Of a stretch of DNA of 64,000 bases, positions 1 through 64,000 are shown in pieces. The notes under the pieces are model-generated. The model was not told where the DNA came from and did not search any database. It saw only the letters and a list, made by a program, of their open reading frames with translations. Each line of letters opens with the position of its first letter. Positions within the stretch are counted from its first letter, which is position 1. The stretch covers positions 372,001 to 436,000 of the forward strand of contig NZ_RYFW01000003.1 of NCBI RefSeq assembly GCF_004138335.1, written 5' to 3'. A program made the position numbers and the translations under genes. Origin of the DNA: Peristeroidobacter agariperforans. GTDB taxonomy: Bacteria > Pseudomonadota > Gammaproteobacteria > Steroidobacterales > Steroidobacteraceae.

Positions 1-26
1 GAGAAATGTTTGCAGTGGGGGTGGGC

Positions 27-1559
27 ATGAAGCAATCGGTTGCAGCGCTGCTGATCTCAGTCGTCACAATGAGTGGCGCGCATGCGGACGATCAGTCGTG
101 CTCGGCGCTGCAGGCGCTGGCGTTGAAGGATACGAAGCTCACCGCGACATTCATCGAGCCAGCGCCGACGTGGACTGTAGAGAACGACACGCTCACGCGC
201 GGCGCGGTCGCCGTCAGTGATCCCTTCTGTCGCGTGCAAGGGCGTATCGAGACGGAGATCGAGTTCGAACTGTGGTTGCCGGCGCCGTCGCGTTGGAATG
301 GCAAGCATCTCGGTGTGGGTAACGGCGGCTATGCGGGCTTCATCAACTTCAGCTCGCTCGCGCACGGGCTCAAGCGCGGCTACGCGACGGCTTCGACAGA
401 TACAGGGCACAAGGGCGGCCCGATGGACGCATCGTGGGCTCTGGGTCATCCGCAGCGGATCGAAGACTATGGCGGGCGCGCACAACATCTCACCGCGGCC
501 GCGACCAAGCAGATTCTCAAGACGTACTACACGCGGCCTGCGCGCTATTCGTATTTCATGGGATGTTCGAATGGCGGCCAGCAAGGGCTGACAGCCGCGC
601 AGAGGTATCCCGAAGACTACGACGGCATCGTCTCCGGCGCGCCTGGCACGAGCTTTCCCGACATGTCGACGTACGTGATGCTCAGTGGCCGTGCAAACGG
701 GGCTACGGCTCCGGGGCGACTGACACAGCAGGATATGGAGTTTGCGGTCGCGCGCATGGTCGCCTCTTGCGACAAGAATGATGGCGCCGAGGACGGGCTC
801 ATCGAGCATCCGCCTTCGTGCAAGTTTGATTTTGCCTCCCTGGCGTGTACCGGCGCGGAGCAGGGGCAATGCTTGAGCAAGGCGCAAGTGGAGAATCTGC
901 GCGGTTTGTTCTCGCCGTTGACAGACGCCACCGGCAAGGAGATTTATCCGCCGCCTGCGATCGGCACCTTACTGCCGGCGTCGGAGCTGGAGCGTCGAGG
1001 CAAGCTCGGCGCCGACATGTATCGATACGCGGTGTTTCAGGACAAGAGCTGGGATCCGGCGTCGTTCGTTCTGGAACGTGACCTGCCCATCGCGCGCGAG
1101 CGCTTGAAGGCGCTGATATCCGATAACGTCGATCTGACTCCGTTCGCAAAGCGCAACGCGCGCTTGATTCTGTATCACGGCTGGGACGATTCGGGGCCGT
1201 CCCCCTACAACAGCATCAATTACTACGAAGCGGTGCGGCGCAAAGTGGGCGAGCAGAAGGCCGATGGCTTCTTCCGCATGTTCATGGTGCCCGGCATGTA
1301 TCACTGCCGCGGCGGACCGGGCCCGAACAGCTTTGGTAACGCGGGCGATCCGCCGGTACTGGATGCCCAGCACGATGTGTTGATGGCGCTCGAGCGATGG
1401 GTGGAACAAGGGACTGCGCCCGAGCGCATCGTCGCGAGCAACGTGAAGGCCGGCAAGGTCGAGCGTTCGCGCCCGCTGTGTCCCTATCCGAAGGTGGCGC
1501 GCTACAAAGGTGCAGGCAGCATCGATGACGCCGAGAACTTTGCATGTGTAGCGCCGTAG
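27..1559 (+). CDS. Tannase / feruloyl esterase family secreted hydrolase
   Basis: Predicted secreted serine esterase of the tannase/feruloyl esterase family, which cleaves ester bonds in galloylated or feruloylated plant phenolics. The ATG at 27 is preferred over the ATG at 6 because it opens a clean signal peptide (MKQSVAALLISVV ... AHA) and follows a G-rich stretch. The family's catalytic arrangement is visible: nucleophile Ser in GCSNGGQQ (about residue 181), Asp in GWDDSGPSP, and His in MYHCRGGPG. Cysteines sit next to the Ser and the His, as in the known CS-D-HC motif. At about 510 residues it is normal length. It overlaps the next gene by 16 nt and heads a co-directional run with two more hydrolase-type genes, an MFS importer and MmgE/PrpD, suggesting release and uptake of an ester-linked compound. 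The true substrate cannot be read from sequence. Confidence 0.88.
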   Translation: MKQSVAALLISVVTMSGAHADDQSCSALQALALKDTKLTATFIEPAPTWTVENDTLTRGAVAVSDPFCRVQGRIETEIEFELWLPAPSRWNGKHLGVGNGGYAGFINFSSLAHGLKRGYATASTDTGHKGGPMDASWALGHPQRIEDYGGRAQHLTAAATKQILKTYYTRPARYSYFMGCSNGGQQGLTAAQRYPEDYDGIVSGAPGTSFPDMSTYVMLSGRANGATAPGRLTQQDMEFAVARMVASCDKNDGAEDGLIEHPPSCKFDFASLACTGAEQGQCLSKAQVENLRGLFSPLTDATGKEIYPPPAIGTLLPASELERRGKLGADMYRYAVFQDKSWDPASFVLERDLPIARERLKALISDNVDLTPFAKRNARLILYHGWDDSGPSPYNSINYYEAVRRKVGEQKADGFFRMFMVPGMYHCRGGPGPNSFGNAGDPPVLDAQHDVLMALERWVEQGTAPERIVASNVKAGKVERSRPLCPYPKVARYKGAGSIDDAENFACVAP

Positions 1560-2689
1560 TGAAGTCGGACGATGTGCTGATCTATGCCGTCGGCGACATC
1601 GGCCCGAGCCGACCCGATCCGGACACGCTGTTCGATTACGTGCGGCCGACATTGCAGCGGGCCGACGTTGCGTTCATGCAGCTCGAGCTGCCGATTTCAG
1701 AACGCGGCGCGCGTTTGCCGCAGGTGAGGCACACGGATCGCAGCCCGAAGGCCGCAGCACCAGCACTTCGAAGAGCGGGCTTCACCGTAGCGTCCATGGC
1801 CGGGAATCACTGCATGGACTGGGGCGCCGACGCGATGTTCGACACCGTGCAGGCCTTGCGTGAGAGCGGGCTCAGCGTCGTCGGTGTCGGCGCGAACATC
1901 GCCGAAGCGCGCAAGCCGGTCATTAGCGAGGTGAAGGGCCGTCGTGTCGCCTTTCTCGCATACAGCTCCATTCTGCCGATGGGCTTCTGGGCCGAAGAGA
2001 ATCGCCCGGGCTGTGCGCCGATGCGCGCGTGGACAATTTACGAGCAGGTCGAGCATGACCAGCCGGGCACGCCCTGTCGAGTCCACACATTTCCGAACCG
2101 CGACGACCTCAAAGCGCTCACCGACGACATTCGCAAACTTCGCAAGGAGGTCGATTTCATTGCGGTGTCGCTGCACTGGGGCGTTCACTTCATTCCCGGC
2201 GTGATCGCCGATTATCAACGCGATGTCGGGCGCGCCGCGATCGATGCGGGCGCCGATGTGATCCTTGGCCATCACGCGCACATTCTGAAAGGCGTCGATG
2301 TTTACCAGGGCAAGCCCATCTTCTACAGCTTGTGCAACTTCGCGATGGACTTGCACATGGACGAGAAGCACGCAAGCAGCAAGGGATTTCGAGAGATTCA
2401 GAAGCTGCACCCGGAGTGGCAGCCGAACTTCGGTATCACCTACAACTTCCCGCCTGACTCGCGACACAGCGCCATCGTGAAGTGCGTTCTGACGCGAGGT
2501 GAGCCAGCGCGCATCAGTGTGCTGCCGGTATTCATCGGGCCGATGTCGCAGCCGGAGATCCTGAAGGCGAGCGATCCGAGGTTCGAAGAGGTGCGCTCGT
2601 ACCTCGAGCGTCACACGGCGAGCCAAGGACTGAACGCGCGATATGTCGTTGCTGGCGACGAACTGCTACTCGAGGCGATGGACGAATGA
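1544..2689 (+). CDS. CapA family metallophosphatase-like protein
   Basis: Belongs to the CapA/PgsA (poly-gamma-glutamate synthesis, PGA_cap) family, which has a calcineurin-like metallophosphatase fold. Supporting motifs are YAVGDIGPSRPD at the N-terminus, the metal-binding GNHCMDWG near residue 90, SLHWGVHF near 210 and GHHAHILKG near 245. These are the Asp/Asn/His ligand positions of the fold. No signal peptide is evident, so it is probably cytoplasmic. The ATG at 1544 overlaps the tannase end by 16 nt; a GTG at 1559 forming TAGTG with the upstream stop is an alternative start. Its stop overlaps the next start by 4 nt (ATGA). No capsule genes are nearby, so a role in the ester-catabolism cluster is likelier than poly-glutamate synthesis. 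The substrate is unknown. Confidence 0.82.
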   Translation: MCSAVVKSDDVLIYAVGDIGPSRPDPDTLFDYVRPTLQRADVAFMQLELPISERGARLPQVRHTDRSPKAAAPALRRAGFTVASMAGNHCMDWGADAMFDTVQALRESGLSVVGVGANIAEARKPVISEVKGRRVAFLAYSSILPMGFWAEENRPGCAPMRAWTIYEQVEHDQPGTPCRVHTFPNRDDLKALTDDIRKLRKEVDFIAVSLHWGVHFIPGVIADYQRDVGRAAIDAGADVILGHHAHILKGVDVYQGKPIFYSLCNFAMDLHMDEKHASSKGFREIQKLHPEWQPNFGITYNFPPDSRHSAIVKCVLTRGEPARISVLPVFIGPMSQPEILKASDPRFEEVRSYLERHTASQGLNARYVVAGDELLLEAMDE

Positions 2690-4686
2690 AGCTGGCGACG
2701 CTGATTGCGATCGGGGTGATGCTCGCGTTCACGGGGCAGGCGCGGGCTGAGCTGGTCGAGCTCGAAGTGAAATCCACCGAGCCGGCATTTGCAGGGCGAA
2801 CGTTTGGCTCCGTCGGTGCATATGAGTTGATTCGCGCCGTCGCTCACCATCGGGTCGATCCCGCCGCGCCAGTCAATGCGGGACTCGTGAATATTCAGAA
2901 GGCGCCGCGCGACGCTCAAGGTCGGGTCGCATTCGATGCCGATGTGGTCATCCTCAAGCCCGTCGATCTGGCGAAAGGCAATGGCCGCATGCTCTATGAG
3001 ATGGTCAATCGCGGTCGCTCATTGAGCGTCGGCTTGTTGAATCGTGTGGCGCCGGGCGCCGGCCGAGGCAGCTTCAGTGCCGCGGCCGAAGCAGGCGATG
3101 GCTTCTTGATGGATGCCGGCTTTACCGTCGTGATGAGCGGTTGGCAGGCGGAGTATCCAGTAACGGACGCGCCGCCGATGGCTGTTGCGCTGGGCAGTCG
3201 CTTGCCGCGTCCTCCGAGCTCGACAGCGCTCAGTGCTCGCTTGCCCGTTGCCGCAGACGTCACTGGGATGACCAGAGAACAGTTTTTCGATGTAGGCGCG
3301 GAGGGAACCTTCGTCGGCTATCTCTCGTATCCGGCCGCAGACGTAAACGAGAAGGGAACCATGGCGATGCGCGAGCGCGACGCGGATCCTGCCGTATCGC
3401 CTGCGAGTCTAGCGTGGCGATATCTCGATCCCTGGCGTATCGAAGTGACCAAGCCCGCGGGCACGAGCCCCGGCGCGTTGTTCGAGTTCGTCTACCGCGC
3501 GAAGGATCCGGTGGTCTACGGACTGGCGCTGGCATCGATGCGCGATCTCGTTTCCTATCTGAGATACGGCGATGCGGAAGGCAATCCGCTGCGGTCCGCG
3601 ATCAAGAAAGTCATCGGCCTCGGCGCCTCCCAGACCGGGCGCACGCTGAAGGAGCTGGTCTCGGAGTTCAACGAAGACGAGTCCGGCCGCATCGTCCTCG
3701 ATGGCGCCAACATCGTGATCTCCGGCGCCGGTCGCAACTCCGTGAACTCGGCGTTCGCTCGGCCGGGGCTCAAGGACGCGCAACACACCAGCTGGGGACT
3801 GCGGGGCGATGAGTTTCCGTTCAGCTATCCCGTGACTCGCGACGCGCTGAGTGGCCGCACCGATGGAGTCATTCGTCGTTGCTCGGCCACGCGTACCTGT
3901 CCTCGCATTGTTCATATCGATTCCGAGAACGAGCTCTGGCACGGCGGCACGCTGACGTATGTCGATGCGAGCGGCCGCGATCTCACGATGCCTGACAACG
4001 TGCGCGTGTTCGTGTTTGCGGGCACCGAGCACACGTCGACGCCCCGACCCGGCATGAGCCCGCCATTCTGTGCCGCTCCAGCGCCCGCGATGATCGATTG
4101 GAGCGTGTTCGCGCGAGCGCTGTTCACGGCGCTTGATCGTTGGGTGGCGAACGATGAAGCGCCGCCGGCCAGTCGCTACCCCACCGTGGCGCGAGGTGAG
4201 TTGGTGGCGAAGTCTGCGTACAACTTTCCGAAGTTGTACGAGGCTCCCTACGTGGGCGCGTTTTCGGCGAAGCACTACTACGACTTCAGCCACGAGCCGC
4301 CGAAGCGCATCGGCTCCTATCCCTTGCTCGTGCCGCAGGCGGATGCCGATGGATTGATGATCGGTGGTATTCGTCATCCATTCGTCAGCGTGCCGCTCGC
4401 GACCAACGCCGGCTGGAACGTGCGCAAGCCAGGCTTCGGCGAAGGCGATCTGTGCATGGCGACCGGACTGCACGTGCCTTTCGCTGCGACTCGGCAAGAA
4501 CGCGCAGAGCGCAAGGATCCACGCTTGTCGATCGAGGAGCGCTATGCCTCACGAGACGCATATGTGCAGTCGGTGAAGCAAGCAGCCCAGGCACTGGTGA
4601 AGGATCGTCTGCTGTTGCCGGCCGATGCAGAAGCCATCGTTGCCGAGGCGGACGACCAGTATCACAAGGCGCTCGCGCGTCGTTGA
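2686..4686 (+). CDS. Secreted alpha/beta hydrolase domain protein (Abhydrolase_10-type)
   Basis: Large exported hydrolase of 666 residues. It begins with a signal peptide (MKLATLIAIGVMLAFTGQARA). The N-terminal part with ELVELEVKSTEPAFAGR and the block around MLYEMVNRG are typical of the Abhydrolase_10 ('alpha/beta hydrolase domain') family. The likely nucleophile elbow is GLGASQTGRTLKE near residue 310, and His-containing segments such as FAGTEHTS near 445 could supply the base. Family members have no settled substrate but recur next to tannase-like esterases and MFS importers, as here. The start overlaps the CapA stop by 4 nt, so translation is probably coupled. Family assignment is fairly firm; the catalytic residues are inferred from motif shape. 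Confidence 0.8.
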   Translation: MKLATLIAIGVMLAFTGQARAELVELEVKSTEPAFAGRTFGSVGAYELIRAVAHHRVDPAAPVNAGLVNIQKAPRDAQGRVAFDADVVILKPVDLAKGNGRMLYEMVNRGRSLSVGLLNRVAPGAGRGSFSAAAEAGDGFLMDAGFTVVMSGWQAEYPVTDAPPMAVALGSRLPRPPSSTALSARLPVAADVTGMTREQFFDVGAEGTFVGYLSYPAADVNEKGTMAMRERDADPAVSPASLAWRYLDPWRIEVTKPAGTSPGALFEFVYRAKDPVVYGLALASMRDLVSYLRYGDAEGNPLRSAIKKVIGLGASQTGRTLKELVSEFNEDESGRIVLDGANIVISGAGRNSVNSAFARPGLKDAQHTSWGLRGDEFPFSYPVTRDALSGRTDGVIRRCSATRTCPRIVHIDSENELWHGGTLTYVDASGRDLTMPDNVRVFVFAGTEHTSTPRPGMSPPFCAAPAPAMIDWSVFARALFTALDRWVANDEAPPASRYPTVARGELVAKSAYNFPKLYEAPYVGAFSAKHYYDFSHEPPKRIGSYPLLVPQADADGLMIGGIRHPFVSVPLATNAGWNVRKPGFGEGDLCMATGLHVPFAATRQERAERKDPRLSIEERYASRDAYVQSVKQAAQALVKDRLLLPADAEAIVAEADDQYHKALARR

Positions 4687-4704
4687 CGAGTCGGGAGAGC
4701 GGCC

Positions 4705-6018
4705 GTGGACATTCAGAAGCGCGTTGAACGAAAACTGATGCTGCACGTCGCGAGCATCGTGTTCCTGCTGTATTTCTTCTTCGCCATCGACCGGGGCAAC
4801 ATCGGATTCGCGGCGCTGCAAATGAACGACGCGCTAGGCCTGAGCGCCGAAGTGTTCGGCTGGGGCTCGGGTTTGTTCACGCTGGCCTATCTGCTGTTTC
4901 AAGCGCCGAACGCCGAGTTGCTGCGTCGTTTGGGCGCCAGTCGCGGATTCGCGATCATCGCTTGCGCATGGGGGTTGGTATCCACGTCCACCGCATTCGT
5001 GCCGGATCAGTTCTGGTTCCTGGTGAATCGCTTCGCGCTCGGCATGGCGGAGGCGGGCTTCCATGCCTTCATGATCTATTACATCAGCCGCATTTTTCCC
5101 AAGCGTGTGCGGGGCTACGCAGTAGGCGTGAGCTTCGTCGCTGTGCCGTGTTCGATGATCGTGGCGTCGCCGCTGTCGGGGGCGCTGCTGGACGTCGACT
5201 GGGCCAATCTACATGGCTGGCAGTCGTTGTTCATTCTAGAAGGTGTGCCGTCGGTGCTCATGGGGCTGCTGTGCCTCAAGGCGATCCCGGACACGCCGGC
5301 GGAGGCGAAATTCCTCAACGACGAAGAACGCGCCTGGCTGATCGCTGAACTGAGCCAGGTGGCAGACAAGTCAGAGCACGCCAGCGCCCTGCGCAATATC
5401 CGCGAAGCTGCATTCAATCCCATGGTGTGGGCGCTGGGCTTCGTGCTGTTCACGATGGTGCTGGCGATCAATGTCATGACGATCTGGATGCCGCTGATGA
5501 TCCGGCAGGTGTCGGGCGCCGGCAATCTTGCCGTCGGCATGCTCAACAGCTTGCCGTGGATTACTTTCAGTATTGGCTGCCTGAGCGCAGGTCGCAGCTC
5601 GGACAAAGTGAAAGATCGAGCGACGCCACTGCGGATTTCGGTCGCGATTGCCACTTTCGGATTCTTCTGTTCGGCTGCGCTGCAGGGATCGAGTACCACA
5701 TTCGCCTTCGCCGCTTTCTTGCTGGCGTGCCTTGGGGCCGGTGGAGCGCAAGGCGTGTTCTGGGCGCTGGCCATGCAATTGCTGGAAGGGCGTGCCGCCG
5801 CGGCAGCGTTCGCAATGATCACCGTTGTCGGCAGTGGCTCCGGCGTTTTCGCGCATCCGTTGATCGGCAGCTTGCACGATTCCACCGGGTCGTTTGGCGG
5901 ACTGGTGTGGACGCTCGCTGCGTTCTACATCGCCGCGCTCGCGACTCTTCATTGGATTTCACGCGCGCGAACTTCCAACGATGCATCCAACGGGCTGCAG
6001 CCCGACGCCGCCAAGTAA
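4705..6018 (+). CDS. MFS transporter, anion:cation symporter (ACS) type
   Basis: Twelve-helix inner-membrane carrier of 437 residues. The GTG start at 4705 follows a GGGAGAG ribosome site at about 4693. The N-terminal pattern FFFAIDRGNIGFAALQMN, then FGWGSGLFTLAYLLFQAPN and a GMAEAGFHAFMIYYISRIFP loop, is characteristic of the ACS family (tartrate, phthalate, 4-hydroxyphenylacetate and sugar-acid permeases). It lies 18 nt after the hydrolase and 3 nt before MmgE/PrpD, so the five genes likely form one transcript and this protein imports an organic acid released by the upstream secreted esterases. The actual substrate cannot be inferred. Confidence 0.86.
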   Translation: MDIQKRVERKLMLHVASIVFLLYFFFAIDRGNIGFAALQMNDALGLSAEVFGWGSGLFTLAYLLFQAPNAELLRRLGASRGFAIIACAWGLVSTSTAFVPDQFWFLVNRFALGMAEAGFHAFMIYYISRIFPKRVRGYAVGVSFVAVPCSMIVASPLSGALLDVDWANLHGWQSLFILEGVPSVLMGLLCLKAIPDTPAEAKFLNDEERAWLIAELSQVADKSEHASALRNIREAAFNPMVWALGFVLFTMVLAINVMTIWMPLMIRQVSGAGNLAVGMLNSLPWITFSIGCLSAGRSSDKVKDRATPLRISVAIATFGFFCSAALQGSSTTFAFAAFLLACLGAGGAQGVFWALAMQLLEGRAAAAAFAMITVVGSGSGVFAHPLIGSLHDSTGSFGGLVWTLAAFYIAALATLHWISRARTSNDASNGLQPDAAK

Positions 6019-6021
6019 CCG

Positions 6022-7413
6022 ATGACAGATTCGATCTCCCAAGCGCTTGCCGCCTTCGTAGCGGGCACACGCTACGAGAACATCCCTCAGCACACTCGCG
6101 AGATGGCGAAGCGTTGTTTGTTGGATGGGTTGGGTGTGTCGCTCGCGGCAACTGGATTGGCGCCAGTGTGCCAGCCGTTCGTCGAGCTCGCAGTGGAGCA
6201 GGGTGGGCGACCGGAGAGCACCGTATTCGCCACGGGCGCGCGAGCGCCGGCAGCGATGGCGGCCTTCGCGAACGGGGCCCTGGCGCACGCGTTGGACTTC
6301 GAAGATGCGCATGATCGAGCGCTCTTGCACCCGAATGCGCCGACGATTCCTGCAACGTTGGCTGTGTGCGAAGCCTTCGCTGCCATCGATGGCAAAGAGC
6401 TGATCGCGGCGCTCGTGCTCGGTTGCGACGTTGCCTGTCGTATCGGGCTCGCACTTCGAGTGCCGCTGGATGAGCATGGCTGGTATCCGCCGCCGATCAT
6501 CGCTGCGTTCGGAACGACTGCTGCCGTGGGCCGGCTGTTGAAGCTCAACCCATCGCAATTGACCGACGCGTTCTCACTCACGCTCTGCCAGGCGACCTGC
6601 AGTGCCGAGCTGAAGTTCAGCCCGCACTCTCACATCCGTGCCGTACGCGACGCATTTCCGGCGCAGCTCGGGATAACTTCAGCATTGCTGGCACGCAAAG
6701 GAGTGAAGGGATTCGATCGTCCGTTCGAGGGCCGCGCGGGCTTCTTCGCCTTGTATGCGAGAGGAGCGTATGAGCCTGAGGCATTGACGCAGGCCTTGGG
6801 TGAGCGCTTCGAAATCGACGACATCGCCTTCAAACCATGGCCGTCTTGCCGCGGAACGCACGTTTACATCGAGGCAGCGGCGCAACTCGTTCGAGATCAC
6901 CGGATCGATCCGGCCAATGTCGCGAGCGTGCAGCTGACCGGCAGCCGTCTCAATCTCATGTTGGCAGAGCCCGTCGCTCAGAAGCGGCGCCCTGCGACGG
7001 CGATCGACGCGAAGTTCAGTCTGCCGTTCACGGTCGCGACGGCGATGCATCGAGGCACAGTGACGCTGGATGATTTCACCGACGACGCGCTGAGCAACGC
7101 GGCCGTGCTCGATCTCGCGAGTCGAGTGCATTTTGCAGCCGACTCCACGCGTTCGGGGGCATCGGGGCCCGACGTGTTACGCGGGTCCGTGGAGTTGGAA
7201 TTGAAGGATGGCAGGCGTGTGAAGCTCGAGATCGACGAGCCGTCGGGCAGCCCGCAACGTCCCGCATCGGACGCCGCCCTCATTGAAAAATTTCGCGACT
7301 GTTGCCAGCGCGCGCGCTCGCAGCCTAGCCTTGCCACGATCGACTCGTGGGTCGAGCGAATCATGACACTGGAAACATGCCCGGACGCGGGCGAGATCGC
7401 GCGCTCGCTTTGA
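6022..7413 (+). CDS. MmgE/PrpD family protein
   Basis: Cytoplasmic member of the MmgE/PrpD family (2-methylcitrate dehydratase, cis-aconitate decarboxylase, iminodisuccinate epimerase and many uncharacterised relatives). Recognisable features are the N-terminal RCLLDGLGVSLA helix, the acidic/His block LDFEDAHDRALLHPNAP near residue 95, and FKPWPSCRGTHVYIEAA near residue 275. Its 463 residues match the family length. It starts 3 nt after the MFS gene. PrpB/PrpC partners are absent, so a propionate methylcitrate role is not supported. More likely it is a dehydratase or epimerase acting on the acid imported by the preceding transporter. Confidence 0.85.
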   Translation: MTDSISQALAAFVAGTRYENIPQHTREMAKRCLLDGLGVSLAATGLAPVCQPFVELAVEQGGRPESTVFATGARAPAAMAAFANGALAHALDFEDAHDRALLHPNAPTIPATLAVCEAFAAIDGKELIAALVLGCDVACRIGLALRVPLDEHGWYPPPIIAAFGTTAAVGRLLKLNPSQLTDAFSLTLCQATCSAELKFSPHSHIRAVRDAFPAQLGITSALLARKGVKGFDRPFEGRAGFFALYARGAYEPEALTQALGERFEIDDIAFKPWPSCRGTHVYIEAAAQLVRDHRIDPANVASVQLTGSRLNLMLAEPVAQKRRPATAIDAKFSLPFTVATAMHRGTVTLDDFTDDALSNAAVLDLASRVHFAADSTRSGASGPDVLRGSVELELKDGRRVKLEIDEPSGSPQRPASDAALIEKFRDCCQRARSQPSLATIDSWVERIMTLETCPDAGEIARSL

Positions 7414-7537
7414 CCGTCAGTGCGCTGCCCCTTGCCGCAGCGGGCGATGCGTGGACCCCACAATCGTATTTCTACCCATGCGGCATCGTGCTGCCCAGCG
7501 ATAGTGTCGGCCGTCAGGGGACGGTGACCAGGAGCCG

Positions 7538-9769
7538 ATGATCGTACGGGACGGGCAATTCGTGCCTGGTAGGTTTGACCATCCACAAGAACAATCTCGT
7601 TCGGGGTGGTTGTTTCCAGGAGCGGTCGCGCTAGCCATCCTCGGGCTGGGGGCCGCGGTGACGGCGGCGTTTGCGCTCTCCATGGACCGGGCGGCGCGCA
7701 CGCTCACATTGAGCACGCTGGAAGAACGCGCCTCTCATAGTCAGCACGCCATCGAGGATCGAATGATGGCGTGTGAAGCAGTGCTGCGCGCCGGCGCGGG
7801 CTTCATCAACGACGCCTGGCCGATCACCGAGCAGCAGTGGCGGCGTTTCGCGCAGCCGTTGAACCTGGGTCAGGTGTTGAGCGGAGTGCAGGGATTCGGA
7901 TTCACGGCAGTCGTGAGCAAGTTGAGTCCCGAGCAATTGCAGGCTTTTCCCGCCAAGCCGTGGAGCAATCCGGCCGGCCGCGACGAGCATCCGCAGACCG
8001 CGATTGTTTTCCTGGAACCGCAGGACGAACGGAACAAGCAGGCTCTGGGCTTCGACATGGCCAGCGAGGCCGTGCGTCGGGTCGCCATGGAGCGGGCCCG
8101 CGACGAGCAGATCGCGGCAGTGTCGGGCAAAGTGACCCTGGTGCAGGAAATCGACTCCAAGCCGCAGCCAGGTTTCCTGATGTATGTGCCGGTCTACCAG
8201 CGCGACCTGCCCACATCGTCGGTGACCGAGCGGCGCGCGGCGCTGGTCGGCTATGTCTACAGCCCATTCCGTGCCGGCGATCTCATGGAGCATGTTTTCG
8301 AAGGCGATCCGCGCGATGTGGAGTTCGCGCTCTATGACGATCAGCAGCCGAACGCCAGCGCGCTGCTCTATCGACGCGCGCCCAACGACTCCGGTGTCGC
8401 CGACTCGATGCACGTCCTGCGCGATATCGTGGTGGGCGGGCATCGCTGGACGCTGCGCGTGGCCGCCACGCCAGCGATGATCAGGAACAACCAGGTGGTG
8501 CCGGTGTGGCTCGTCTGGATCGTCGGCGCGTGCGGCTCGTTGTTGTTGAGCAGCCTGGCGTTCGCGATGGCGCGCAGCCGGCACATGCTGCACGAACGAG
8601 TGCTGGCCGACGAGCGCTTGCTCGAACAGGAGCGCGACGCGGCGACCATTCTGGAGAACTCGCTCGAGGTGTTCATCGTCATCGATGCGGAGGACCGCAT
8701 CATCGAATGGAACAAGCAGGCGGTGCAGACCTTCGGCTGGACCAAGGTCGACGTGCTGGGGCGCCGGCTCGCCGAGCTCATCGTGCCGGAGAGCCTGCGT
8801 CAGGCGCACGTCGATGCGATAAAGAATTTTCATGTCCGCAAGCACACCGTGCTCGGCAAGCGAGTGGAGATGCCGGCGCTGCGACGTGACGGCACCGAAA
8901 TCATCGTGGCCATCTCGATTGCGTCGACGCTGCGTCGTGGCCAGACGGTGTTCTTCGCGTCGCTGCGCGATATCACAGCGCGACGCCAGCAAGAGGAACA
9001 GGTGAAACTGCTGAATGCGACGCTCGAACAACGCGTGAGCGAGCGTACGCAGGAACTGGAAACCGCGAATCGCCGCCTGGAAGCGGCATACCGGGATCTC
9101 GAAGCATTCAGTCGCAGCGTGTCGCACGACCTGCGCGCGCCGTTGCGTGCGATCAAGGGTTACGCATCGTTGCTCGGCGAAGATCTGGGCAAGGCCGCTG
9201 CGCCGCCAGCCCAGCGCTACATGGATGCGATCATGGACACGACCCGACGCATGGACGCCATCATCGACAATTTGCTGAAGCTCGCGTCGGTGAGTCAGCG
9301 CGAGCTGCAGACTCAGCAGCTGGAGCTCGCCGATCTGATGCGGCAGGTGGTGGAGGAGGTGAATCCGCAACCGCCCGCCGAAGTGCACATCGCATTGGCG
9401 TCCGAATGTGTGCGCGCCGATGCCGGCCTGCTCACGCTGGCATTGCGCAACTTGATTTCGAATGCGGTGAAGTTTTCGCAGACGCGGCCCAATCCCGAGA
9501 TCTGGGTGGGCGCAACCGACGTCGAGGGCGATCGTGCTTATTTCGTCCGCGACAATGGCGTTGGATTCGATCCGCGCTACGCGCCACGTCTGTTCGGCGC
9601 ATTTCAACGGCTGCACTCCGAGCGTGAGTTCGAAGGTACGGGCCTGGGCCTCACCATCGTGAAGTCGGTGATCGAAAAGCACGGCGGGCGAGTGTGGGCC
9701 GAGTCGCAACCGGGCGCGGGCGCAACGTTCTATTTCGTGCTGCCCGAGTGCCGACCGGCCGCGGCCTGA
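7538..9769 (+). CDS. CHASE-PAS sensor histidine kinase
   Basis: Membrane sensor kinase of 743 residues. ATG 7538 has an AGGAG site 5 nt upstream. Order of parts: TM helix at about 28-50; periplasmic CHASE-type domain about 70-300 (GFGFTAVVSKLSPEQLQAF ... GFDMASEAVRRVAMERA); second TM at about 322-342; PAS domain about 370-490 (VFIVIDAEDRIIEWNKQAV); a coiled-coil linker; HisKA with phospho-acceptor His in VSHDLRAPLRAIKGYASLL near 530; HATPase_c with N-box LRNLISNAVKFS, G1 DNGVGFDPRY and G2 EGTGLGLTIV. The C-terminal core resembles phytochrome-like/bacteriophytochrome kinases. No response regulator is adjacent, so it is an orphan kinase or acts on a distant partner. The ligand of the CHASE domain is unknown. 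Confidence 0.9.
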   Translation: MIVRDGQFVPGRFDHPQEQSRSGWLFPGAVALAILGLGAAVTAAFALSMDRAARTLTLSTLEERASHSQHAIEDRMMACEAVLRAGAGFINDAWPITEQQWRRFAQPLNLGQVLSGVQGFGFTAVVSKLSPEQLQAFPAKPWSNPAGRDEHPQTAIVFLEPQDERNKQALGFDMASEAVRRVAMERARDEQIAAVSGKVTLVQEIDSKPQPGFLMYVPVYQRDLPTSSVTERRAALVGYVYSPFRAGDLMEHVFEGDPRDVEFALYDDQQPNASALLYRRAPNDSGVADSMHVLRDIVVGGHRWTLRVAATPAMIRNNQVVPVWLVWIVGACGSLLLSSLAFAMARSRHMLHERVLADERLLEQERDAATILENSLEVFIVIDAEDRIIEWNKQAVQTFGWTKVDVLGRRLAELIVPESLRQAHVDAIKNFHVRKHTVLGKRVEMPALRRDGTEIIVAISIASTLRRGQTVFFASLRDITARRQQEEQVKLLNATLEQRVSERTQELETANRRLEAAYRDLEAFSRSVSHDLRAPLRAIKGYASLLGEDLGKAAAPPAQRYMDAIMDTTRRMDAIIDNLLKLASVSQRELQTQQLELADLMRQVVEEVNPQPPAEVHIALASECVRADAGLLTLALRNLISNAVKFSQTRPNPEIWVGATDVEGDRAYFVRDNGVGFDPRYAPRLFGAFQRLHSEREFEGTGLGLTIVKSVIEKHGGRVWAESQPGAGATFYFVLPECRPAAA

Positions 9770-9858
9770 ACGGGCCGAAAAAAATCCGCAAGGGTCGCCG
9801 CCGAGCGCGTATCCCACTATGATCGCCGTTGTGGAATCTGGAGGGCGGTCGAGACGAA

Positions 9859-10350
9859 ATGACGGATGGAGCAGCGGCAGGGCGGGAAACGGAGTTCCTG
9901 CGGCAGCTCACGGAGGTGGTCCGGGCGGAATCCAGCGACGGCGCCAGGCTGGTCGCGGACATCGCGGACAATCCGATTTGCCGGATCTCGGTGGATGCGG
10001 CGATTCCGTGTGTCGTGCTGGTCTGGGGTCGGTATGCCACCAGCGCACAGCTGCGCTTCGTCCACGAGTGCGCTCTCGATCTGTTGCGACGGAATGCTTT
10101 ACACAAAATTCTGGGCAACGACAGCGCGCTCGAGTTGATCCCGACGGACGAACAGGCGTGGCTGCGTGAGGATTGGCTGCCCCGGGCGCTGAGCCAGGGC
10201 TTGAAAGCGGCGGCGAGCAAGTGCCCGAATGGATTTTTTGGCAAGCAGTCCGTCGCGAATGTCATGTCACGAGCGCCGCGTGGGATAGCGATGCGGTCGT
10301 TCGAGAACCTGGATGAGGCCAGAGCGTGGCTGCAGACCGTGCCGATTTGA
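9859..10350 (+). CDS. STAS/SpoIIAA-like fold protein of unknown function
   Basis: Small soluble protein (about 163 residues from ATG 9859; an in-frame TTG at 9829 is an alternative). A GGAGG lies at 9839-9843. The middle block VLVWGRYATSAQLRFVHECA, the EDWLPRA motif near residue 115 and the C-terminal [11 protein letters not shown] helix resemble the STAS/SEC14-like (SpoIIAA-like) family, in which a short W-x-G-x-x-S strand-turn precedes a regulatory helix and the tail ends in a D-EA-WL helix. No catalytic residues are evident. Its stop lies inside the first codons of the next gene, which encodes an MbcA/ParS-type domain, so the pair is translationally linked. The family call is by eye and moderate. 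Confidence 0.6.
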   Translation: MTDGAAAGRETEFLRQLTEVVRAESSDGARLVADIADNPICRISVDAAIPCVVLVWGRYATSAQLRFVHECALDLLRRNALHKILGNDSALELIPTDEQAWLREDWLPRALSQGLKAAASKCPNGFFGKQSVANVMSRAPRGIAMRSFENLDEARAWLQTVPI

Positions 10351-10727
10351 AACAACTGTCCCCGGCCTTGCTGACCAAGGCGGTGTTGCGCGCCGTGGAT
10401 CAGCTCAACCTGGCAGAGAATTTAGCTTCCCTATTGCACGTGTCGGTCGATGACGCGGCCCGGTTGCAGGCGGGCGAAAGTGTGCTCGATCCACAGCGGG
10501 AGGAGTGGCAGGGCGCGCTGCAACTCGTCGGCCTGTTTCGCACGATCGTGGAAGTGCTCGGCTCGGTGGAGCGAGCGAAAGCCTGGCTCGGTACCCCGAA
10601 CGAAACATTGGGCGGCCGGCCGGTCGACTTGCTGGCCACACCGGACGCCGATCGCGTGCACCGCTATCTCAATTCCGTGCGCAAACACGAGCTGCGCATG
10701 CCGCCACCGGTCCGGCGCGAGCACTAG
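10326..10727 (+). CDS. MbcA/ParS/Xre antitoxin-like toxin-binding domain protein
   Basis: 133-residue protein whose C-terminal half ([19 protein letters not shown] then [14 protein letters not shown]) matches the MbcA/ParS/Xre toxin-binding domain formerly called DUF2384. The N-terminal half is helical ([13 protein letters not shown]) like the reduced Xre-type HTH of such proteins. In known systems this antitoxin neutralises a RES-domain NAD-degrading toxin encoded next door. Here no RES gene is present; the partner overlapping it upstream is STAS-like. The start could be GTG 10326 (25 nt overlap) or TTG 10347 (TTGA overlap). Its stop shares a CTAG with the convergent response regulator. Confidence 0.75.
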
Positions 10728-11410
10728 AGCGTGAAGCGGTAGCCTACGCCGTAGATCGATTCGATCAGCTCGTCGCCGGGATTCGCCTGTTGTAATTTGC
10801 GACGCAAGTTCTTCACGTGGCTATCGACGGTGCGATCGGTCACCACGCGATGGTCCTCATACAACGTATTCAGCAGCTGCTGACGCGAGAACACGCGGCC
10901 GGGCGAGGCTGACAATGTTTTGAGCAGGCGGAACTCAACGGGTGTGAGATCCAGTGTCTGGCCATTGAGCGTGGCTTGGAACTGCGTTTCATCGATCTTC
11001 AGCTTGGAGTCGACTTGCGCCTGCACCTGCTGCGGGCTGCGGCGCAGGATCGCCTTCACACGCGCGACAACTTCGCGAGGGCTGAACGGTTTGCAGATGT
11101 AATCGTCTGCGCCCAGCTCCAGTCCCAGCAGTCGATCGATCTCTTCGACCCGTGCCGTCACCATGACGATGGGAATGCTGCTGAACGCGCGCACGTCCTT
11201 GCACACCTCCAGGCCATCGCGACCCGGCAGCATCAAATCGAGCAGCATCAGATCGAAATGCGTCGACTTGAGGGCGGGCACGACTTCGCGACCGTCGCCG
11301 ACCATTTGCGTGTGATAGCCCGCCGAGGTGAGATAGTCCGCGAGCAGTTGCGCGAGCTTGGGCTCGTCCTCGACGACGAGAATTCGGGTTTGTGGAGCGC
11401 CGTCGCTCAT
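10724..11410 (-). CDS. OmpR-family response regulator (BaeR-like)
   Basis: Two-component response regulator of 228 residues. The receiver domain has the acidic pair in [11 protein letters not shown], phospho-acceptor Asp in [13 protein letters not shown] near residue 58 and the conserved Lys in [10 protein letters not shown]. The C-terminal winged helix ends [12 protein letters not shown] ... GVGYRF, typical of OmpR/PhoB-type DNA binding. It directly follows its kinase gene (1 nt between kinase stop and regulator start). Overall composition resembles BaeR/RstA-type regulators of envelope stress and efflux. The divergent macA-macB-OMF operon starting 100 nt from the kinase gene is an obvious candidate target, but no binding site was identified. 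Confidence 0.93.
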
Positions 11411-11411
11411 G

Positions 11412-12794
11412 TCACACCTTCAACGTACGCAGCGGCGGCAGTCGAATGCTGATCAGCAAACCACCCAGGGGCGCCGCGCTCGCAGTGATCGTACCGCCGT
11501 GAGCCTGAACGATGTTGGCACAGATGGCCAGGCCCAGTCCCGCGCCGCCGTGCGAGCGATTTCGTGAAGCTTCCGCACGCACGAATCTTTCGAAGATGCG
11601 GGGCAGGATATCGGCCGGCACGCCGGGCCCGGAGTCCTCGATTTCAATGAGCACCTCGCCGCCGGTGTTCCGGCAACCGACGCGCACGACGCCATCCGCT
11701 TGCGAATAGCGCGCGCAGTTCTCCAATAGGTTATTGAACAGCTGCTGCAGTCGGCCTTCATCGCCATTGACCAGCGCCGGCGAATCGATGTTCGCTTCCA
11801 CTTTGAGTCCGCGCTCGGCCAGCCGCTGCTGAAAGGCGGCGAGTGTGGAGTGCAGCACCTCGCCGATATCCACATCGGTCATGCGATAGCTCAGCGCGCC
11901 GATGTCGGACAGCGATAGATCGTAAAGATCGCTGACCAGCTTGTTGAGCGTTGCAACTTCCGATTGCAGTGAGGCCAGCGTCTCGGGCGTCATGCTGCGC
12001 ACACCGTCTTCGATGGCTTCGAGCTCGCCTTTCAGCACAGACAGGGGCGTGCGCAGCTCGTGCGAGACATCCGCCATGAACGAGCGACGCAGCTGCTCGT
12101 TGTGTGCCAGCGCCTGCGCGAGTCGATTGAAGTCTTGCGACAGGCCGCCGATCTCATCTTTCGACGTCACCGGAATACGAACGGTGTAGTCGCCGCTGGC
12201 GAGATTGTGCGTGGCCGACGCCATCCGTGTGAGCGGTGTCACCAGCAGGCGCGACAACCACCATGCAGCCAGCGCTGCGATCAGAACGGTGCCCAGGCCG
12301 ATCAGCCAGTTCTGCGTGAGCTGACGTTTCTGGAAACGCACGTCGGCGGCGGCCGTCGCCTGCTGATAGGGCACGAGCGCCAGCCAGCCCACGGTCTTGC
12401 CGTCGACCTCGATGGCCCGCATCGGGGCGCCGGGGGTCTGGCTGCGATTGCCGATGACGATGTCCTTGTCCGCATCGAGCAGCGTCATTCGCAGCTGCAC
12501 GGCGGTGAAATCTACTTCGGAGAATTGCGGCGGGCCGTCGCGACGCGGACGAGTGTCGAGCAGTCGATACCAGGCCCGTGGATTGTGCTTCAGGAACTCC
12601 CAGCTGCCCTCGTTTTTGTACGCCTCCGCCAATCGGGGAATCACCAAGTCGACATAGGTCGTGCTCTGCTCGTTGAGATAGCCGATGAAGCCGCGGGTGA
12701 AGCTGATACGCGCGGACACGCCCATGGCGGCCACGGCGGCGATGCTGATCGCGACCAGGACCAGGAATAACTTGGTCGAAATGCTCCATTTCAT
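11412..12794 (-). CDS. Envelope sensor histidine kinase (BaeS-like)
   Basis: Classical HAMP-containing sensor kinase of 460 residues. TM1 is at about 8-28, the periplasmic sensor about 30-160, TM2 about 165-185, then HAMP ([21 protein letters not shown]), HisKA with His in [19 protein letters not shown] near 245, N-box [12 protein letters not shown], and [16 protein letters not shown]. The [10 protein letters not shown] segment after the H-box is typical of BaeS-like kinases. First gene of a two-gene operon with the response regulator, and divergent from macA; the 102-nt gap (12795-12896) must hold both promoters. Likely senses envelope damage or toxic compounds and controls the neighbouring efflux pump; the latter is inference from position. 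Confidence 0.92.
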
Positions 12795-12896
12795 GGGACG
12801 CCATTAAGGCCCGCCCGGCGGCTGCGGGCAAGACTCGGGGGCCAACTCCACAAAGTCTTCAATTTTCCTCCACGTTTGCCGCCCATCCTGATTCCC

Positions 12897-14096
12897 ATGA
12901 AAAACGTGGCTGGCGAGGGCTCGAGCGTGCAACACACAGGAAAATTCAGCGGCTGGCGCAAGCTGGGCGTGGCGGCGGTACTGGTGGTCGCCGTGGTGGC
13001 CGGAGCCTGTCATTACATCGGCGAGGACGACGATGCCGGCGTGCGCACGGTCGCCGTGACCCGGGGCGACCTGCAGAAGAGCATCACCGCGGTAGGTTCG
13101 ATCGAGCCCAAGGATTATGTCGATGTCGGCACGCAGGTGTCCGGCCGCGTCATGAAGATTCATGTGCAGATCGGCGACCGCGTGTCCAAGGGCGATCTGA
13201 TCGCCGAGATCGATCCGACGGTATACGAGTCCACGGTTCGAAAGGATCGCGCCACGCTCGAAAATCTCAAAGCCCAGCTCGATCAGCAGCTCGCGGAGTC
13301 CGCACTGGCAGCCACTGAGTTAAAGCGCAATCAGCAAATGCGTGCGGCCGATGCGATCAGCCAGACGACGGTGGATCAGTCAGACGCGCAGGCCAAAGTC
13401 GCTAACGCCACCGTCGCTGCGACACGCGCTCAGATCAAAGCCGCCGAAGCGACGCTCGCCGGCGACCTCGCCAACCTGGGCTACACCAAGATCTACGCGC
13501 CGCTCGACGGCACGGTTGCGTCGCAGACGACGCTCGAAGGTCAGACTGTGAATGCCTCGCAGTCCGCACCCGTCATCGTTCAGGTCGCAAACATGGATGT
13601 GATGACTGTGTGGGCGCAGGTCGCTGAGGCCGATGTGAGTCGCATCGCCGTGGGCATGCCGGCGACCTTCACGACGCTCGGTATGCCGGAGAGGAAGTGG
13701 CAAGGGAAGGTGCGCGCAGTGTATCCGACGCCGGTCGTCGAGAACGACGTGGTGCTCTACAACGTGCTCATCGACGTGGACAACCACGAGAAGCTGCTGC
13801 TGCCGCAGATGACGGTGCAAGTGTTCTTCACCTTGGGCGAAGCGAAGGATGTGCCGCTCGCGCCGATCAATGCTCTGCAGGCGCAACGTGACGCGGGAGC
13901 CAATGTTTATAAAGCAAAGGTGCTGACCAACGACGGTGTCGTCGAGCGGGATGTGAAGGTGGGTCTCACCAGCCGTTCGATGGCGCAGATCGTTTCCGGC
14001 CTGTTGCCGGGAGACCAGTTGGTCGTCGCAGCTGCGGTGCCGCCGGCGGGTGGCGCTCCGCAAGGTGGTGGTCGGCAGATGGGCCCGCGCCTCTGA
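12897..14096 (+). CDS. macA: MacA-type periplasmic adaptor of an ABC efflux pump
   Basis: HlyD/MacA-like membrane-fusion protein of about 399 residues. The start is placed at ATG 12897; an in-frame start at 12876 would add seven residues. One TM anchor (about residues 18-38) is followed by a first lipoyl half (VGTQVSGRVMKIHVQIGDRVSKGDLIAEID), an alpha-helical hairpin about 100-185, the second lipoyl half (LGYTKIYAPLDGTVASQT), and beta-barrel and membrane-proximal domains. It bridges an inner-membrane MacB and an outer-membrane channel, both encoded directly downstream. A 21-nt gap carrying AGGAG precedes macB. Confidence 0.9.
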   Translation: MKNVAGEGSSVQHTGKFSGWRKLGVAAVLVVAVVAGACHYIGEDDDAGVRTVAVTRGDLQKSITAVGSIEPKDYVDVGTQVSGRVMKIHVQIGDRVSKGDLIAEIDPTVYESTVRKDRATLENLKAQLDQQLAESALAATELKRNQQMRAADAISQTTVDQSDAQAKVANATVAATRAQIKAAEATLAGDLANLGYTKIYAPLDGTVASQTTLEGQTVNASQSAPVIVQVANMDVMTVWAQVAEADVSRIAVGMPATFTTLGMPERKWQGKVRAVYPTPVVENDVVLYNVLIDVDNHEKLLLPQMTVQVFFTLGEAKDVPLAPINALQAQRDAGANVYKAKVLTNDGVVERDVKVGLTSRSMAQIVSGLLPGDQLVVAAAVPPAGGAPQGGGRQMGPRL

Positions 14097-14117
14097 GCCG
14101 CACATCAGGAGAGCACC

Positions 14118-16057
<1,940 letters not shown>

Positions 16058-16058
<1 letters not shown>

Positions 16059-17431
16059 TGAACATGAGGACCTGTATGAAACGGGCCGTGGCTCTAGCGG
16101 TGTTTGCGGTGCTCGCCGGCTGCAGTCTTACGCCGACGTATGAGCGGCCCAATGCCGGTCTGCCGGAGTCGTGGGCGGACCAGAAGGTAGCTGCAACTAG
16201 CGATTCACCCAGCGAGTGGAATGATCTGTTCAAAGATGCGGAGCTGCAGCAGCTGATGTCGGAAGCGCTTGCCGCGAATCATGATCTCGCAGCCGCGGCA
16301 ACACGCATCGAGCAGGCGAAGGCGACGGCGAAGATGGCGAGCAGTCGGTTGGCGCCGTACGCGACGCTGTCGGTCGGGGGCTCGCGGCAGAAGGAGTTGA
16401 GTGGCGCACGTTCGCTGGCGTCGTCGGATGATTCTCAGCTGTCGGTGAACTACGAACTGGATCTGTGGGGCGCGAATCGAGCGAACGTCCAGTCGGCGGC
16501 GGCACGGGTTGCGGCTCGTGAATACGATATGGCGTCGACTCGGTTGGTGTTGCAGGCGGATGTGGCTTCCTATTATTTCCAGACGCTCGCGTTGAAGGAT
16601 CGGCTCGCCATTGCGCAGAAGAATCTCGAAGCGGCGCGGTCGCTGATGTCGCTGGTCGAGGTTCGTTACGACAAAGGTGCGGCGAGTGGCCTGGATGTCG
16701 CTCAACAGCGCACTGCGTTGTTGAACATCGAAGCCGAGGTGCCTCAGTTGCAGCAGAGCCTGACGGAGACGCAGAGTGCGCTGGCGTTGCTGCTCGGGCG
16801 TGTGCCTCAGGCCTTCACTGTCCGCACTGAAACGCTTGCGTATACGCAGTTGCCAGCGATTGCCGCTGGGCAGCCTGGCGATCTGTTGCAGCGTCGACCG
16901 GATGTGCGTGCGGCTGAAGCGGACTTGGTTGCGGCGAACGCGGACATCGGTGTGGCGCGTGCGGCGCTGTATCCGAACATGGAATTGAGTGCGACGGGCG
17001 TAGTGACGAATTGGCTGACCGGCGGGTCGGCGTCGCTCGCATCGCTCGCCACGTCGCTCACACAAGTCTTGTTCGATGGCGGCGAGCTGCGAGGGCAGGT
17101 GCAGTTGGCCGATGCGAGCCGACGTGAGTTAGTGGAGACGTATTTGCAGACGGTGCTGACAAGTGTGAAGGAAGTGAATGACAGCTTGAGCGCGGTTTCA
17201 ACGGCCGATCAGCGCACGACGCTGCTGTCGCAGACGGTCGAGCAGGCGCAGCTGGCGCTGCGGCTGGCGACGACTCGGTATCAGGCGGGGTCGGACGATT
17301 TGTTGACCGTGTTGGAGAGTCAGACGTCCCAGTTGAATGCTGAGGATTCGCTGGTGCAGGCGAAGCTGGCGCGGGTGAATGCGTCGATTACGTTGTTCAA
17401 GGCGCTGGGCGGTGGGTGGGAGGCGAGCTGA
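16058..17431 (+). CDS. NodT-family outer membrane efflux lipoprotein (TolC-like)
   Basis: Outer membrane factor of 457 residues that closes the MacAB pump. The ATG at 16058 overlaps the macB stop by one base and opens a lipoprotein signal (AVALAVFAVLAGCSLTPTYERP) with the lipobox LAGC. Two repeated helical hairpin units of the NodT/OEP family are evident, with typical phrases SVNYELDLWGANRANVQSA and LLQRRPDVRAAEADLVAANADIGVARAALYPN. Residues beyond about 440 end in LFKALGGGWEAS, a usual family terminus. Longer in-frame starts inside macB lack a signal sequence and are rejected. Confidence 0.94.
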
Positions 17432-17518
17432 CCTTGCCGCGGTAGTGAAAAGGCGCACAAGAATTGCCAGCCTTCGCGACACTCGGACCCAAAGCACGCA
17501 TCCGCGACTTAAGCGGTA

Positions 17519-18775
17519 ATGAACCGCCATGGACCCAGACGCACGCAACCATTCTCTCGCTTGTCCAAGGGCTTGTGGTTCATTCCACTGATGTGCGTGA
17601 TCGCGGGCGTGGGTCTCTCGTTCGGTACGATCGCGATCGACAAGGCGTTCGACTACGAACTCGTGCCCGAGTCCATCAGCGGCGGTCCAGACTCGGCTTT
17701 GGAAATTCTTGGGACGGTTGCGGCGTCCATGGTCAGTCTCGCCGCGCTCGTGCTCACGATCACCATGGTCGTCGTGCAACTCGCCATGGGTCAATTCTCG
17801 CCGCGAATCGTTCAGCGGATTTTGCAGGACAAGCCCAGTCAGTTCGCCGTCGGCGTGTTCGTGGGTACGTTCGCGCATGCGATGCTGACGCTCCGCGAGG
17901 TGCAGACGGATGGCGGGGGCACCGTCCCAGGACTCGCTGTTGTGGTTGCCTTCGTGCTGGTCGTCGTCAGCATCATTGTGCTGGTGTGGTATGTGAATCA
18001 CATCGGGCGCAAGCTGCGGGTGTCGGCGCTGATCGAGCTGGTGGGCAGCGATGTGCGCAGTCTGCTCGATGCGCATTATCCGAATGTGAGCATGCGGCGC
18101 GAGTTCGAACGACCGACGATCTGCGCGCCACACTCAGGCGTCGTGGTCGAGATCAATCACCGTGCGCTGGTGCAGATTGCAGAGGCCAGTCATTGCGTAC
18201 TCACGCTCCGGCCGATGCTCGGTGAGTTCGTGCCGGCGGACTCCCCGTTGTTTGAAGTTGCCGGCTCACCGGAACGTCTCGATGAGAAAGCGGTAGTACG
18301 CTGCATAGTACTTGGGATGGAGCGCACGCTCGATCAGGATATGGCCTATGGCTTGCGCATGTTGGTCGACATCGCCGAGCGATCGTTATCCGATTCTCCC
18401 TTTCTCGATCCGACCACGGCGGTGCAGTCGATCGACCGCTTGCACGATTGCTTGCGTCAACTGGCGTCACGCTCGTTCCCCGACGGGCGGTATCGCGACG
18501 ACCAGGGCGTGGTGCGCTTGGTGACTCGAGTGATGTCGTGGGACGACTACGTCCACCTCGCATTCGACGAAATCCGCATGGCGGGCGCCGGATCGCCGCA
18601 GATTGCGCGCCGCATGCGCGCAGCACTGGAAGACTTGCTCACAGTCGCTCCACCGGAGCGTCGAGCCCCGCTTCAACAGCAGCTCGAGTTATTGCGGTCT
18701 GGCTCTCAAGCGGCAATCAGCGAGGCGAGTGATCGTAAGCGTTCCTTGCGAGGCGATGCTCGCGGCATGGGTTGA
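17519..18775 (+). CDS. DUF2254 family membrane protein
   Basis: Predicted inner-membrane protein of 418 residues matching DUF2254. Four N-terminal TM segments lie in the first 155 residues (WFIPLMCVIAGVGLSFG; MVSLAALVLTITMVVVQLA; FAVGVFVGTFAHAML; VVVAFVLVVVSIIVLVWYV), with the conserved FSPRIVQRILQDKPSQ loop between TM2 and TM3. A soluble C-terminal domain follows, with SLSDSPFLDPTTAVQSIDRL near residue 300. Function is not established for the family. It is preceded by an 87-nt gap after the efflux operon and followed 78 nt later by chrA; no operon is certain. Confidence 0.83.
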   Translation: MNRHGPRRTQPFSRLSKGLWFIPLMCVIAGVGLSFGTIAIDKAFDYELVPESISGGPDSALEILGTVAASMVSLAALVLTITMVVVQLAMGQFSPRIVQRILQDKPSQFAVGVFVGTFAHAMLTLREVQTDGGGTVPGLAVVVAFVLVVVSIIVLVWYVNHIGRKLRVSALIELVGSDVRSLLDAHYPNVSMRREFERPTICAPHSGVVVEINHRALVQIAEASHCVLTLRPMLGEFVPADSPLFEVAGSPERLDEKAVVRCIVLGMERTLDQDMAYGLRMLVDIAERSLSDSPFLDPTTAVQSIDRLHDCLRQLASRSFPDGRYRDDQGVVRLVTRVMSWDDYVHLAFDEIRMAGAGSPQIARRMRAALEDLLTVAPPERRAPLQQQLELLRSGSQAAISEASDRKRSLRGDARGMG

Positions 18776-18853
18776 CCCATTTGTAACCGATCGATGTTCG
18801 ATTTGGACGCTGCGCCCTACGAGGCTTGACCAACGCCAGGCTGCTGACCATAA

Positions 18854-20266
18854 ATGGCGGCCGTGAGCACCACCACCGCGCCCGATTCCAATTCTTCCTC
18901 AACAGCTAGCGTTGCTGGCTCGGTGTCTTTTGCCGAGGCGCTCAGAGTCTGGACTCGCATCGGCTGGCTGAGCTTCGGCGGCCCCGCGGGGCAGATCGCG
19001 CTCATGCATCGTGAGCTGGTGGAGCAACGGCGCTGGATCAGTGAGTCTCGATTTCTCCATGCCTTGAACTACTGCATGCTGTTGCCCGGTCCGGAGGCAC
19101 AGCAACTCGCGACTTACATCGGCTGGCTGATGCACCGAACCTGGGGCGGCATCGTGGCCGGTGCGCTGTTTGTCATACCCGGCGTCCTTGCGATGCTGTT
19201 GCTGAGCTGGCTGTACGTTCGCTATTCCGGCGTCGCAGCGATGACTGTCGTGTTCTTCGGGCTCAAGGCCGCTGTCCTCGCGATCGTCGTATCAGCGGTC
19301 CTGCGCATCGGCAGTCGGGCGCTGAAGAACAGTTTCATGGTCGGGATTGCGGCCGCAGCCTTCGTCACGATCTGGGCTTTTCACGTGCCGTTTCCGCTCG
19401 TCGTGCTGGGCGCGGCCTTGATCGGCTTCTTTGCCAGCAAGTACGTCTCGTCCAATTCGCACGGCTCTGCGTCCGAGGTGGCCGATGACGGTGAGTACAT
19501 CGTCGATCGCATGCACGCCGAGGGCCACCTCTCGCACGCACAGCCCTCGACGCGTCGAGCTGTTGTCGTAACGATTACCTGTATCGCCTTGTGGCTGGCG
19601 CCAGTCGCAGCAGTGGCGGTGTGGCTTGGATCCCAGCACGTCCTGGTGAAAGAGGGCGTGATGTTCAGTCAAACTGCAGTCGTCACATTCGGCGGCGCCT
19701 ACGCCGTGCTTGCGTACGTAGCGCAACGAGCCGTCGAACATCTGCAGTGGCTGCAGCCTGGCGAAATGATCGATGGCCTGGCGCTTGCGGAAACGACGCC
19801 GGGCCCGCTGATCATGGTGCTGCAGTTCGTCGGCTTCCTCGCCGCTTATCGATTCGCCGAACCACTCAACCCCTGGGTAGCCGCGACGCTCGGCGCGCTG
19901 CTGACGACTTGGGTCACGTTCCTGCCGTCGTTTCTTTTTATTTTTCTCGGCGCGCCTTACATGGAGTCACTGCGCCGCCATCGCGGCTTGAACGCGGCGC
20001 TGTCCTGCGTCACCGCAGCGGTCGTCGGCGTGATTCTGAATCTATCGATCTGGTTTGCGATTCACACGCTGTTCGGTCGCGTGCATCGCATCGACGCCGG
20101 CCCGATGCAGCTCGATGTGCCGGAGTGGGCAACCATCGAGCCGGGTGCCGTGCTGCTGAGCCTCGCCGCGTTCATCGCATTGACGCGTTACAAGCTCAGC
20201 ATGGTATGGGTGCTGCTGGGCTGTGTGCTCGTCGGCGGGGCGTACTGGTGGGTCCGCTTCGCTTAG
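18854..20266 (+). CDS. chrA: Chromate efflux transporter ChrA (CHR family)
   Basis: 470-residue long-chain CHR-family transporter with two homologous Chromate_transp domains. The N-terminal copy has [20 protein letters not shown] and the [19 protein letters not shown] signature; the C-terminal copy has [17 protein letters not shown] and [21 protein letters not shown]. About ten TM helices are visible. The protein expels chromate from the cytoplasm. The stop overlaps the stop of the convergent wrbA by 4 nt (TTAG). Confidence 0.92.
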
Positions 20267-20865
20267 CGCCCCGCGAGCTTCGCTGCGATCTCCGCGACGT
20301 GCTTGCCCTGGTAGCGCGCGCCTTCCAATTCAACTTTCGAAGGTTGCCGGCTGCCATCGGTGCCAGCAATCGTCGACGCGCCATACGGAGTGCCGCCCAT
20401 GACTTCGCTGACGCCCATCTGTCCCTGATACGCGTACGGCAGGCCGACGATGATGAAACCCAGGTGCAGCAGCACGGGATGGAATGTCAGGATGGTCGAC
20501 TCCTGGCCGCCGTGCTGGGTGTTCGATGACGAGAACACCGAGCCGACCTTGCCGACCAGCGCGCCTTTCAGCCAAAGCCCTCCGGTCTGATCGATGAAGG
20601 TCTTCATCTGCGCCGTCATGTTGCCGTAGCGGGTGCCGGTGCCAAAGATGATCGCGTCGTATTGGGGCAGCTCATCGACGGTGGCGATCGGCGCCGGCTG
20701 GTCCAGCTTGAAGCCGGACTTGCGTGCCACATCTTCGGGCACTGTCTCGGGGACGCGTTTGACCGCCACCTCAGCGCCAGCGGAGCGAGCGCCCTCGGCG
20801 ACTGCGTTCGCCATCTGTTCGATGTGGCCATACGAGGAGTAGTAGAGAACCAGGACCTTTGCCAT
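20263..20865 (-). CDS. wrbA: NAD(P)H:quinone oxidoreductase WrbA
   Basis: Flavodoxin-like FMN protein of 200 residues, normal WrbA length. The FMN phosphate loop is [19 protein letters not shown], followed by the characteristic [24 protein letters not shown] and the [12 protein letters not shown] ... LPYAYQGQ segment. It performs two-electron reduction of quinones and protects against redox cycling. Convergent with chrA with overlapping stops. A link to chromate is possible, since quinone reductases can also reduce chromate, but gene orientation argues against co-transcription. Confidence 0.93.
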
Positions 20866-20954
20866 GACACGCTCCGAGCCGACGCGAGACCCGTGGAACG
20901 CAAGGCCCGCTCATTGGTTCCAGTGTCGGCGATGGCACATACCTATGGCGTGTA

Positions 20955-20976
20955 CGCCCGTGCGGTTATTCGGGCG
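20955..20976. other. Short hairpin upstream of wrbA
   Basis: CGCCCG and CGGGCG form a 6-bp inverted repeat with a 10-nt loop, about 90 nt upstream of wrbA on its coding strand. No T-run follows. It may be chance in GC-rich DNA or part of the wrbA control region. Confidence 0.25.
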
Positions 20977-21015
20977 TGGGGCACCGATTATCGTCCTGGC
21001 CGCATCGAGCGGCAT

Positions 21016-21045
21016 CGCGCTCACACCAGGTTCGATGTGAGCGCG
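21016..21045 (-). terminator. Hairpin after the acyl-CoA carboxylase operon
   Basis: A perfect 10-bp inverted repeat (CGCGCTCACA / TGTGAGCGCG) with a 10-nt loop lies 10 nt downstream of the biotin-carboxylase stop codon. Its position suits transcript termination or 3'-end protection of the carboxylase mRNA. No clear U-tract follows, so intrinsic termination is not proven. Confidence 0.5.
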
Positions 21046-21055
21046 GTACTGGCCG

Positions 21056-23023
21056 TCAGGCGCTGGCCTGAAAGTCCACCAGCGGCACGCCTTCCTTCAC
21101 TTGATCGCCGGCATTGCACAGGTAGCTCACCAGCTTGCCCTTGCTCGGCGCAAACACGGTCAGCTCCATCTTCATGGCTTCCATCACGAGCAGCGGCGCG
21201 CCCTTCGCGATTTCCGCGCCAGGCTCGGCGAGCAGGGCGATGATCTTGCCTGGCATCGGAGCGGTCAGTCCGCCCTGAGCTTCTTCGGCCTCACCCGCGT
21301 GCACCAGCGGATCGACGTAGGTGAGCACATGCTGGTGGCCGCGCACGAACACGTGCATCTGCTCGCCGGATTTCACGACGGCGGTGTTGATGTGACGCTG
21401 GCCAATCGTGATACGCAGATCCGAATTGGATGTGCGTTGCACGCGCGCAGGCTCGTCATCGATGACGTAGCCGCTTGCTGTGTAGCGAACTGAAACGGCC
21501 GCGCTCTGTTCGCCGACGGAGAACTGCAAGGACCGGTTCTGCGCGCCATTGATTCGCCAGCCGTCGGTGACGCTCCACGGAGACCTCGATTGCGCGGCTT
21601 GTTCGCGTTCGGCAGCGAGCTGCGCGAGGGCGGCGACCTCAAATATTTCCTTCGGCAGCTCGCCAGCGGCCGGAATCAGCGTGGCGCGCTCGCGCTCGAT
21701 CAGGCCCGTGTCGACGCGACCTTCGCGAAATGCCGCGTGCCCAACCAGCCGCGACAGGAAGTTCACATTGTGACCGACGCCAACGATGCGTGTCTCCGCC
21801 AACGCACCGAGCATGCGCTCGATCGCCGCCTCACGGGTGCGATCCCAAACGATGAGCTTTGCGATCATCGGGTCGTAGTGCGGCGTGATTTCATCGCCTT
21901 GCTCGACGCCCGTGTCGAGTCGCACGTGAGCGGAAGGCGTCGGCGTTTTGAAGTAGGCGAGCCGACCCACCGAAGGCAGGAAACCTTTCTCCGGTTCTTC
22001 GGCGTAGATGCGGACTTCGATCGAATGTCCGTTCAGGGGCACCTGGTCCTGCGTCAACGGCAAGTCCTCGCCCGCGGCGACGCGCAGCTGCCATTCGACC
22101 AGGTCGAGGCCGGTGATCATTTCGGTGACCGGGTGCTCGACCTGCAGGCGCGTGTTCATTTCCATGAAATAGAAATTGCCCTGCGAGTCGGCGATGAACT
22201 CCACGGTGCCGGCGCCGACATATCCGACGGCGCGCGCGGCGTCGCAAGCGGCTTTGCCCATCGCCAATCGCTGAGTGGCGTTTACGCTGGGAGCGGGCGC
22301 CTCTTCGACGACCTTTTGATGTCGGCGCTGGGCCGAGCAGTCGCGCTCGTTGAGGCTGATCGTGTGGCCGGCCTTGTCGGCGAACACCTGGATCTCGATG
22401 TGGCGCGGCTGCTGGAGATACTTTTCGATGAGGACATTGTCGTCGCCGAATGACGTGCGAGCTTCGCGCTGACATGAAGCGAGCGCCGCGGCGAACTCAT
22501 TCGGTGCGTTGACGACGCGCATGCCTTTGCCGCCGCCGCCCGCGGAAGCTTTGATCAGCACCGGATAACCGATGCGATCGGCCTCACGCTGCAACAACGC
22601 CGGATCTTGATCGGCGCCGTGGTAGCCAGGCACCAGCGGCACCTTGGCCTGTTGCATGAGCGCCTTGGCGGCGGACTTCAGGCCCATGGCCCGAATGCTC
22701 TTCACCGGCGGGCCGATGAACACGATGCCGTTCTCTTCACACGCGTGCGCGAAGCTCTCGTTCTCGGAGAGGAAGCCGTAGCCCGGATGCACCGCCTGCG
22801 CACCGGATTGCTTGCAAACTTCGATGATGCGATCGATGCGGAGATAGCTCTCGCGCGAGGCGGCAGGGCCGACGCAATAGGCTTCATCGGCGAGTCGGAC
22901 GTGGCGCGCGCCGGCATCGGCTTCGGAATAAACAGCGACCGTGCGGATGCCCAGCTTGCGACAAGTGGCGATGACCCGGCATGCAATCTCGCCGCGATTG
23001 GCGATCAGGATTTTTGTGAACAT
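21056..23023 (-). CDS. Acyl-CoA carboxylase biotin carboxylase/BCCP subunit (MCC/GCC type alpha)
   Basis: Alpha subunit of a methylcrotonyl-/geranyl-CoA-type carboxylase, 655 residues. It carries an N-terminal biotin carboxylase (MFTKILIANRGEIACRV; ATP loop KASAGGGGKGMRVV; FMEMNTRLQVEHPVTEMITG), a middle BT domain, and a C-terminal biotinyl domain with the biotinylated Lys in EAMKMELTVF (about K618). It carboxylates biotin with ATP and bicarbonate, then passes CO2 to the beta subunit encoded 18 nt upstream. Such enzymes act in leucine/isovalerate or acyclic terpene breakdown. The usual companions (isovaleryl-CoA dehydrogenase, enoyl-CoA hydratase, HMG-CoA lyase) are absent, so substrate is unsettled. 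Confidence 0.92.
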   Translation of the reverse strand: MFTKILIANRGEIACRVIATCRKLGIRTVAVYSEADAGARHVRLADEAYCVGPAASRESYLRIDRIIEVCKQSGAQAVHPGYGFLSENESFAHACEENGIVFIGPPVKSIRAMGLKSAAKALMQQAKVPLVPGYHGADQDPALLQREADRIGYPVLIKASAGGGGKGMRVVNAPNEFAAALASCQREARTSFGDDNVLIEKYLQQPRHIEIQVFADKAGHTISLNERDCSAQRRHQKVVEEAPAPSVNATQRLAMGKAACDAARAVGYVGAGTVEFIADSQGNFYFMEMNTRLQVEHPVTEMITGLDLVEWQLRVAAGEDLPLTQDQVPLNGHSIEVRIYAEEPEKGFLPSVGRLAYFKTPTPSAHVRLDTGVEQGDEITPHYDPMIAKLIVWDRTREAAIERMLGALAETRIVGVGHNVNFLSRLVGHAAFREGRVDTGLIERERATLIPAAGELPKEIFEVAALAQLAAEREQAAQSRSPWSVTDGWRINGAQNRSLQFSVGEQSAAVSVRYTASGYVIDDEPARVQRTSNSDLRITIGQRHINTAVVKSGEQMHVFVRGHQHVLTYVDPLVHAGEAEEAQGGLTAPMPGKIIALLAEPGAEIAKGAPLLVMEAMKMELTVFAPSKGKLVSYLCNAGDQVKEGVPLVDFQASA

Positions 23024-23041
23024 GTTGTTTCCAATCCTTGC

Positions 23042-24646
23042 TTACATGCGGAACACGCCAAAGCGCGTGTCGCTCACCGGAGCATTGGCCGCAGCCGCGA
23101 GACCCAGGCCCAGCGTGCGCCGTGTTTGTGCGGGATCGACGATGCCGTCGTCCCAGAGGCGTGCGGTGGCGTAGTAGGCACTGCCTTGCGCATCGAACTG
23201 CGCCTTGGTCGGCGCTTTAAAGGCTTCTTCCTCGGCCGTGCTCCACTGTTTGCCCTGAGCTTCGAGGGCGTCACGGCGCACTGTCGCGAGCACATTGGCC
23301 GCTTGCTCGCCGCCCATCACGGAGATCTTCGAATTCGGCCAGGTCCACAGGAAGCGGGGCGAGTAGGCGCGACCGCACATGCCGTAGTTGCCGGCGCCGT
23401 AGGAGCCGCCGATCAACACGGTGAACTTCGGCACCTGCGCCGTCGCAACCGCCGTCACCATCTTCGCGCCGTGACGAGCGATGCCTTCGTTCTCGTATTT
23501 GCGGCCGACCATGAAGCCGGTGATGTTCTGCAGGAACACCAACGGAATGCGACGCTGGCAGCACAGCTCGATGAAGTGCGCCGCCTTTTGTGCGGACTCG
23601 GAGAACAGCACGCCGTTGTTGGCGATGATGCCGACCGGATAGCCATACACGTGCGCGAATCCCGTGACCAGCGTGTTGCCGAAGCGCGCTTTGAATTCGT
23701 CGAAGCGCGAACCGTCGACGATGCGAGCGATCACTTCACGCACATCGAACGGCTTGCGAGTATCGGCTGGGATGACGCCGTACAGTTCTTCAGGGTCGTA
23801 CAGCGGATCCTCGACCGACTGCGGCTGAAACAACGTTTGGCGAGGACCGAGATTGCCGACGATGCGACGAACCAGCGCCAGTGCGTGATGATCGTTCTCG
23901 GCGAGATGATCGGCGACGCCGGAGATGCGAGTGTGGACATCGCCGCCGCCCAGGTCTTCAGCGCTCACGACTTCGCCCGTTGCGGCTTTCACCAGCGGCG
24001 GGCCACCCAGGAAGATCGTGCCTTGATTGCGAACGATCACGGCTTCATCGCTCATCGCTGGCACATAGGCGCCGCCGGCGGTGCACGAGCCCATCACGCA
24101 AGCGATCTGCGGGATGCCGAGCGAGGACAGGTTCGCCTGGTTGTAGAAGATGCGGCCGAAATGTTCCTTGTCCGGAAACACTTCATCCTGCATGGGCAGG
24201 AATGCGCCGCCGGAGTCGACGAGATACACGCAGGGCAGGCGGTTCTCACGCGCGATTTCCTGCGCGCGCAAATGTTTCTTTACGGTGATCGGATAGTACG
24301 TGCCGCCTTTGACGGTCGCGTCGTTGCCGACGATGACGCATTCGCGGCCATTGATACGGCCGACGCCAGCGACTGCGCCCGAGCTGGCGACTTCGCCGCC
24401 ATACATTCCGAAGGCGGCCAGGGCAGAGAGTTCGAGAAACGGGGTGCCCGGATCGAGCAGCAGATCGATACGATCCCGGACCAGGAGCTTGCCGCGGGAG
24501 GTGTGCTTCTGCCGGGCGCTTTCGGAGCCGCCCAAAGCGACGGTGGCGGTCCGCTCGCGCAATTCATCGACTAGCGCCCGCAGGGCGGCGCTGTTGGCGC
24601 GGTATTCGTCGCTGCTGGTCCGCAGCTTGGAAGCAATTACGTTCAT
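23042..24646 (-). CDS. Acyl-CoA carboxylase carboxyltransferase subunit (MCC/GCC type beta)
   Basis: Beta subunit, about 534 residues from ATG 24646, which has an AGGGG site upstream on its strand; in-frame starts further upstream would run through the operator and are rejected. Crotonase-fold carboxyltransferase halves carry [19 protein letters not shown], the oxyanion segment [18 protein letters not shown], and [16 protein letters not shown] plus [13 protein letters not shown] toward the C-terminus. These are hallmarks of methylcrotonyl-CoA and geranyl-CoA carboxylases rather than propionyl-CoA carboxylase. It is the first gene of a two-gene operon, divergent from a TetR regulator with an operator between them. 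Confidence 0.92.
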
Positions 24647-24706
24647 GAAACCCCTGTTGGCCGCGGTGTCTCGGTCCGGTAGGCATTGTAGGAGGGGGCA
24701 GGCAAG

Positions 24707-24745
24707 AAGTGAATGGCGATTCACAAAAAAAATCGCAATTCACTT
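24707..24745. promoter_or_regulatory. TetR-type operator between carboxylase operon and regulator
   Basis: Two 13-base arms, AAGTGAATGGCGA and TCGCAATTCACTT, form an inverted repeat with one mismatch. The left part contains a second perfect repeat, GTGAAT-GGCG-ATTCAC (24709-24724). The element sits between the divergent carboxylase gene (start 24646) and the TetR-family gene (start 24764), the classic position for autoregulation plus operon repression. That the neighbouring TetR protein binds it is inference. Confidence 0.7.
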
Positions 24746-24763
24746 CATGCTAGGATCCGGTCC

Positions 24764-25375
24764 ATGAGCTACAAGCGATCCTTCCTCATGGAGGAGCGCC
24801 TGGCCGATAACCGCCAGCGCATCCTCAAGGCGGCGCGCGCCCTGGTTGCCGAGGGCGGGTTCAATCACGCCTCCATTGCCGCCGTGGCCTCGAGTGCCGG
24901 GCTGTCGGCCGGGGCCATCTATCGTTACTTTCCGTCCAAGTCGGCGCTATTCGTCGAAGTGCTCACCAGCGCCATCGATCACGAAATCGCAATCCTGCAG
25001 CAGATCGTCAAAGGTGAGGGCGATGTGACGGCGCGGCTGCGGGCCTGCGTGGAATCGTTTGCGAATCGCGCGCTCGAAGGGCCGTATCTGGCTTATGCGT
25101 TTATCGCCGAGCCGGCCGAGCAGGAAGTCGACGAGGCGCGTCTGCTAGGACGCATTCGGTTCGGCGAAGTGTTCAAGTCGTTGTTGATCGAGGGCGTCGA
25201 GAAGCGGGAATTCCCGGCTCAATCCATCGATATCGGCGCGGCTTGTATCGTCGGCGCCTTCACCGAAGCATTGATCCGGCCAATCGCACCCCGGGCCAAG
25301 CGGGACGGGCGGGCGGAACTGGTGGAGGGCATCGTGGCGTTCTGTTTACGGGCCGTCGGTGCCAAGATTTCCTGA
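24764..25375 (+). CDS. TetR/AcrR family transcriptional regulator
   Basis: About 203 residues from ATG 24764. The in-frame ATG at 24713 is rejected because it lies inside the operator palindrome. The TetR_N HTH is plain: RQRILKAARALVAEGGFNHASI, then VASSAGLSAGAIYRYFPSK near residue 45. The C-terminal ligand domain is variable; a cysteine and EALIRPIAP occur near the end. It is divergent from the carboxylase operon with a shared operator, so it probably represses it and itself, with an acyl-CoA or terpenoid as inducer (inference). The stop overlaps the next gene's ATG (TGATG). Confidence 0.9.
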   Translation: MSYKRSFLMEERLADNRQRILKAARALVAEGGFNHASIAAVASSAGLSAGAIYRYFPSKSALFVEVLTSAIDHEIAILQQIVKGEGDVTARLRACVESFANRALEGPYLAYAFIAEPAEQEVDEARLLGRIRFGEVFKSLLIEGVEKREFPAQSIDIGAACIVGAFTEALIRPIAPRAKRDGRAELVEGIVAFCLRAVGAKIS

Positions 25376-25794
25376 TGCGTCAGTTCAGCCACGTTCTTTC
25401 GATTCGCACCACCCGTCGCGGCTTGGTCGAGTTCACGCGGGAAGTGCGATCGTGGGTGAGCGCTCAGCAAGTCACCACCGGCTTGCTCACGGTCTTTTGC
25501 AAGCACACCTCGGCGTCGTTGCTGATACAGGAGAACGCGGCCCGCGAGGTGCGCACCGATCTGGAAGGGTTCTTCGAGCAGATCGCGCCGGAGGATCCGG
25601 GCCGCTATGAGCACGATGACGAAGGGCCCGACGACATGCCGGCGCATCTGCGCACGGCATTGACCCAAGTGCAGTTATCCATCCCCGTGCTCGATGGCGA
25701 ACCAGCGCTCGGCACCTGGCAGGGTATCTACCTGTTCGAGCACCGTCAGCGGCCGCACCAGCGGGAAATCGTCCTGCACTTGCTGGGCGAGTAG
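25375..25794 (+). CDS. yjbQ: YjbQ family protein (UPF0047)
   Basis: 139-residue member of the YjbQ/UPF0047 family, some of which have weak thiamine-phosphate synthase activity. Diagnostic strings are HTSASLLIQENA near residue 45, DMPAHLRTALTQVQLSIPV near 90 and LGTWQGIYLFEHRQ near 115, including the conserved His and Glu of the putative active site. The ATG overlaps the TetR stop (TGATG); longer starts inside TetR are rejected. Biological role is unclear, and there is no functional tie to the thiamine operon 5 kb away beyond family annotation. Confidence 0.88.
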   Translation: MRQFSHVLSIRTTRRGLVEFTREVRSWVSAQQVTTGLLTVFCKHTSASLLIQENAAREVRTDLEGFFEQIAPEDPGRYEHDDEGPDDMPAHLRTALTQVQLSIPVLDGEPALGTWQGIYLFEHRQRPHQREIVLHLLGE

Positions 25795-25932
25795 GCTGCC
25801 CGACACGGGTTGTCCGTTTCGCGACGAAAGGTGTCAATCTTGTTAGGGACGCCGCGTCGCGGACTCCTTACACTTGCACCCGATCCGCTGCGGACAGTGC
25901 CGTCGGCAGCGATTTCTCCCTGGGAGCACCCT

Positions 25933-27156
25933 TTGAATTCTTCGGCCGAGGCTCGCGATCCTGCCGGTTGGCGGGACGAGACCGCTTTCCCCGTGATCAT
26001 TGCGATCAGCTGCTGCCACTTGTTGAACGACACGATGCAGTCGCTGTTGCAAGGCTCGTATCCCGCACTCAAGGCGAGCCACCACCTGACGTTCGCGGAG
26101 CTGGGCTGGATCTCGCTGGCGTATCAGCTGACGGCGTCGATGCTTCAGCCCGTCGTCGGTTATGTCGCCGACCGCCGGCCCGCGCCGTTCTCGCTGCCGG
26201 CAGGCACGTTGTTCACAGCACTGGGACTGCTGGTGATTTCACTGGCGAGCAACTTCGAATGGCTGCTCGTCGGCGCGGCGATGCTGGGCATGGGCTCGTC
26301 GGTGTTTCATCCCGAGGCGTCACGCGTTGCTCGCATGGCAGCGGGCGGCCGGCATTCGCTGGCGCAGTCGTTGTTTCAACTGGGCGGCAACGCTGGCCAG
26401 GCCATCGGCCCGCTGTTCGCAGCGCTGGTGGTCGTGCAGTGGGGGCAATCGAGCCTCGGAGCGTTTGCGCTGGTGACGCTGGTGTCGACGGCCATCCTTT
26501 GGAACGTTGGCGTTTGGTACAAGCACCACGGGTTGCCTCGGTTGCAGCGTGCGCATGCGCCACGCAAGCAGGACTCGCCCATTCCGCGAGCGACGGTCGT
26601 GCGAGGCATGACCATCCTGCTGCTGCTGATCTTTTCCAAATACGCCTACATGTCGAGCCTGACCAACTACTACACGTTTTATCTGATCGAGCGCTTCCAG
26701 ATGGGCGTCGTCGAAGCTCAGGTGCATTTGTTCCTGTTCCTCGGCTCGATCGCGGTGGGCACGCTGCTCGGCGGTTACTTCGGCGATCGTTTCAGCCGCA
26801 AGGCAGTGATCCAATTCTCGGTGCTCGGCGCCTTGCCGTTCACCCTCATGCTGCCGTTCGTGAGCCTGGCGTGGACCGAAGTGCTCACCGTGGTGATCGG
26901 GCTCACGATTGCCTCTGCGTTCCCGGCCATCGTCGTGTTCGCACAGGAGCTGTTGCCGACGCGCGTCGGCATGATGTCCGGATTGATGTTTGGTTTCTCG
27001 TTCGGCATCGGCGGCCTGGCCGCGGCGTCGTTCGGACATCTGGCGGACGTATACGGCATCGCGCTGGTGTACAAGATCAGTGCTTTTTTGCCGCTGCTCG
27101 GCGTGCTCTCGCTCTGGCTGCCCGACGTGCAGCGGGCTAAAGCCGCTCAGCAATGA
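25933..27156 (+). CDS. fsr: Fsr-type MFS exporter (fosmidomycin resistance family)
   Basis: Twelve-TM major facilitator close to fosmidomycin resistance protein Fsr. Signature strings are SCCHLLNDTMQSLLQGSYPAL, SMLQPVVGYVADRRP, the MGSSVFHPEASRVARMAAGG loop and LAQSLFQLGGNAGQAIGPL. TTG 25933 is chosen: it has GGGAG 6 nt upstream and gives an N-terminus of Fsr-like length before the HLLND motif; a TTG at 25810 would add 41 residues of low-complexity sequence. It exports small toxic molecules, and the substrate here is unknown. The next gene, an AraC-type regulator, overlaps it by 4 nt, a pairing seen for regulator/exporter couples such as NimR-NimT. Confidence 0.88.
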   Translation: MNSSAEARDPAGWRDETAFPVIIAISCCHLLNDTMQSLLQGSYPALKASHHLTFAELGWISLAYQLTASMLQPVVGYVADRRPAPFSLPAGTLFTALGLLVISLASNFEWLLVGAAMLGMGSSVFHPEASRVARMAAGGRHSLAQSLFQLGGNAGQAIGPLFAALVVVQWGQSSLGAFALVTLVSTAILWNVGVWYKHHGLPRLQRAHAPRKQDSPIPRATVVRGMTILLLLIFSKYAYMSSLTNYYTFYLIERFQMGVVEAQVHLFLFLGSIAVGTLLGGYFGDRFSRKAVIQFSVLGALPFTLMLPFVSLAWTEVLTVVIGLTIASAFPAIVVFAQELLPTRVGMMSGLMFGFSFGIGGLAAASFGHLADVYGIALVYKISAFLPLLGVLSLWLPDVQRAKAAQQ

Positions 27157-27977
27157 GCGCGTGCATGCCCGTCAACGGCTCAGCCTTGGCGATCGTGCGG
27201 AAACTGGAGGAAAGTCCGCAGGCGATCGTCGCGTTCGCGCGCGATTATCCGGCCGGCTATTTGATCGAGCGCCATCAGCACGACCGGGCGCAGCTCATCC
27301 ACGCGTCCGCCGGCATCATGCGAGTCGATACCCCGAACGGCATCTGGGTCGTGCCGCCGATGCGCGCGATCTGGGTGCCCTCGCAAGTGCCTCACGAAAT
27401 CCGAGCGAACAGCGCGGTGAAGATGCGCACGTTGTTCTTCCGTCCCGATGCTCGGAGCGACTTGCCGACGGAGTGCTGCGTCGTCGAAGTTACGCCGCTG
27501 CTGCGTGAAATGATTTTGCGAATGGTGGCGCTTACTGAAGCCGAGCCGCGCGTGCCGCCGTCGGATCATCTGATCGAACTGATCTTGAGCGAGATTCGAG
27601 AGATCGGAGCGTTGCCGCTGCACATTCCGATGCCGGAAGACACTCGTGTGCGTCGCATTTGCCAGGCAATCCTGCAAGACCCTTCGGACTGCAGGACGAG
27701 CGCGGAGTGGGGTGCAACGGTGGGCGCGAGCTCACGCACGCTCGAGCGTTTGTTTCACAAAGAGACGGGGATTACGTTCGGCTCGTGGCGTCGGCAAGCG
27801 CGATTGCTTGCGGCCATGACGCAGCTCGCGGCCGGTCGGCCAGTCGGGAATGTCGCCGGCGATCTCGGCTACGACAGTCCGAGCGCTTTCACTGCGATGT
27901 TCAAGCGGGTGTTGGGCCACCCGCCGAGTCAGTTCTGTCCGTCACTCACGCAACGTGAGTTGCCCACAGATCGTTGA
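27153..27977 (+). CDS. AraC-family regulator with cupin sensor (NimR-like)
   Basis: 274 residues. The N-terminal cupin has the metal/ligand-like pattern LIERHQHDRAQLIHASAGIM and WVPSQVPHEI. The C-terminal double HTH is typical of AraC proteins: WGATVGASSRTLERLFHKETGITFGSWRRQARL, then VAGDLGYDSPSAFTAMFKRVLG. This arrangement matches the NimR (YeaM) group that controls an adjacent MFS exporter. It overlaps the Fsr-type gene by 4 nt, so both are co-transcribed and it likely activates that exporter in response to a toxic substrate. The 3' end overlaps the convergent HD-GYP gene by 32 nt. Confidence 0.88.
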   Translation: MSACMPVNGSALAIVRKLEESPQAIVAFARDYPAGYLIERHQHDRAQLIHASAGIMRVDTPNGIWVVPPMRAIWVPSQVPHEIRANSAVKMRTLFFRPDARSDLPTECCVVEVTPLLREMILRMVALTEAEPRVPPSDHLIELILSEIREIGALPLHIPMPEDTRVRRICQAILQDPSDCRTSAEWGATVGASSRTLERLFHKETGITFGSWRRQARLLAAMTQLAAGRPVGNVAGDLGYDSPSAFTAMFKRVLGHPPSQFCPSLTQRELPTDR

Positions 27978-29148
27978 GATAGCCGAAGCTCCAGTTCTCC
28001 GGCGGCTCACGCGCCACGATCTTGTCGGTGACGTGCGATTCGGTCAGGTCCACCAGCTTGGGCTCGAACGGCATGCCCGACTTGGTGGAGAAGAACAGCT
28101 TCACTTTCGGCGCGGTGAGCTTGGTGGGGTTCTGTTCCACGACCACGCCCAGCTTGCCGGACGCCATGCGCACCAGCGAGCCGACCGGATAGATGCCGAT
28201 GGTCTTGATGAACGTCTGCAGGACCACCGAATCGAAATGACCTTCCCACGACGCCATGCGCGCGACCGATTCGGCCGGATCCCAGCCGGCCTTGTAGGGC
28301 CGATCTGAGGTGACGGCGTCGTAAACGTCGCAGACCGCGCTCATGCGGGCGATCAAAGAAATCCTGTCGGCGCTCAGCGCGTCGGGATAGCCCTTGCCGT
28401 CGATGCGCTCGTGATGATGACGGGCGACATCGAGCACGCGCTCATTGTCGACGCCGCTTTCCAGCAGCATCTCGTGGCCACGCACCGGATGCGACTTGAT
28501 GATGGTGAACTCTTCGTCGGTCAGCTTGCCGGGCTTGTTGATGATCTCCTGGGGCATCACTGCCTTGCCGAGATCGTGCAGCAGCCCCGCCATGCCGGCA
28601 TCGCGCAGTGTGGCCTCGTCGAGGCCGAGCTGCTTGCCGAGCGAGACCATCAGCGCGCACACCGACACAGAGTGCATGTAAGTGTATTCGTCGGCGGTTT
28701 TCAGCCGACACAGGCTGATCAGTGCGTGGGAGTTGCTGTCGACGGAATCGACGATGTCATTGACCAGCGGCGCGCACTCGCTCGTGTTGACGGCGTTGCC
28801 CATGCGCGCTTCGGCGAACAGAGAGTTGACCGCTTGCTTGGAGCGCTTCAACACATTGGCTGCGTTGTGCAACTCGTCGCCCATGGAGCGGCGGACTTTC
28901 GGTTTCGACGCCGACGGCGGCGCCGGAACGATTTCGATGACCGGCGTCTCGGCTTTGGGGCGCGCGACATCCAGGCCTTTGGAGGTATCGATCCAGCACT
29001 CGGCGAGGCCCGAAGCCTGCAGGCGAGCCAACGACTCCGCATCCACCAGGAAGCGGGTTTTCCAGAAGGAATGTTTGAGCCACGGTCCCTCGACCGAAGC
29101 CACGAACATCCCGGTTCGAACTTCAGATATGGCGATTTTTTTGAGCAT
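27946..29148 (-). CDS. HD-GYP cyclic-di-GMP phosphodiesterase (DUF3391-HD-GYP)
   Basis: 400 residues from ATG 29148. The N-terminal DUF3391 domain (KKIAISEVRTGMFVASVEG ... SLARLQASGLAECWIDTSKG) is followed by an HD-GYP domain with MHSVSVCALMVSLGKQLG, the metal-binding HDLGKAVMPQEIINKPGKL, the second His HPVRGHEMLLESG, HHHERIDGKGYPDAL (the GYP motif), and VCDVYDAVTSDRPYKAGW. All expected ligand residues are present, so an active c-di-GMP hydrolase controlling motility or biofilm is likely. It is cytoplasmic, with no receiver domain. Confidence 0.93.
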   Translation of the reverse strand: MLKKIAISEVRTGMFVASVEGPWLKHSFWKTRFLVDAESLARLQASGLAECWIDTSKGLDVARPKAETPVIEIVPAPPSASKPKVRRSMGDELHNAANVLKRSKQAVNSLFAEARMGNAVNTSECAPLVNDIVDSVDSNSHALISLCRLKTADEYTYMHSVSVCALMVSLGKQLGLDEATLRDAGMAGLLHDLGKAVMPQEIINKPGKLTDEEFTIIKSHPVRGHEMLLESGVDNERVLDVARHHHERIDGKGYPDALSADRISLIARMSAVCDVYDAVTSDRPYKAGWDPAESVARMASWEGHFDSVVLQTFIKTIGIYPVGSLVRMASGKLGVVVEQNPTKLTAPKVKLFFSTKSGMPFEPKLVDLTESHVTDKIVAREPPENWSFGYLNDLWATHVA

Positions 29149-29296
29149 TGGCGTCTGGCAGCAACGATGTCGCCACTGCGCGTTATCCGTCGTCTGATGG
29201 CCTGCATCGGCAGGCGCGGCGGAAAAATTACGGTGATCCCGTAGTAGATTTTGAGAGGTCCGTCGCAAAGCGGACGCGGCGACGGGAAAGGAGCAA

Positions 29297-29340
29297 GCGG
29301 GCCCGCCGGGGTTCAGGGCTTCCCTGAGCGGCGGGCCCGC
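29297..29340 (-). terminator. Strong GC hairpin downstream of the trypsin-like protease gene
   Basis: Perfect 12-bp inverted repeat GCGGGCCCGCCG / CGGCGGGCCCGC with a 20-nt loop, 29 nt past the stop of the leftward protease gene and upstream of the HD-GYP gene. Reading leftward, the DNA after the stem is only moderately T-rich (TTGCTCCTTTCC). A terminator insulating the HD-GYP gene is the likely role. Confidence 0.6.
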
Positions 29341-29368
29341 GCGTTCGATTAACTGGTCCAGCAGGCGA

Positions 29369-30226
29369 TCAAGGCAGCGGCACGACGCTCACCGTTTCGC
29401 CTTCGGGCACGTTGGCGAGAATAAACTCAATCAACTCGGCCTGGTCGGTGCGGTACGAGAAGTCGACGCCCGCGCAGACGTTGCTCGACAGGCCGAAGGA
29501 CGTGATGCCGACGATCAGGTTCGAGCTCGAGCTGCCGTAGAACACCGGGCCGCCGGAATCGCCAAAGCAGGTACCGCCGCCGATGCCCGGGTTGTTCGTG
29601 GTCTGCAGATTGAAGCCGCCGTTGAGTGCGCTGCGCAGATTCACCAGCCGCGAGGAGGCCATGAGGCGCTCGCGGAACGAGATCGTCGTGGCCGGATTCG
29701 TATAGGTCAGACCGTAGCCACTCACGGTGAAATCGAGTGCTTGATGCCCGCGCCGGGTAGCGAGCGCGTCGAGCGATCCGGCCGCCGCGAGGACGCCGTA
29801 TTCGCTCAGGTTGATGGGCTCATCCAGGATGAGCAGCGCCGCGTCGCGTGTATTTGGCAAGGGCTGCGGGTACCCATAGCTGATCAGCTCGCTGGAGGTC
29901 GTACAGGGCTGGCTCAGGCAGGTTTCCGGATAGCCCGTGACAGGATCGAGCTCGGTCTCCGGATCGTAGTTCGCGCCGGCATCCTGCTGGAAATAAACAC
30001 GCGCGCTGGCAGCGCCTTCGATGCAATGGCCGGCGGTCAGAAACAATGACGGCGACAGCAGCGAGCCGGAACAGCGGCCGATGAACTCGCCCGACTCGTC
30101 ATAGAACACGGCGAGCCCCACGAACGGATGCTGAAAGTCTTCGACGAATTTGCCAGTAATGGCCTGCGCCGGATGCGTCGCAAGCGTAGCGAGCAGCACA
30201 ATGGTAAGTAGGTGGATCTTACGCAC
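29369..30226 (-). CDS. Secreted trypsin-like serine protease (S1 family)
   Basis: 285 residues with a signal peptide (MRKIHLLTIVLLATLATHPAQA) followed almost at once by the mature-like ITGKFVEDFQHPFVG, so any propeptide is very short. The catalytic triad is clear: His in LFLTAGHCIEG, Asp in NTRDAALLILDEP and Ser in GTCFGDSGGPVFYG. Six cysteines in the mature part could form disulfides. It probably cleaves proteins in the periplasm or outside the cell. No neighbouring inhibitor or secretion gene is seen. Confidence 0.9.
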   Translation of the reverse strand: MRKIHLLTIVLLATLATHPAQAITGKFVEDFQHPFVGLAVFYDESGEFIGRCSGSLLSPSLFLTAGHCIEGAASARVYFQQDAGANYDPETELDPVTGYPETCLSQPCTTSSELISYGYPQPLPNTRDAALLILDEPINLSEYGVLAAAGSLDALATRRGHQALDFTVSGYGLTYTNPATTISFRERLMASSRLVNLRSALNGGFNLQTTNNPGIGGGTCFGDSGGPVFYGSSSSNLIVGITSFGLSSNVCAGVDFSYRTDQAELIEFILANVPEGETVSVVPLP

Positions 30227-30371
30227 GGCTCATTCCCCCTCGGTTGTAGTGATCGCCGCGAATATGCGCTGGGCAAAAATTTACCCGCAAGTAGCGATTC
30301 TCCACATGGCCGAAGGAATGACGGAAGCTATGATGCCTAGCTGCTCGGACCGAGAAACATCGAAGCGCACG

Positions 30372-30387
30372 CCAATGTATACATTGG
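30372..30387. promoter_or_regulatory. 16-bp perfect palindrome upstream of the MOSC gene
   Basis: CCAATGTATACATTGG is a perfect palindrome ending 4 nt before the MOSC start codon. The TGTATACA core resembles operator cores of FadR/FCD-type GntR regulators. It would block initiation if bound. No such regulator is encoded next to it. Confidence 0.55.
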
Positions 30388-30391
30388 TACG

Positions 30392-30928
30392 ATGCCCGAC
30401 ATGACTGAAGGCTTTCAGGTTTTGCTCTCGAGCGTGCCGCGGGTTGGCAGGGTTGAATGGATCGGTGTCCGTCCCGCGAGGCGCGAGCCCATGATCGTTG
30501 TCGACAGCGTGGCAGCACGCGAAGGTCGAGGGCTCAGCGGAGATCGATTCAGCGGCGGCGCGTCGAGCAAGCGACAGGTGACATTGATCCAGAGCGAGCA
30601 TCTGTCGGTGATTGCCGAGCTCCTTGGCCAGGCTCGCATCGATCCTGCGCTGTTGCGACGGAACATTGTCGTCAGCGGCATCAATCTGCTGTCGCTGAAC
30701 GGCGCGCAGTTCACGATCGGCGGCGCTCTGATGGAAGGTACCGGACCCTGCCATCCATGTTCGAGAATGGAGGAAACATTTGGGCCGGGTGGACACAGCG
30801 CGGTCCGCGGACACGGCGGAATCACGGCGCGTGTGCTCAGCGGAGGAATCGTCCGCATCGGCGAACCGGTCCGTTTTATCCGGCGCTCCGGGGGAGCGTC
30901 GGACAAGCAAAGCGAGCTGGCGTTTTGA
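30392..30928 (+). CDS. MOSC domain protein
   Basis: 178-residue MOSC (molybdenum cofactor sulfurase C-terminal) domain protein. Visible motifs are GRGLSGDRFSGG, QVTLIQSEHL, LLRRNIVVSGINLLSL, and the conserved cysteine region GTGPCHPCSRMEE followed by GHGGITARVLSGG. MOSC proteins bind sulfur or molybdopterin and can act on N-hydroxylated compounds, as YiiM does. The start is ATG 30392 or ATG 30401; neither has a clear ribosome site because a 16-bp palindrome occupies that place. The gene stands alone, 44 nt before the TPP riboswitch. Confidence 0.86.
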   Translation: MPDMTEGFQVLLSSVPRVGRVEWIGVRPARREPMIVVDSVAAREGRGLSGDRFSGGASSKRQVTLIQSEHLSVIAELLGQARIDPALLRRNIVVSGINLLSLNGAQFTIGGALMEGTGPCHPCSRMEETFGPGGHSAVRGHGGITARVLSGGIVRIGEPVRFIRRSGGASDKQSELAF

Positions 30929-30935
30929 ACGCAGC

Positions 30936-30965
30936 TTGACGCACCTCGCGCGCAAAAGGTAACGT
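30936..30965 (+). promoter_or_regulatory. Possible promoter of the thiamine operon
   Basis: TTGACG at 30936-30941 is a good -35 match; TAACGT 18 nt later is a poor -10. Initiation about 7 nt downstream would place the transcript start at the first bases of the TPP riboswitch, which supports the position. Confidence 0.35.
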
Positions 30966-30971
30966 CGCGCT

Positions 30972-31072
30972 CGCTAGGGGAGTCCCTATAGGGGCTGAGA
31001 GGTCATTGGCGCTCGTGCGCGATATGGCGACCCTTACACCTGATCCAGGTCATGCTGGCGTAGGAAAGTCTG
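30972..31072 (+). ncRNA. TPP riboswitch (THI element)
   Basis: Thiamine pyrophosphate-sensing leader of the thi operon. Conserved pieces are in canonical order: GGGGAGTCCC with its pairing arm, GGGGCTGAGAGG (CTGAGA at 30995-31000), ACCCTTACACCTGATCCAGGT and CATGCTGGCGTAGGAAAG. These match the pyrimidine-sensor CUGAGA loop and the ACCUGAUC pyrophosphate-sensor helices of the THI box. About 100 nt separate it from thiC. A hairpin at 31156-31169 can hide the thiC ribosome site, suggesting control of translation initiation. Confidence 0.95.
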
Positions 31073-31135
31073 AGCGCGAAAGCGAGGGTCCCGGTCTCGA
31101 TTGCTTTGGGGACGTCGCGTGGGCGCGTGCTTTAG

Positions 31136-32947
<1,812 letters not shown>

Positions 32948-32952
32948 GCCAC

Positions 32953-33948
32953 GTGCGTGTCTCGATCATTGGCGCCGGCGTCGCCGGCATGACCTGCGCC
33001 GTCGAGTTCGCCGAACGCGGCGTCGCCACCGAAGTGTTCGAGCAGGCCGACAGCTTCGGTCCGCAAAGCTGCTCGTGGTTCGCCGGCGGCATGCTCGCGC
33101 CCTGGTGCGAGTGTGATCATTCGGCCGATCTGGTCGCGACGTTTGGCGAGCGGAGCCTCGCGTGGTGGAAGAAACGGCTGCCGTCGTTGGTCCAGCACGG
33201 GAGCTTGTTGGTCGCGCACGGCCGACACGCATCGGCCCTGGTCGATCTCAGTCGGAGGACGACCCGATACGAATGGTTGGACGCGAGTGGCATTGGCGAG
33301 CTGGAGCCAGCGCTGGAACATCGTTTTCCGAAAGGTTTGTTCTTCAAGGATGAGAGCCACATCGATCCGCGCGAGGCACTGTCTTCTCTGGCAGACAGAT
33401 TTGTTTCGTTGGGTGGGCGAATGCATTTCGGTGCTTCGGACGCCGCCGGGCCCGCGGGCGATCATGTAGTCATCGATTGCACCGGGCTGGCCGCGAGGGA
33501 GGCTCTACGGGAGCTTCGCGGGGTCAAAGGAGAAATGCTGGTGCTGCGGTCCAAAGAGATCACGCTCAATCGGCCGGTCCGCCTGGTCGATCCACGAATT
33601 CCAGCGTACATCGTGCCGCGCCCCAACGGCGTGTTCATGGTAGGGGCCAGCATGATCGAGAGCGACGATTCGAGCCGTGTCACGGCGAGGTCGGTGCTGG
33701 AGCTCCTCAGCGCCGCGTGTTCGTTACATCCGGCGTTCGCGGAGGCGGAGATTCTTGAGCTGGGCACGCAAGTGCGTCCGGCCTTTCCAGACAACATGCC
33801 GCGCATCGTGCGGCGAGCCGATCGCGTTTATATCAATGGCTTCTTCCGGCATGGATTTCTGCTCGCGCCCGCATTCGCGCAGATGGCTGCGGACGCCGTG
33901 TTGGCCGGCGAATCTTGTTCTCAGGTGGCTCATGAAGATTACGCTTAA
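32953..33948 (+). CDS. thiO: Glycine oxidase ThiO-type FAD oxidoreductase
   Basis: FAD-dependent amine oxidase of about 331 residues. It supplies dehydroglycine for the thiazole half of thiamine. GTG 32953, 5 nt after thiC, puts the dinucleotide-binding motif IIGAGVAGMTCAVEFAERG right at the N-terminus, as expected; longer starts inside thiC are rejected. Other family signs are SCSWFAGGMLAPWCE, DCTGLAAREAL, RPVRLVDPRIPAYIVPRP and the C-terminal FRHGFLLAPAFA. Its last 17 nt overlap thiS. The use of ThiO rather than ThiH points to the aerobic route of thiazole synthesis. Confidence 0.9.
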   Translation: MRVSIIGAGVAGMTCAVEFAERGVATEVFEQADSFGPQSCSWFAGGMLAPWCECDHSADLVATFGERSLAWWKKRLPSLVQHGSLLVAHGRHASALVDLSRRTTRYEWLDASGIGELEPALEHRFPKGLFFKDESHIDPREALSSLADRFVSLGGRMHFGASDAAGPAGDHVVIDCTGLAAREALRELRGVKGEMLVLRSKEITLNRPVRLVDPRIPAYIVPRPNGVFMVGASMIESDDSSRVTARSVLELLSAACSLHPAFAEAEILELGTQVRPAFPDNMPRIVRRADRVYINGFFRHGFLLAPAFAQMAADAVLAGESCSQVAHEDYA

Positions 33949-34129
33949 CGGCGTCGAGCGAGAGATCTCGGGAAACCTGCTGGATCAGGCGCTGCGCGAG
34001 TTGGGCTATTGCGACGGCGCCATCGCGACCGCGGTGAACGGCGAGTTCATTCCAAAGACTCAGCGGCTGGATATCGTCCTCAGCGAGGGCGATCGCATCG
34101 AAGTCGTGGCCCCGATGCAAGGAGGTTGA
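33932..34129 (+). CDS. thiS: Sulfur carrier protein ThiS
   Basis: 65-residue ubiquitin-like sulfur carrier. It begins [19 protein letters not shown] and ends with the essential Gly-Gly (VVAPMQGG), whose carboxyl group is converted to a thiocarboxylate by ThiF. The ATG at 33932 overlaps thiO by 17 nt. The codons for the terminal residues also form the AAGGAGGT ribosome site of thiG. No thiF lies in the window. Confidence 0.93.
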
Positions 34130-34130
34130 C

Positions 34131-34901
34131 GTGCTTGTTTACGACACGAAGTTGAGCTCGCGCCTGCTGCTCGGAACGTCGCGATACCCCTCGCCGGCGG
34201 TGTTGACCGAGGCGGTCAAGGCGTCTGGGACTGACGTCGTCACTGTGTCGCTGCGGCGTGAATCGAGCAACGAACGTTCCGGGCAAGGGTTCTTCTCGAT
34301 CATTCGCTCGCTGGGTGTCCGCGTGCTGCCGAACACCGCGGGCTGTCACTCGGTGAAGGAGGCGGTCACGACAGCGCACATGGCCCGCGAAGTGTTCGGC
34401 ACGACCTGGGTCAAACTCGAAGTCATCGGCGATCGCACGATGTTGCAGCCAGACGTGTTCGGACTGGTGGAAGCCGCAAGAATTCTGTGCGACGACGGGT
34501 TCCAGGTCTTTCCATACACGACCGAAGATCTGGTCGTTGCTGACAAGCTGCTGGATGCGGGTTGTCGCGTGCTGATGCCGTGGGGCGCGCCAATCGGCTC
34601 GGGACAGGGCTTGAACAACATTCCCGGCTTGCGCGCCATGCGTGCCCGATTTGCCGAAGTGCCGTTGATCGTGGATGCGGGCATCGGCGTGCCATCGCAC
34701 GCGGCGCGGGCCTTGGAGTTGGGCATGGACGGTGTGCTGATCAACACGGCGGTCGCGCGAGCAGGAGATCCCGTGGGAATGGCGCGGGCCTTTGCAGACG
34801 CCGTTAAGGCAGGTCATGCGGCATTTATCGCGCAGCCCATGCTGCCCAGTGACGTTGCGATTCCTTCGACGCCCGAAATCGGCCTGGCGCACCTGGTATG
34901 A
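34131..34901 (+). CDS. thiG: Thiazole synthase ThiG
   Basis: 256-residue TIM-barrel enzyme that builds the thiazole phosphate carboxylate from deoxyxylulose phosphate, dehydroglycine and ThiS-COSH. GTG start with GGAGGT 4 nt upstream. Family strings: [22 protein letters not shown], the active-site Lys in [25 protein letters not shown], and the phosphate-binding [28 protein letters not shown]. The 3' end overlaps thiE by 4 nt (ATGA). Confidence 0.96.
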
Positions 34902-35506
34902 AGCTCGATCCGTTTTATCTGATCGTCGACGACGTGTCGTGGCTGCGGCGGTTGCTGCCGGTCGGCGTGAAGCTGGTGCAGCTGCGAATCAAAGATAGAT
35001 CGGACCCGGAGATTCGTGAGCAAGTAGTCGCGGCCAAGTCGCTGTGCGCGCGGACGGGCGCGTGCTTGATCGTCAATGATTATTGGCAGATTGCGCTCGA
35101 TGAAGGTTGCGGCTTCGTGCACCTCGGACAGGCGGATCTCGATGAAGCGGACGTGCCAGCGTTGAAGAAAGCAGGCGTTCGTATCGGCATCAGTACGCAT
35201 AGTCACGAGGAGCTGGAGCGAGCGCTGACGTTCGGTCCTGATTACATCGCGCTCGGGCCGGTTTATCCCACGACGTTGAAAGTGATGCCGTGGGCGCCGC
35301 AGGGGCTGGAGCGCATCGTGGAGTGGAAACGGCTGATCGCACCGATTCCGCTGGTTGCCATCGGCGGGCTCACGGTCGAGCGACTGCCGGATGTTTTCAA
35401 ATCGGGCGCGAACAGCGCGGCGGTCGTTTCAGACGTTCTGAGACACGCCACGCCGGAGCTTAGGGCGCGTGAATGGATCGAGGCGACGCGCCAGGCAGCG
35501 AAGTAG
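34898..35506 (+). CDS. thiE: Thiamine phosphate synthase ThiE
   Basis: 202-residue TIM barrel that joins the pyrimidine and thiazole halves to thiamine phosphate. Recognisable parts are [66 protein letters not shown] and [14 protein letters not shown], with the expected diphosphate-binding residues. It overlaps thiG by 4 nt and sits 1 nt before thiD. Confidence 0.93.
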
Positions 35507-35507
35507 C

Positions 35508-36266
35508 ATGTCCAACGCGGCACATGTTCTTGTCATTGCTGGCACGGACTCCAGCGGTGGCGCCGGCCTGGTGCGGGACGTTGAAGTCATCACCGAGCTC
35601 GGCGCTCGCGCGTCTTGCGTCGTCACTGCCGTTACGGCGCAAACAAACAGTCGCGTTGAAGCCTCCTGCATGGTCGCGCCGGAGCTAGTGAGGCTGCAAC
35701 TGCGCACAGCTCTGCGCTCGAACACCGTCAGCGCCATCAAGGTCGGCATGCTTGGCACGGGTGAGATCGTGCGTGCAATCCTCGATGAGTTGCCCGACAG
35801 GTGTCACATCCCGATCGTCGTGGATCCTGTGCTGCGCTCGACCTCGGGGGCGGCGCTGCTGGATCCAGAGGGTCTGCAATTGCTGCGAGATCGATTGTTG
35901 CCTCGATGTTCGCTCATGACCCCAAACTTGATCGAGGCCAGCGCGTTGCTCGGCGAGCACGTTGCTCGGACCGACTCGGAGCAAGCAGGGCAAGCACGAG
36001 CATTACTGCGCTTCGGTTCGGACGGCGTCCTGCTCAAAGGCGGGCATGGGACCGACGCGGATTCCGTGGACGTGCTTGTAGATCATGCCGGACCGCCGAC
36101 CTTGCTTCGGGCCCGGCGCCTTGACGTAACCATGCGCGGCACGGGATGTGCGCTCAGCTCAGCCATCGCCGCACTGATGGCTTCGGGGGAACCCATGGAG
36201 TCTGCCTGCCAGCGAGCCAAGTCATACGTTCATGACAAGCTGTTGACCCTAAGCCCCGTCAGTTGA
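35508..36266 (+). CDS. thiD: Hydroxymethylpyrimidine (phosphate) kinase ThiD
   Basis: 252-residue ribokinase-fold enzyme phosphorylating HMP and HMP-P. ATG 35508 is 1 nt after the thiE stop. Motifs: VLVIAGTDSSGGAGLVRDVEVI, CVVTAVTAQ, AIKVGMLGTGEIV, VVDPVLRSTSG, MTPNLIEASALLG, and the anion hole/catalytic segment MRGTGCALSSAIAALMASG. The usual substrate-binding region is complete. It ends the operon; the next gene starts 27 nt later but is unrelated. Confidence 0.94.
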   Translation: MSNAAHVLVIAGTDSSGGAGLVRDVEVITELGARASCVVTAVTAQTNSRVEASCMVAPELVRLQLRTALRSNTVSAIKVGMLGTGEIVRAILDELPDRCHIPIVVDPVLRSTSGAALLDPEGLQLLRDRLLPRCSLMTPNLIEASALLGEHVARTDSEQAGQARALLRFGSDGVLLKGGHGTDADSVDVLVDHAGPPTLLRARRLDVTMRGTGCALSSAIAALMASGEPMESACQRAKSYVHDKLLTLSPVS

Positions 36267-36293
36267 GCGGATCACATCGGCTATAGTTCGCCG

Positions 36294-37616
36294 ATGACTT
36301 CTCCTTCCTTCGACGCACCGGCGGGCCGCATCATCGGCTGGCGCGACGGGCGGGTGATTCGTGCGACGGGTATCCGTTACGCCCGTGCGAGTCGATTTCA
36401 GCCGCCGACGCCCGAGCCTGCATCGCCGACCAGCATCGAGGCGACCGGGTGGGCGCCGGCCTGTGCACAGGCCGATCATCCGTTCGGCATGGGGCTGATG
36501 AAGTCGTCGCTGCGCACGCTCGCAACGACGGAAGATTGCCTGCGTTTGTCGGTTACGCGGCCTGACAACATTGCGCCCGGCGACCAGCGGCCCGTGATGG
36601 TGTGGATCCACGGTGGTTCGTATGTCTTTGGCGCAGGCGACGCGGCGATCTATGACGCTCGCGCGTTGGTGGAAGAACAGAGCGTCATCGTCGTTTCGAT
36701 CACGTATCGGTTGGGGCTGCTGGGCTTTCTCGGCGGCTCCGGCGGGCGAGCTGCGAACGTCGGGTTGCTCGACATCATCGAAGCGCTGCGCTGGGTGAAA
36801 GCAAACATCGCGGCATTCGGGGGCGACGCGGACAACATCACCTTGTTCGGCCAGTCCGCGGGCGGCGACGCAATCGCTCATTTGATGATTGCAGACGGTG
36901 CGAAGGATCTGTTTCGACGGGCGATCATTCAGAGCGCGCCGTTGGGCATCAGTCTGGGTCGTCGCAAGATGTACGCAGCGATGATGAAGATTGCGGGCCA
37001 TGTTGCTCACGATGCGCCCACCGACGACGTGATCGCCGCGCAAGCTTCGGTCGTCGCAGCGTCCGAAGGATTTGGCTGGCCGGCGAGCATGCCGTTCGGC
37101 ACGCAGTATGGACATCATCCATTGCCGGCCGAGGAAGACGTGGACTCGGCATGGTCGCGATGTGCGCGCCATGTCGATGTGCTGATCGGCTCGACTGCAG
37201 AGGAGGGCTCGTTCTTCATCCCCATCATCGAGCCGCTGCGAAAACTTGCAGCGTTGCCGCTGCTCGGCAACACCATTCGTCGCACGGCCATCAGCACCAT
37301 CACGCGAAAGGTGTACGCCACTGCGGCGGATCGCTTCGCGAAGCGTCACGCTCGGGCCGGCGGCCGCGCCTACACGTACAAGATCCACTGGGGTTCGAAG
37401 ACCAATCGACTGGGCGCGACGCACGCCATCGACCTGCCGCTGTTGTTCGGTGAGGAAAAGACCTGGCACGACGCCGATCTGGTGGCAGGGCTGAGCTGGC
37501 CCGAGGTGCACGCCACTGCCCAGAAAGTCCGCGCATTATGGTCACTGTTTGCACGCACCGGCAGCTTGGACGCGGGCGTGATCGATCCGGCGCTGGTGAG
37601 CTTCCGCAAGGCGTAG
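36294..37616 (+). CDS. Type-B carboxylesterase
   Basis: Cytoplasmic carboxylesterase of 440 residues, shorter than the common 500-550 of this family. Oxyanion loop VWIHGGSYVFGAGDAAIYD, then VSITYRLGLLGFLGG, and nucleophile elbow NITLFGQSAGGDAIAHLM near residue 190. The acid and His likely come from STAEEGSFF near 300 and THAIDLPLLFG near 380. No signal peptide is seen, so it is probably cytoplasmic. The substrate is unknown; the preceding thi operon is unrelated. Confidence 0.86.
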   Translation: MTSPSFDAPAGRIIGWRDGRVIRATGIRYARASRFQPPTPEPASPTSIEATGWAPACAQADHPFGMGLMKSSLRTLATTEDCLRLSVTRPDNIAPGDQRPVMVWIHGGSYVFGAGDAAIYDARALVEEQSVIVVSITYRLGLLGFLGGSGGRAANVGLLDIIEALRWVKANIAAFGGDADNITLFGQSAGGDAIAHLMIADGAKDLFRRAIIQSAPLGISLGRRKMYAAMMKIAGHVAHDAPTDDVIAAQASVVAASEGFGWPASMPFGTQYGHHPLPAEEDVDSAWSRCARHVDVLIGSTAEEGSFFIPIIEPLRKLAALPLLGNTIRRTAISTITRKVYATAADRFAKRHARAGGRAYTYKIHWGSKTNRLGATHAIDLPLLFGEEKTWHDADLVAGLSWPEVHATAQKVRALWSLFARTGSLDAGVIDPALVSFRKA

Positions 37617-37728
37617 CACCCACACTCCAACGATTGGCATCGCTGCGGCGATCCTGTCCCTGCAATGTGCTGTTCCCTGCACCGCCCAGGCCGAAGTTGC
37701 CAGAAGGGCCCGCTCCCCGCACGTACGC

Positions 37729-38622
37729 TCAGCCGGAACAAAGAAACGCTTCGAGCTCGGAGATCGTTTCAGCTGGATTCTGCTCAGGGAAGAAATGCCC
37801 GCCGTGGATGGCGCGACCTCTCACGTCCAGCGCCCAGTTCTTCCATAGCTCGATCGGCCCGCCCGCGGATCGGTACCAAGTGTCCAGGCCGCCGCCGTGG
37901 CTCCAGAGTGCGAGCAGGGGCGCGGCGATTTTGCGTCCTGCGGTTTGATCTGCCTCATCCATGGCGAGATCGCAGGTGAGAGCGGCACGATACTCTTCGC
38001 AAATCGCGTGCACAGTCTCTGGGTCTCGCAACGCATCGACGTATGCAGCCCTCGCTTCGGTCGAGAAGGAGCTCGGCTCCGACCCCCAGTTTGCAAGGGC
38101 ATCGTCAATCACCGCCTCGGGATGTGCGCTGATCAGTTTCTCCGGCAGCGGTGCAGGTTGCGACAGCAGCGACCAAGGCCAGAAAGTCAAAGCAGATCCC
38201 ACATCTGTGCGCCGAATGACTTCGAGGGTGGGGATAACATCGAAAACAGCAACGCGAAGCACCGCGCGCGGGTGATCGAGCGCCATGCGATAAGCGACGC
38301 GACCACCGCGATCGTGTCCGACCACGGCGAATTGCGGGAAGCCCAGCGCTCGCATGAGATCAATCATATCGAGCGCCATCGCTCGCTTCGAATACGGCAA
38401 GTGATCGGCGGGCGAGGCGGGTTTGCCGCTGTTTCCATAGCCGCGCAGATCGGCACAGATGACCGTGAAGTTGCGGGCGAGGCTCGGTGCTACCTGGTGC
38501 CACATTACGTGAGTTTGTGGAAACCCGTGCAGCAACAGGAGTGGCGCGCCTGCCCCGGCGCGGCGAATGAAGATCCGTGTGTTTTCGGTATCGATTGTTT
38601 CCGCCATGAAGGTGTCGAGCAT
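37729..38622 (-). CDS. Alpha/beta hydrolase, haloacetate dehalogenase-like
   Basis: 297-residue soluble hydrolase close to fluoroacetate/haloacetate dehalogenases. Oxyanion segment LLLLHGFPQTHVMWHQVAP, then ICADLRGYGNSGKP, and an Asp nucleophile in VVGHDRGGRVAYRMALDHP. The Asp-Arg-x-x-Arg spacing matches the carboxylate-binding arginines of those dehalogenases. The base is His in IHGGHFFPEQNPAE. The Asp replaces the Ser of esterases, so halide or epoxide cleavage is expected. Start ATG 38622 has GGAG upstream; ATG 38607 is an alternative. It is divergent from a GntR gene with a palindrome between them. Confidence 0.84.
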   Translation of the reverse strand: MLDTFMAETIDTENTRIFIRRAGAGAPLLLLHGFPQTHVMWHQVAPSLARNFTVICADLRGYGNSGKPASPADHLPYSKRAMALDMIDLMRALGFPQFAVVGHDRGGRVAYRMALDHPRAVLRVAVFDVIPTLEVIRRTDVGSALTFWPWSLLSQPAPLPEKLISAHPEAVIDDALANWGSEPSSFSTEARAAYVDALRDPETVHAICEEYRAALTCDLAMDEADQTAGRKIAAPLLALWSHGGGLDTWYRSAGGPIELWKNWALDVRGRAIHGGHFFPEQNPAETISELEAFLCSG

Positions 38623-38642
38623 GTCCCTTACTCCGCATCTGA

Positions 38643-38709
38643 ATGGGTTAGTAACGACGCCGCTCGGGCGGAAGTTTCTCGTTCACCTGTACCGGGCTTG
38701 CTAACCCAT
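38643..38709. repeat. Spaced 9-bp inverted repeat in divergent promoter region
   Basis: ATGGGTTAG (38643-38651) and CTAACCCAT (38701-38709) are perfect inverted copies, 49 nt apart, between the dehalogenase-like gene and the GntR gene. They could be paired operator half-sites allowing looping, but chance is possible. Confidence 0.35.
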
Positions 38710-38717
38710 CGGCCCAC

Positions 38718-38743
38718 TTGTACCATGGGTCCGACTGGTACAA
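38718..38743. promoter_or_regulatory. GntR operator candidate TTGTACCA-N10-TGGTACAA
   Basis: Perfect 8-bp arms separated by 10 bases, ending 14 nt before the ATG of the YtrA-type GntR gene. The left arm covers an alternative ATG at 38725, favouring the ATG at 38758 as true start. Autoregulation of the GntR-membrane protein pair, and possibly the divergent hydrolase, is the likely role. Confidence 0.65.
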
Positions 38744-38757
38744 CAGCGAGCGCGCCG

Positions 38758-39144
38758 ATGGAAATCACCATCGACATCGACGACCCCGTGCCTCAGTTCG
38801 AGCAGTTGATCGAGCAGATCAAGGCTGCCGTTACCGCGGGTGTTCTGAAGCCGGGCGATGCGCTGCCTTCGATCCGCCAGCTCGCCAACGACCTCGAGCT
38901 CAACAGCAAGACCGTGGCGAAGGCTTACAAGCTGCTGGAGCGGGATTCGATCATCGAAGCCAAGGGTTATCGCGGCACCTATGTCCACCCCAAGGCCAAA
39001 GCAAACTGTAAGTTCAATCTGCAGGAATGGACTCTGCGCAAGCTCGGCGAAACGATCGCCGAGTTGCGCGAGGCAGGCGTGACCGACTCGGAGCTGCGCA
39101 ATGCCTTCGCCAGCGCCATCAGCCGGCAACCGCCGGCAAAGTGA
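38758..39144 (+). CDS. GntR-family regulator, YtrA-type (short)
   Basis: 128-residue regulator. The N-terminal winged HTH is plain: PVPQFEQLIEQIKAAVTAGVLKPGDALPSIRQLANDLELNSKTV, then AKAYKLLERDSIIEAKGYRGTYV (positions about 8-75). Only a short C-terminal helical tail follows, the mark of the YtrA subgroup. Such regulators usually repress an adjacent membrane or ABC transporter gene, and here a multi-helix membrane protein starts 9 nt downstream. An operator-like palindrome lies just upstream. Confidence 0.88.
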   Translation: MEITIDIDDPVPQFEQLIEQIKAAVTAGVLKPGDALPSIRQLANDLELNSKTVAKAYKLLERDSIIEAKGYRGTYVHPKAKANCKFNLQEWTLRKLGETIAELREAGVTDSELRNAFASAISRQPPAK

Positions 39145-39153
39145 GGTGCCGTC

Positions 39154-40044
39154 ATGATCGAAGCCTATGCCTTCTTTGCGGTGTTCGTGATCCAGATACT
39201 GGCAATGTCAGGCCTGTATCCGGCCTGGTTCATCCGCTACATGCGACGCCAGGCGGCAAGCATCCCAACCGAACGTCTGGCGCAGCTCTACCCGGGCACC
39301 GACGTCGGTCTCGCTCAAAAGCGTTTTGTCACTCGATACCGCGCAGTGAACATCGGCATCGCAGCGCTCGGATTGTTGCTGCTGGGCTGGCTGTTCAAAT
39401 ACATGCAGCAACCGGACTGGGATGATGGTCCGGTGGAGGCGCTGGTCGGCGGATATTTCCTCGTGCAGGCGTTGCCGCTGGGTTTCATCGTGTGGTCGGT
39501 CATCAGATTCAACAGCGTGCACAAGCCCGCCATGTTGGAGAGCAAGCGCAAAGCCGTCCTGCAACGCCGTGGGCTGTTCGACTTCGTCTCGCCATTCGTC
39601 GTTTGCCTGGCGGTGTTGAGTTATTTTCTGTTCGTCGCGTTCGTGATTTATATCCTGCGGCACCCGTTCTCGGGATTTGCCGGGCTCGTCACTATCGGCG
39701 CCATCACGCTGGTCTACCTGCTGGAAGGAGCTGTCGTGTACGCGGTGCTCTATGGCAAGAAGCCCAATCCGTTCGAAACGCACGCGGGACGCCTGCGCAC
39801 GATGGGGCTGGTAGTGAAGTCCAGTGTCTACTCGTGCATCGCCTGCGTCGCGTTCGTGTCGCTCAACTTCACGCTCGTGCTGCTGGACTTGCAGAGATGG
39901 GAGCCGTTCGCGCTGAGTGTTTTCTTCGTGGTCACTGCGCTGCTCAGTGTCATGGGCATGATGGCGCCGCCGCGCTCGCCCGAGGACGATGGGCGCGACT
40001 CCGAAGGAGGCACGACTCCTGAAGCGCGAGATTTGCCCGCATAG
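39154..40044 (+). CDS. Multi-pass membrane protein of unknown function
   Basis: 296 residues with about seven TM helices: AYAFFAVFVIQILAMSGLY, IGIAALGLLLLGWLF, YFLVQALPLGFIVWSVI, FVVCLAVLSYFLFVAFVIYI, LVTIGAITLVYLLEGAVVY, SCIACVAFVSLNFTLVLL and FALSVFFVVTALLSVMG. It ends in a charged, acidic tail. I do not recognise the family. It follows the YtrA-type GntR gene by 9 nt and is very likely in the same transcript. Its job is probably tied to the signal sensed by that regulator, perhaps envelope stress; this is inference. Confidence 0.8.
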   Translation: MIEAYAFFAVFVIQILAMSGLYPAWFIRYMRRQAASIPTERLAQLYPGTDVGLAQKRFVTRYRAVNIGIAALGLLLLGWLFKYMQQPDWDDGPVEALVGGYFLVQALPLGFIVWSVIRFNSVHKPAMLESKRKAVLQRRGLFDFVSPFVVCLAVLSYFLFVAFVIYILRHPFSGFAGLVTIGAITLVYLLEGAVVYAVLYGKKPNPFETHAGRLRTMGLVVKSSVYSCIACVAFVSLNFTLVLLDLQRWEPFALSVFFVVTALLSVMGMMAPPRSPEDDGRDSEGGTTPEARDLPA

Positions 40045-40058
40045 GTTAACGACATGCG

Positions 40059-41150
40059 CTATTGCTGCTTGTCCGCCTTGGCTTGTTCCTCCGCGCGGGC
40101 TCCTGCCAGGATCCCGGGGAGCGCGTAGTTCCCTTCGTGGCACGCATATTCGTGAATCAACTCGTCGATGCGGTTGAACGGCAGCTCGCCGCTGAAGGGC
40201 GCGGTAAACGTCGAGGGATCTTCAACCGTGAACTTGTAGAGCAGGACATTCGGACCCGTTCGCGTGAAACGCTCGGTCACCTTCAGCTTCTCGGAGGCTC
40301 CACGATAGGGCCACAGCGGCGAAGTCTGCGCCAGTTGCGTCGGATGGATGTTCGTGGTCTCGACCACGAGCGTGTCGCCTTCCCAATGTCCGATCGAATC
40401 TCCAAACCACGGCCGCACTTGCGAGGGCGCGTGCCGGGTCGCTCCCATGCGGATCACGCGCGCGTCATGGTTCATTTCAGTCATGATCATGACGTGATCG
40501 GGCGTCTGCACGATGGTGTAGTTGTTGTTATAAAAATAATTCGGGAGCATCGGCGGGCCGGCGTTCGAGCCGAATGAAATGATGCAGCGATCGGAGAGCG
40601 GCCGCACTTCGGGGTGGTCGTACTCGCCGTATTTTCTCATCAGCGCCATGCGTTCGGAGGCGCGCTGCTTGCCTTCGGCAGTCAGTGGCGGAATGCGGCC
40701 GTCAAGCGGGTCGACGATGATCGAGCTGCGCGCGACGCCATCGATGCGGATGACCTTGTTGCCCGGGTCGAGCCAAAAGCCGTTGTAGCCGCCGACTGCG
40801 CCGCCGGCCGCCTCGGCGATCTGCTCGACGAACGTCTTGTTGCCCGGCGGGGATAACGCGCCGTCGCCGCCTTTCGAGGGCGGCGGAGCGTTGGGGTCGC
40901 TGGGCCGGTCGCGAAACTCCTCCACCAGCTGCGCGCGGTTTTCAAGGGCAGCGGCCTGCTCGTCGGTCAGCGTCGGGCCCTGTTTGCCCATCCGCTCGAG
41001 CGGGGTCTGGGTTTCGTTGCTCCAGTTGCCCTGGAGGTCGGGCCTGCCGTCGACGGTGCGCGGCACGACCCAGTCAGACGCGGGCGCTCCAAACGCGATC
41101 GTTGCGAAGCTCAGTGACAGTACAACTGCTCCGACGATTGCCCTGGCCAT
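40059..41150 (-). CDS. Secreted protein of unknown function (PDLQGNW-type)
   Basis: 363 residues with a signal peptide (AIVGAVVLSLSFATIAFGAPA). The N-terminus carries the recurring block VDGRPDLQGNWSNETQTPLER, which occurs in many exported proteins of proteobacteria and acidobacteria with no known activity. Other conserved-looking parts are GGYNGFWLDPGN, the run HEVRPLSDRCI-like PEVRPLSDRCIISFGSN, MTEMNHDARVIRMG and IGHWEGDTLVVETTNI. The last resembles a binding strand seen across the family. It is convergent with the membrane protein, 14 nt away. No function can be given. Confidence 0.78.
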   Translation of the reverse strand: MARAIVGAVVLSLSFATIAFGAPASDWVVPRTVDGRPDLQGNWSNETQTPLERMGKQGPTLTDEQAAALENRAQLVEEFRDRPSDPNAPPPSKGGDGALSPPGNKTFVEQIAEAAGGAVGGYNGFWLDPGNKVIRIDGVARSSIIVDPLDGRIPPLTAEGKQRASERMALMRKYGEYDHPEVRPLSDRCIISFGSNAGPPMLPNYFYNNNYTIVQTPDHVMIMTEMNHDARVIRMGATRHAPSQVRPWFGDSIGHWEGDTLVVETTNIHPTQLAQTSPLWPYRGASEKLKVTERFTRTGPNVLLYKFTVEDPSTFTAPFSGELPFNRIDELIHEYACHEGNYALPGILAGARAEEQAKADKQQ

Positions 41151-41187
41151 CGAGATGCTCTCCTTGCAGCCTTGAATTTGTCGTGGC

Positions 41188-42165
41188 TCAGCTGCGCGCT
41201 CTCAGGTGCAGCTCGCGCCGTTTGTAGTCGATGACCAGGACGTCCAGCAGGCCGATGATGTCCATGCCGATGAGCAGGGCGGGGGTGTCGGTCATATCCC
41301 AGGCGTCGAAGATGTACATGTCGCCGAACGTCACGTGCATGCCGCGCAGAGTGAGATCGCCGAGCTCGACGGCGGGGGCGAGCACCGTCTCGCCTTTTTG
41401 TACATCGAGTGTCACGCCGATGATGGTGTTCTCCACGCCTTTGCGCTTTCTCTTCGCCAGCGCCTCGTGCAGGCTCCGGTTGCCGATCGTTGTTTGTGCG
41501 CCGGTGTCGAGCATCGCGCGCGTGCGGACGCCGGCGAGCTTCACGTCGAACATCAGCAGGTGGCCGTAGCGCAGCTTCACCGGAATGCGGGTGTAGCCAT
41601 GGCCGCGCATCGGGCCGGTCGAGCGCAGGATGGAGATCTGATCGTTCTTGAAATCGATGTGGACGCGCTTGTCGCTGAGGCCGTCCGCGCCGAGCACGCC
41701 TTCGGCGCCGCCGAACACGTCGGGCACGATCGCCACCTGGCGATCGCCTAGAAACAGGTCGCCGACCTCGATGCTGTCGACCTTGATGGCGGGCACGATG
41801 GAGGAGCCGGTCGCGCCGAGCACTTTCAGCACATTCGTGCCGGCCGGTGTGCCGATCTTCTTGGCGAGCGAGGGAATGACGGCGGTGCGGTTGGCGCCCG
41901 TGTCGAGCACCAGTTTGTAGGGACCTTTGCCGTTGATATAGACCGGCGCCCACACGCGGCCGATGCGATCCCTGAGCGTGGGCGCGACGTATCGCGGCTC
42001 GGGGGCGGCGACGACCACTTCCTCGACAGTATCTTCGGCGCTGTTAGCCACCGGTGGCGGCACGGCGGACGGCACATCGACATCGTTCGCCGGGCACGCG
42101 AACGGCACCAACGAAACAAGCGCGAACCAAAGCACACGCGGGGCCATATTTCTCTCGACACCCAT
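41188..42165 (-). CDS. Retropepsin-like aspartic protease with two D-T-G motifs
   Basis: About 325 residues from ATG 42165, with GGGAGG upstream. In-frame ATGs at 42201 (GGAGA site) and 42147 are alternatives. A signal-like stretch VLWFALVSLVPFACPA is followed by a proline-rich linker. Two retropepsin-like halves each carry the catalytic motif: YKLVLDTGANRTAVIPS and RTRAMLDTGAQTTIGN. Hydrophobic-hydrophobic-Gly partners occur as VLGADGL and LLIGMDIIGLLDVLVIDY. Having both halves in one chain is pepsin-like in layout. It is likely periplasmic. The TonB-like gene 83 nt upstream is on the same strand. Confidence 0.85.
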   Translation of the reverse strand: MGVERNMAPRVLWFALVSLVPFACPANDVDVPSAVPPPVANSAEDTVEEVVVAAPEPRYVAPTLRDRIGRVWAPVYINGKGPYKLVLDTGANRTAVIPSLAKKIGTPAGTNVLKVLGATGSSIVPAIKVDSIEVGDLFLGDRQVAIVPDVFGGAEGVLGADGLSDKRVHIDFKNDQISILRSTGPMRGHGYTRIPVKLRYGHLLMFDVKLAGVRTRAMLDTGAQTTIGNRSLHEALAKRKRKGVENTIIGVTLDVQKGETVLAPAVELGDLTLRGMHVTFGDMYIFDAWDMTDTPALLIGMDIIGLLDVLVIDYKRRELHLRARS

Positions 42166-42248
42166 CAGGCGCCAGCCTCCCCAATTCCCCCAGATCCGCA
42201 TGAATTCTCCGCGCCTGTCTTCGCCCGGTCGAATCCTAGCCTTGCGCT

Positions 42249-43775
42249 TTAGAGCGTGTCGTCGGCCATTCGTTCCGACGTCTCGACCCATTGACCGCTC
42301 CAGCGCTCGGCTTCGTAGCGGGTGGTCATCGGGAAGCCCGGTGGCCGTCGCTGCTCGAAGCGACTGTCGTACTCGATTTCGGTGGCGTAGCGCGGCTCGC
42401 TGGCTGACAGGCTGCCGGCCGACAGACTCCCGAAAACCTTCAATGTTGCCGAGCGCGGATGGTCGATGTCGCGCACGACGAAGCGGCGGCCAGCAAAAAT
42501 GGCCGCATGAATCGTCAGGTCGCCCGGGCCGGTCGTGCCAGGCGAGGCAATTTCGATGTAACGATCGCTCACCAGCCCGAGATAGTCGCGCGAGCTCGAG
42601 TCGCGGCGCGGGTCGTTGGCGTAAGTCAGATCGTCCTCGATCACGATCTTGGTCGGCGAGTAGACCAGCATGTTGCCGGAGACGATGCCTTGCACGTACA
42701 GCGTCGAGCCCATGTTGCCGACGAAGTACACCGGATGCTCGGAAGGCTTATTCATATAGCCCGAGCCCGGTGCATTATTCGTGCGCCACATGTAGCTGCC
42801 ATCGGCGAAGAAGCGGATGCGCGTGTCATCCGTGAGCTGGTGGATGCGGGCTTCCGGGTCGTAGGGGGCCCAGGCGAAGGGCTGCAGCGATTGCGGCAGG
42901 TTGATGCGATTGGTGCGGGTCTCGATGCCGCCCGCGAAAATGTCCGACTGGCGCCCGCGGCCTCGGGCGGACATTTCGAAACTTTTCGCGGCGGTCGTGA
43001 CCTTGCCCAGAAACTTCGGCCCGACGCGCGAGTCGTGGAACACGTTGAACTGCGAATTGCTGTGAAAACGGCCGACGATGACGTCATCGTGCAGCTGGAC
43101 CATCGGATCCCAGCGATCCACCACCTGGGTGAACTGCGAGAACGCGAGCCGTTTGAGCATGATCCGAGTCGACATCAGTTTGCCCTGGTCCGATGCGCTC
43201 ACTTCCGCGATCACCCGGTCCAGCGCGGTGCCGTCCCGAGCGCGCTCCCAGATCATCTTGGCGGTGTACTGCTTGCCGTCCTGCTCCCAGTGCAGCGGCG
43301 TTTCGGGCTTGTTTTGCAGCTCTTCGGCGAGCTTGGCCAGGCGTTGCGGCAGCGAGGTTTGTTCCTGGATCGAGGCCAGGAATGTCACTTCGGGTTGTTC
43401 GACCGGCGGCGTCACCGGCGGCAACGGCGGCGCCTCGACCTGCGGCGGTGTGATCTGCTGGTCTTCTGGCTCGCTGCGCACCGCCTCGGAGGCGGGCAGC
43501 GGCGGATCGGGCATGCTGACGGAAATCTCGGCAGGCAGAACGGATGCCTGCATCGGCTCGATGGGGCGCAGCTCGACGCCCTCGGCGCGGTCGACCTCGG
43601 GCGCTTCGATCAGAACCAGTTGCGCAAATGCCTGGTCATTGGCGCCGATGCCTTCCTGTTTGCCGCCCAGGACGAAGGCGACAATGAAAATCGCGAGGTG
43701 AAGCGCTCCCGAGGCAACTGCCGCTACCGTGCGTTGCGCGTTCTTTGTCTCGAGAAGGCCAGCGAGCGCGACCAT
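42249..43775 (-). CDS. TonB-like N-terminus fused to a DUF4900-like surface domain
   Basis: 508 residues from ATG 43775, preceded by GGGGGG; in-frame starts up to 43913 are judged too early. A single N-terminal TM (TVAAVASGALHLAIFIVAFVLGG) and a Pro/Glu-rich span (PPLPASEAV ... PPLPPVTPPVEQPE, about 70-120) mimic TonB. The C-terminal two-thirds lacks the TonB fold and instead looks like the beta-rich end of DUF4900/PilX-type proteins: DYLGLVSDRYIEIASP, LTIHAAIFAGRRFVV, then a tyrosine/proline motif YDSRFEQRRPPGFP. That end normally belongs to type IV pilus-associated proteins. It is downstream of a subtilase on the same strand. Function is unknown. Confidence 0.68.
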   Translation of the reverse strand: MVALAGLLETKNAQRTVAAVASGALHLAIFIVAFVLGGKQEGIGANDQAFAQLVLIEAPEVDRAEGVELRPIEPMQASVLPAEISVSMPDPPLPASEAVRSEPEDQQITPPQVEAPPLPPVTPPVEQPEVTFLASIQEQTSLPQRLAKLAEELQNKPETPLHWEQDGKQYTAKMIWERARDGTALDRVIAEVSASDQGKLMSTRIMLKRLAFSQFTQVVDRWDPMVQLHDDVIVGRFHSNSQFNVFHDSRVGPKFLGKVTTAAKSFEMSARGRGRQSDIFAGGIETRTNRINLPQSLQPFAWAPYDPEARIHQLTDDTRIRFFADGSYMWRTNNAPGSGYMNKPSEHPVYFVGNMGSTLYVQGIVSGNMLVYSPTKIVIEDDLTYANDPRRDSSSRDYLGLVSDRYIEIASPGTTGPGDLTIHAAIFAGRRFVVRDIDHPRSATLKVFGSLSAGSLSASEPRYATEIEYDSRFEQRRPPGFPMTTRYEAERWSGQWVETSERMADDTL

Positions 43776-43839
43776 GTGCCCCCCTGCGTGAAGGCAGGGA
43801 TAGAGTAAGCCTGCGCGGGAAAAAAAACAGCCCGGTCGA

Positions 43840-45117
43840 CTAATCTGAACGGGCGGCGCGGGACACCGTGGGCTGGCAGCGTTGGTGCGCCTGGCGGCCG
43901 GCAAGGGCGACACATAGGTTGATGCTGTCGCCGGTGGGGGCGGTCTGTGCCAGGACCTCGCGGACCTCGTTGGCCTTCAGCCGATGTGACAGTAATAAGG
44001 CGATGCCGCCGGAGACATTGGCCGCCGCCATCGAGCTGCCCGAGACAAAGTCATAACCATTGGGCGGCACCAGGGTGAGCACATCGGTGCCCGGGGCGAG
44101 CAGGACATCTCGGGCGGTATGTTCGTGGCCCACCGCATCGACGACGACCACGCCAGGAATTTCCGACGGGAAGCCGTTCGCCACTCCGGCGCCGGGCAAG
44201 GCGGCGACAAAAATCATGTTGCGTGCGAGGCCGTGCTCGACCAGTCGCCGCAACAGCGGATCGCTCGGGCCGCCGAGGCTCAGGTTCACGACGTTTGCTT
44301 TCAACTCGATGGCATTGGCCAATGCGATCGCGAGCGTGAAGCTGTCGCAGACCGCTTGCGAGGGATTGGCCGCCGCCGCCCAGCACGCCGCCAATGCATG
44401 GACGTCCGCTTCCGGTGCGACCCCGACGATGCCAAGGCGATTGCCGCCAGTCGCGGCGATGATGCCGGTCACCGCCGTGCCATGGGCGGCAGGACGCAGC
44501 CGTTGTCCTGTGAAATTGCTGACAGAGACATGGCTGCCCGCAAGATCGGCGTGCGACGCGTCCACGCCTGTATCGATCACCGCGATGCTCACGCCTTTGC
44601 CTCGCGACCAGGCGTGGGCCTGCGGCACACCCATCGCGGTCAGGCTACCTTGGAGTCGGGCGTAAGGATCGTTGTAGGGCCCGTTGTCATATGACCCGGT
44701 GTCGGCGCGGCCCATCGTGGCGAACGAATTCAACGGCTGCGCCGACTCGACTCGTGCATCGCTGCGCAGCCGACGCAGCAGATCGGACTGCGATTCGCCG
44801 GCGTTCATTTCGTAGACGATGCAATGAACGCTCAGTTGCGCAATGGGCCACTCGCGCACCGGCTTCATTCGATAATGAGTGGCGAGCTGGCGAGCGGTCG
44901 CCCGCGTCGTCGGCGCGATCGCATAGGGCATGGTCGAGCCGTAATCGCGCGGCGAAGAGCCAGCGCGAGCGGAGGGCGTCGTGTCAGTGTTGTGTAACGT
45001 GATGACCACGAACCGTTCGGGATGAGTGCGAATCAACTCCTCATCCGTCGTCTCGCGCGTGAGCTGCGTGCAGCCGGCGACGACCAGTATCGCGAGCAGT
45101 GCCGTCAGGCGTCTCAT
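43840..45117 (-). CDS. Subtilisin-like S8 serine protease, lipoprotein
   Basis: 425 residues from ATG 45117. The lipobox LVVAGC (Cys16) indicates a lipoprotein. Residues about 30-130 form a propeptide-like region, then the S8 domain: Asp182 in IAVIDTGVDASHADL, His212 in AAHGTAVTGIIAA, and Ser362 in FVSGSSMAAANVSGG, with the oxyanion region ANVVNLSLGGPSD. The triad is complete. The start overlaps the anti-sigma gene by 4 nt (ATGA), and the anti-sigma in turn overlaps the ECF sigma gene, so the three form one translationally coupled unit. A role in activating the sigma factor by proteolysis is a reasonable inference. Confidence 0.88.
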   Translation of the reverse strand: MRRLTALLAILVVAGCTQLTRETTDEELIRTHPERFVVITLHNTDTTPSARAGSSPRDYGSTMPYAIAPTTRATARQLATHYRMKPVREWPIAQLSVHCIVYEMNAGESQSDLLRRLRSDARVESAQPLNSFATMGRADTGSYDNGPYNDPYARLQGSLTAMGVPQAHAWSRGKGVSIAVIDTGVDASHADLAGSHVSVSNFTGQRLRPAAHGTAVTGIIAATGGNRLGIVGVAPEADVHALAACWAAAANPSQAVCDSFTLAIALANAIELKANVVNLSLGGPSDPLLRRLVEHGLARNMIFVAALPGAGVANGFPSEIPGVVVVDAVGHEHTARDVLLAPGTDVLTLVPPNGYDFVSGSSMAAANVSGGIALLLSHRLKANEVREVLAQTAPTGDSINLCVALAGRQAHQRCQPTVSRAARSD

Positions 45118-45761
45118 TGGCCCGTTCCAGCGGCGAGCTGACTCGGTTCGGCAAACAGCACTTCCGGATGGGCGCGCAAGGTCAGGATGATCCGTTGTAC
45201 GTCCGTGCCGGCCGGCGCCGCCAGCGTATAGACCCCCGCTTCGCTCGGCCCGGCAATGATGTTCGCTTCGACCCGTCGCAACAGCTCGTTGACCTGGCTC
45301 AACGAGACCTCGGGAGCAAACACCACGCGCACGGCTGCTCGCGGATCGGAAATTTCCTGCGTTGGCGTGGACAACGTTTTGTATTCCGGCTGTCGCACTG
45401 TAGTAAACAACGCGCTGGCGAGCGCAGCGATGGCCACCCACTGCAGCCACAGCGCGGCGATCAGCCACGGCCGTCTGAGGCGGCGAGATTCGGCCGGCTC
45501 TGCCTTGGGCTGCTCATCGATTCGCGCCAGCAGTTTCTGCAACGATGCGTTCGGCGCCGGGATCACATCGTCGCTGCCGCGCATGTGACTATGAAGGGCG
45601 CGATGCCGCTGCAATTCGTCCCGGCACTCGGCGCAGCTTTCAGCGTGCGTCAGCACGGCGCGCTGTTCGGCGTCGCTGGCCCGGCCGTTCACGACCCAGG
45701 GAATCAACTCCCAGCAGTGCTCATGGTTGGCGTGCATTCGGGGGTGCATGCGAAGTCTCAC
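45114..45761 (-). CDS. Zinc-type anti-sigma factor with subtilase-propeptide-like periplasmic domain
   Basis: 215 residues counting from GTG 45761, which overlaps the sigma stop; ATG 45749 and 45737 are alternatives. The N-terminal ZAS domain has NHEHCWELIPWVVNG and HAESCAECRDEL (H-x3-C-x2-C). One TM (LIAALWLQWVAIAALASALF) near 100-120 follows. The periplasmic part (VRVVFAPEVSLSQVNELLRR ... GVYTLAA ... LRAHPEVLFAEPS) resembles an I9/fervidolysin-type propeptide, ending in the V-x-F-A-E-P signature. It would hold the ECF factor at the membrane and might bind the subtilase encoded next to it. Confidence 0.84.
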   Translation of the reverse strand: MRLRMHPRMHANHEHCWELIPWVVNGRASDAEQRAVLTHAESCAECRDELQRHRALHSHMRGSDDVIPAPNASLQKLLARIDEQPKAEPAESRRLRRPWLIAALWLQWVAIAALASALFTTVRQPEYKTLSTPTQEISDPRAAVRVVFAPEVSLSQVNELLRRVEANIIAGPSEAGVYTLAAPAGTDVQRIILTLRAHPEVLFAEPSQLAAGTGQ

Positions 45762-46393
45762 GGACTCTGGTTATTGTTCTGGGGCGTGTTCGGTGGATTA
45801 CCGGCCAGCAACGGCAGCAGCGTGCTCAGCTTGCGGCGTGCGTGGTACAGGCGTGTCTTGACGGTGTTGACCGGGCAGCTGGTGATTACCGAGATTTCCT
45901 CGCAGGAGTGGCCGAGCACATACGCCAGCTCCAGGCACATACGCTGTTCGACGGGCAGTTCCTCCAGCGCCTCTTCGATCCACTCCTGGGTCTCGCAGGC
46001 CTGCACGCCATCGACGCCGACCAGCGAATCGGTCGCTTCCAGTTCGAGCAACTCGAACGAGCGTCGTCGCCGGACGCTTTTCAGTGCGCGCCGGTACGCG
46101 ATGCCGACGATCCAGGTGGAAACACGGGAGTCGCCGCGAAACCGGTCGGCGCTGTTCCATACCACCAGCAAGGTATCGTTGATCACTTCCTCGGCGACGT
46201 CCTGGCGTTGGGTCAGGCGCATCAGGAAACGCGACAGGCGGCGGTGATACAGCAGGTAGAGCTCCCGTAAGGCGGCGCGATCGCGCAGGCTCACGCGACG
46301 AATCAGCGCCAGCTCCGCTTCGTTATTGCTGAGTGCCGACGGTTTGGCGACCGTCGTCAATCTCGGGCCCGATTCATTATGAGTGCGCGTCAT
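45758..46393 (-). CDS. ECF sigma-70 factor
   Basis: About 211 residues from ATG 46393; a GTG at 46396 precedes it. Region 2 is seen in LRELYLLYHRRLSRFLMRL, QDVAEEVINDTLLVVWNSADRFRGDSRVSTWIVGIAYRRAL. Region 4 has ALEELPVEQRMCLELAYVLGHSCEEISVITSCPVNTVKTRLYHARRKL. It directs RNA polymerase to envelope or stress promoters. The stop overlaps the anti-sigma start (GTGA). A TorF-like barrel gene ends 34 nt upstream on the same strand. Confidence 0.93.
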   Translation of the reverse strand: MTRTHNESGPRLTTVAKPSALSNNEAELALIRRVSLRDRAALRELYLLYHRRLSRFLMRLTQRQDVAEEVINDTLLVVWNSADRFRGDSRVSTWIVGIAYRRALKSVRRRRSFELLELEATDSLVGVDGVQACETQEWIEEALEELPVEQRMCLELAYVLGHSCEEISVITSCPVNTVKTRLYHARRKLSTLLPLLAGNPPNTPQNNNQSP

Positions 46394-46427
46394 CACGCAG
46401 GTAAGTTCCCGGGGCAGGCCGGACGGT

Positions 46428-47210
46428 TCAATGCAGCGGACCGAATCTCCAGATCACGGTGCCCAGCCAGGTAATTGCGGCCCGCTCGTGCCCGAACAGC
46501 TCGCGTGCCGTGCGGTCCACATACGTATAAGTGAGATGGACGGTGAACCGGTCGGTCGAGTGCATCAGCCCGGCGTGGCCATACCAATACTGCTCATCGA
46601 ACAGGTCGCTGAGGTCGCGGTATCCGACGCCGACATTGCCGGACCAACCGGCGAAGAGGGGCTGATTGGCGCTCAACTCATAGGACAGCGCCGAGCGGTC
46701 ATCCGCGTAGCCTTCGTAACTTGCATCGCCATAGTTGGGCGACCACGCGACGGTCGCAAACAGCGTGGATCGATACCCCAGCGACGCTGTGACTTCGTCG
46801 TAGTCGTAGCTCACATAGGGCGAGTCATCGGGATAGAAGTAATGCGTCGCCGTCACCGAAGTGACCCAATCCGGGCTCAGTCTCCACGCGCGCGCTGCAT
46901 AGACGTCGATCTCGGTGCTCGCGCCTTGCCCATAGTACCGATCGATCGCGGAGGCCCAGGCGCCGACCGTCCAGCGCTCGTCGAGCTGCGCACGCAGTCC
47001 GCCTTGCAGTGCCGGCTCACCCTGCGTTTGTGACAAACCTTGCTGAATGTAGTCGCTGGTCACGGCCAGAGAGCCCGCCCACTTGATCTCGGCGTGCGCG
47101 AGGCCGAACGGAGCGGTGCAGCTCACTGCACACGCGACCCAAGAAACAATCTTCGAAACAATGGCGGGCCGAACATTCGGCGAGGCATCGTTGGCGATGA
47201 ACGTGCTCAT
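46428..47210 (-). CDS. TorF-family outer membrane porin-like protein
   Basis: 260 residues. A long signal region (IVSKIVSWVACAVSCTAPFGLAHA) precedes the mature EIKWAGSLAVTSDYIQQGLSQTQGEPALQGG, which matches the TorF/Gcw_chp family start (S-x-Y-x-x-x-G-x-S-x-T). Alternating short strands such as WTVGAWASAIDRYYG and FATVAWSPNYGDASY run to a terminal aromatic WRFGPLH, as usual for a beta barrel. It lies 34 nt upstream of the ECF sigma gene on the same strand and could be co-transcribed. The function of the family is not established. Confidence 0.85.
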   Translation of the reverse strand: MSTFIANDASPNVRPAIVSKIVSWVACAVSCTAPFGLAHAEIKWAGSLAVTSDYIQQGLSQTQGEPALQGGLRAQLDERWTVGAWASAIDRYYGQGASTEIDVYAARAWRLSPDWVTSVTATHYFYPDDSPYVSYDYDEVTASLGYRSTLFATVAWSPNYGDASYEGYADDRSALSYELSANQPLFAGWSGNVGVGYRDLSDLFDEQYWYGHAGLMHSTDRFTVHLTYTYVDRTARELFGHERAAITWLGTVIWRFGPLH

Positions 47211-47306
47211 GTCGGGCCGTTGGCGCGCTGCTAATCCGAGAGCATTCCCGGTATCGGCAGCATACGCGCATCGACGGCCCGATGAGTACTGGCAGTGTCC
47301 TCGCCG

Positions 47307-48773
47307 TCAATTGTTTTGCGCGCCTTCGCTGATCCAAGTTCTGACGTTGGCGATCAACGCCGGATCGAGCGGTGCGCCGCCGAGCGGCATGCGGCCACCC
47401 GTAATACCGGCGGCGCCTTCGATCTTGCGGACCAGATAACTCGCATCCGGATCGCCGGCGCTCACTCGCTGCACTGCTGGCTGTTCTGTACTCGCGACAC
47501 CTACAAGCGCCGCGAACGATGCGGCTGCACTGGATAGATTCATCGAGGAGGGCAGCGAGCTGCCGCCGCCGCTGTGACATCCCGAACAAATCGGCGTGAA
47601 GATCGTGCTCTGGAGCTGCGCCAATGTCACGGTCGTTGCTGGCGGCGGCGGTGGTGGCGGTGGCGCCGCTGCATTCAATGACAATTGACCGCGCAATGCA
47701 CCGGCGAGCGCCGCGGGTGTGTGCACATCGACATACAGCCGGTCGGCCGCGAGCGCATCGCGATCGGCCTGGGTGACGCTTTGCCCCTCCAGTAACCAAT
47801 GGGTGGGCGCGGCGGGGTCCTTCATCAATGAGAACAGCGGCGCCGTAGCATTCTCGCCGGCCGCGGCGTTGTGCACGTGTGCTTCAGTTGCATCGTCCAC
47901 TCCGGTCGTTTGCACATGCACGGTCGCGGTGTTCGCGGCCTCATCGACAGTCATCGCGGCGAAACCGGCTGCCGTCGTCGACACCGGCGGCACGACGCTG
48001 GTGCCATCCAGTCCTGCGATGGCAACGACGATTCCTTGTGGGCGAATCTGTCCGCGAATCTCGCCGCTAGGGAAGGCGACGGAGTGCACGTTTACATACA
48101 TCTGACCGGCGAGCAGCGCGGTTACCTGTTCGGCGGTCAAAGTACCGCCGGCCACTGCATCCCAGCGATTCGGATCGGTGCCGCTCTGCACGAAATCGAC
48201 GATCACCGGGCCGTTGGTGCCCGCAATGGCCTGATGAATATGTGCGAACGTCGCTGTAATGCCAGTGAGCGTGACGCCACCGGTCACGGCGCCCGTCACC
48301 AGATTGAATGTGAGCTGTCCGGCGCCCGTCGCAGTGGAGTCGGTTCGTGGAAACACTTCGGCTGCGCTCACGGCGACGTCGATCGTCGGGGAGTTCAGTA
48401 CCGTGACTGCGACCGGCGTCGAGGTCGCAGAAGCATTTGCACTGTCGACGGTGCGTGCTGTCAGTTGATGCGCGCCATCGGCGATCGTCGAAGTGTCCCA
48501 ACTGGCTTCGTAGGGCGCGGTGGTATCGGTGGCGATGACGGCGCCGTCAACGAGAAACTCCACGCGATTGACGCCCGCGTCTGCGGTGGCGGTGGCACTC
48601 AATGGCACTGTCCTGTTCACCGAGGCGCCGGGCGGCGCAGTGATCGATGCTGTTGGCGCAGCGGATTGGGCGGGTGCCGGATCGGGTCCGTCATATCCGC
48701 CACCTCCACCGCAGCCGCTGACGGCAATCATCGTCACTGCGAGCGAAGACAGGATTGTTCTGTGCGTGCGCAT
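47307..48773 (-). CDS. CHRD-domain lipoprotein with C-terminal haem-binding domain
   Basis: 488 residues from ATG 48773. Lipobox-like SLAVTMIAVSGC is followed by a poly-Gly linker. Order of parts: Big_7-type Ig fold about 45-140 (VNRVEFLVDGAVIATDTTAPYEASWDTS), CHRD domain about 150-260 (FAHIHQAIAGTNGPVIVDF, YVNVHSVAFPSGEIRGQI), a second CHRD about 270-375 (EAHVHNAAAGENATAP, YVDVHTPAALAGALRGQL), a Pro run, then a c-type haem domain with CSGCH near 410 and DASYLVRKIEG. It is probably anchored to the outer membrane and redox-active. Divergent from a lipoprotein that carries a homologous haem domain. Confidence 0.84.
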   Translation of the reverse strand: MRTHRTILSSLAVTMIAVSGCGGGGGYDGPDPAPAQSAAPTASITAPPGASVNRTVPLSATATADAGVNRVEFLVDGAVIATDTTAPYEASWDTSTIADGAHQLTARTVDSANASATSTPVAVTVLNSPTIDVAVSAAEVFPRTDSTATGAGQLTFNLVTGAVTGGVTLTGITATFAHIHQAIAGTNGPVIVDFVQSGTDPNRWDAVAGGTLTAEQVTALLAGQMYVNVHSVAFPSGEIRGQIRPQGIVVAIAGLDGTSVVPPVSTTAAGFAAMTVDEAANTATVHVQTTGVDDATEAHVHNAAAGENATAPLFSLMKDPAAPTHWLLEGQSVTQADRDALAADRLYVDVHTPAALAGALRGQLSLNAAAPPPPPPPPATTVTLAQLQSTIFTPICSGCHSGGGSSLPSSMNLSSAAASFAALVGVASTEQPAVQRVSAGDPDASYLVRKIEGAAGITGGRMPLGGAPLDPALIANVRTWISEGAQNN

Positions 48774-48810
48774 GTTTACATTCCCCACGAGCGTCGATGC
48801 CAGGGTTGCA

Positions 48811-48888
48811 GGCATGAGTACCTGAGCGATGTTCCGAAAGTTCAACGTGCGCAGATGAACCTGGCTCGGGTTCGCAGGCACTCATGCC
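48811..48888. repeat. Spaced inverted repeat between divergent haem-lipoprotein genes
   Basis: GGCATGAGT (48811-48819) and ACTCATGCC (48880-48888) are perfect inverted copies, 60 nt apart. They flank the middle of the divergent promoter region (48774-48912) shared by the two haem-lipoprotein genes, so both might answer to one regulator. Chance is not excluded. Confidence 0.4.
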
Positions 48889-48912
48889 ACGAACAACAAG
48901 CTGGGTGAGAGC

Positions 48913-49767
48913 ATGAGGAAGGCAAAGCTCCTGGCGCTGTGCACGACTTGTGCACTGGCTGCCTGCGCTGGCGACGGTAGTGGTCTCGATGAGAACGGTC
49001 GGCCGGAAGGCGAGAGCAGCGGCACGCTGCAGCCCGATTTTCAATCCATCCAGGACAATGTTTTCACACCCGTCTGTACTGGATGTCATGCCGGTGCAGC
49101 CGCGCCATTGGGCTTGCGACTCGAGGAGGGCGCGTCATACGCATTGCTCGTGAATGCGCCGAGCGTCGAAGCGCCGTCTCTGCAACGCGTGCAACCGAGC
49201 AATCCCGATGCAAGTTATTTGATCCAGAAACTGGCGGGCACGGCGGCGGTCGGTGCGCGCATGCCTCTCAATCAGCCGGCGTTGCCTGCGGAGACGATCG
49301 CAGTCATCCGCCAGTGGATCGCGGACGGTGCGGCGAACAACACTGCAGTGGGCGGCAGTGCGAAGGTGCGCTTCGAGCTCGTAGAGTTGACGGCAGTGTC
49401 GCCGGAGAGCGATGAGGTCGTGCCGGGACCGGTGCGAGATGTGGTCGTCGCATCGAACGTCGAGCTCGATGCTTCACTGCTGCAATCGAGCTTGATCGCG
49501 CTGCGCGCCAGCGGCGGTGACGGCAACTTCGACTCGGGCAACGAACGTGTAGTGCCCGTCGACGCGACAGTTCGATCCGACCAGCCCACCGTGCTCGCGA
49601 TTACCCCGCGCCTCGCGCCCCTGAGTGCGGATTCATATGAGTTGCACATCAGCGGCACTGATCCGGTCGCAATGGCCGATCTGCAAGCGCGGCCGATTGA
49701 TGGCGATGGGGACGGTGCGCCAGGCGGGGACTTCGTTCTGCGCTTTACCGTGGAGATGACTCAATGA
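48913..49767 (+). CDS. Haem c-containing lipoprotein
   Basis: 284 residues. Lipoprotein signal LLALCTTCALAACAGDG (lipobox LAAC). A short spacer precedes a c-type haem domain with FTPVCTGCHAG near residue 55, a Met in ARMPLNQPALPAETIAV that could be the second haem ligand, and the DASYLIQKLAG block. The C-terminal half (about 135-280) is beta-rich and Ig-like (ALRASGGDGNFDSGNERVV). The stop overlaps the downstream barrel gene by 4 nt. It probably shuttles electrons at the outer membrane with that partner. Confidence 0.82.
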   Translation: MRKAKLLALCTTCALAACAGDGSGLDENGRPEGESSGTLQPDFQSIQDNVFTPVCTGCHAGAAAPLGLRLEEGASYALLVNAPSVEAPSLQRVQPSNPDASYLIQKLAGTAAVGARMPLNQPALPAETIAVIRQWIADGAANNTAVGGSAKVRFELVELTAVSPESDEVVPGPVRDVVVASNVELDASLLQSSLIALRASGGDGNFDSGNERVVPVDATVRSDQPTVLAITPRLAPLSADSYELHISGTDPVAMADLQARPIDGDGDGAPGGDFVLRFTVEMTQ

Positions 49768-50867
49768 GGTCGGGCACCGTGCTTCGGAACATTTGCGCGC
49801 TGGTCGCACTCGTACTTGTCTCCAGTCTGCACATCGCTCGGGCCGAGCCGTACTTCGCCGTTCGCGAGGGACTGAAGTGCGCCAGCTGTCATTTCAATCC
49901 AGCCGGCGGCGGTATGCGCAACGCCTTTGGCAATGGCTGGGCGCAGAGCGCATTGCCGGCGCGTCGCATTGAAGGCACGGGAACGGATGCGTGGACGGGT
50001 GTGTTGAGCTCGTTCGTCGCGCTCGGCGGGAATCTGCGCGCCAATGCGACGTACACCGACGTGCCCAACGCCGATGCCACCTCAGAATTCGAGCTCCAAG
50101 AGCTGCGGGCGTATCTCGCGATCTCGGCGGTTCCAGACCGACTGGCGGTTTATATCGACCAGCGCATCGCGCCTGGCGGCAGTCAGAATCTGGAAGCGTT
50201 CGCTCGTTACACCACGAAAGATCAGCGATGGAACGTTCAGGCCGGGCAGTTCTATCTGCCGTATGGATTGCGGATCGAGGATGACGAGGCCTACATTCGA
50301 CAGGTGACGGGCATCAACTTCGCGACGCCGGATCGTGGCGTGCAGGTCGGCTACGAGTCGGCGCAGTGGTCCGCGCAGCTCGCCGTTTCCAATGGCACGG
50401 CGAGCGGGCCCGAGCCCGATGAAGGTAAGCAGGTGAGCTTGCGAGCCGAACACGTTCAGAATGTCTGGCGATTTGGCGCGGGCTTCAATAACAATCATAC
50501 AGACGCCGGCGACCGACAAATGCAGGGCGTGTTCGCTGGCGTCCGCACCGGCCCGATCGCGTGGCTCGCCGAAGCGGACTATTTGACGGACGAAACCCTC
50601 GGGCCGGTCGAGCGCAAGCAATGGGTCGGCTTGATCGAGGCGAACTGGCTGGTCGGCAAAGGTCAGAATCTGAAACTGACGGCCGAGGTGTTCGAGCCCG
50701 ATACCGACGTGGACGAAGACGAGCAGAATCGTTACAGCCTGGTTTGGGAATATGTGCCGTTCCAGTTCGTGCAGCTCAGAGTCGGCGCGCGCATCTACGA
50801 CGGCATTCCCCAGAACGATCTGCAGAACCGGAAGATCTATTTCGCGCAGGTCAACGGGTTCTTTTAG
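49764..50867 (+). CDS. Outer membrane beta-barrel protein with an N-terminal haem c motif
   Basis: 367 residues. Signal peptide ALVALVLVSSLHIARA is followed at once by YFAVREGLKCASCHFNPAGGGMRNAFG, so a single CxxCH sits near residue 40. The rest is porin-like: alternating strands (LRAYLAISAVPDRLAVYIDQRIAPGG, WNVQAGQFYLPYGL, FGAGFNNNHT) and a terminal aromatic residue (YFAQVNGFF). The porin part resembles phosphate-selective or OprO/P-type barrels. It starts 4 nt inside the haem lipoprotein gene. A haem-bearing barrel suggests electron transfer across the outer membrane (inference). Its stop overlaps that of the convergent lipase-chaperone-like gene (TTAG). Confidence 0.8.
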   Translation: MRSGTVLRNICALVALVLVSSLHIARAEPYFAVREGLKCASCHFNPAGGGMRNAFGNGWAQSALPARRIEGTGTDAWTGVLSSFVALGGNLRANATYTDVPNADATSEFELQELRAYLAISAVPDRLAVYIDQRIAPGGSQNLEAFARYTTKDQRWNVQAGQFYLPYGLRIEDDEAYIRQVTGINFATPDRGVQVGYESAQWSAQLAVSNGTASGPEPDEGKQVSLRAEHVQNVWRFGAGFNNNHTDAGDRQMQGVFAGVRTGPIAWLAEADYLTDETLGPVERKQWVGLIEANWLVGKGQNLKLTAEVFEPDTDVDEDEQNRYSLVWEYVPFQFVQLRVGARIYDGIPQNDLQNRKIYFAQVNGFF

Positions 50868-51565
50868 TGCCGTTGGCCGGCTTCGATCTGGTCGTGCAGC
50901 TTCTGGGCACGCTCGGCCTTTTCCTGCAGCGTCAGGCTTTGATCCTTTTCCAGGCGCATCAGATCGATCAGCGAGCGCGTGACCTCTTCCTCAGCGCCGA
51001 AGAACGCCCTTGCGGCCTCCGGCCCGAAGTGCGCGACGCGTAGTGCGTGCAGACCATCGAGCTCCGCGAGTGCGGCTTCCTCGGTGGTGGGCGCGATGCC
51101 GGGGGGATAGGACTGTCGTTGCTGTTTCGAATAGTTTTCGTAGCGTTCGAGCAGGGCTGTCGCTTCGGCCGCGGCCGCCGGCGGCAACTTCGCCGTGGCG
51201 TCTTGCTGAGCGTCGAGTAGATCTGCGCGATCGGTCTGTGCAAACAACGCTTCCATGTTGAGGCGCGTTTGTTCGTCGAGGACGAGCTTGCCGGTGCTAT
51301 CGACGCGGAATGGATTTTTACCGTCGGTCTTGCCAGGCGGTGTTTCCGGTGCAGGCGTCGTCGTCGCAGGCTCGGGTTCAGCGGGGTGGTCAGATTCGGC
51401 AGGCCTCGCTTCGACTTCGGCCGTTCCAGTTGGGGCAGTCGCAGCTGGCAGTTCCCCAGGCGCGCGAATCTCGACCGATTGCGAAACATCCGGACGCGAC
51501 CACCAGAAGATCGCGGCTCCGCTCGCGACGAGCAAACAAACGAGGCCAAGAATCCGACTTCGCAT
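50864..51565 (-). CDS. Lipase-specific foldase (lipase chaperone)-like protein
   Basis: 233 residues from ATG 51565, shorter than typical foldases of about 340. An N-terminal TM anchor (ILGLVCLLVASGAAIFWW) is followed by a Pro/Glu-rich linker to about residue 80 and then a helical periplasmic domain. That domain reads like Lif: FRVDSTGKLVLDEQTRLN, LPPAAAAEATALLERYENYSKQ, LHALRVAHFGPEAARAFFGAEEE and the end SLTLQEKAERAQKLHDQI. The R-x-x-F-D-Y steric motif is degenerate (RLNMEALF). It begins 66 nt after the PETase-like gene on the same strand, so it is probably its dedicated foldase. Confidence 0.78.
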   Translation of the reverse strand: MRSRILGLVCLLVASGAAIFWWSRPDVSQSVEIRAPGELPAATAPTGTAEVEARPAESDHPAEPEPATTTPAPETPPGKTDGKNPFRVDSTGKLVLDEQTRLNMEALFAQTDRADLLDAQQDATAKLPPAAAAEATALLERYENYSKQQRQSYPPGIAPTTEEAALAELDGLHALRVAHFGPEAARAFFGAEEEVTRSLIDLMRLEKDQSLTLQEKAERAQKLHDQIEAGQRH

Positions 51566-51631
51566 GCAATCGCTCCTGATGGGTTGGGCGAGGATGGCGG
51601 CCATTGCAGCCGCCATCAGAGGCCCGAGCGC

Positions 51632-52498
51632 TCAATACGGACAGGTCGACCGATAGTCCGAGAACACCAGCGACGTGGCATAGCTCTCGTGGGGCGCGCC
51701 GCACAGGAACGGCGAATAGCGCGTGTCGTTATCCATGAAGCGCTTCACCCAGGCCACCGAATAACGGCCAATCGGCGTGTTGGTGGTGTTGGGCGCGAAG
51801 TGCGAGGCGCCGTTCAGTTCCGCATAGGCCTTGTCGAGCGAGCTCGACAGGCTGTTGTAGAACGGAATGGAATGCGAGGCGACCGACGCGACGGAGTCCG
51901 ACTCCGCACCGACGACCAGCGTCGGCACCTGCACGCTCGAGAACGACTTGATCGTGCTCCATGCGGTCAAAGGCACCGCCGCTTTCAACGAAGGATTGTC
52001 ACGCGCGGCATACAACGTTCCGCCGCCACCCATCGAGTGACCGGCTACGCCGCGTCGAGAGGCGTCGACCCGGGCGCGAACGGTGGCGCTACTGGAATTG
52101 GTGACGTAGTTGAGCGCTGCCATCAGCTGTGTCGCGCGGCTCGGCGGTTGATCGAGCGTGGAGTTGGTGTCGATCGTGATCACGACGAAGCCATGCGTTG
52201 CGATACGACGGCCCAGCCACGCGATCGAAGATTCAGTTGCGGTGAAGCCGGGGCAGATCGCCAGCACCGCGTAGCTGCCGGTCGTCGTCGGGTAGTAGAT
52301 GGTGCCGCCGCCGAAGCCGGTGACCAGGCTCGACACGGAGGAGGTTGCGACACTGAACGGACCGCTGGTGGCGTTCAACGCAGCGGAGGTTGGATCGGGT
52401 CCCTTTTGATAGGGATTCGTTTGCGCATTGACGCTGGCGGCCAGAACCAGCAAACCCAGTCCGATGGCCCATCTGTGAAGGAGGCTCTTCCTGTCCAT
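51632..52498 (-). CDS. PETase/cutinase-like polyester hydrolase
   Basis: 288-residue secreted alpha/beta hydrolase strongly resembling IsPETase (290 residues). Start ATG 52498 has AGGGGA upstream. A signal peptide ends ASVNAQ, then [20 protein letters not shown], close to the PETase mature start. The triad is Ser155 (GHSMGGGG), Asp201 (GAESDSV), His233 (NGASHFAPN). Shared blocks include [26 protein letters not shown] and two C-terminal cysteines. The residue before Ser is His and the one after the catalytic His is Phe, as in thermophilic cutinases, and the PETase-specific second disulfide and long loop are missing, so it is a 'type I' PET-hydrolase relative. Polyester or cutin cleavage is inferred. 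Confidence 0.9.
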
Positions 52499-52796
52499 GT
52501 GGATCCCCTGATGCATCGTTCATGTTGATGATTCGCACGCGCCGGCCTGGCGAGTGGGAGCTGCTACCTCGTTCCGCTCTGCGGCTGTGGATCGCTCATC
52601 ACGGAATCGACGGCGGAGGCATATAACACGACGAATCACGAAAATACCATGCATGGGCAAGAACGCACCCGAACGTCAATTCGACTCGGGCGGTTCGATG
52701 CTGGTGTAAATGTTTGTTTTAGTTCGAGAGCCTGAAGGTCACACGTCTCCTACCGGGGGTTGGGGCAACTCGTTCACGTCTGCTCTGGCACCGGGT
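52499..52796. other. Gene-free stretch upstream of the PETase-like gene
   Basis: 298 bases between the PETase-like gene and the helical partner gene. It holds the AGGGGA ribosome site of the former and a local AT-rich patch (about 52620-52660) with a TTATAT on the - strand that could be a -10 box. No RNA, repeat or ORF is convincing. Confidence 0.4.
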
Positions 52797-53513
52797 TCAT
52801 GGATTATCTGCTCCGCTGATCGGCGCCTCAGGCTGTACTGCAGAGTGGTCTTCGATGACTGGCGTTAGCAAGTCATCGATGCTGACACGCTCGAACTCGA
52901 GCAATTCAGACCATTGCGCGGCTGTTAGCAAAGGCCGCACTTCGTCGAGAAAGGCGCGTTGGTGATGATCGATACCCGCTGCGGCCAGGTCGCGTGCGTA
53001 GGCTCGCTCCATGGCTGGAATGTTTGCTCGGTCCAGCTCGGGATCGAGCACCAGCAATTGCGCGGCGGTTGAGTGATTCAACTTCGCGAGCAGCAGCGCA
53101 CGCTGCTGTTCGGGGTGTAGCGGCGACGTCGTTTGAACCTGGTTCGCGAAGACTTGCAGGTGAGCTTGAATCGCGTCGGACTCGCGAAGTTGCTCGTACA
53201 GCGAGTATTCCTCCGCGCTCAGCAGCAGTGAGATTTCGCGCTCGCGTCTGGCGGAGGAGTCCGCGAGCAATGCCCGTAGGCGAGAGGCGGTCAGGGGCGG
53301 CAGCTGGTCGAGCAGCGCCGCGTACTTCGGAGCGATCGTAATCGCCGGCTCTTGCTCCTCTGCGCCAGGCGCAGGCATTGCTGCGTCGACTGGCGAATCA
53401 ATTCGTTCGACACGCGGCGGCGGTGGCGGAGTGGATTCGGGGTTCGATGTTTCCTTCGAAGCCATCCACCACGCCGCGACCGCAACCACACATGCGATGA
53501 GAGCGCGCCTCAC
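52797..53513 (-). CDS. Membrane-anchored helical protein, probable partner of the upstream hydrolase
   Basis: 238 residues. A short TM/signal anchor (ALIACVVAVAAWWMA) precedes a Pro-rich linker (about 25-55). The rest is almost entirely helical with repeated LL and charged residues, such as LTASRLRALLADSSARRERE, LSAEEYSLYEQLRESDA and AAQWSELLEFERVSIDDLL. I do not recognise the family. The ATG at 53513 overlaps the end of the frameshifted hydrolase by 4 nt. It has the same layout (anchor, linker, helical domain) as the lipase-chaperone-like gene that follows the PETase-like enzyme, which suggests a similar helper role. Confidence 0.72.
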   Translation of the reverse strand: MRRALIACVVAVAAWWMASKETSNPESTPPPPPRVERIDSPVDAAMPAPGAEEQEPAITIAPKYAALLDQLPPLTASRLRALLADSSARREREISLLLSAEEYSLYEQLRESDAIQAHLQVFANQVQTTSPLHPEQQRALLLAKLNHSTAAQLLVLDPELDRANIPAMERAYARDLAAAGIDHHQRAFLDEVRPLLTAAQWSELLEFERVSIDDLLTPVIEDHSAVQPEAPISGADNP

Positions 53514-54723
53514 CAGTTCTTGCTTCGCGTCGACCAGATGCCGCCGCAGAAGTAACAGCCCGCGCCGATGAACATACTGCGACGCTCGGTTTCGCCGCCG
53601 ATGTGCCAGCGCAGCCAGGCGGTGATGGCCGGCAATCCCGAACGGGCCGCGTCGATGTGACCGACGTTGTCCATGATGGTGAACACGATTGGTACTGTGG
53701 TTGCGCTGTAGTCGCGTTCGCAGTTGGGCGTTGCTGTCGTGTCACTCTCGCCGCAGATGTAGATTGCGGGATTGCGCAAGTTGCGAGAGCCGTTGCCATC
53801 GAACGAGCCGCCGGCGACATGAATCGTTGTTTTCAGTCGTGAATCGCTGGCAATGGCGAAGGTGCCGATCGAGCCGCGCGAGTGGCCGCCGGCTGCCATG
53901 CGATCCAGGGCAGACGTTGGTAGTAGGGACTGCCGGCGCGCCCATTCTCACTCACCAGCCAATCCAAGGCGGCGCGCAGCTCGCTGCCGCTGCTGGTCGA
54001 GACTTCCGAGTAAACGACAAATCCGTGTGAAGCGAGGCGTCGCAGATGGAATTCATAGCTGCTCGGGGTCGCGCCTGCGCCCGGGCCCCAGACGAACACA
54101 GGATGCCGCAAGCCGTTTTGACCGAGCGTCGTCGGACGCACGACCCAGCCGCTGCGGCCGGAGCCGGCACTCATGTCGACGGTGGTCGAGAACGGACCGT
54201 CGGTCTCGATGCTCGATACCGGCGGCAGCACGCCACCGCCCGGATCGGGATCCGAGCCGCCCGTGCCATCGAGCACGATGTTTGCAACGGTGTACGTTTC
54301 CAGCAGGCTGCTGGCGCTGACCGCGAAGCGCAGGAACACGCGGCTCTGATTGTTGGCTCCAGCACCGAGGCTCAGCGTGACACGACCGCTCGCAGTTCGA
54401 ACGGACTCGAGCGGAGTGAAACTGCTGCCGTCCGTCGAGTACGAAGCGGTGGCAGTTTCGCCCAGGTCGAGCCCGGACGTTGTGCGGTCGAAGCTCAGTT
54501 GTACGCTCGTGAAGCCTGCGGTGCTGATGGCGGCAGAGGTAATCTGCGCGCCACCAGAGAGGCCGCCACGCGTGCGTGCGCCAAAGGTTCCCGTCGTCAC
54601 GCTGCCGCTGGATGTGAATGTGCCCAAGCCGCCTGCGAAATTCTCCTGAAAGATAGTGGCGGCGGACGCACCGGCACTCACCAGCGCACCGATCGCGATG
54701 GTCGCGAATGTGAGCAATCTCAT
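53510..54723 (-). pseudogene. PETase-superfamily hydrolase with N-terminal beta module, frameshifted
   Basis: Two reading frames join into one 404-residue protein if one base is restored near 53905-53913 (CCAGGGCAG; CCAGGGCCAG would fit). N-terminal frame: signal peptide, then a beta-rich module of about 120 residues (IFQENFAGGLGTFTSSG ... SFDRTTSGLDLGE), then the first half of an alpha/beta hydrolase (WVVRPTTLGQNGLRHPVFVWG, LASHGFVVYSEVS). C-terminal frame: nucleophile in MAAGGHSRGSIGTF, Asp in ICGESDTTATPN, His in MDNVGHIDAARSG. The layout fits the Chlorophyllase2/PETase superfamily. It is a real frameshift or a sequencing error. It starts 26 nt after the beta-propeller protein gene. Confidence 0.8.
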
Positions 54724-54749
54724 AGGCGTGGCCCTCCGTTGCCAGTTCC

Positions 54750-57700
54750 TCAGGTCTCATCCCGATCGAGCACATTGTCCGAATCCCGGTCGACACCGAT
54801 GCGCGAACCATTTCCCGGCGGCGCGCACGTGAATGTCACCGTCGTTCCGGCCGAGCTGACCTGATTCAGCAGCCCCTGCAGTGTCAGTGCCGCCTCCGAC
54901 GCGGCGTTCGGCACGAAGCTCTGGCTGCTGTTCATCACCCAGCCTTTAGCAACGTTCTGTATCACTGCCTTCGCGACCAGCTCGCATTCGGGCCGGGGCG
55001 TCGTGACCAACGCGCGTTGCACGAGCAGATTCACACGCGCGACGACGTCACTTTGGGTCACGTTGGCGGGAGTCACCGTGACTTGCTGGCCGACGATGGG
55101 ATTCATCTCGGCGGGCATCGCGAGCACGAACTGCTCGACCTGGGCTCGCTGAGTCGCGTTCAAGGTGAACACCGGCGCGCTCAGGAACAGGCTGACCGTG
55201 CCGGAGGCGCCGGAGTTGTCGAAGCCAAAGCCGCGAATCTGATCGCCGAGGAAAGGCGAGGTGGTCTGAGTGTTCTCGGCAAACATGCCGACCTTCTGAT
55301 ACATGTTGCGCAGATGCGGGATCTTGAAGTCTTCATCGACACCCCCGCCCTCGATCGCCATCGTGCCGTCGGTGCCGAAGCGATTCTGCGCCGGGTTGAC
55401 CACGTGACAGCCATTGCAGGTGGTCAGCGTGTCGGAAGTGACTGTGTTGTAGATCTGCTGGCCCTGCGCCTGGATCGTCGTGAGCGAGTTATCCAGATTG
55501 GCGACAGGATTCGGTGGGTAGGTGAGTCGCAGCGCGAACTTCGCGAACGCATCCATCTCTGTTTCGCTGAGCTGCGTCGCGCGGCCGAGCAGGCCGGTGA
55601 ACGCGACGTTGAAGTCCTCGAACGCCTGTTCCTCGAGTGTTTCGTTGCCGTCCCGGCTCACACCGGTGCGGTCGCCGCGCCAGTGCATCGGGCCATTGCC
55701 TTTCAGGCCGCGCAGACTCTGTGTGGTCATCGGTCCCTTCATCGGGTGCAGATTGCGGTTGCGGCCGAAGATGGGAATGTTGGTGTTGTAGGCGGTCGGG
55801 TTCTGGACGAGCACGTCGTCGGGATTGCCCAGATCCCACGCGAGCTGATCCATGTCGCCGAAGGTGTGACAGCCGGCGCAGGAGGAGTCGCCGCGGCTCG
55901 ACGTCGCGTTGGCGTCGTAAAGGAACGGCCGGCCGGTGGTGACCACTGCGGGCTCTGGATTGAACATCCGGACGTGCGCCGCTTCGGTGAACTGCGTCGT
56001 GTTGACGACGGAGATGCCGTTGTCGAAGCGAGTCAGAACGTAAGCGCGGGCCCGTGCTTCATCGAACACCACGCCAGTCGGGCCGCCGCCCGTGAGGGTC
56101 AATTGATTCGCGGCGGCGGGAGTGAAGGTATTCGCTTCCAGCTGCGACGTGCTGAAGCGAGCGAGCTTGCCGGAACCCATCGCGACGACGAACAAGTTGC
56201 TGCCGTCAGCGCTCACTGCCATCTCTAGCGGCGTAGCCAGGCTCAGCGCACGTTCCGCCGCCGTGCCGACACTGCTGTTATAGCTGGTGATGTGTTTGTT
56301 GAGGTGGCGGGGCGCCACGGAAGTGCCGCTGATGACGGTAATGCGGTTCTCTGCAAAGTGGCCGCGAACTGTTGTTGCCCGACTGCCAGGGCCTTCGAAG
56401 CGAGTGCGGTTGAGCGCTTCGGTGTTGCTCACATAGACGACACCGGTCCGCGGATTCACGGCCACATTGAACAACGTCGTGCCGACGCCGCTGATGCGGC
56501 TCGTGACCTGCGGTAATGTGCCCGTCGCATCGATCGCGAACACATCGTAGTCGGGCAAAGTGAGCTTGACGCGATTGTTCCAGATCTGCGGCGCGACGCC
56601 GGTTCGCGGGTCGCCGCCGTCCAGCCAGTTCGTGCCATTGAACTGCACGATCAGTCCGGTGCCCGGCTGTGTGGTGCCGTCAGCGGCGTTGAACGGCGGT
56701 GGCTTGGAAATGCCGCCTTCGCCGATGTCATCCGTGAGCACGGTGCTGCGGTTGCCGGAGTTCAACACGGCGGCGTACACACGACTGCCATCGGCAGTTC
56801 GCGCGAGCCCACGCAGTGTGTCGCCGAACATGTTGAGTATCGTGGCAGGCGCGCCGCCGAGCTTCGTGCCGAGATTGTTTCGAGCAAACACCCACACATC
56901 CGCGCGACCGACGCCCGCGGTCGTGAGTTGCGGATTGAACGGAGCATTCTGGCCGCGATGCGCGGCGGTGATGAATGCCCAGGCATTCGAAGGCCCGGCG
57001 AACACGAGGTCGCGCGGCTCATCGCCAACCAGCAGGGTGTTGACGATGCGCGCCGGCTGCGACGACACGTCGACGATGCTGACGCTATCGGACAAGTGAT
57101 TGACCACCCACAGTTCGTTATCGTTGGCGAGCGCCACTGCGACAGGCTCCAATCCCACCGCGATGGATTGCAGCAGGGTCGGCGTGGCGCCGGTGGTGTC
57201 GAATACTTCAACCCGGTTGTCTGGCGTGTTGACCGCATACAGACGAGCGCCGTTGCTCGACAAAGCGAGCGGGCGGACCTGGCCCGTCTCGAATGTCACA
57301 AATTCTCCAAGCGCCGGCCGCGGACCGTCTGGATTGCCGCCGCCGCGGGTGCCCGACAGCGAGACGTTGTCGACGTCGTAGGTTTCGAGCGTGCTGCTCG
57401 CATTGATGCTGAAGCGTATGACGATGCGGCTGGCGTTTGCAGCAGATGCGCCGAGTGGCATCGTGACTCGTCCAGCGGCCGTGCGGCTCGACTCCAGCGT
57501 GACGTAGGCGCCGCCATTGATCGAAACAGCGGCAATGCCAGCTTCGCCAAGGTCCAGGCCGGATGAGGAACGGTCGAAGCTCAGCGAAATATCCGTGAAA
57601 CCCTGCGCGTTGATCGCAGCCGACGTGATCGTTCCATCGTCGCTGCCGAGGCTGCCACGCAGGCGCGCTACACCGGTAGTCGTCGAGACGGTGCCGGTCG

Positions 57701-57851
57701 ATGTGAATTGACCCAAGCCGGCCGAGAAGGCCTCCTGGAAAATCACATCGGCGCGAGCGACACCTGCCGACAGGCAACAGGCGGTCAACAAAGCACTGAG
57801 GCATAAGAGCTTGCGCCGGCGCGGAACGCGCGGCGTGAACGAGTGAAGCAT
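54750..57851 (-). CDS. Secreted beta-propeller / dihaem cytochrome protein with N-terminal beta module
   Basis: 1033 residues from ATG 57851, which has AGGGGGA upstream. Order: signal peptide; beta-rich module about 35-165 (IFQEAFSAGLGQFTSTG ... SFDRSSSGLDLGE) shared with the adjacent hydrolase; a seven-bladed-type YVTN propeller about 180-640 (LYAVNTPDNRVEVFDTTG, LWVVNHLSDSVSIVDVSS); then a di-haem domain with CAGCHTFGDM near 690 and CNGCHVVNPAQNRFG near 840, similar to cytochrome c peroxidase/MauG-like proteins. The tail GVDRDSDNVLDRDE looks like a calcium-binding repeat. It likely oxidises something outside the cell. First structural gene after the AraC regulator. Confidence 0.83.
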   Translation of the reverse strand: MLHSFTPRVPRRRKLLCLSALLTACCLSAGVARADVIFQEAFSAGLGQFTSTGTVSTTTGVARLRGSLGSDDGTITSAAINAQGFTDISLSFDRSSSGLDLGEAGIAAVSINGGAYVTLESSRTAAGRVTMPLGASAANASRIVIRFSINASSTLETYDVDNVSLSGTRGGGNPDGPRPALGEFVTFETGQVRPLALSSNGARLYAVNTPDNRVEVFDTTGATPTLLQSIAVGLEPVAVALANDNELWVVNHLSDSVSIVDVSSQPARIVNTLLVGDEPRDLVFAGPSNAWAFITAAHRGQNAPFNPQLTTAGVGRADVWVFARNNLGTKLGGAPATILNMFGDTLRGLARTADGSRVYAAVLNSGNRSTVLTDDIGEGGISKPPPFNAADGTTQPGTGLIVQFNGTNWLDGGDPRTGVAPQIWNNRVKLTLPDYDVFAIDATGTLPQVTSRISGVGTTLFNVAVNPRTGVVYVSNTEALNRTRFEGPGSRATTVRGHFAENRITVISGTSVAPRHLNKHITSYNSSVGTAAERALSLATPLEMAVSADGSNLFVVAMGSGKLARFSTSQLEANTFTPAAANQLTLTGGGPTGVVFDEARARAYVLTRFDNGISVVNTTQFTEAAHVRMFNPEPAVVTTGRPFLYDANATSSRGDSSCAGCHTFGDMDQLAWDLGNPDDVLVQNPTAYNTNIPIFGRNRNLHPMKGPMTTQSLRGLKGNGPMHWRGDRTGVSRDGNETLEEQAFEDFNVAFTGLLGRATQLSETEMDAFAKFALRLTYPPNPVANLDNSLTTIQAQGQQIYNTVTSDTLTTCNGCHVVNPAQNRFGTDGTMAIEGGGVDEDFKIPHLRNMYQKVGMFAENTQTTSPFLGDQIRGFGFDNSGASGTVSLFLSAPVFTLNATQRAQVEQFVLAMPAEMNPIVGQQVTVTPANVTQSDVVARVNLLVQRALVTTPRPECELVAKAVIQNVAKGWVMNSSQSFVPNAASEAALTLQGLLNQVSSAGTTVTFTCAPPGNGSRIGVDRDSDNVLDRDET

Positions 57852-57930
57852 TGGATCGTCCCCCTGTAACGTGCGTCCCGCGTAGAGACGCAATCGTGAT
57901 GCTGTGCCGGGCCGATCCTAAAGACTGCTG

Positions 57931-59049
57931 CTACGAGCGCGCTATGACACGACTTACCGCTTTGGTGGAGGATTGGCTTGTGTTGATGCGGCGCGCGGCA
58001 CTCAGCGGTTCCGCTTCTCGTAGAGTGCCAGCAGCGCTGCCGCTCCAATTCCGTATGGCGCGACGCAGGCTGGACGCGCACGAGAAGCCCATCAGCTCCG
58101 CGATCTGATCGACGCTCAAGCGCGAGCAGCGCAGGTGATGTGCCGTGAGCTCCATGAGAACTTCGTGCGAGAGCTCGCGAAAGGTGACGCCTTCGCTGGC
58201 GAGCCGCCGTGTCAGGGCGCGAGGCGTGACGCTCAACATCGAGGCGATCTCTTTGAGCGGCGGGCGTTTGTTGAAGCCGGCGAACACGTGCCAGCGAACC
58301 TTGGCCCGATAGCTCGGCTCGACCTGCGATTCCGCCAACTCCTGCTCGCAGCGCTGGATGATTCGATCGAATGCGCGCCGTCGGAATGGACGGAACGGTT
58401 CCAGTACGAAATGCCGATGTGCGGCGATGTAGGAGCGCGGGCAATCGAAGCGAACCGAAGTGCAGGGGAGCGAGCGATACAGATCTGCGTAGCTTGGCTC
58501 GGAGTAGTTGAGACACACACGGATGGAGGTGTCGGGTGCTGCCTTGTTGCCGCACGAGTCCCAGATGCGAAGCTGCACAGCGAGACGGAATTCACCTTCG
58601 AACTGGCGCAACGGAGCAGGTGCGCCACCGGCAGGAAAGCAGTCGAGCGGATCGACGATCATGCCGTTGAGATCCAGATACGTCGTGGGGCGCCGACCGC
58701 GGAATGCGTACCACGGTTGCGCGATCATCAAATAACGTTGGAAGGCTTCACCGGCCGCACGCAGGCTGGGACTACACTGCACGACCCCGCCGACGGTGCC
58801 GTAATAACTCCAATCGAACATCTGACCGACGAGCAAACCGAGGCCGGGGCGGCGACATCGCGACAGCCCGTTGGCGATCAGCCGCGCCTGCTGTGCATAT
58901 GAAATACGCACACGGGGATCGTCGAGCATCGACTGCGAGATGCCCGTACCGCGGAGCAGAGTGGCAAGGCTGGCGCCGAGTTGCGTGAATGCTTCGATGA
59001 ATCCCAAGGGATGAAGCTGCAGCGGAATGACAGCTGCGTCGGCGTCCAT
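57931..59049 (-). CDS. AraC-family regulator with Arabinose_bd-type sensor
   Basis: 372 residues; ATG 59049 has GGAAGGA upstream. The long N-terminal sensor (about 1-230) is the OruR/Arabinose_bd type: FIEAFTQLGASLATLLRGTGIS, RISYAQQARLIANGL, GLLVGQMFDWSYYGTVGGVVQCS. The C-terminal HTH_18 holds PPLKEIASMLSVTPRALTRRLASEGVTFREL and QIAELMGFSCASSLRRAIRNWSG. It sits on the same strand directly upstream (79 nt) of the propeller/dihaem gene and the hydrolase genes, so it is the likely activator of that locus. The signal would be an ester or fatty-acid-like molecule (inference). Confidence 0.86.
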   Translation of the reverse strand: MDADAAVIPLQLHPLGFIEAFTQLGASLATLLRGTGISQSMLDDPRVRISYAQQARLIANGLSRCRRPGLGLLVGQMFDWSYYGTVGGVVQCSPSLRAAGEAFQRYLMIAQPWYAFRGRRPTTYLDLNGMIVDPLDCFPAGGAPAPLRQFEGEFRLAVQLRIWDSCGNKAAPDTSIRVCLNYSEPSYADLYRSLPCTSVRFDCPRSYIAAHRHFVLEPFRPFRRRAFDRIIQRCEQELAESQVEPSYRAKVRWHVFAGFNKRPPLKEIASMLSVTPRALTRRLASEGVTFRELSHEVLMELTAHHLRCSRLSVDQIAELMGFSCASSLRRAIRNWSGSAAGTLREAEPLSAARRINTSQSSTKAVSRVIARS

Positions 59050-59189
59050 GTCCTTCCCCCGTGCGTCGCTTGCGTCCGCTCGTCCATGGCGGACGTTCGG
59101 CCGTATAGCACGGGCTGGAGAATGTTGTCACCGGGGGCGGCGTTCAGTTCCGCACAGCGCCGGCCCCGTCGGTTCGAACTCGAGCGATC

Positions 59190-60431
59190 TCAGAACGACA
59201 GATACGCTCCGATGTTGAAGGTGTTGCTGTCGTTCTCGATGCCGTTGTGAGCTTCGGCGTGCACATCGGAGAACTCGAGGATCGCGGTGAGATTCTCGGT
59301 CACCGAATAATAGACGCCGGCCGTATATTTCTCGTTGGTTTTCACGAGGTCCGAGGGCGCTTCGCCCGAGGCGAGATCCAGATTGCTCTGACCGTAGTTG
59401 ACGCCGAGCTTGACGTCACCGAACTTGTAGGTTGCCTGAGCGAGGAAGCCATCGGAGTCGCGTTCCTGGCCGGTGATCGTCGCGCCGAACAGATACAACG
59501 CTGTGGTGCCCATGCCTTTGCCGTCGTAGTACCAGGCGAGCACTTCGAAATCGCCCAAGGTGACTTTGCCGCCGACGTCGAAGCCACGGCTGTCGAAGTC
59601 GCCGATGTTGAGCGGGCCTTCGTGCTTCTGTGAGATGAAACTGGCCGATGCATAGAAGACGTCCGATTTGAACGCAACCTTGGCGTGGTAGCCGGGGCTG
59701 CCTTCGGGCGTCGCCGTGCCTTGAGTGATGGGCTCGAGCGGATCGAAGATGCCGACGGTGATTTTCAAGCCGCCGAAACTCGGCGTCGTATAGTTGATCT
59801 GACCCAGCCAGTCCGTATAGATGTAACCGAGTCCGATCGAGCCCAGCGATGTGTTGGCCGGCGCCGCGTAGTTGCCATTGCCAGCGCCGACGCCGGGCAG
59901 CGTCATGTCGTTCAAAATTGCGTCGGCGCCGAACAGGCCGATGTTACGGCCGAGCATGAACTCGCCCATCTTGTCGTTGCCGAAGGTCATGAACACCTGG
60001 CGCATGTCGATGGCGGTGGTGCCGAGCGCCGTGTTCAGCAGGTCTGCGCCTTGCTGCAGATTCGGGCTGCCGTCGTTGGTGCTGATGCCCGGATAGAAGC
60101 CGAAAGTCACCGAGAGGTCGAGGCCCTTCTGGGTCGTTTTGGCCCCGATCGCAAGGGCGGCCGGAAGCAGGCCGTTGCTGACCGAGGAGGTGCTGTCTTC
60201 TCCAGCTGCACCACGGCACGCGAGCCCGCCGGTGATTCCGAGCGTCGTTTGTTCTTCGCAACTGGAGTGGATGTAGTAAACATTCACATTGCCGCTGGCC
60301 GTCAAGGTCCAGTCACCGGCGGCGACTTCGACCGCGGCGGAGGAGCGGGGCACGAAACTTGCGGCTAGTGCGGCTGTAGCCGTACACCAGCAGATATAGG
60401 TGAGCCCATTTCGGCGTTCTTTGATGCGCAT
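59190..60431 (-). CDS. Outer membrane porin
   Basis: 413 residues from ATG 60431; longer in-frame starts lack a signal. The signal peptide (ICWCTATAALAASFVPRSSA) precedes a 16-strand-type barrel: VAAGDWTLTASGNVNVYYIHS, MGEFMLGRNIGLFGADAIL, TLGDFEVLAWYYDG, FLAQATYKFGDVKLGVNYG and the terminal FNIGAYLSF with Phe at the end. It belongs to the general gram-negative porin fold but has two cysteines near the N-terminus that could form a disulfide. A 273-nt region upstream has operator-like palindromes. It may take up products of the neighbouring secreted enzymes. Confidence 0.83.
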   Translation of the reverse strand: MRIKERRNGLTYICWCTATAALAASFVPRSSAAVEVAAGDWTLTASGNVNVYYIHSSCEEQTTLGITGGLACRGAAGEDSTSSVSNGLLPAALAIGAKTTQKGLDLSVTFGFYPGISTNDGSPNLQQGADLLNTALGTTAIDMRQVFMTFGNDKMGEFMLGRNIGLFGADAILNDMTLPGVGAGNGNYAAPANTSLGSIGLGYIYTDWLGQINYTTPSFGGLKITVGIFDPLEPITQGTATPEGSPGYHAKVAFKSDVFYASASFISQKHEGPLNIGDFDSRGFDVGGKVTLGDFEVLAWYYDGKGMGTTALYLFGATITGQERDSDGFLAQATYKFGDVKLGVNYGQSNLDLASGEAPSDLVKTNEKYTAGVYYSVTENLTAILEFSDVHAEAHNGIENDSNTFNIGAYLSF

Positions 60432-60616
60432 GGCTTTCCCCAATACGGTGTTGACCGTTGCCCGACCTGTAGCAAGGGCTATGCCACTTCGGGATGAGGT
60501 CATTCGCGTGCACACGGCGCGCTGCGGTCGTAGGCAATCGACATGCAGCGGCGCATTGTTTGCAACGAGGAGAGCAGCGAAGGGCAAGGCGTGTGGTTAC
60601 GGCAACAGCTCACAAT

Positions 60617-60633
60617 GTGTCAGTACGTGACAC
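60617..60633. promoter_or_regulatory. Operator-like palindrome GTGTCA-N5-TGACAC
   Basis: GTGTCAGTACGTGACAC has perfect 6-bp arms around GTACG. A second inverted pair, CACTGT (60631-60636) and ACAGTG (60653-60658), overlaps it. The cluster lies between the divergent porin and pentapeptide-repeat genes, 72 nt before the latter, so a dimeric repressor such as TetR type is plausible. Confidence 0.5.
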
Positions 60634-60704
60634 TGTTACGGCACACACCGGCACAGTGATACAGTCGTTGCGGTAGCGAAACATTTGTGGAATAGGACCG
60701 AGGC

Positions 60705-61375
60705 GTGCGTGCCAGGAAACATTGGGTGAATTTGTGGCAATGCAGGGCAGTGGTCGCTCGCCTGGGTCTGGCGTATCTCCTCTGCGCCAGTTCGTCATTC
60801 GCTGCGCCTGCGACTCGGGAACAGGTGATATCGCAACTCGAATCCGGCACTACGGATCTTTCCAATTTACAAGCGAATGGCGTCGATCTCTCCGGCATCG
60901 ATTTCCGCGGCGCCCGATTGTTCGGGGCGAATCTGGACGGGGCCAATCTTGCCAACGCGAAGCTCGCTCGCTGCAACCTGGATCTGACGCTGATGCGCGG
61001 GACCGTGCTGGTGAAAGCAGACCTACGCGAGGCGAGCATCTTTGGCGTCTCTTGCTGGATAAGGCGAATCTGTCCGGTGCGGATCTGCGCGGCGCACGCC
61101 TGATGAGCAAGCTCGATGACGTCAACCTCGAGGGCGCAAACCTATCCGACTTGAAGGCCGGCGCAGATATGCGCAATCAGCCGATGGGATTGATCCGGAT
61201 CGTGCTCACGCACGCGTCGCTCAAGGGCGCCAACCTGGAGGGCGCGAAACTCGGTGGCGCTATTCTCACCGATGCGCAGATCCACAACGCCATCTTCGTC
61301 GGCGCGACCGGGTTGAAAGAGGTGCTCGGCCTCGATTCGACCCAAGGCAAAGAGACCGCGACATTCGATCCCTAG
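60705..61375 (+). pseudogene. Pentapeptide-repeat protein, frameshifted by a TC repeat
   Basis: A signal peptide (VVARLGLAYLLCASSSFAAPA) precedes pentapeptide repeats (LSNLQANGVDLSGIDFRGARL, LFGANLDGANLANAKLARCN). The frame breaks near 61048-61051, where TCTC occurs. Removing one TC gives GVLLDKANLSGADLRGARL and continues the repeats in perfect five-residue register to the end (ASLKGANLEGAKLGGAILT, stop at 61375), about 222 residues. GTG 60705 has AGGACCGAGG upstream. Either a real frameshift or a sequencing error. The periplasmic right-handed beta-helix would be of unknown function. Its stop shares CTAG with the convergent kinase gene. Confidence 0.78.
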
Positions 61376-63699
61376 CCGGTTGGCAGCATGCGGCGCTCGA
61401 AGTGATCGTCGCTGCCCGGGCCGCGGAGTCGTTCGAGTGCTTCGGCGAGCTCGCTGGCGAGATAGGGCTTGCGGAGGAACGGCCAATCGCCGCCGTGCGC
61501 GAGCGATTCTTCCAATGTTTCTCCGGCGTAGCCCGAGCTCAGCAATACTTTGATGCCGGGCCGCAGTTGCTCGGCCCGTTTGGCCAGCGCCACGCCGTTC
61601 ATATCGCCGGGCATGACGACATCGCTTACCAGCACGTCGATCTGCACCTTCGATTGCAGAATGCGCAGCGCTTCCTCGGCGTTCTCGGCACGGACAACGC
61701 GATGGCCAAGATCGGCGAGCATCACTTCCACGATGCCTGCGACCGACGGATCGTCTTCGGCCAGCAGAATATTCCATACGAGGTCGGATGACCTGATCAC
61801 CGGTTCGGACGCTTCGGGCACCGGCAGGGTGGCTCCGATCGGCAGATACACGTTGAAAGTCGTGCCCGTGCCCGGCGCGCTGCGGACTTGCACCTCGCCG
61901 CCGGACTGACGCACGAAGCCATACACCTGGCTCAGGCCGAGTCCGGTGCCCTTGCCCGGAGATTTGGTGGTGAAGAACGGCTCGAAGATCCGACTCATCA
62001 CCGCTTCGTTCATGCCTTCGCCCCGATCGGCGACGGTGAGCTCCAGGTAGCGGCCCGCCGGCAGATTCGGAGCGTTTGTGTGCGACAGCTCGACGACCTG
62101 CGTCTGCACGACGATCTCACCACCCGCGGCGCTCGCGTCGGTCGCGTTCACCAGCAGATTCAACATCGACGCTTCGAATTGCGCCGGATCGATCAGCGCG
62201 ACGGCTTCGTCGGGGCACAAACGCAGCACCAGCGAGATCGATTCTCCGGTCGCGCGCTTCAACAGCGGCTCGCATTCGCGGATCAGGACGTTGAGATCGG
62301 ATGCCTGCGGCTGCAACGGTTGTCGACGTGCGAATGCCAGCAGTTGCGCAGTGAGTCGTTCGCCGCGCCGGGCGGCGGCAAGCGCGGCTTCGCCGAGTCG
62401 CTTGCGTCGCGCGGCGTTGTCGGGATGCTTGAGAATGACATCGAGCGCGCCGATCACGACCGTCAGCAGATTGTTGAAGTCGTGAGCGACGCCGCCGGTC
62501 AGGCGGCCGAGCGCATCGAGCCGTTGTGCGTGCATCAGCGCAGCTTCCGCCTCCGATTTCGCAGCGATGGCCTCAGCGGCGCGATGTTCGGCAAACAGCT
62601 TTGCAGTGACATCCTGGAACGCGGCAACCGTCAGCTGTTCGTGATTGCCAGCGTGCACCGGAGCGGCGGTCGTCTCGAACTGCACCACTTCTCCATCGGG
62701 CCGGCGATAGCTCTGCAATTGCGGGCCGACGCGACGGTTCTCCGCCATCGCCTTGTAGAGAACGTATTCCTTGGGCAGCAACTGGTTGCCGGTTTGATCG
62801 ACCACGCCGCCCGCGATCTGCTGATCCCAGATCGCCTGCGTGTCGATGCGACGACCGAGCAGCCGTTCCGCTTCGGCATTTGCAAAGCGCACCTCGCCGG
62901 CGGGCGCCGCTGCGACCAGGACGCCGATTGGCAGATTGTCGAGGACCGCGCGCAGCTGTTGTTCGCTCTGCAAGGCAGCCCTCAGTGCCAACGCTTCGAC
63001 CCGGCGGTCGTGCAGGGCCGCGATCAACGTCAGTAGTAAGATGAAGAAGGTGCCCGCAGCCACGCCGACGGCCAGCACGATCGAATCGATACCCGCCGGC
63101 TCGATGTCGCGCAGCGAGCTTGTATCGACCTCAACGCCCAGCATCGCGGAGTAGTGCATGCCGACGATGGCAAAGCCCAGCGCGCACGCTCCCAAAGCAC
63201 GTTGCGCACCCGTCGTGTTCTTGGCTGCCATCACCAGCGCGCCGGTGGATGCGCTGACCGCCACGATGAACGCGAGCACTGCATACATTGGCTCATAAGT
63301 GAGAGCGACCCCGGTGATCAACGCCGCCATGCCGACGTAGTGCATGGTGCAGATGCCTGCCCCCATGGTCACGCCGCTGAACAATAGCCGACTGAACGAC
63401 TGCTGCCGGGACGCGAAAAAGAATGCGAAGGCGGTGGTGGCGATCGCCAGTCCCAGCGACAACAGCGTGAGCCCGACCTGGTAGCGCACTTCGTCGCCGG
63501 GATCGAAACCGAGCATGGCGATGAAGTGCATCGACCAGATGCTCAGGCCCATCGCGATGCCCGCCGCAGCGATCCAGGCCATGCGCCATGCGCCGCCATG
63601 CGCTCGCACCCGACGGAACAGATCGAGCGCGGTCCAGGAACCGAACCACGCTGTAAGGATCGATAAAACAACGAAAATAGGGTGATGAGCCGCGTGCAT
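61372..63699 (-). CDS. MHYT-PAS hybrid sensor histidine kinase with receiver
   Basis: 775 residues from ATG 63699. The N-terminal MHYT domain has seven TM helices and the motifs [18 protein letters not shown] and MHYSAMLGV, thought to bind copper and sense gases such as O2, CO or NO. A PAS domain about 265-370 ([22 protein letters not shown]), HisKA with His in [18 protein letters not shown] near 420, HATPase_c with N-box [11 protein letters not shown]1 [10 protein letters not shown] and [20 protein letters not shown] follow. The C-terminal receiver has phospho-Asp in [14 protein letters not shown] and Lys in [12 protein letters not shown] complete hybrid kinase without an adjacent output gene. 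Confidence 0.92.
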
Positions 63700-63838
63700 G
63701 TCTTCTGCGCACACTTCCGTGCTGTGGCCGCCAGCATAGAGCCAGAAAAAACGGCAAAACAATAGGACGAGCCGGGTTTCGCGCCCGGGGAGCGGATTAA
63801 GCCGACCAACGGATTACCCGAGGGGGCCTGCGGTAGGC

Positions 63839-63864
63839 CGGCCGGGGGGCGCAGGGACCGGCCG
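63839..63864. other. Hairpin CGGCCGG-N12-CCGGCCG
   Basis: Perfect 7-bp arms separated by 12 nt, between the MHYT kinase gene and the next leftward gene. Located about 50 nt past the latter's stop on its strand, so a terminator is possible, but no T-run follows. Confidence 0.3.
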
Positions 63865-63914
63865 CGTTGACAAATTCAGTCGGGGCTGTCGCTCAGCGCC
63901 GACAACGGGCCCGT

Positions 63915-64000
63915 TCAGCGTAGCGGCTGCAACTCTTCGTCGCTCCAGGGCTCGTCGCGATGGGCGACGACGCCGCGAATGGATTCGACGGTGCGCGGAT
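63915..64000 (-). CDS. 3' end of a gene running off the window
   Basis: The last 86 bases hold an open frame on the - strand whose codons end ESIRGVVAHRDEPWSDEELQPLR before a TGA (63915-63917). The polar, Asp/Glu-rich end looks like a normal protein C-terminus. The rest of the gene lies outside the window. Too little is present to name a family. Confidence 0.5.
   Translation of the reverse strand, partial: PRTVESIRGVVAHRDEPWSDEELQPLR

Follow-up and report, generated by a model that had tools for sequence, protein, structure and literature searches.

A truncated relative of lipase-specific foldases is encoded beside PETase-family hydrolases in Gram-negative bacteria and is a putative partner of these enzymes

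The window, the whole stretch of 64,000 nucleotides that was analyzed, is part of a 7.65-Mb genome. On its minus strand it encodes a secreted alpha/beta hydrolase of the PETase family (51632-52498) and, 66 nt downstream on the same strand, a protein of 233 residues (50864-51565) related to the lipase-specific foldases (Lif), which we call half-Lif. The start of the PETase was placed at the second ATG (52498); the longest open reading frame extends to 52516. The Pfam profile PF12740 covered the enzyme nearly from end to end (positions 2-263 of 263; E 1.9e-118, 395 bits), and its top sequence matches in the PDB were PET hydrolases (E 2.1e-117). Residues Ser161, Asp207, and His239, which we take to be the catalytic triad, were invariant in an alignment of five PETases. 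The frame of half-Lif reaches 51616, and the ATG at 51565, with AGGAG seven bases 5' of it, is a likelier start than this limit.

The gap between the two genes holds a 10-bp stem-loop (51593-51617, minus strand), and RNA folding of 51560-51640 gave -37.4 kcal/mol (z -3.0). In two other paired loci, inspection of the gap sequence by eye indicated a hairpin, which in L062 resembles that of the window and in L063 differs from it in sequence. The stem-loop possibly sets the ratio of enzyme to partner. The promoter scan of the locus found none, and the terminator scan returned two terminator-like sites, no more than chance.

Neighboring genes between 47307 and 50867 encode a protein with a CHRD domain, a small protein bearing the haem motif CxxCH, and a porin-like protein in which CxxCH is N-terminal. 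The genes of the small and the porin-like protein are syntenic in G001, a genome of the same genus. On the other side of the pair lies p2 (52797-53513, minus strand), a TM-anchored helical protein without a Pfam or NCBIfam family, which we regard as context and not as part of the pair. The same applies to the gene adjoining p2 on its 5' side, a second PETase-like hydrolase that is frameshifted (53510-54723, minus strand, read as 54723-53833 plus 53899-53510; PF12740 25.9 and 12.5 bits) and whose orthologue in G001 is a single open frame (55.6 bits). The proposal that p2 is another Lif was rejected, as neither HMM searches nor profile comparison supported it, and half-Lif against full Lif, used as a control, scored 99.4%. 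The single-sequence model of p2 (pLDDT 50.7) was too poor for a structure search. Relatives of p2 (L292-L297) are likewise TM-anchored and helical, without a known domain or a detectable link to Lif. In four loci the gene immediately upstream of the family member is of the pectate-lyase type (PF03211 checked with Pfam in one, the other three judged by eye), and in two it is PETase-like; the relative in G003 showed neither type of neighbor. The family may be a further type of partner dedicated to secreted enzymes. In G006 (L060) and G561 (L044) the PETase locus is adjoined by a pair of PepSY-TM proteins, which was set aside as a component because, among the loci checked, it was seen only in these two genomes, from which its profile had been built.

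Half-Lif matched the lipase chaperone profile PF03280 with an E-value of 2.9e-12 (47.4 bits, cut-off 25.7) over positions 1-95 of 192, so that MD2 and the C-terminal part of the extended helical domain (EHD) are missing. The best NCBIfam Lif model aligned over positions 7-224 of 336 with 56.4 bits, far under its cut-off of 285; the equivalog cut-offs of NCBIfam were reached neither by this protein nor by the other half-Lifs scored. All of 10 other half-Lifs matched PF03280 (E 0.0012 or better), seven clearly above the cut-off, one at it, and two under it (one clearly, one just). The only match by sequence among solved structures was the lipase chaperone 9g8u_B, and it was weak (E 0.076). An AlphaFold model built on an alignment of 17 sequences, each from the window or a named record, predicted a TM helix (residues 3-22), an Ala/Pro linker of low confidence or disordered to residue 75, and six helices with a pLDDT of 95-98 over residues 91-230. 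The Foldseek search of the PDB with this model returned Lifs as its top four matches (2es4_E, 9g8u_B, 2es4_D, and 6gsf; E 6.2e-4, 1.5e-3, 4.0e-3, and 0.33), with TM-scores by query length of 0.23-0.50 (0.45 for 2es4_E); the fifth match had an E of 4.0. Because of the partial profile matches and the AlphaFold and Foldseek results, half-Lif is a Lif that stops midway, with MD1-like helices and about half of EHD kept and MD2 gone. The C-terminal end fell at a similar position in all 17 aligned half-Lifs, and residues including F86, E105, Y145, R176, and G181 were invariant; on this shared end point and these residues, the reading of half-Lif as a Lif pseudogene was rejected. Relatives were found neither by an exact peptide-pattern scan of genome contigs nor by tblastn in plasmids, whereas a later scan based on the PETase did find them.

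At the position of the RxxFDY motif of Lifs, half-Lif of the window reads RLNMEA. The strict form RxxF[DE][YF] was present in none of 53 half-Lif rows (50 distinct genes) and in 6 of 13 full-length Lifs. In the aligned motif columns, 11 of the 13 full-length Lifs had the phenylalanine and nine the tyrosine, and the 53 half-Lif rows had neither; the MD1 tyrosine was replaced in every one of them, and the aspartate position was still acidic in 52. Loss of the motif may go with the type of client, but this is only a hint, because seven of the 13 full-length Lifs, those of G000 and G008 included, also lack the strict motif.

The initial annotation, made from the letters of the window, had placed both genes at these positions and in the same orientation, and open reading frames were found there on the minus strand. 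It had described the downstream protein as Lif-like and truncated, and both terms were right, because the match to PF03280 is confined to profile positions 1-95 of 192 and the NCBIfam model matches in part. The two sequence motifs that it quoted occur in the protein, and the R-x-x-F-D-Y motif is degenerate, as it said. The comparison with Lif profiles that it proposed gave the match to PF03280, and Lif folds were matched as well.

To find the pair elsewhere, we scanned 84,980 species genomes with the alignment of five PETases and took the best 80 of 570 relatives, 16 of them proteobacterial (Steroidobacter, Mitsuaria, Roseateles, Pelomonas, Hydrogenophaga, Aquabacterium, and other Burkholderiales/Betaproteobacteria) and 64 actinobacterial. 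Among these 80, a profile of eight half-Lifs, which by construction includes two of the loci (L062 and L063), found a half-Lif adjacent and on the same strand at 16/16 proteobacterial loci and beside 0/64 actinobacterial ones. All 16 were likewise detected with a profile made from 13 full-length Lifs alone (E 2.3e-10 or better). The half-Lif gene was directly downstream of the PETase in 15 of these loci and between two PETases in L072.

In close relatives, a PETase of 80% identity or more was present in 3 of 14 genomes of the genus, each time with half-Lif directly downstream. The genome G001 is syntenic for the porin, p2, the second PETase-like gene, and a large propeller protein. There the porin and p2 adjoin each other and neither half-Lif nor a close PETase was found in the genome, so the pair is jointly missing, gain and loss being indistinguishable. 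In the searches of the class, of the order, and of the relatives of an Aquabacterium, scoring was confined to a few first-look candidates in each genome. With that scope, three of 369 genomes of the class had a PETase above 300 bits, all three with a half-Lif partner; the sample of the order centered on G692 was too sparse (1 of 399, G692 itself). In the genus of G692, 11 of 16 genomes carried 14 PETase genes and half-Lif stood beside all 14, though the second profile used contains the half-Lifs of five Roseateles-type genomes, whose matches in this genus are by construction; in three genomes the half-Lif stood between two PETases. Of 319 genomes around an Aquabacterium, 30 carried 56 PETase genes (E 1e-20 or better), of which 24 adjoined a half-Lif (22 on the same strand, two divergent), 31 had no Lif of any kind in the fetched flanks, and one lay at a contig edge. 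The PETase fold therefore needs no Lif in general. The full-length Lif profile alone also matched the half-Lif in every paired locus of this set. The sets overlap, five genomes of the G692 genus and two of the Aquabacterium set being also among the 16, and counted once they comprise 53 paired PETase genes with 50 distinct half-Lifs. Linkage across so many genomes led us to reject a chance neighborhood.

Five genomes of the f158 family (L044, L045, L185-L187) carry a PETase, two successive half-Lifs, and an apolipoprotein N-acyltransferase-like gene, the last checked with Pfam in L044 and identified by eye in the others. Three of these genomes (G676, G680, G683) are no independent test of linkage, because it was the Lif profile that led to them; for G561 and G449 both PETase and Lif did. 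The gene preceding the half-Lif of G314 (L043:1153-4016, plus strand) encodes a hydrolase of the S15/PepX type, so secreted hydrolases other than PETases may also be clients of half-Lifs. Weak PF03280 matches in G075, G079, G186, and G247 were dropped, being by eye sigma-factor-like or secretion/pilus-type genes, as were two further candidates (G398, G662) that by eye were unrelated genes.

Over 290 residues the PETase of G1204 had the same sequence as PDB 6qgc, a poly(ethylene terephthalate) hydrolase that we take to be the Ideonella sakaiensis PETase (IsPETase). Its divergent neighbor, 216 nt away, is a half-Lif of 251 residues (PF03280 60.1 bits, positions 1-100). G1117 has the same divergent arrangement, and there the opposite flank of the PETase carries a full Lif and a lipase-type gene. 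For four locus tags near IsPETase, guessed from the tag of the PETase itself, no paper was found in the open-access literature.

The PETase tree had 93 rows: 51 paired on the same strand, two divergent, 30 unpaired, one at a contig edge (L274, counted apart), and nine of the actinobacterial PETases; L282 (138.8 bits) was left out and partial duplicate views were dropped. On the Gram-negative rows, paired and unpaired PETases were separated by one change (mean of shuffled labels 30.7), and each group against all others required two (shuffled mean 25.6); this tree, quickly built and with long branches, does not distinguish gain from loss of pairing. Some PETases are thus unpaired, but whether one is paired follows descent. 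The distances between PETases correlated with those between their half-Lifs (Mantel r 0.82 over 53 pairs, which include 50 distinct half-Lifs; the largest of 2000 permutations gave 0.26), although linkage and correlated distances would be equally expected from the co-inheritance of neighboring genes.

The Lif tree, also quick and based on the shared region, was split in two by a branch with an SH-aLRT of 96; for this tree the tool warns that long branches meet. One side contained the PETase-linked half-Lifs, both tandem halves of f158, and the full-length Lifs of G000 and G008. The other contained 12 full-length Lifs and the G314 half-Lif that follows the S15-type hydrolase. A family I lipase-like gene was seen by eye near 11 of these 12 full-length Lifs; none was seen within the stretch fetched around the twelfth (L046). 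The full-length Lifs of G000 and G008, which are from Steroidobacter (L001, L020), adjoin a polyesterase-like hydrolase of 223 residues. The relatives of this enzyme include the 2fx5 lipase (E 6.9e-16) as well as PETases (E 6.4e-11), and it gave no match over the Pfam PETase profile.

We consider half-Lif to be a putative dedicated, membrane-anchored periplasmic partner of the PETase that descended from the lipase-specific foldase family, and we give this reading a probability of roughly 0.6. Exported by Sec, the PETase would arrive in the periplasm unfolded. There half-Lif, whose TM helix and long disordered linker hold it at the inner membrane, would catch the enzyme with a one-armed cradle formed by MD1 and part of EHD. 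It could then help the enzyme to fold, or prevent misfolding or too early an action, and would afterwards release it for secretion. The lack of half-Lif at the actinobacterial loci agrees with a periplasmic role. Against a partner we count that the IsPETase pair is divergent and does not form one operon, that more than half of the PETases around Aquabacterium stand without a Lif in the fetched flanks, and that three of the 10 other half-Lifs lie at or under the Pfam cut-off.

Many PETases are produced in E. coli without help, and IsPETase has reportedly been made active there without half-Lif. Isolated MD1 of the Pseudomonas aeruginosa Lif cannot activate its lipase and slows activation by the full Lif (PMC7046727, in excerpt), and in LipH of the same species MD2 gives the stable contacts and those of MD1 are transient (PMC13381987, in excerpt). 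A gentler chaperone is also suggested by the missing MD2 and RxxFDY. Given the failure of isolated MD1, the role of MD2 in stable contacts, and the unaided production reported for IsPETase, a mild chaperone or escort is likelier than an obligatory activator.

The main rival to a chaperone or escort is an inhibitor or tether: half-Lif would bind the folded PETase, keep it inactive or held at the inner membrane, and pass it to the secretion machinery. The behavior of isolated MD1, which does not activate and slows the full Lif (PMC7046727, in excerpt), would suit such a restraint, as would a protein that keeps the anchor and linker without MD2 and the activating motif. We nevertheless think it unlikely, as the retained MD1 and part of EHD and the common ancestry with foldases favor chaperoning. 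It is less probable still that half-Lif acts only in a larger assembly, in which two halves, or a half and a full Lif, would rebuild a two-armed foldase. The two successive half-Lifs after the PETase in the five f158 genomes invite this explanation, and so does G1117, where a half-Lif and a full Lif flank one PETase on opposite sides; the other paired loci, however, showed just one half-Lif beside the PETase, and the second half in G561, too, is N-terminal and not an MD2 half. That the gene is a decaying lipase-foldase remnant beside the PETase by chance would account for the truncation and the loss of the motif, but it is hardly credible in view of the similar end point and invariant residues of the 17 aligned sequences, the open frames in several families of at least two orders, and the linkage across the whole paired part of the PETase tree.

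The putative dedicated partner thus agrees in part with the initial annotation, which had proposed a dedicated foldase for a PETase-clade hydrolase and had suggested looking for the same pair in other genomes, where it proved widely conserved. A dedicated partner is well supported by the matches to Lif profiles and folds and by this conservation; half-Lif is only a putative foldase, because the features needed for lipase activation, MD2 and RxxFDY, are missing. The annotation also knew of no earlier description of such a foldase, and we found no report of the pairing in the open-access literature. Work on PLA or PBSA depolymerases may mention a chaperone-like neighbor gene, and this is the main risk to the novelty of the pairing. 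One source concerns a lipase and its chaperone in polyhydroxyalkanoate degradation and not a PETase (PMC13101487, in excerpt), and another concerns autodisplay plasmids (PMC13195121).

A broader proposal is that Gram-negative PET hydrolases, the Ideonella PETase included, have a dedicated steric chaperone, a one-armed foldase from the branch of Lifs that serves polyester hydrolases. We advance it tentatively, at slightly less than an even chance. PETases are among the most studied enzymes of biotechnology and are not known to have been studied other than as lone proteins. If the proposal is true, they would be a third client class of the steric foldases, and current recombinant work on PETases would be omitting a natural helper. 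A conserved native partner, found even beside IsPETase, would be a directly testable enhancer of yield or activity, and it would help to explain how PETases pass through the periplasm of Gram-negative bacteria. It would further reveal how small a part of a Lif suffices: full Lif, half-Lif, and tandem halves would form a natural deletion series with matched clients, which makes the roles of MD1, EHD, and MD2 experimentally accessible.

Compared with the family of PETases and polyester hydrolases (PF12740; IsPETase and the cutinase-like PET hydrolases), the enzyme of the window shares the strong profile match and the triad residues. A half-Lif neighbor was seen beside some, though not all, of the Gram-negative members and beside no others. 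With Lif/LipH/LipB (PF03280; PDB 2es4, 9g8u), half-Lif has in common the TM anchor, the disordered linker, MD1, and the N-terminal part of EHD, and its gene likewise adjoins that of a secreted alpha/beta hydrolase. It differs from them in lacking the rest of EHD, MD2, and RxxFDY, and in that its neighbor is a PF12740 PETase and not a lipase of subfamily I.1 or I.2. The full-length Steroidobacter Lif (L001, L020) falls with the half-Lifs in the split of the Lif tree and is also without the strict RxxF[DE][YF], but unlike them it keeps the complete length. By description, half-Lif can also be likened to the steric foldases of type II proteases (PMC13381987, in excerpt), which are similarly membrane-anchored, tethered by a linker, and dedicated to a secreted enzyme.
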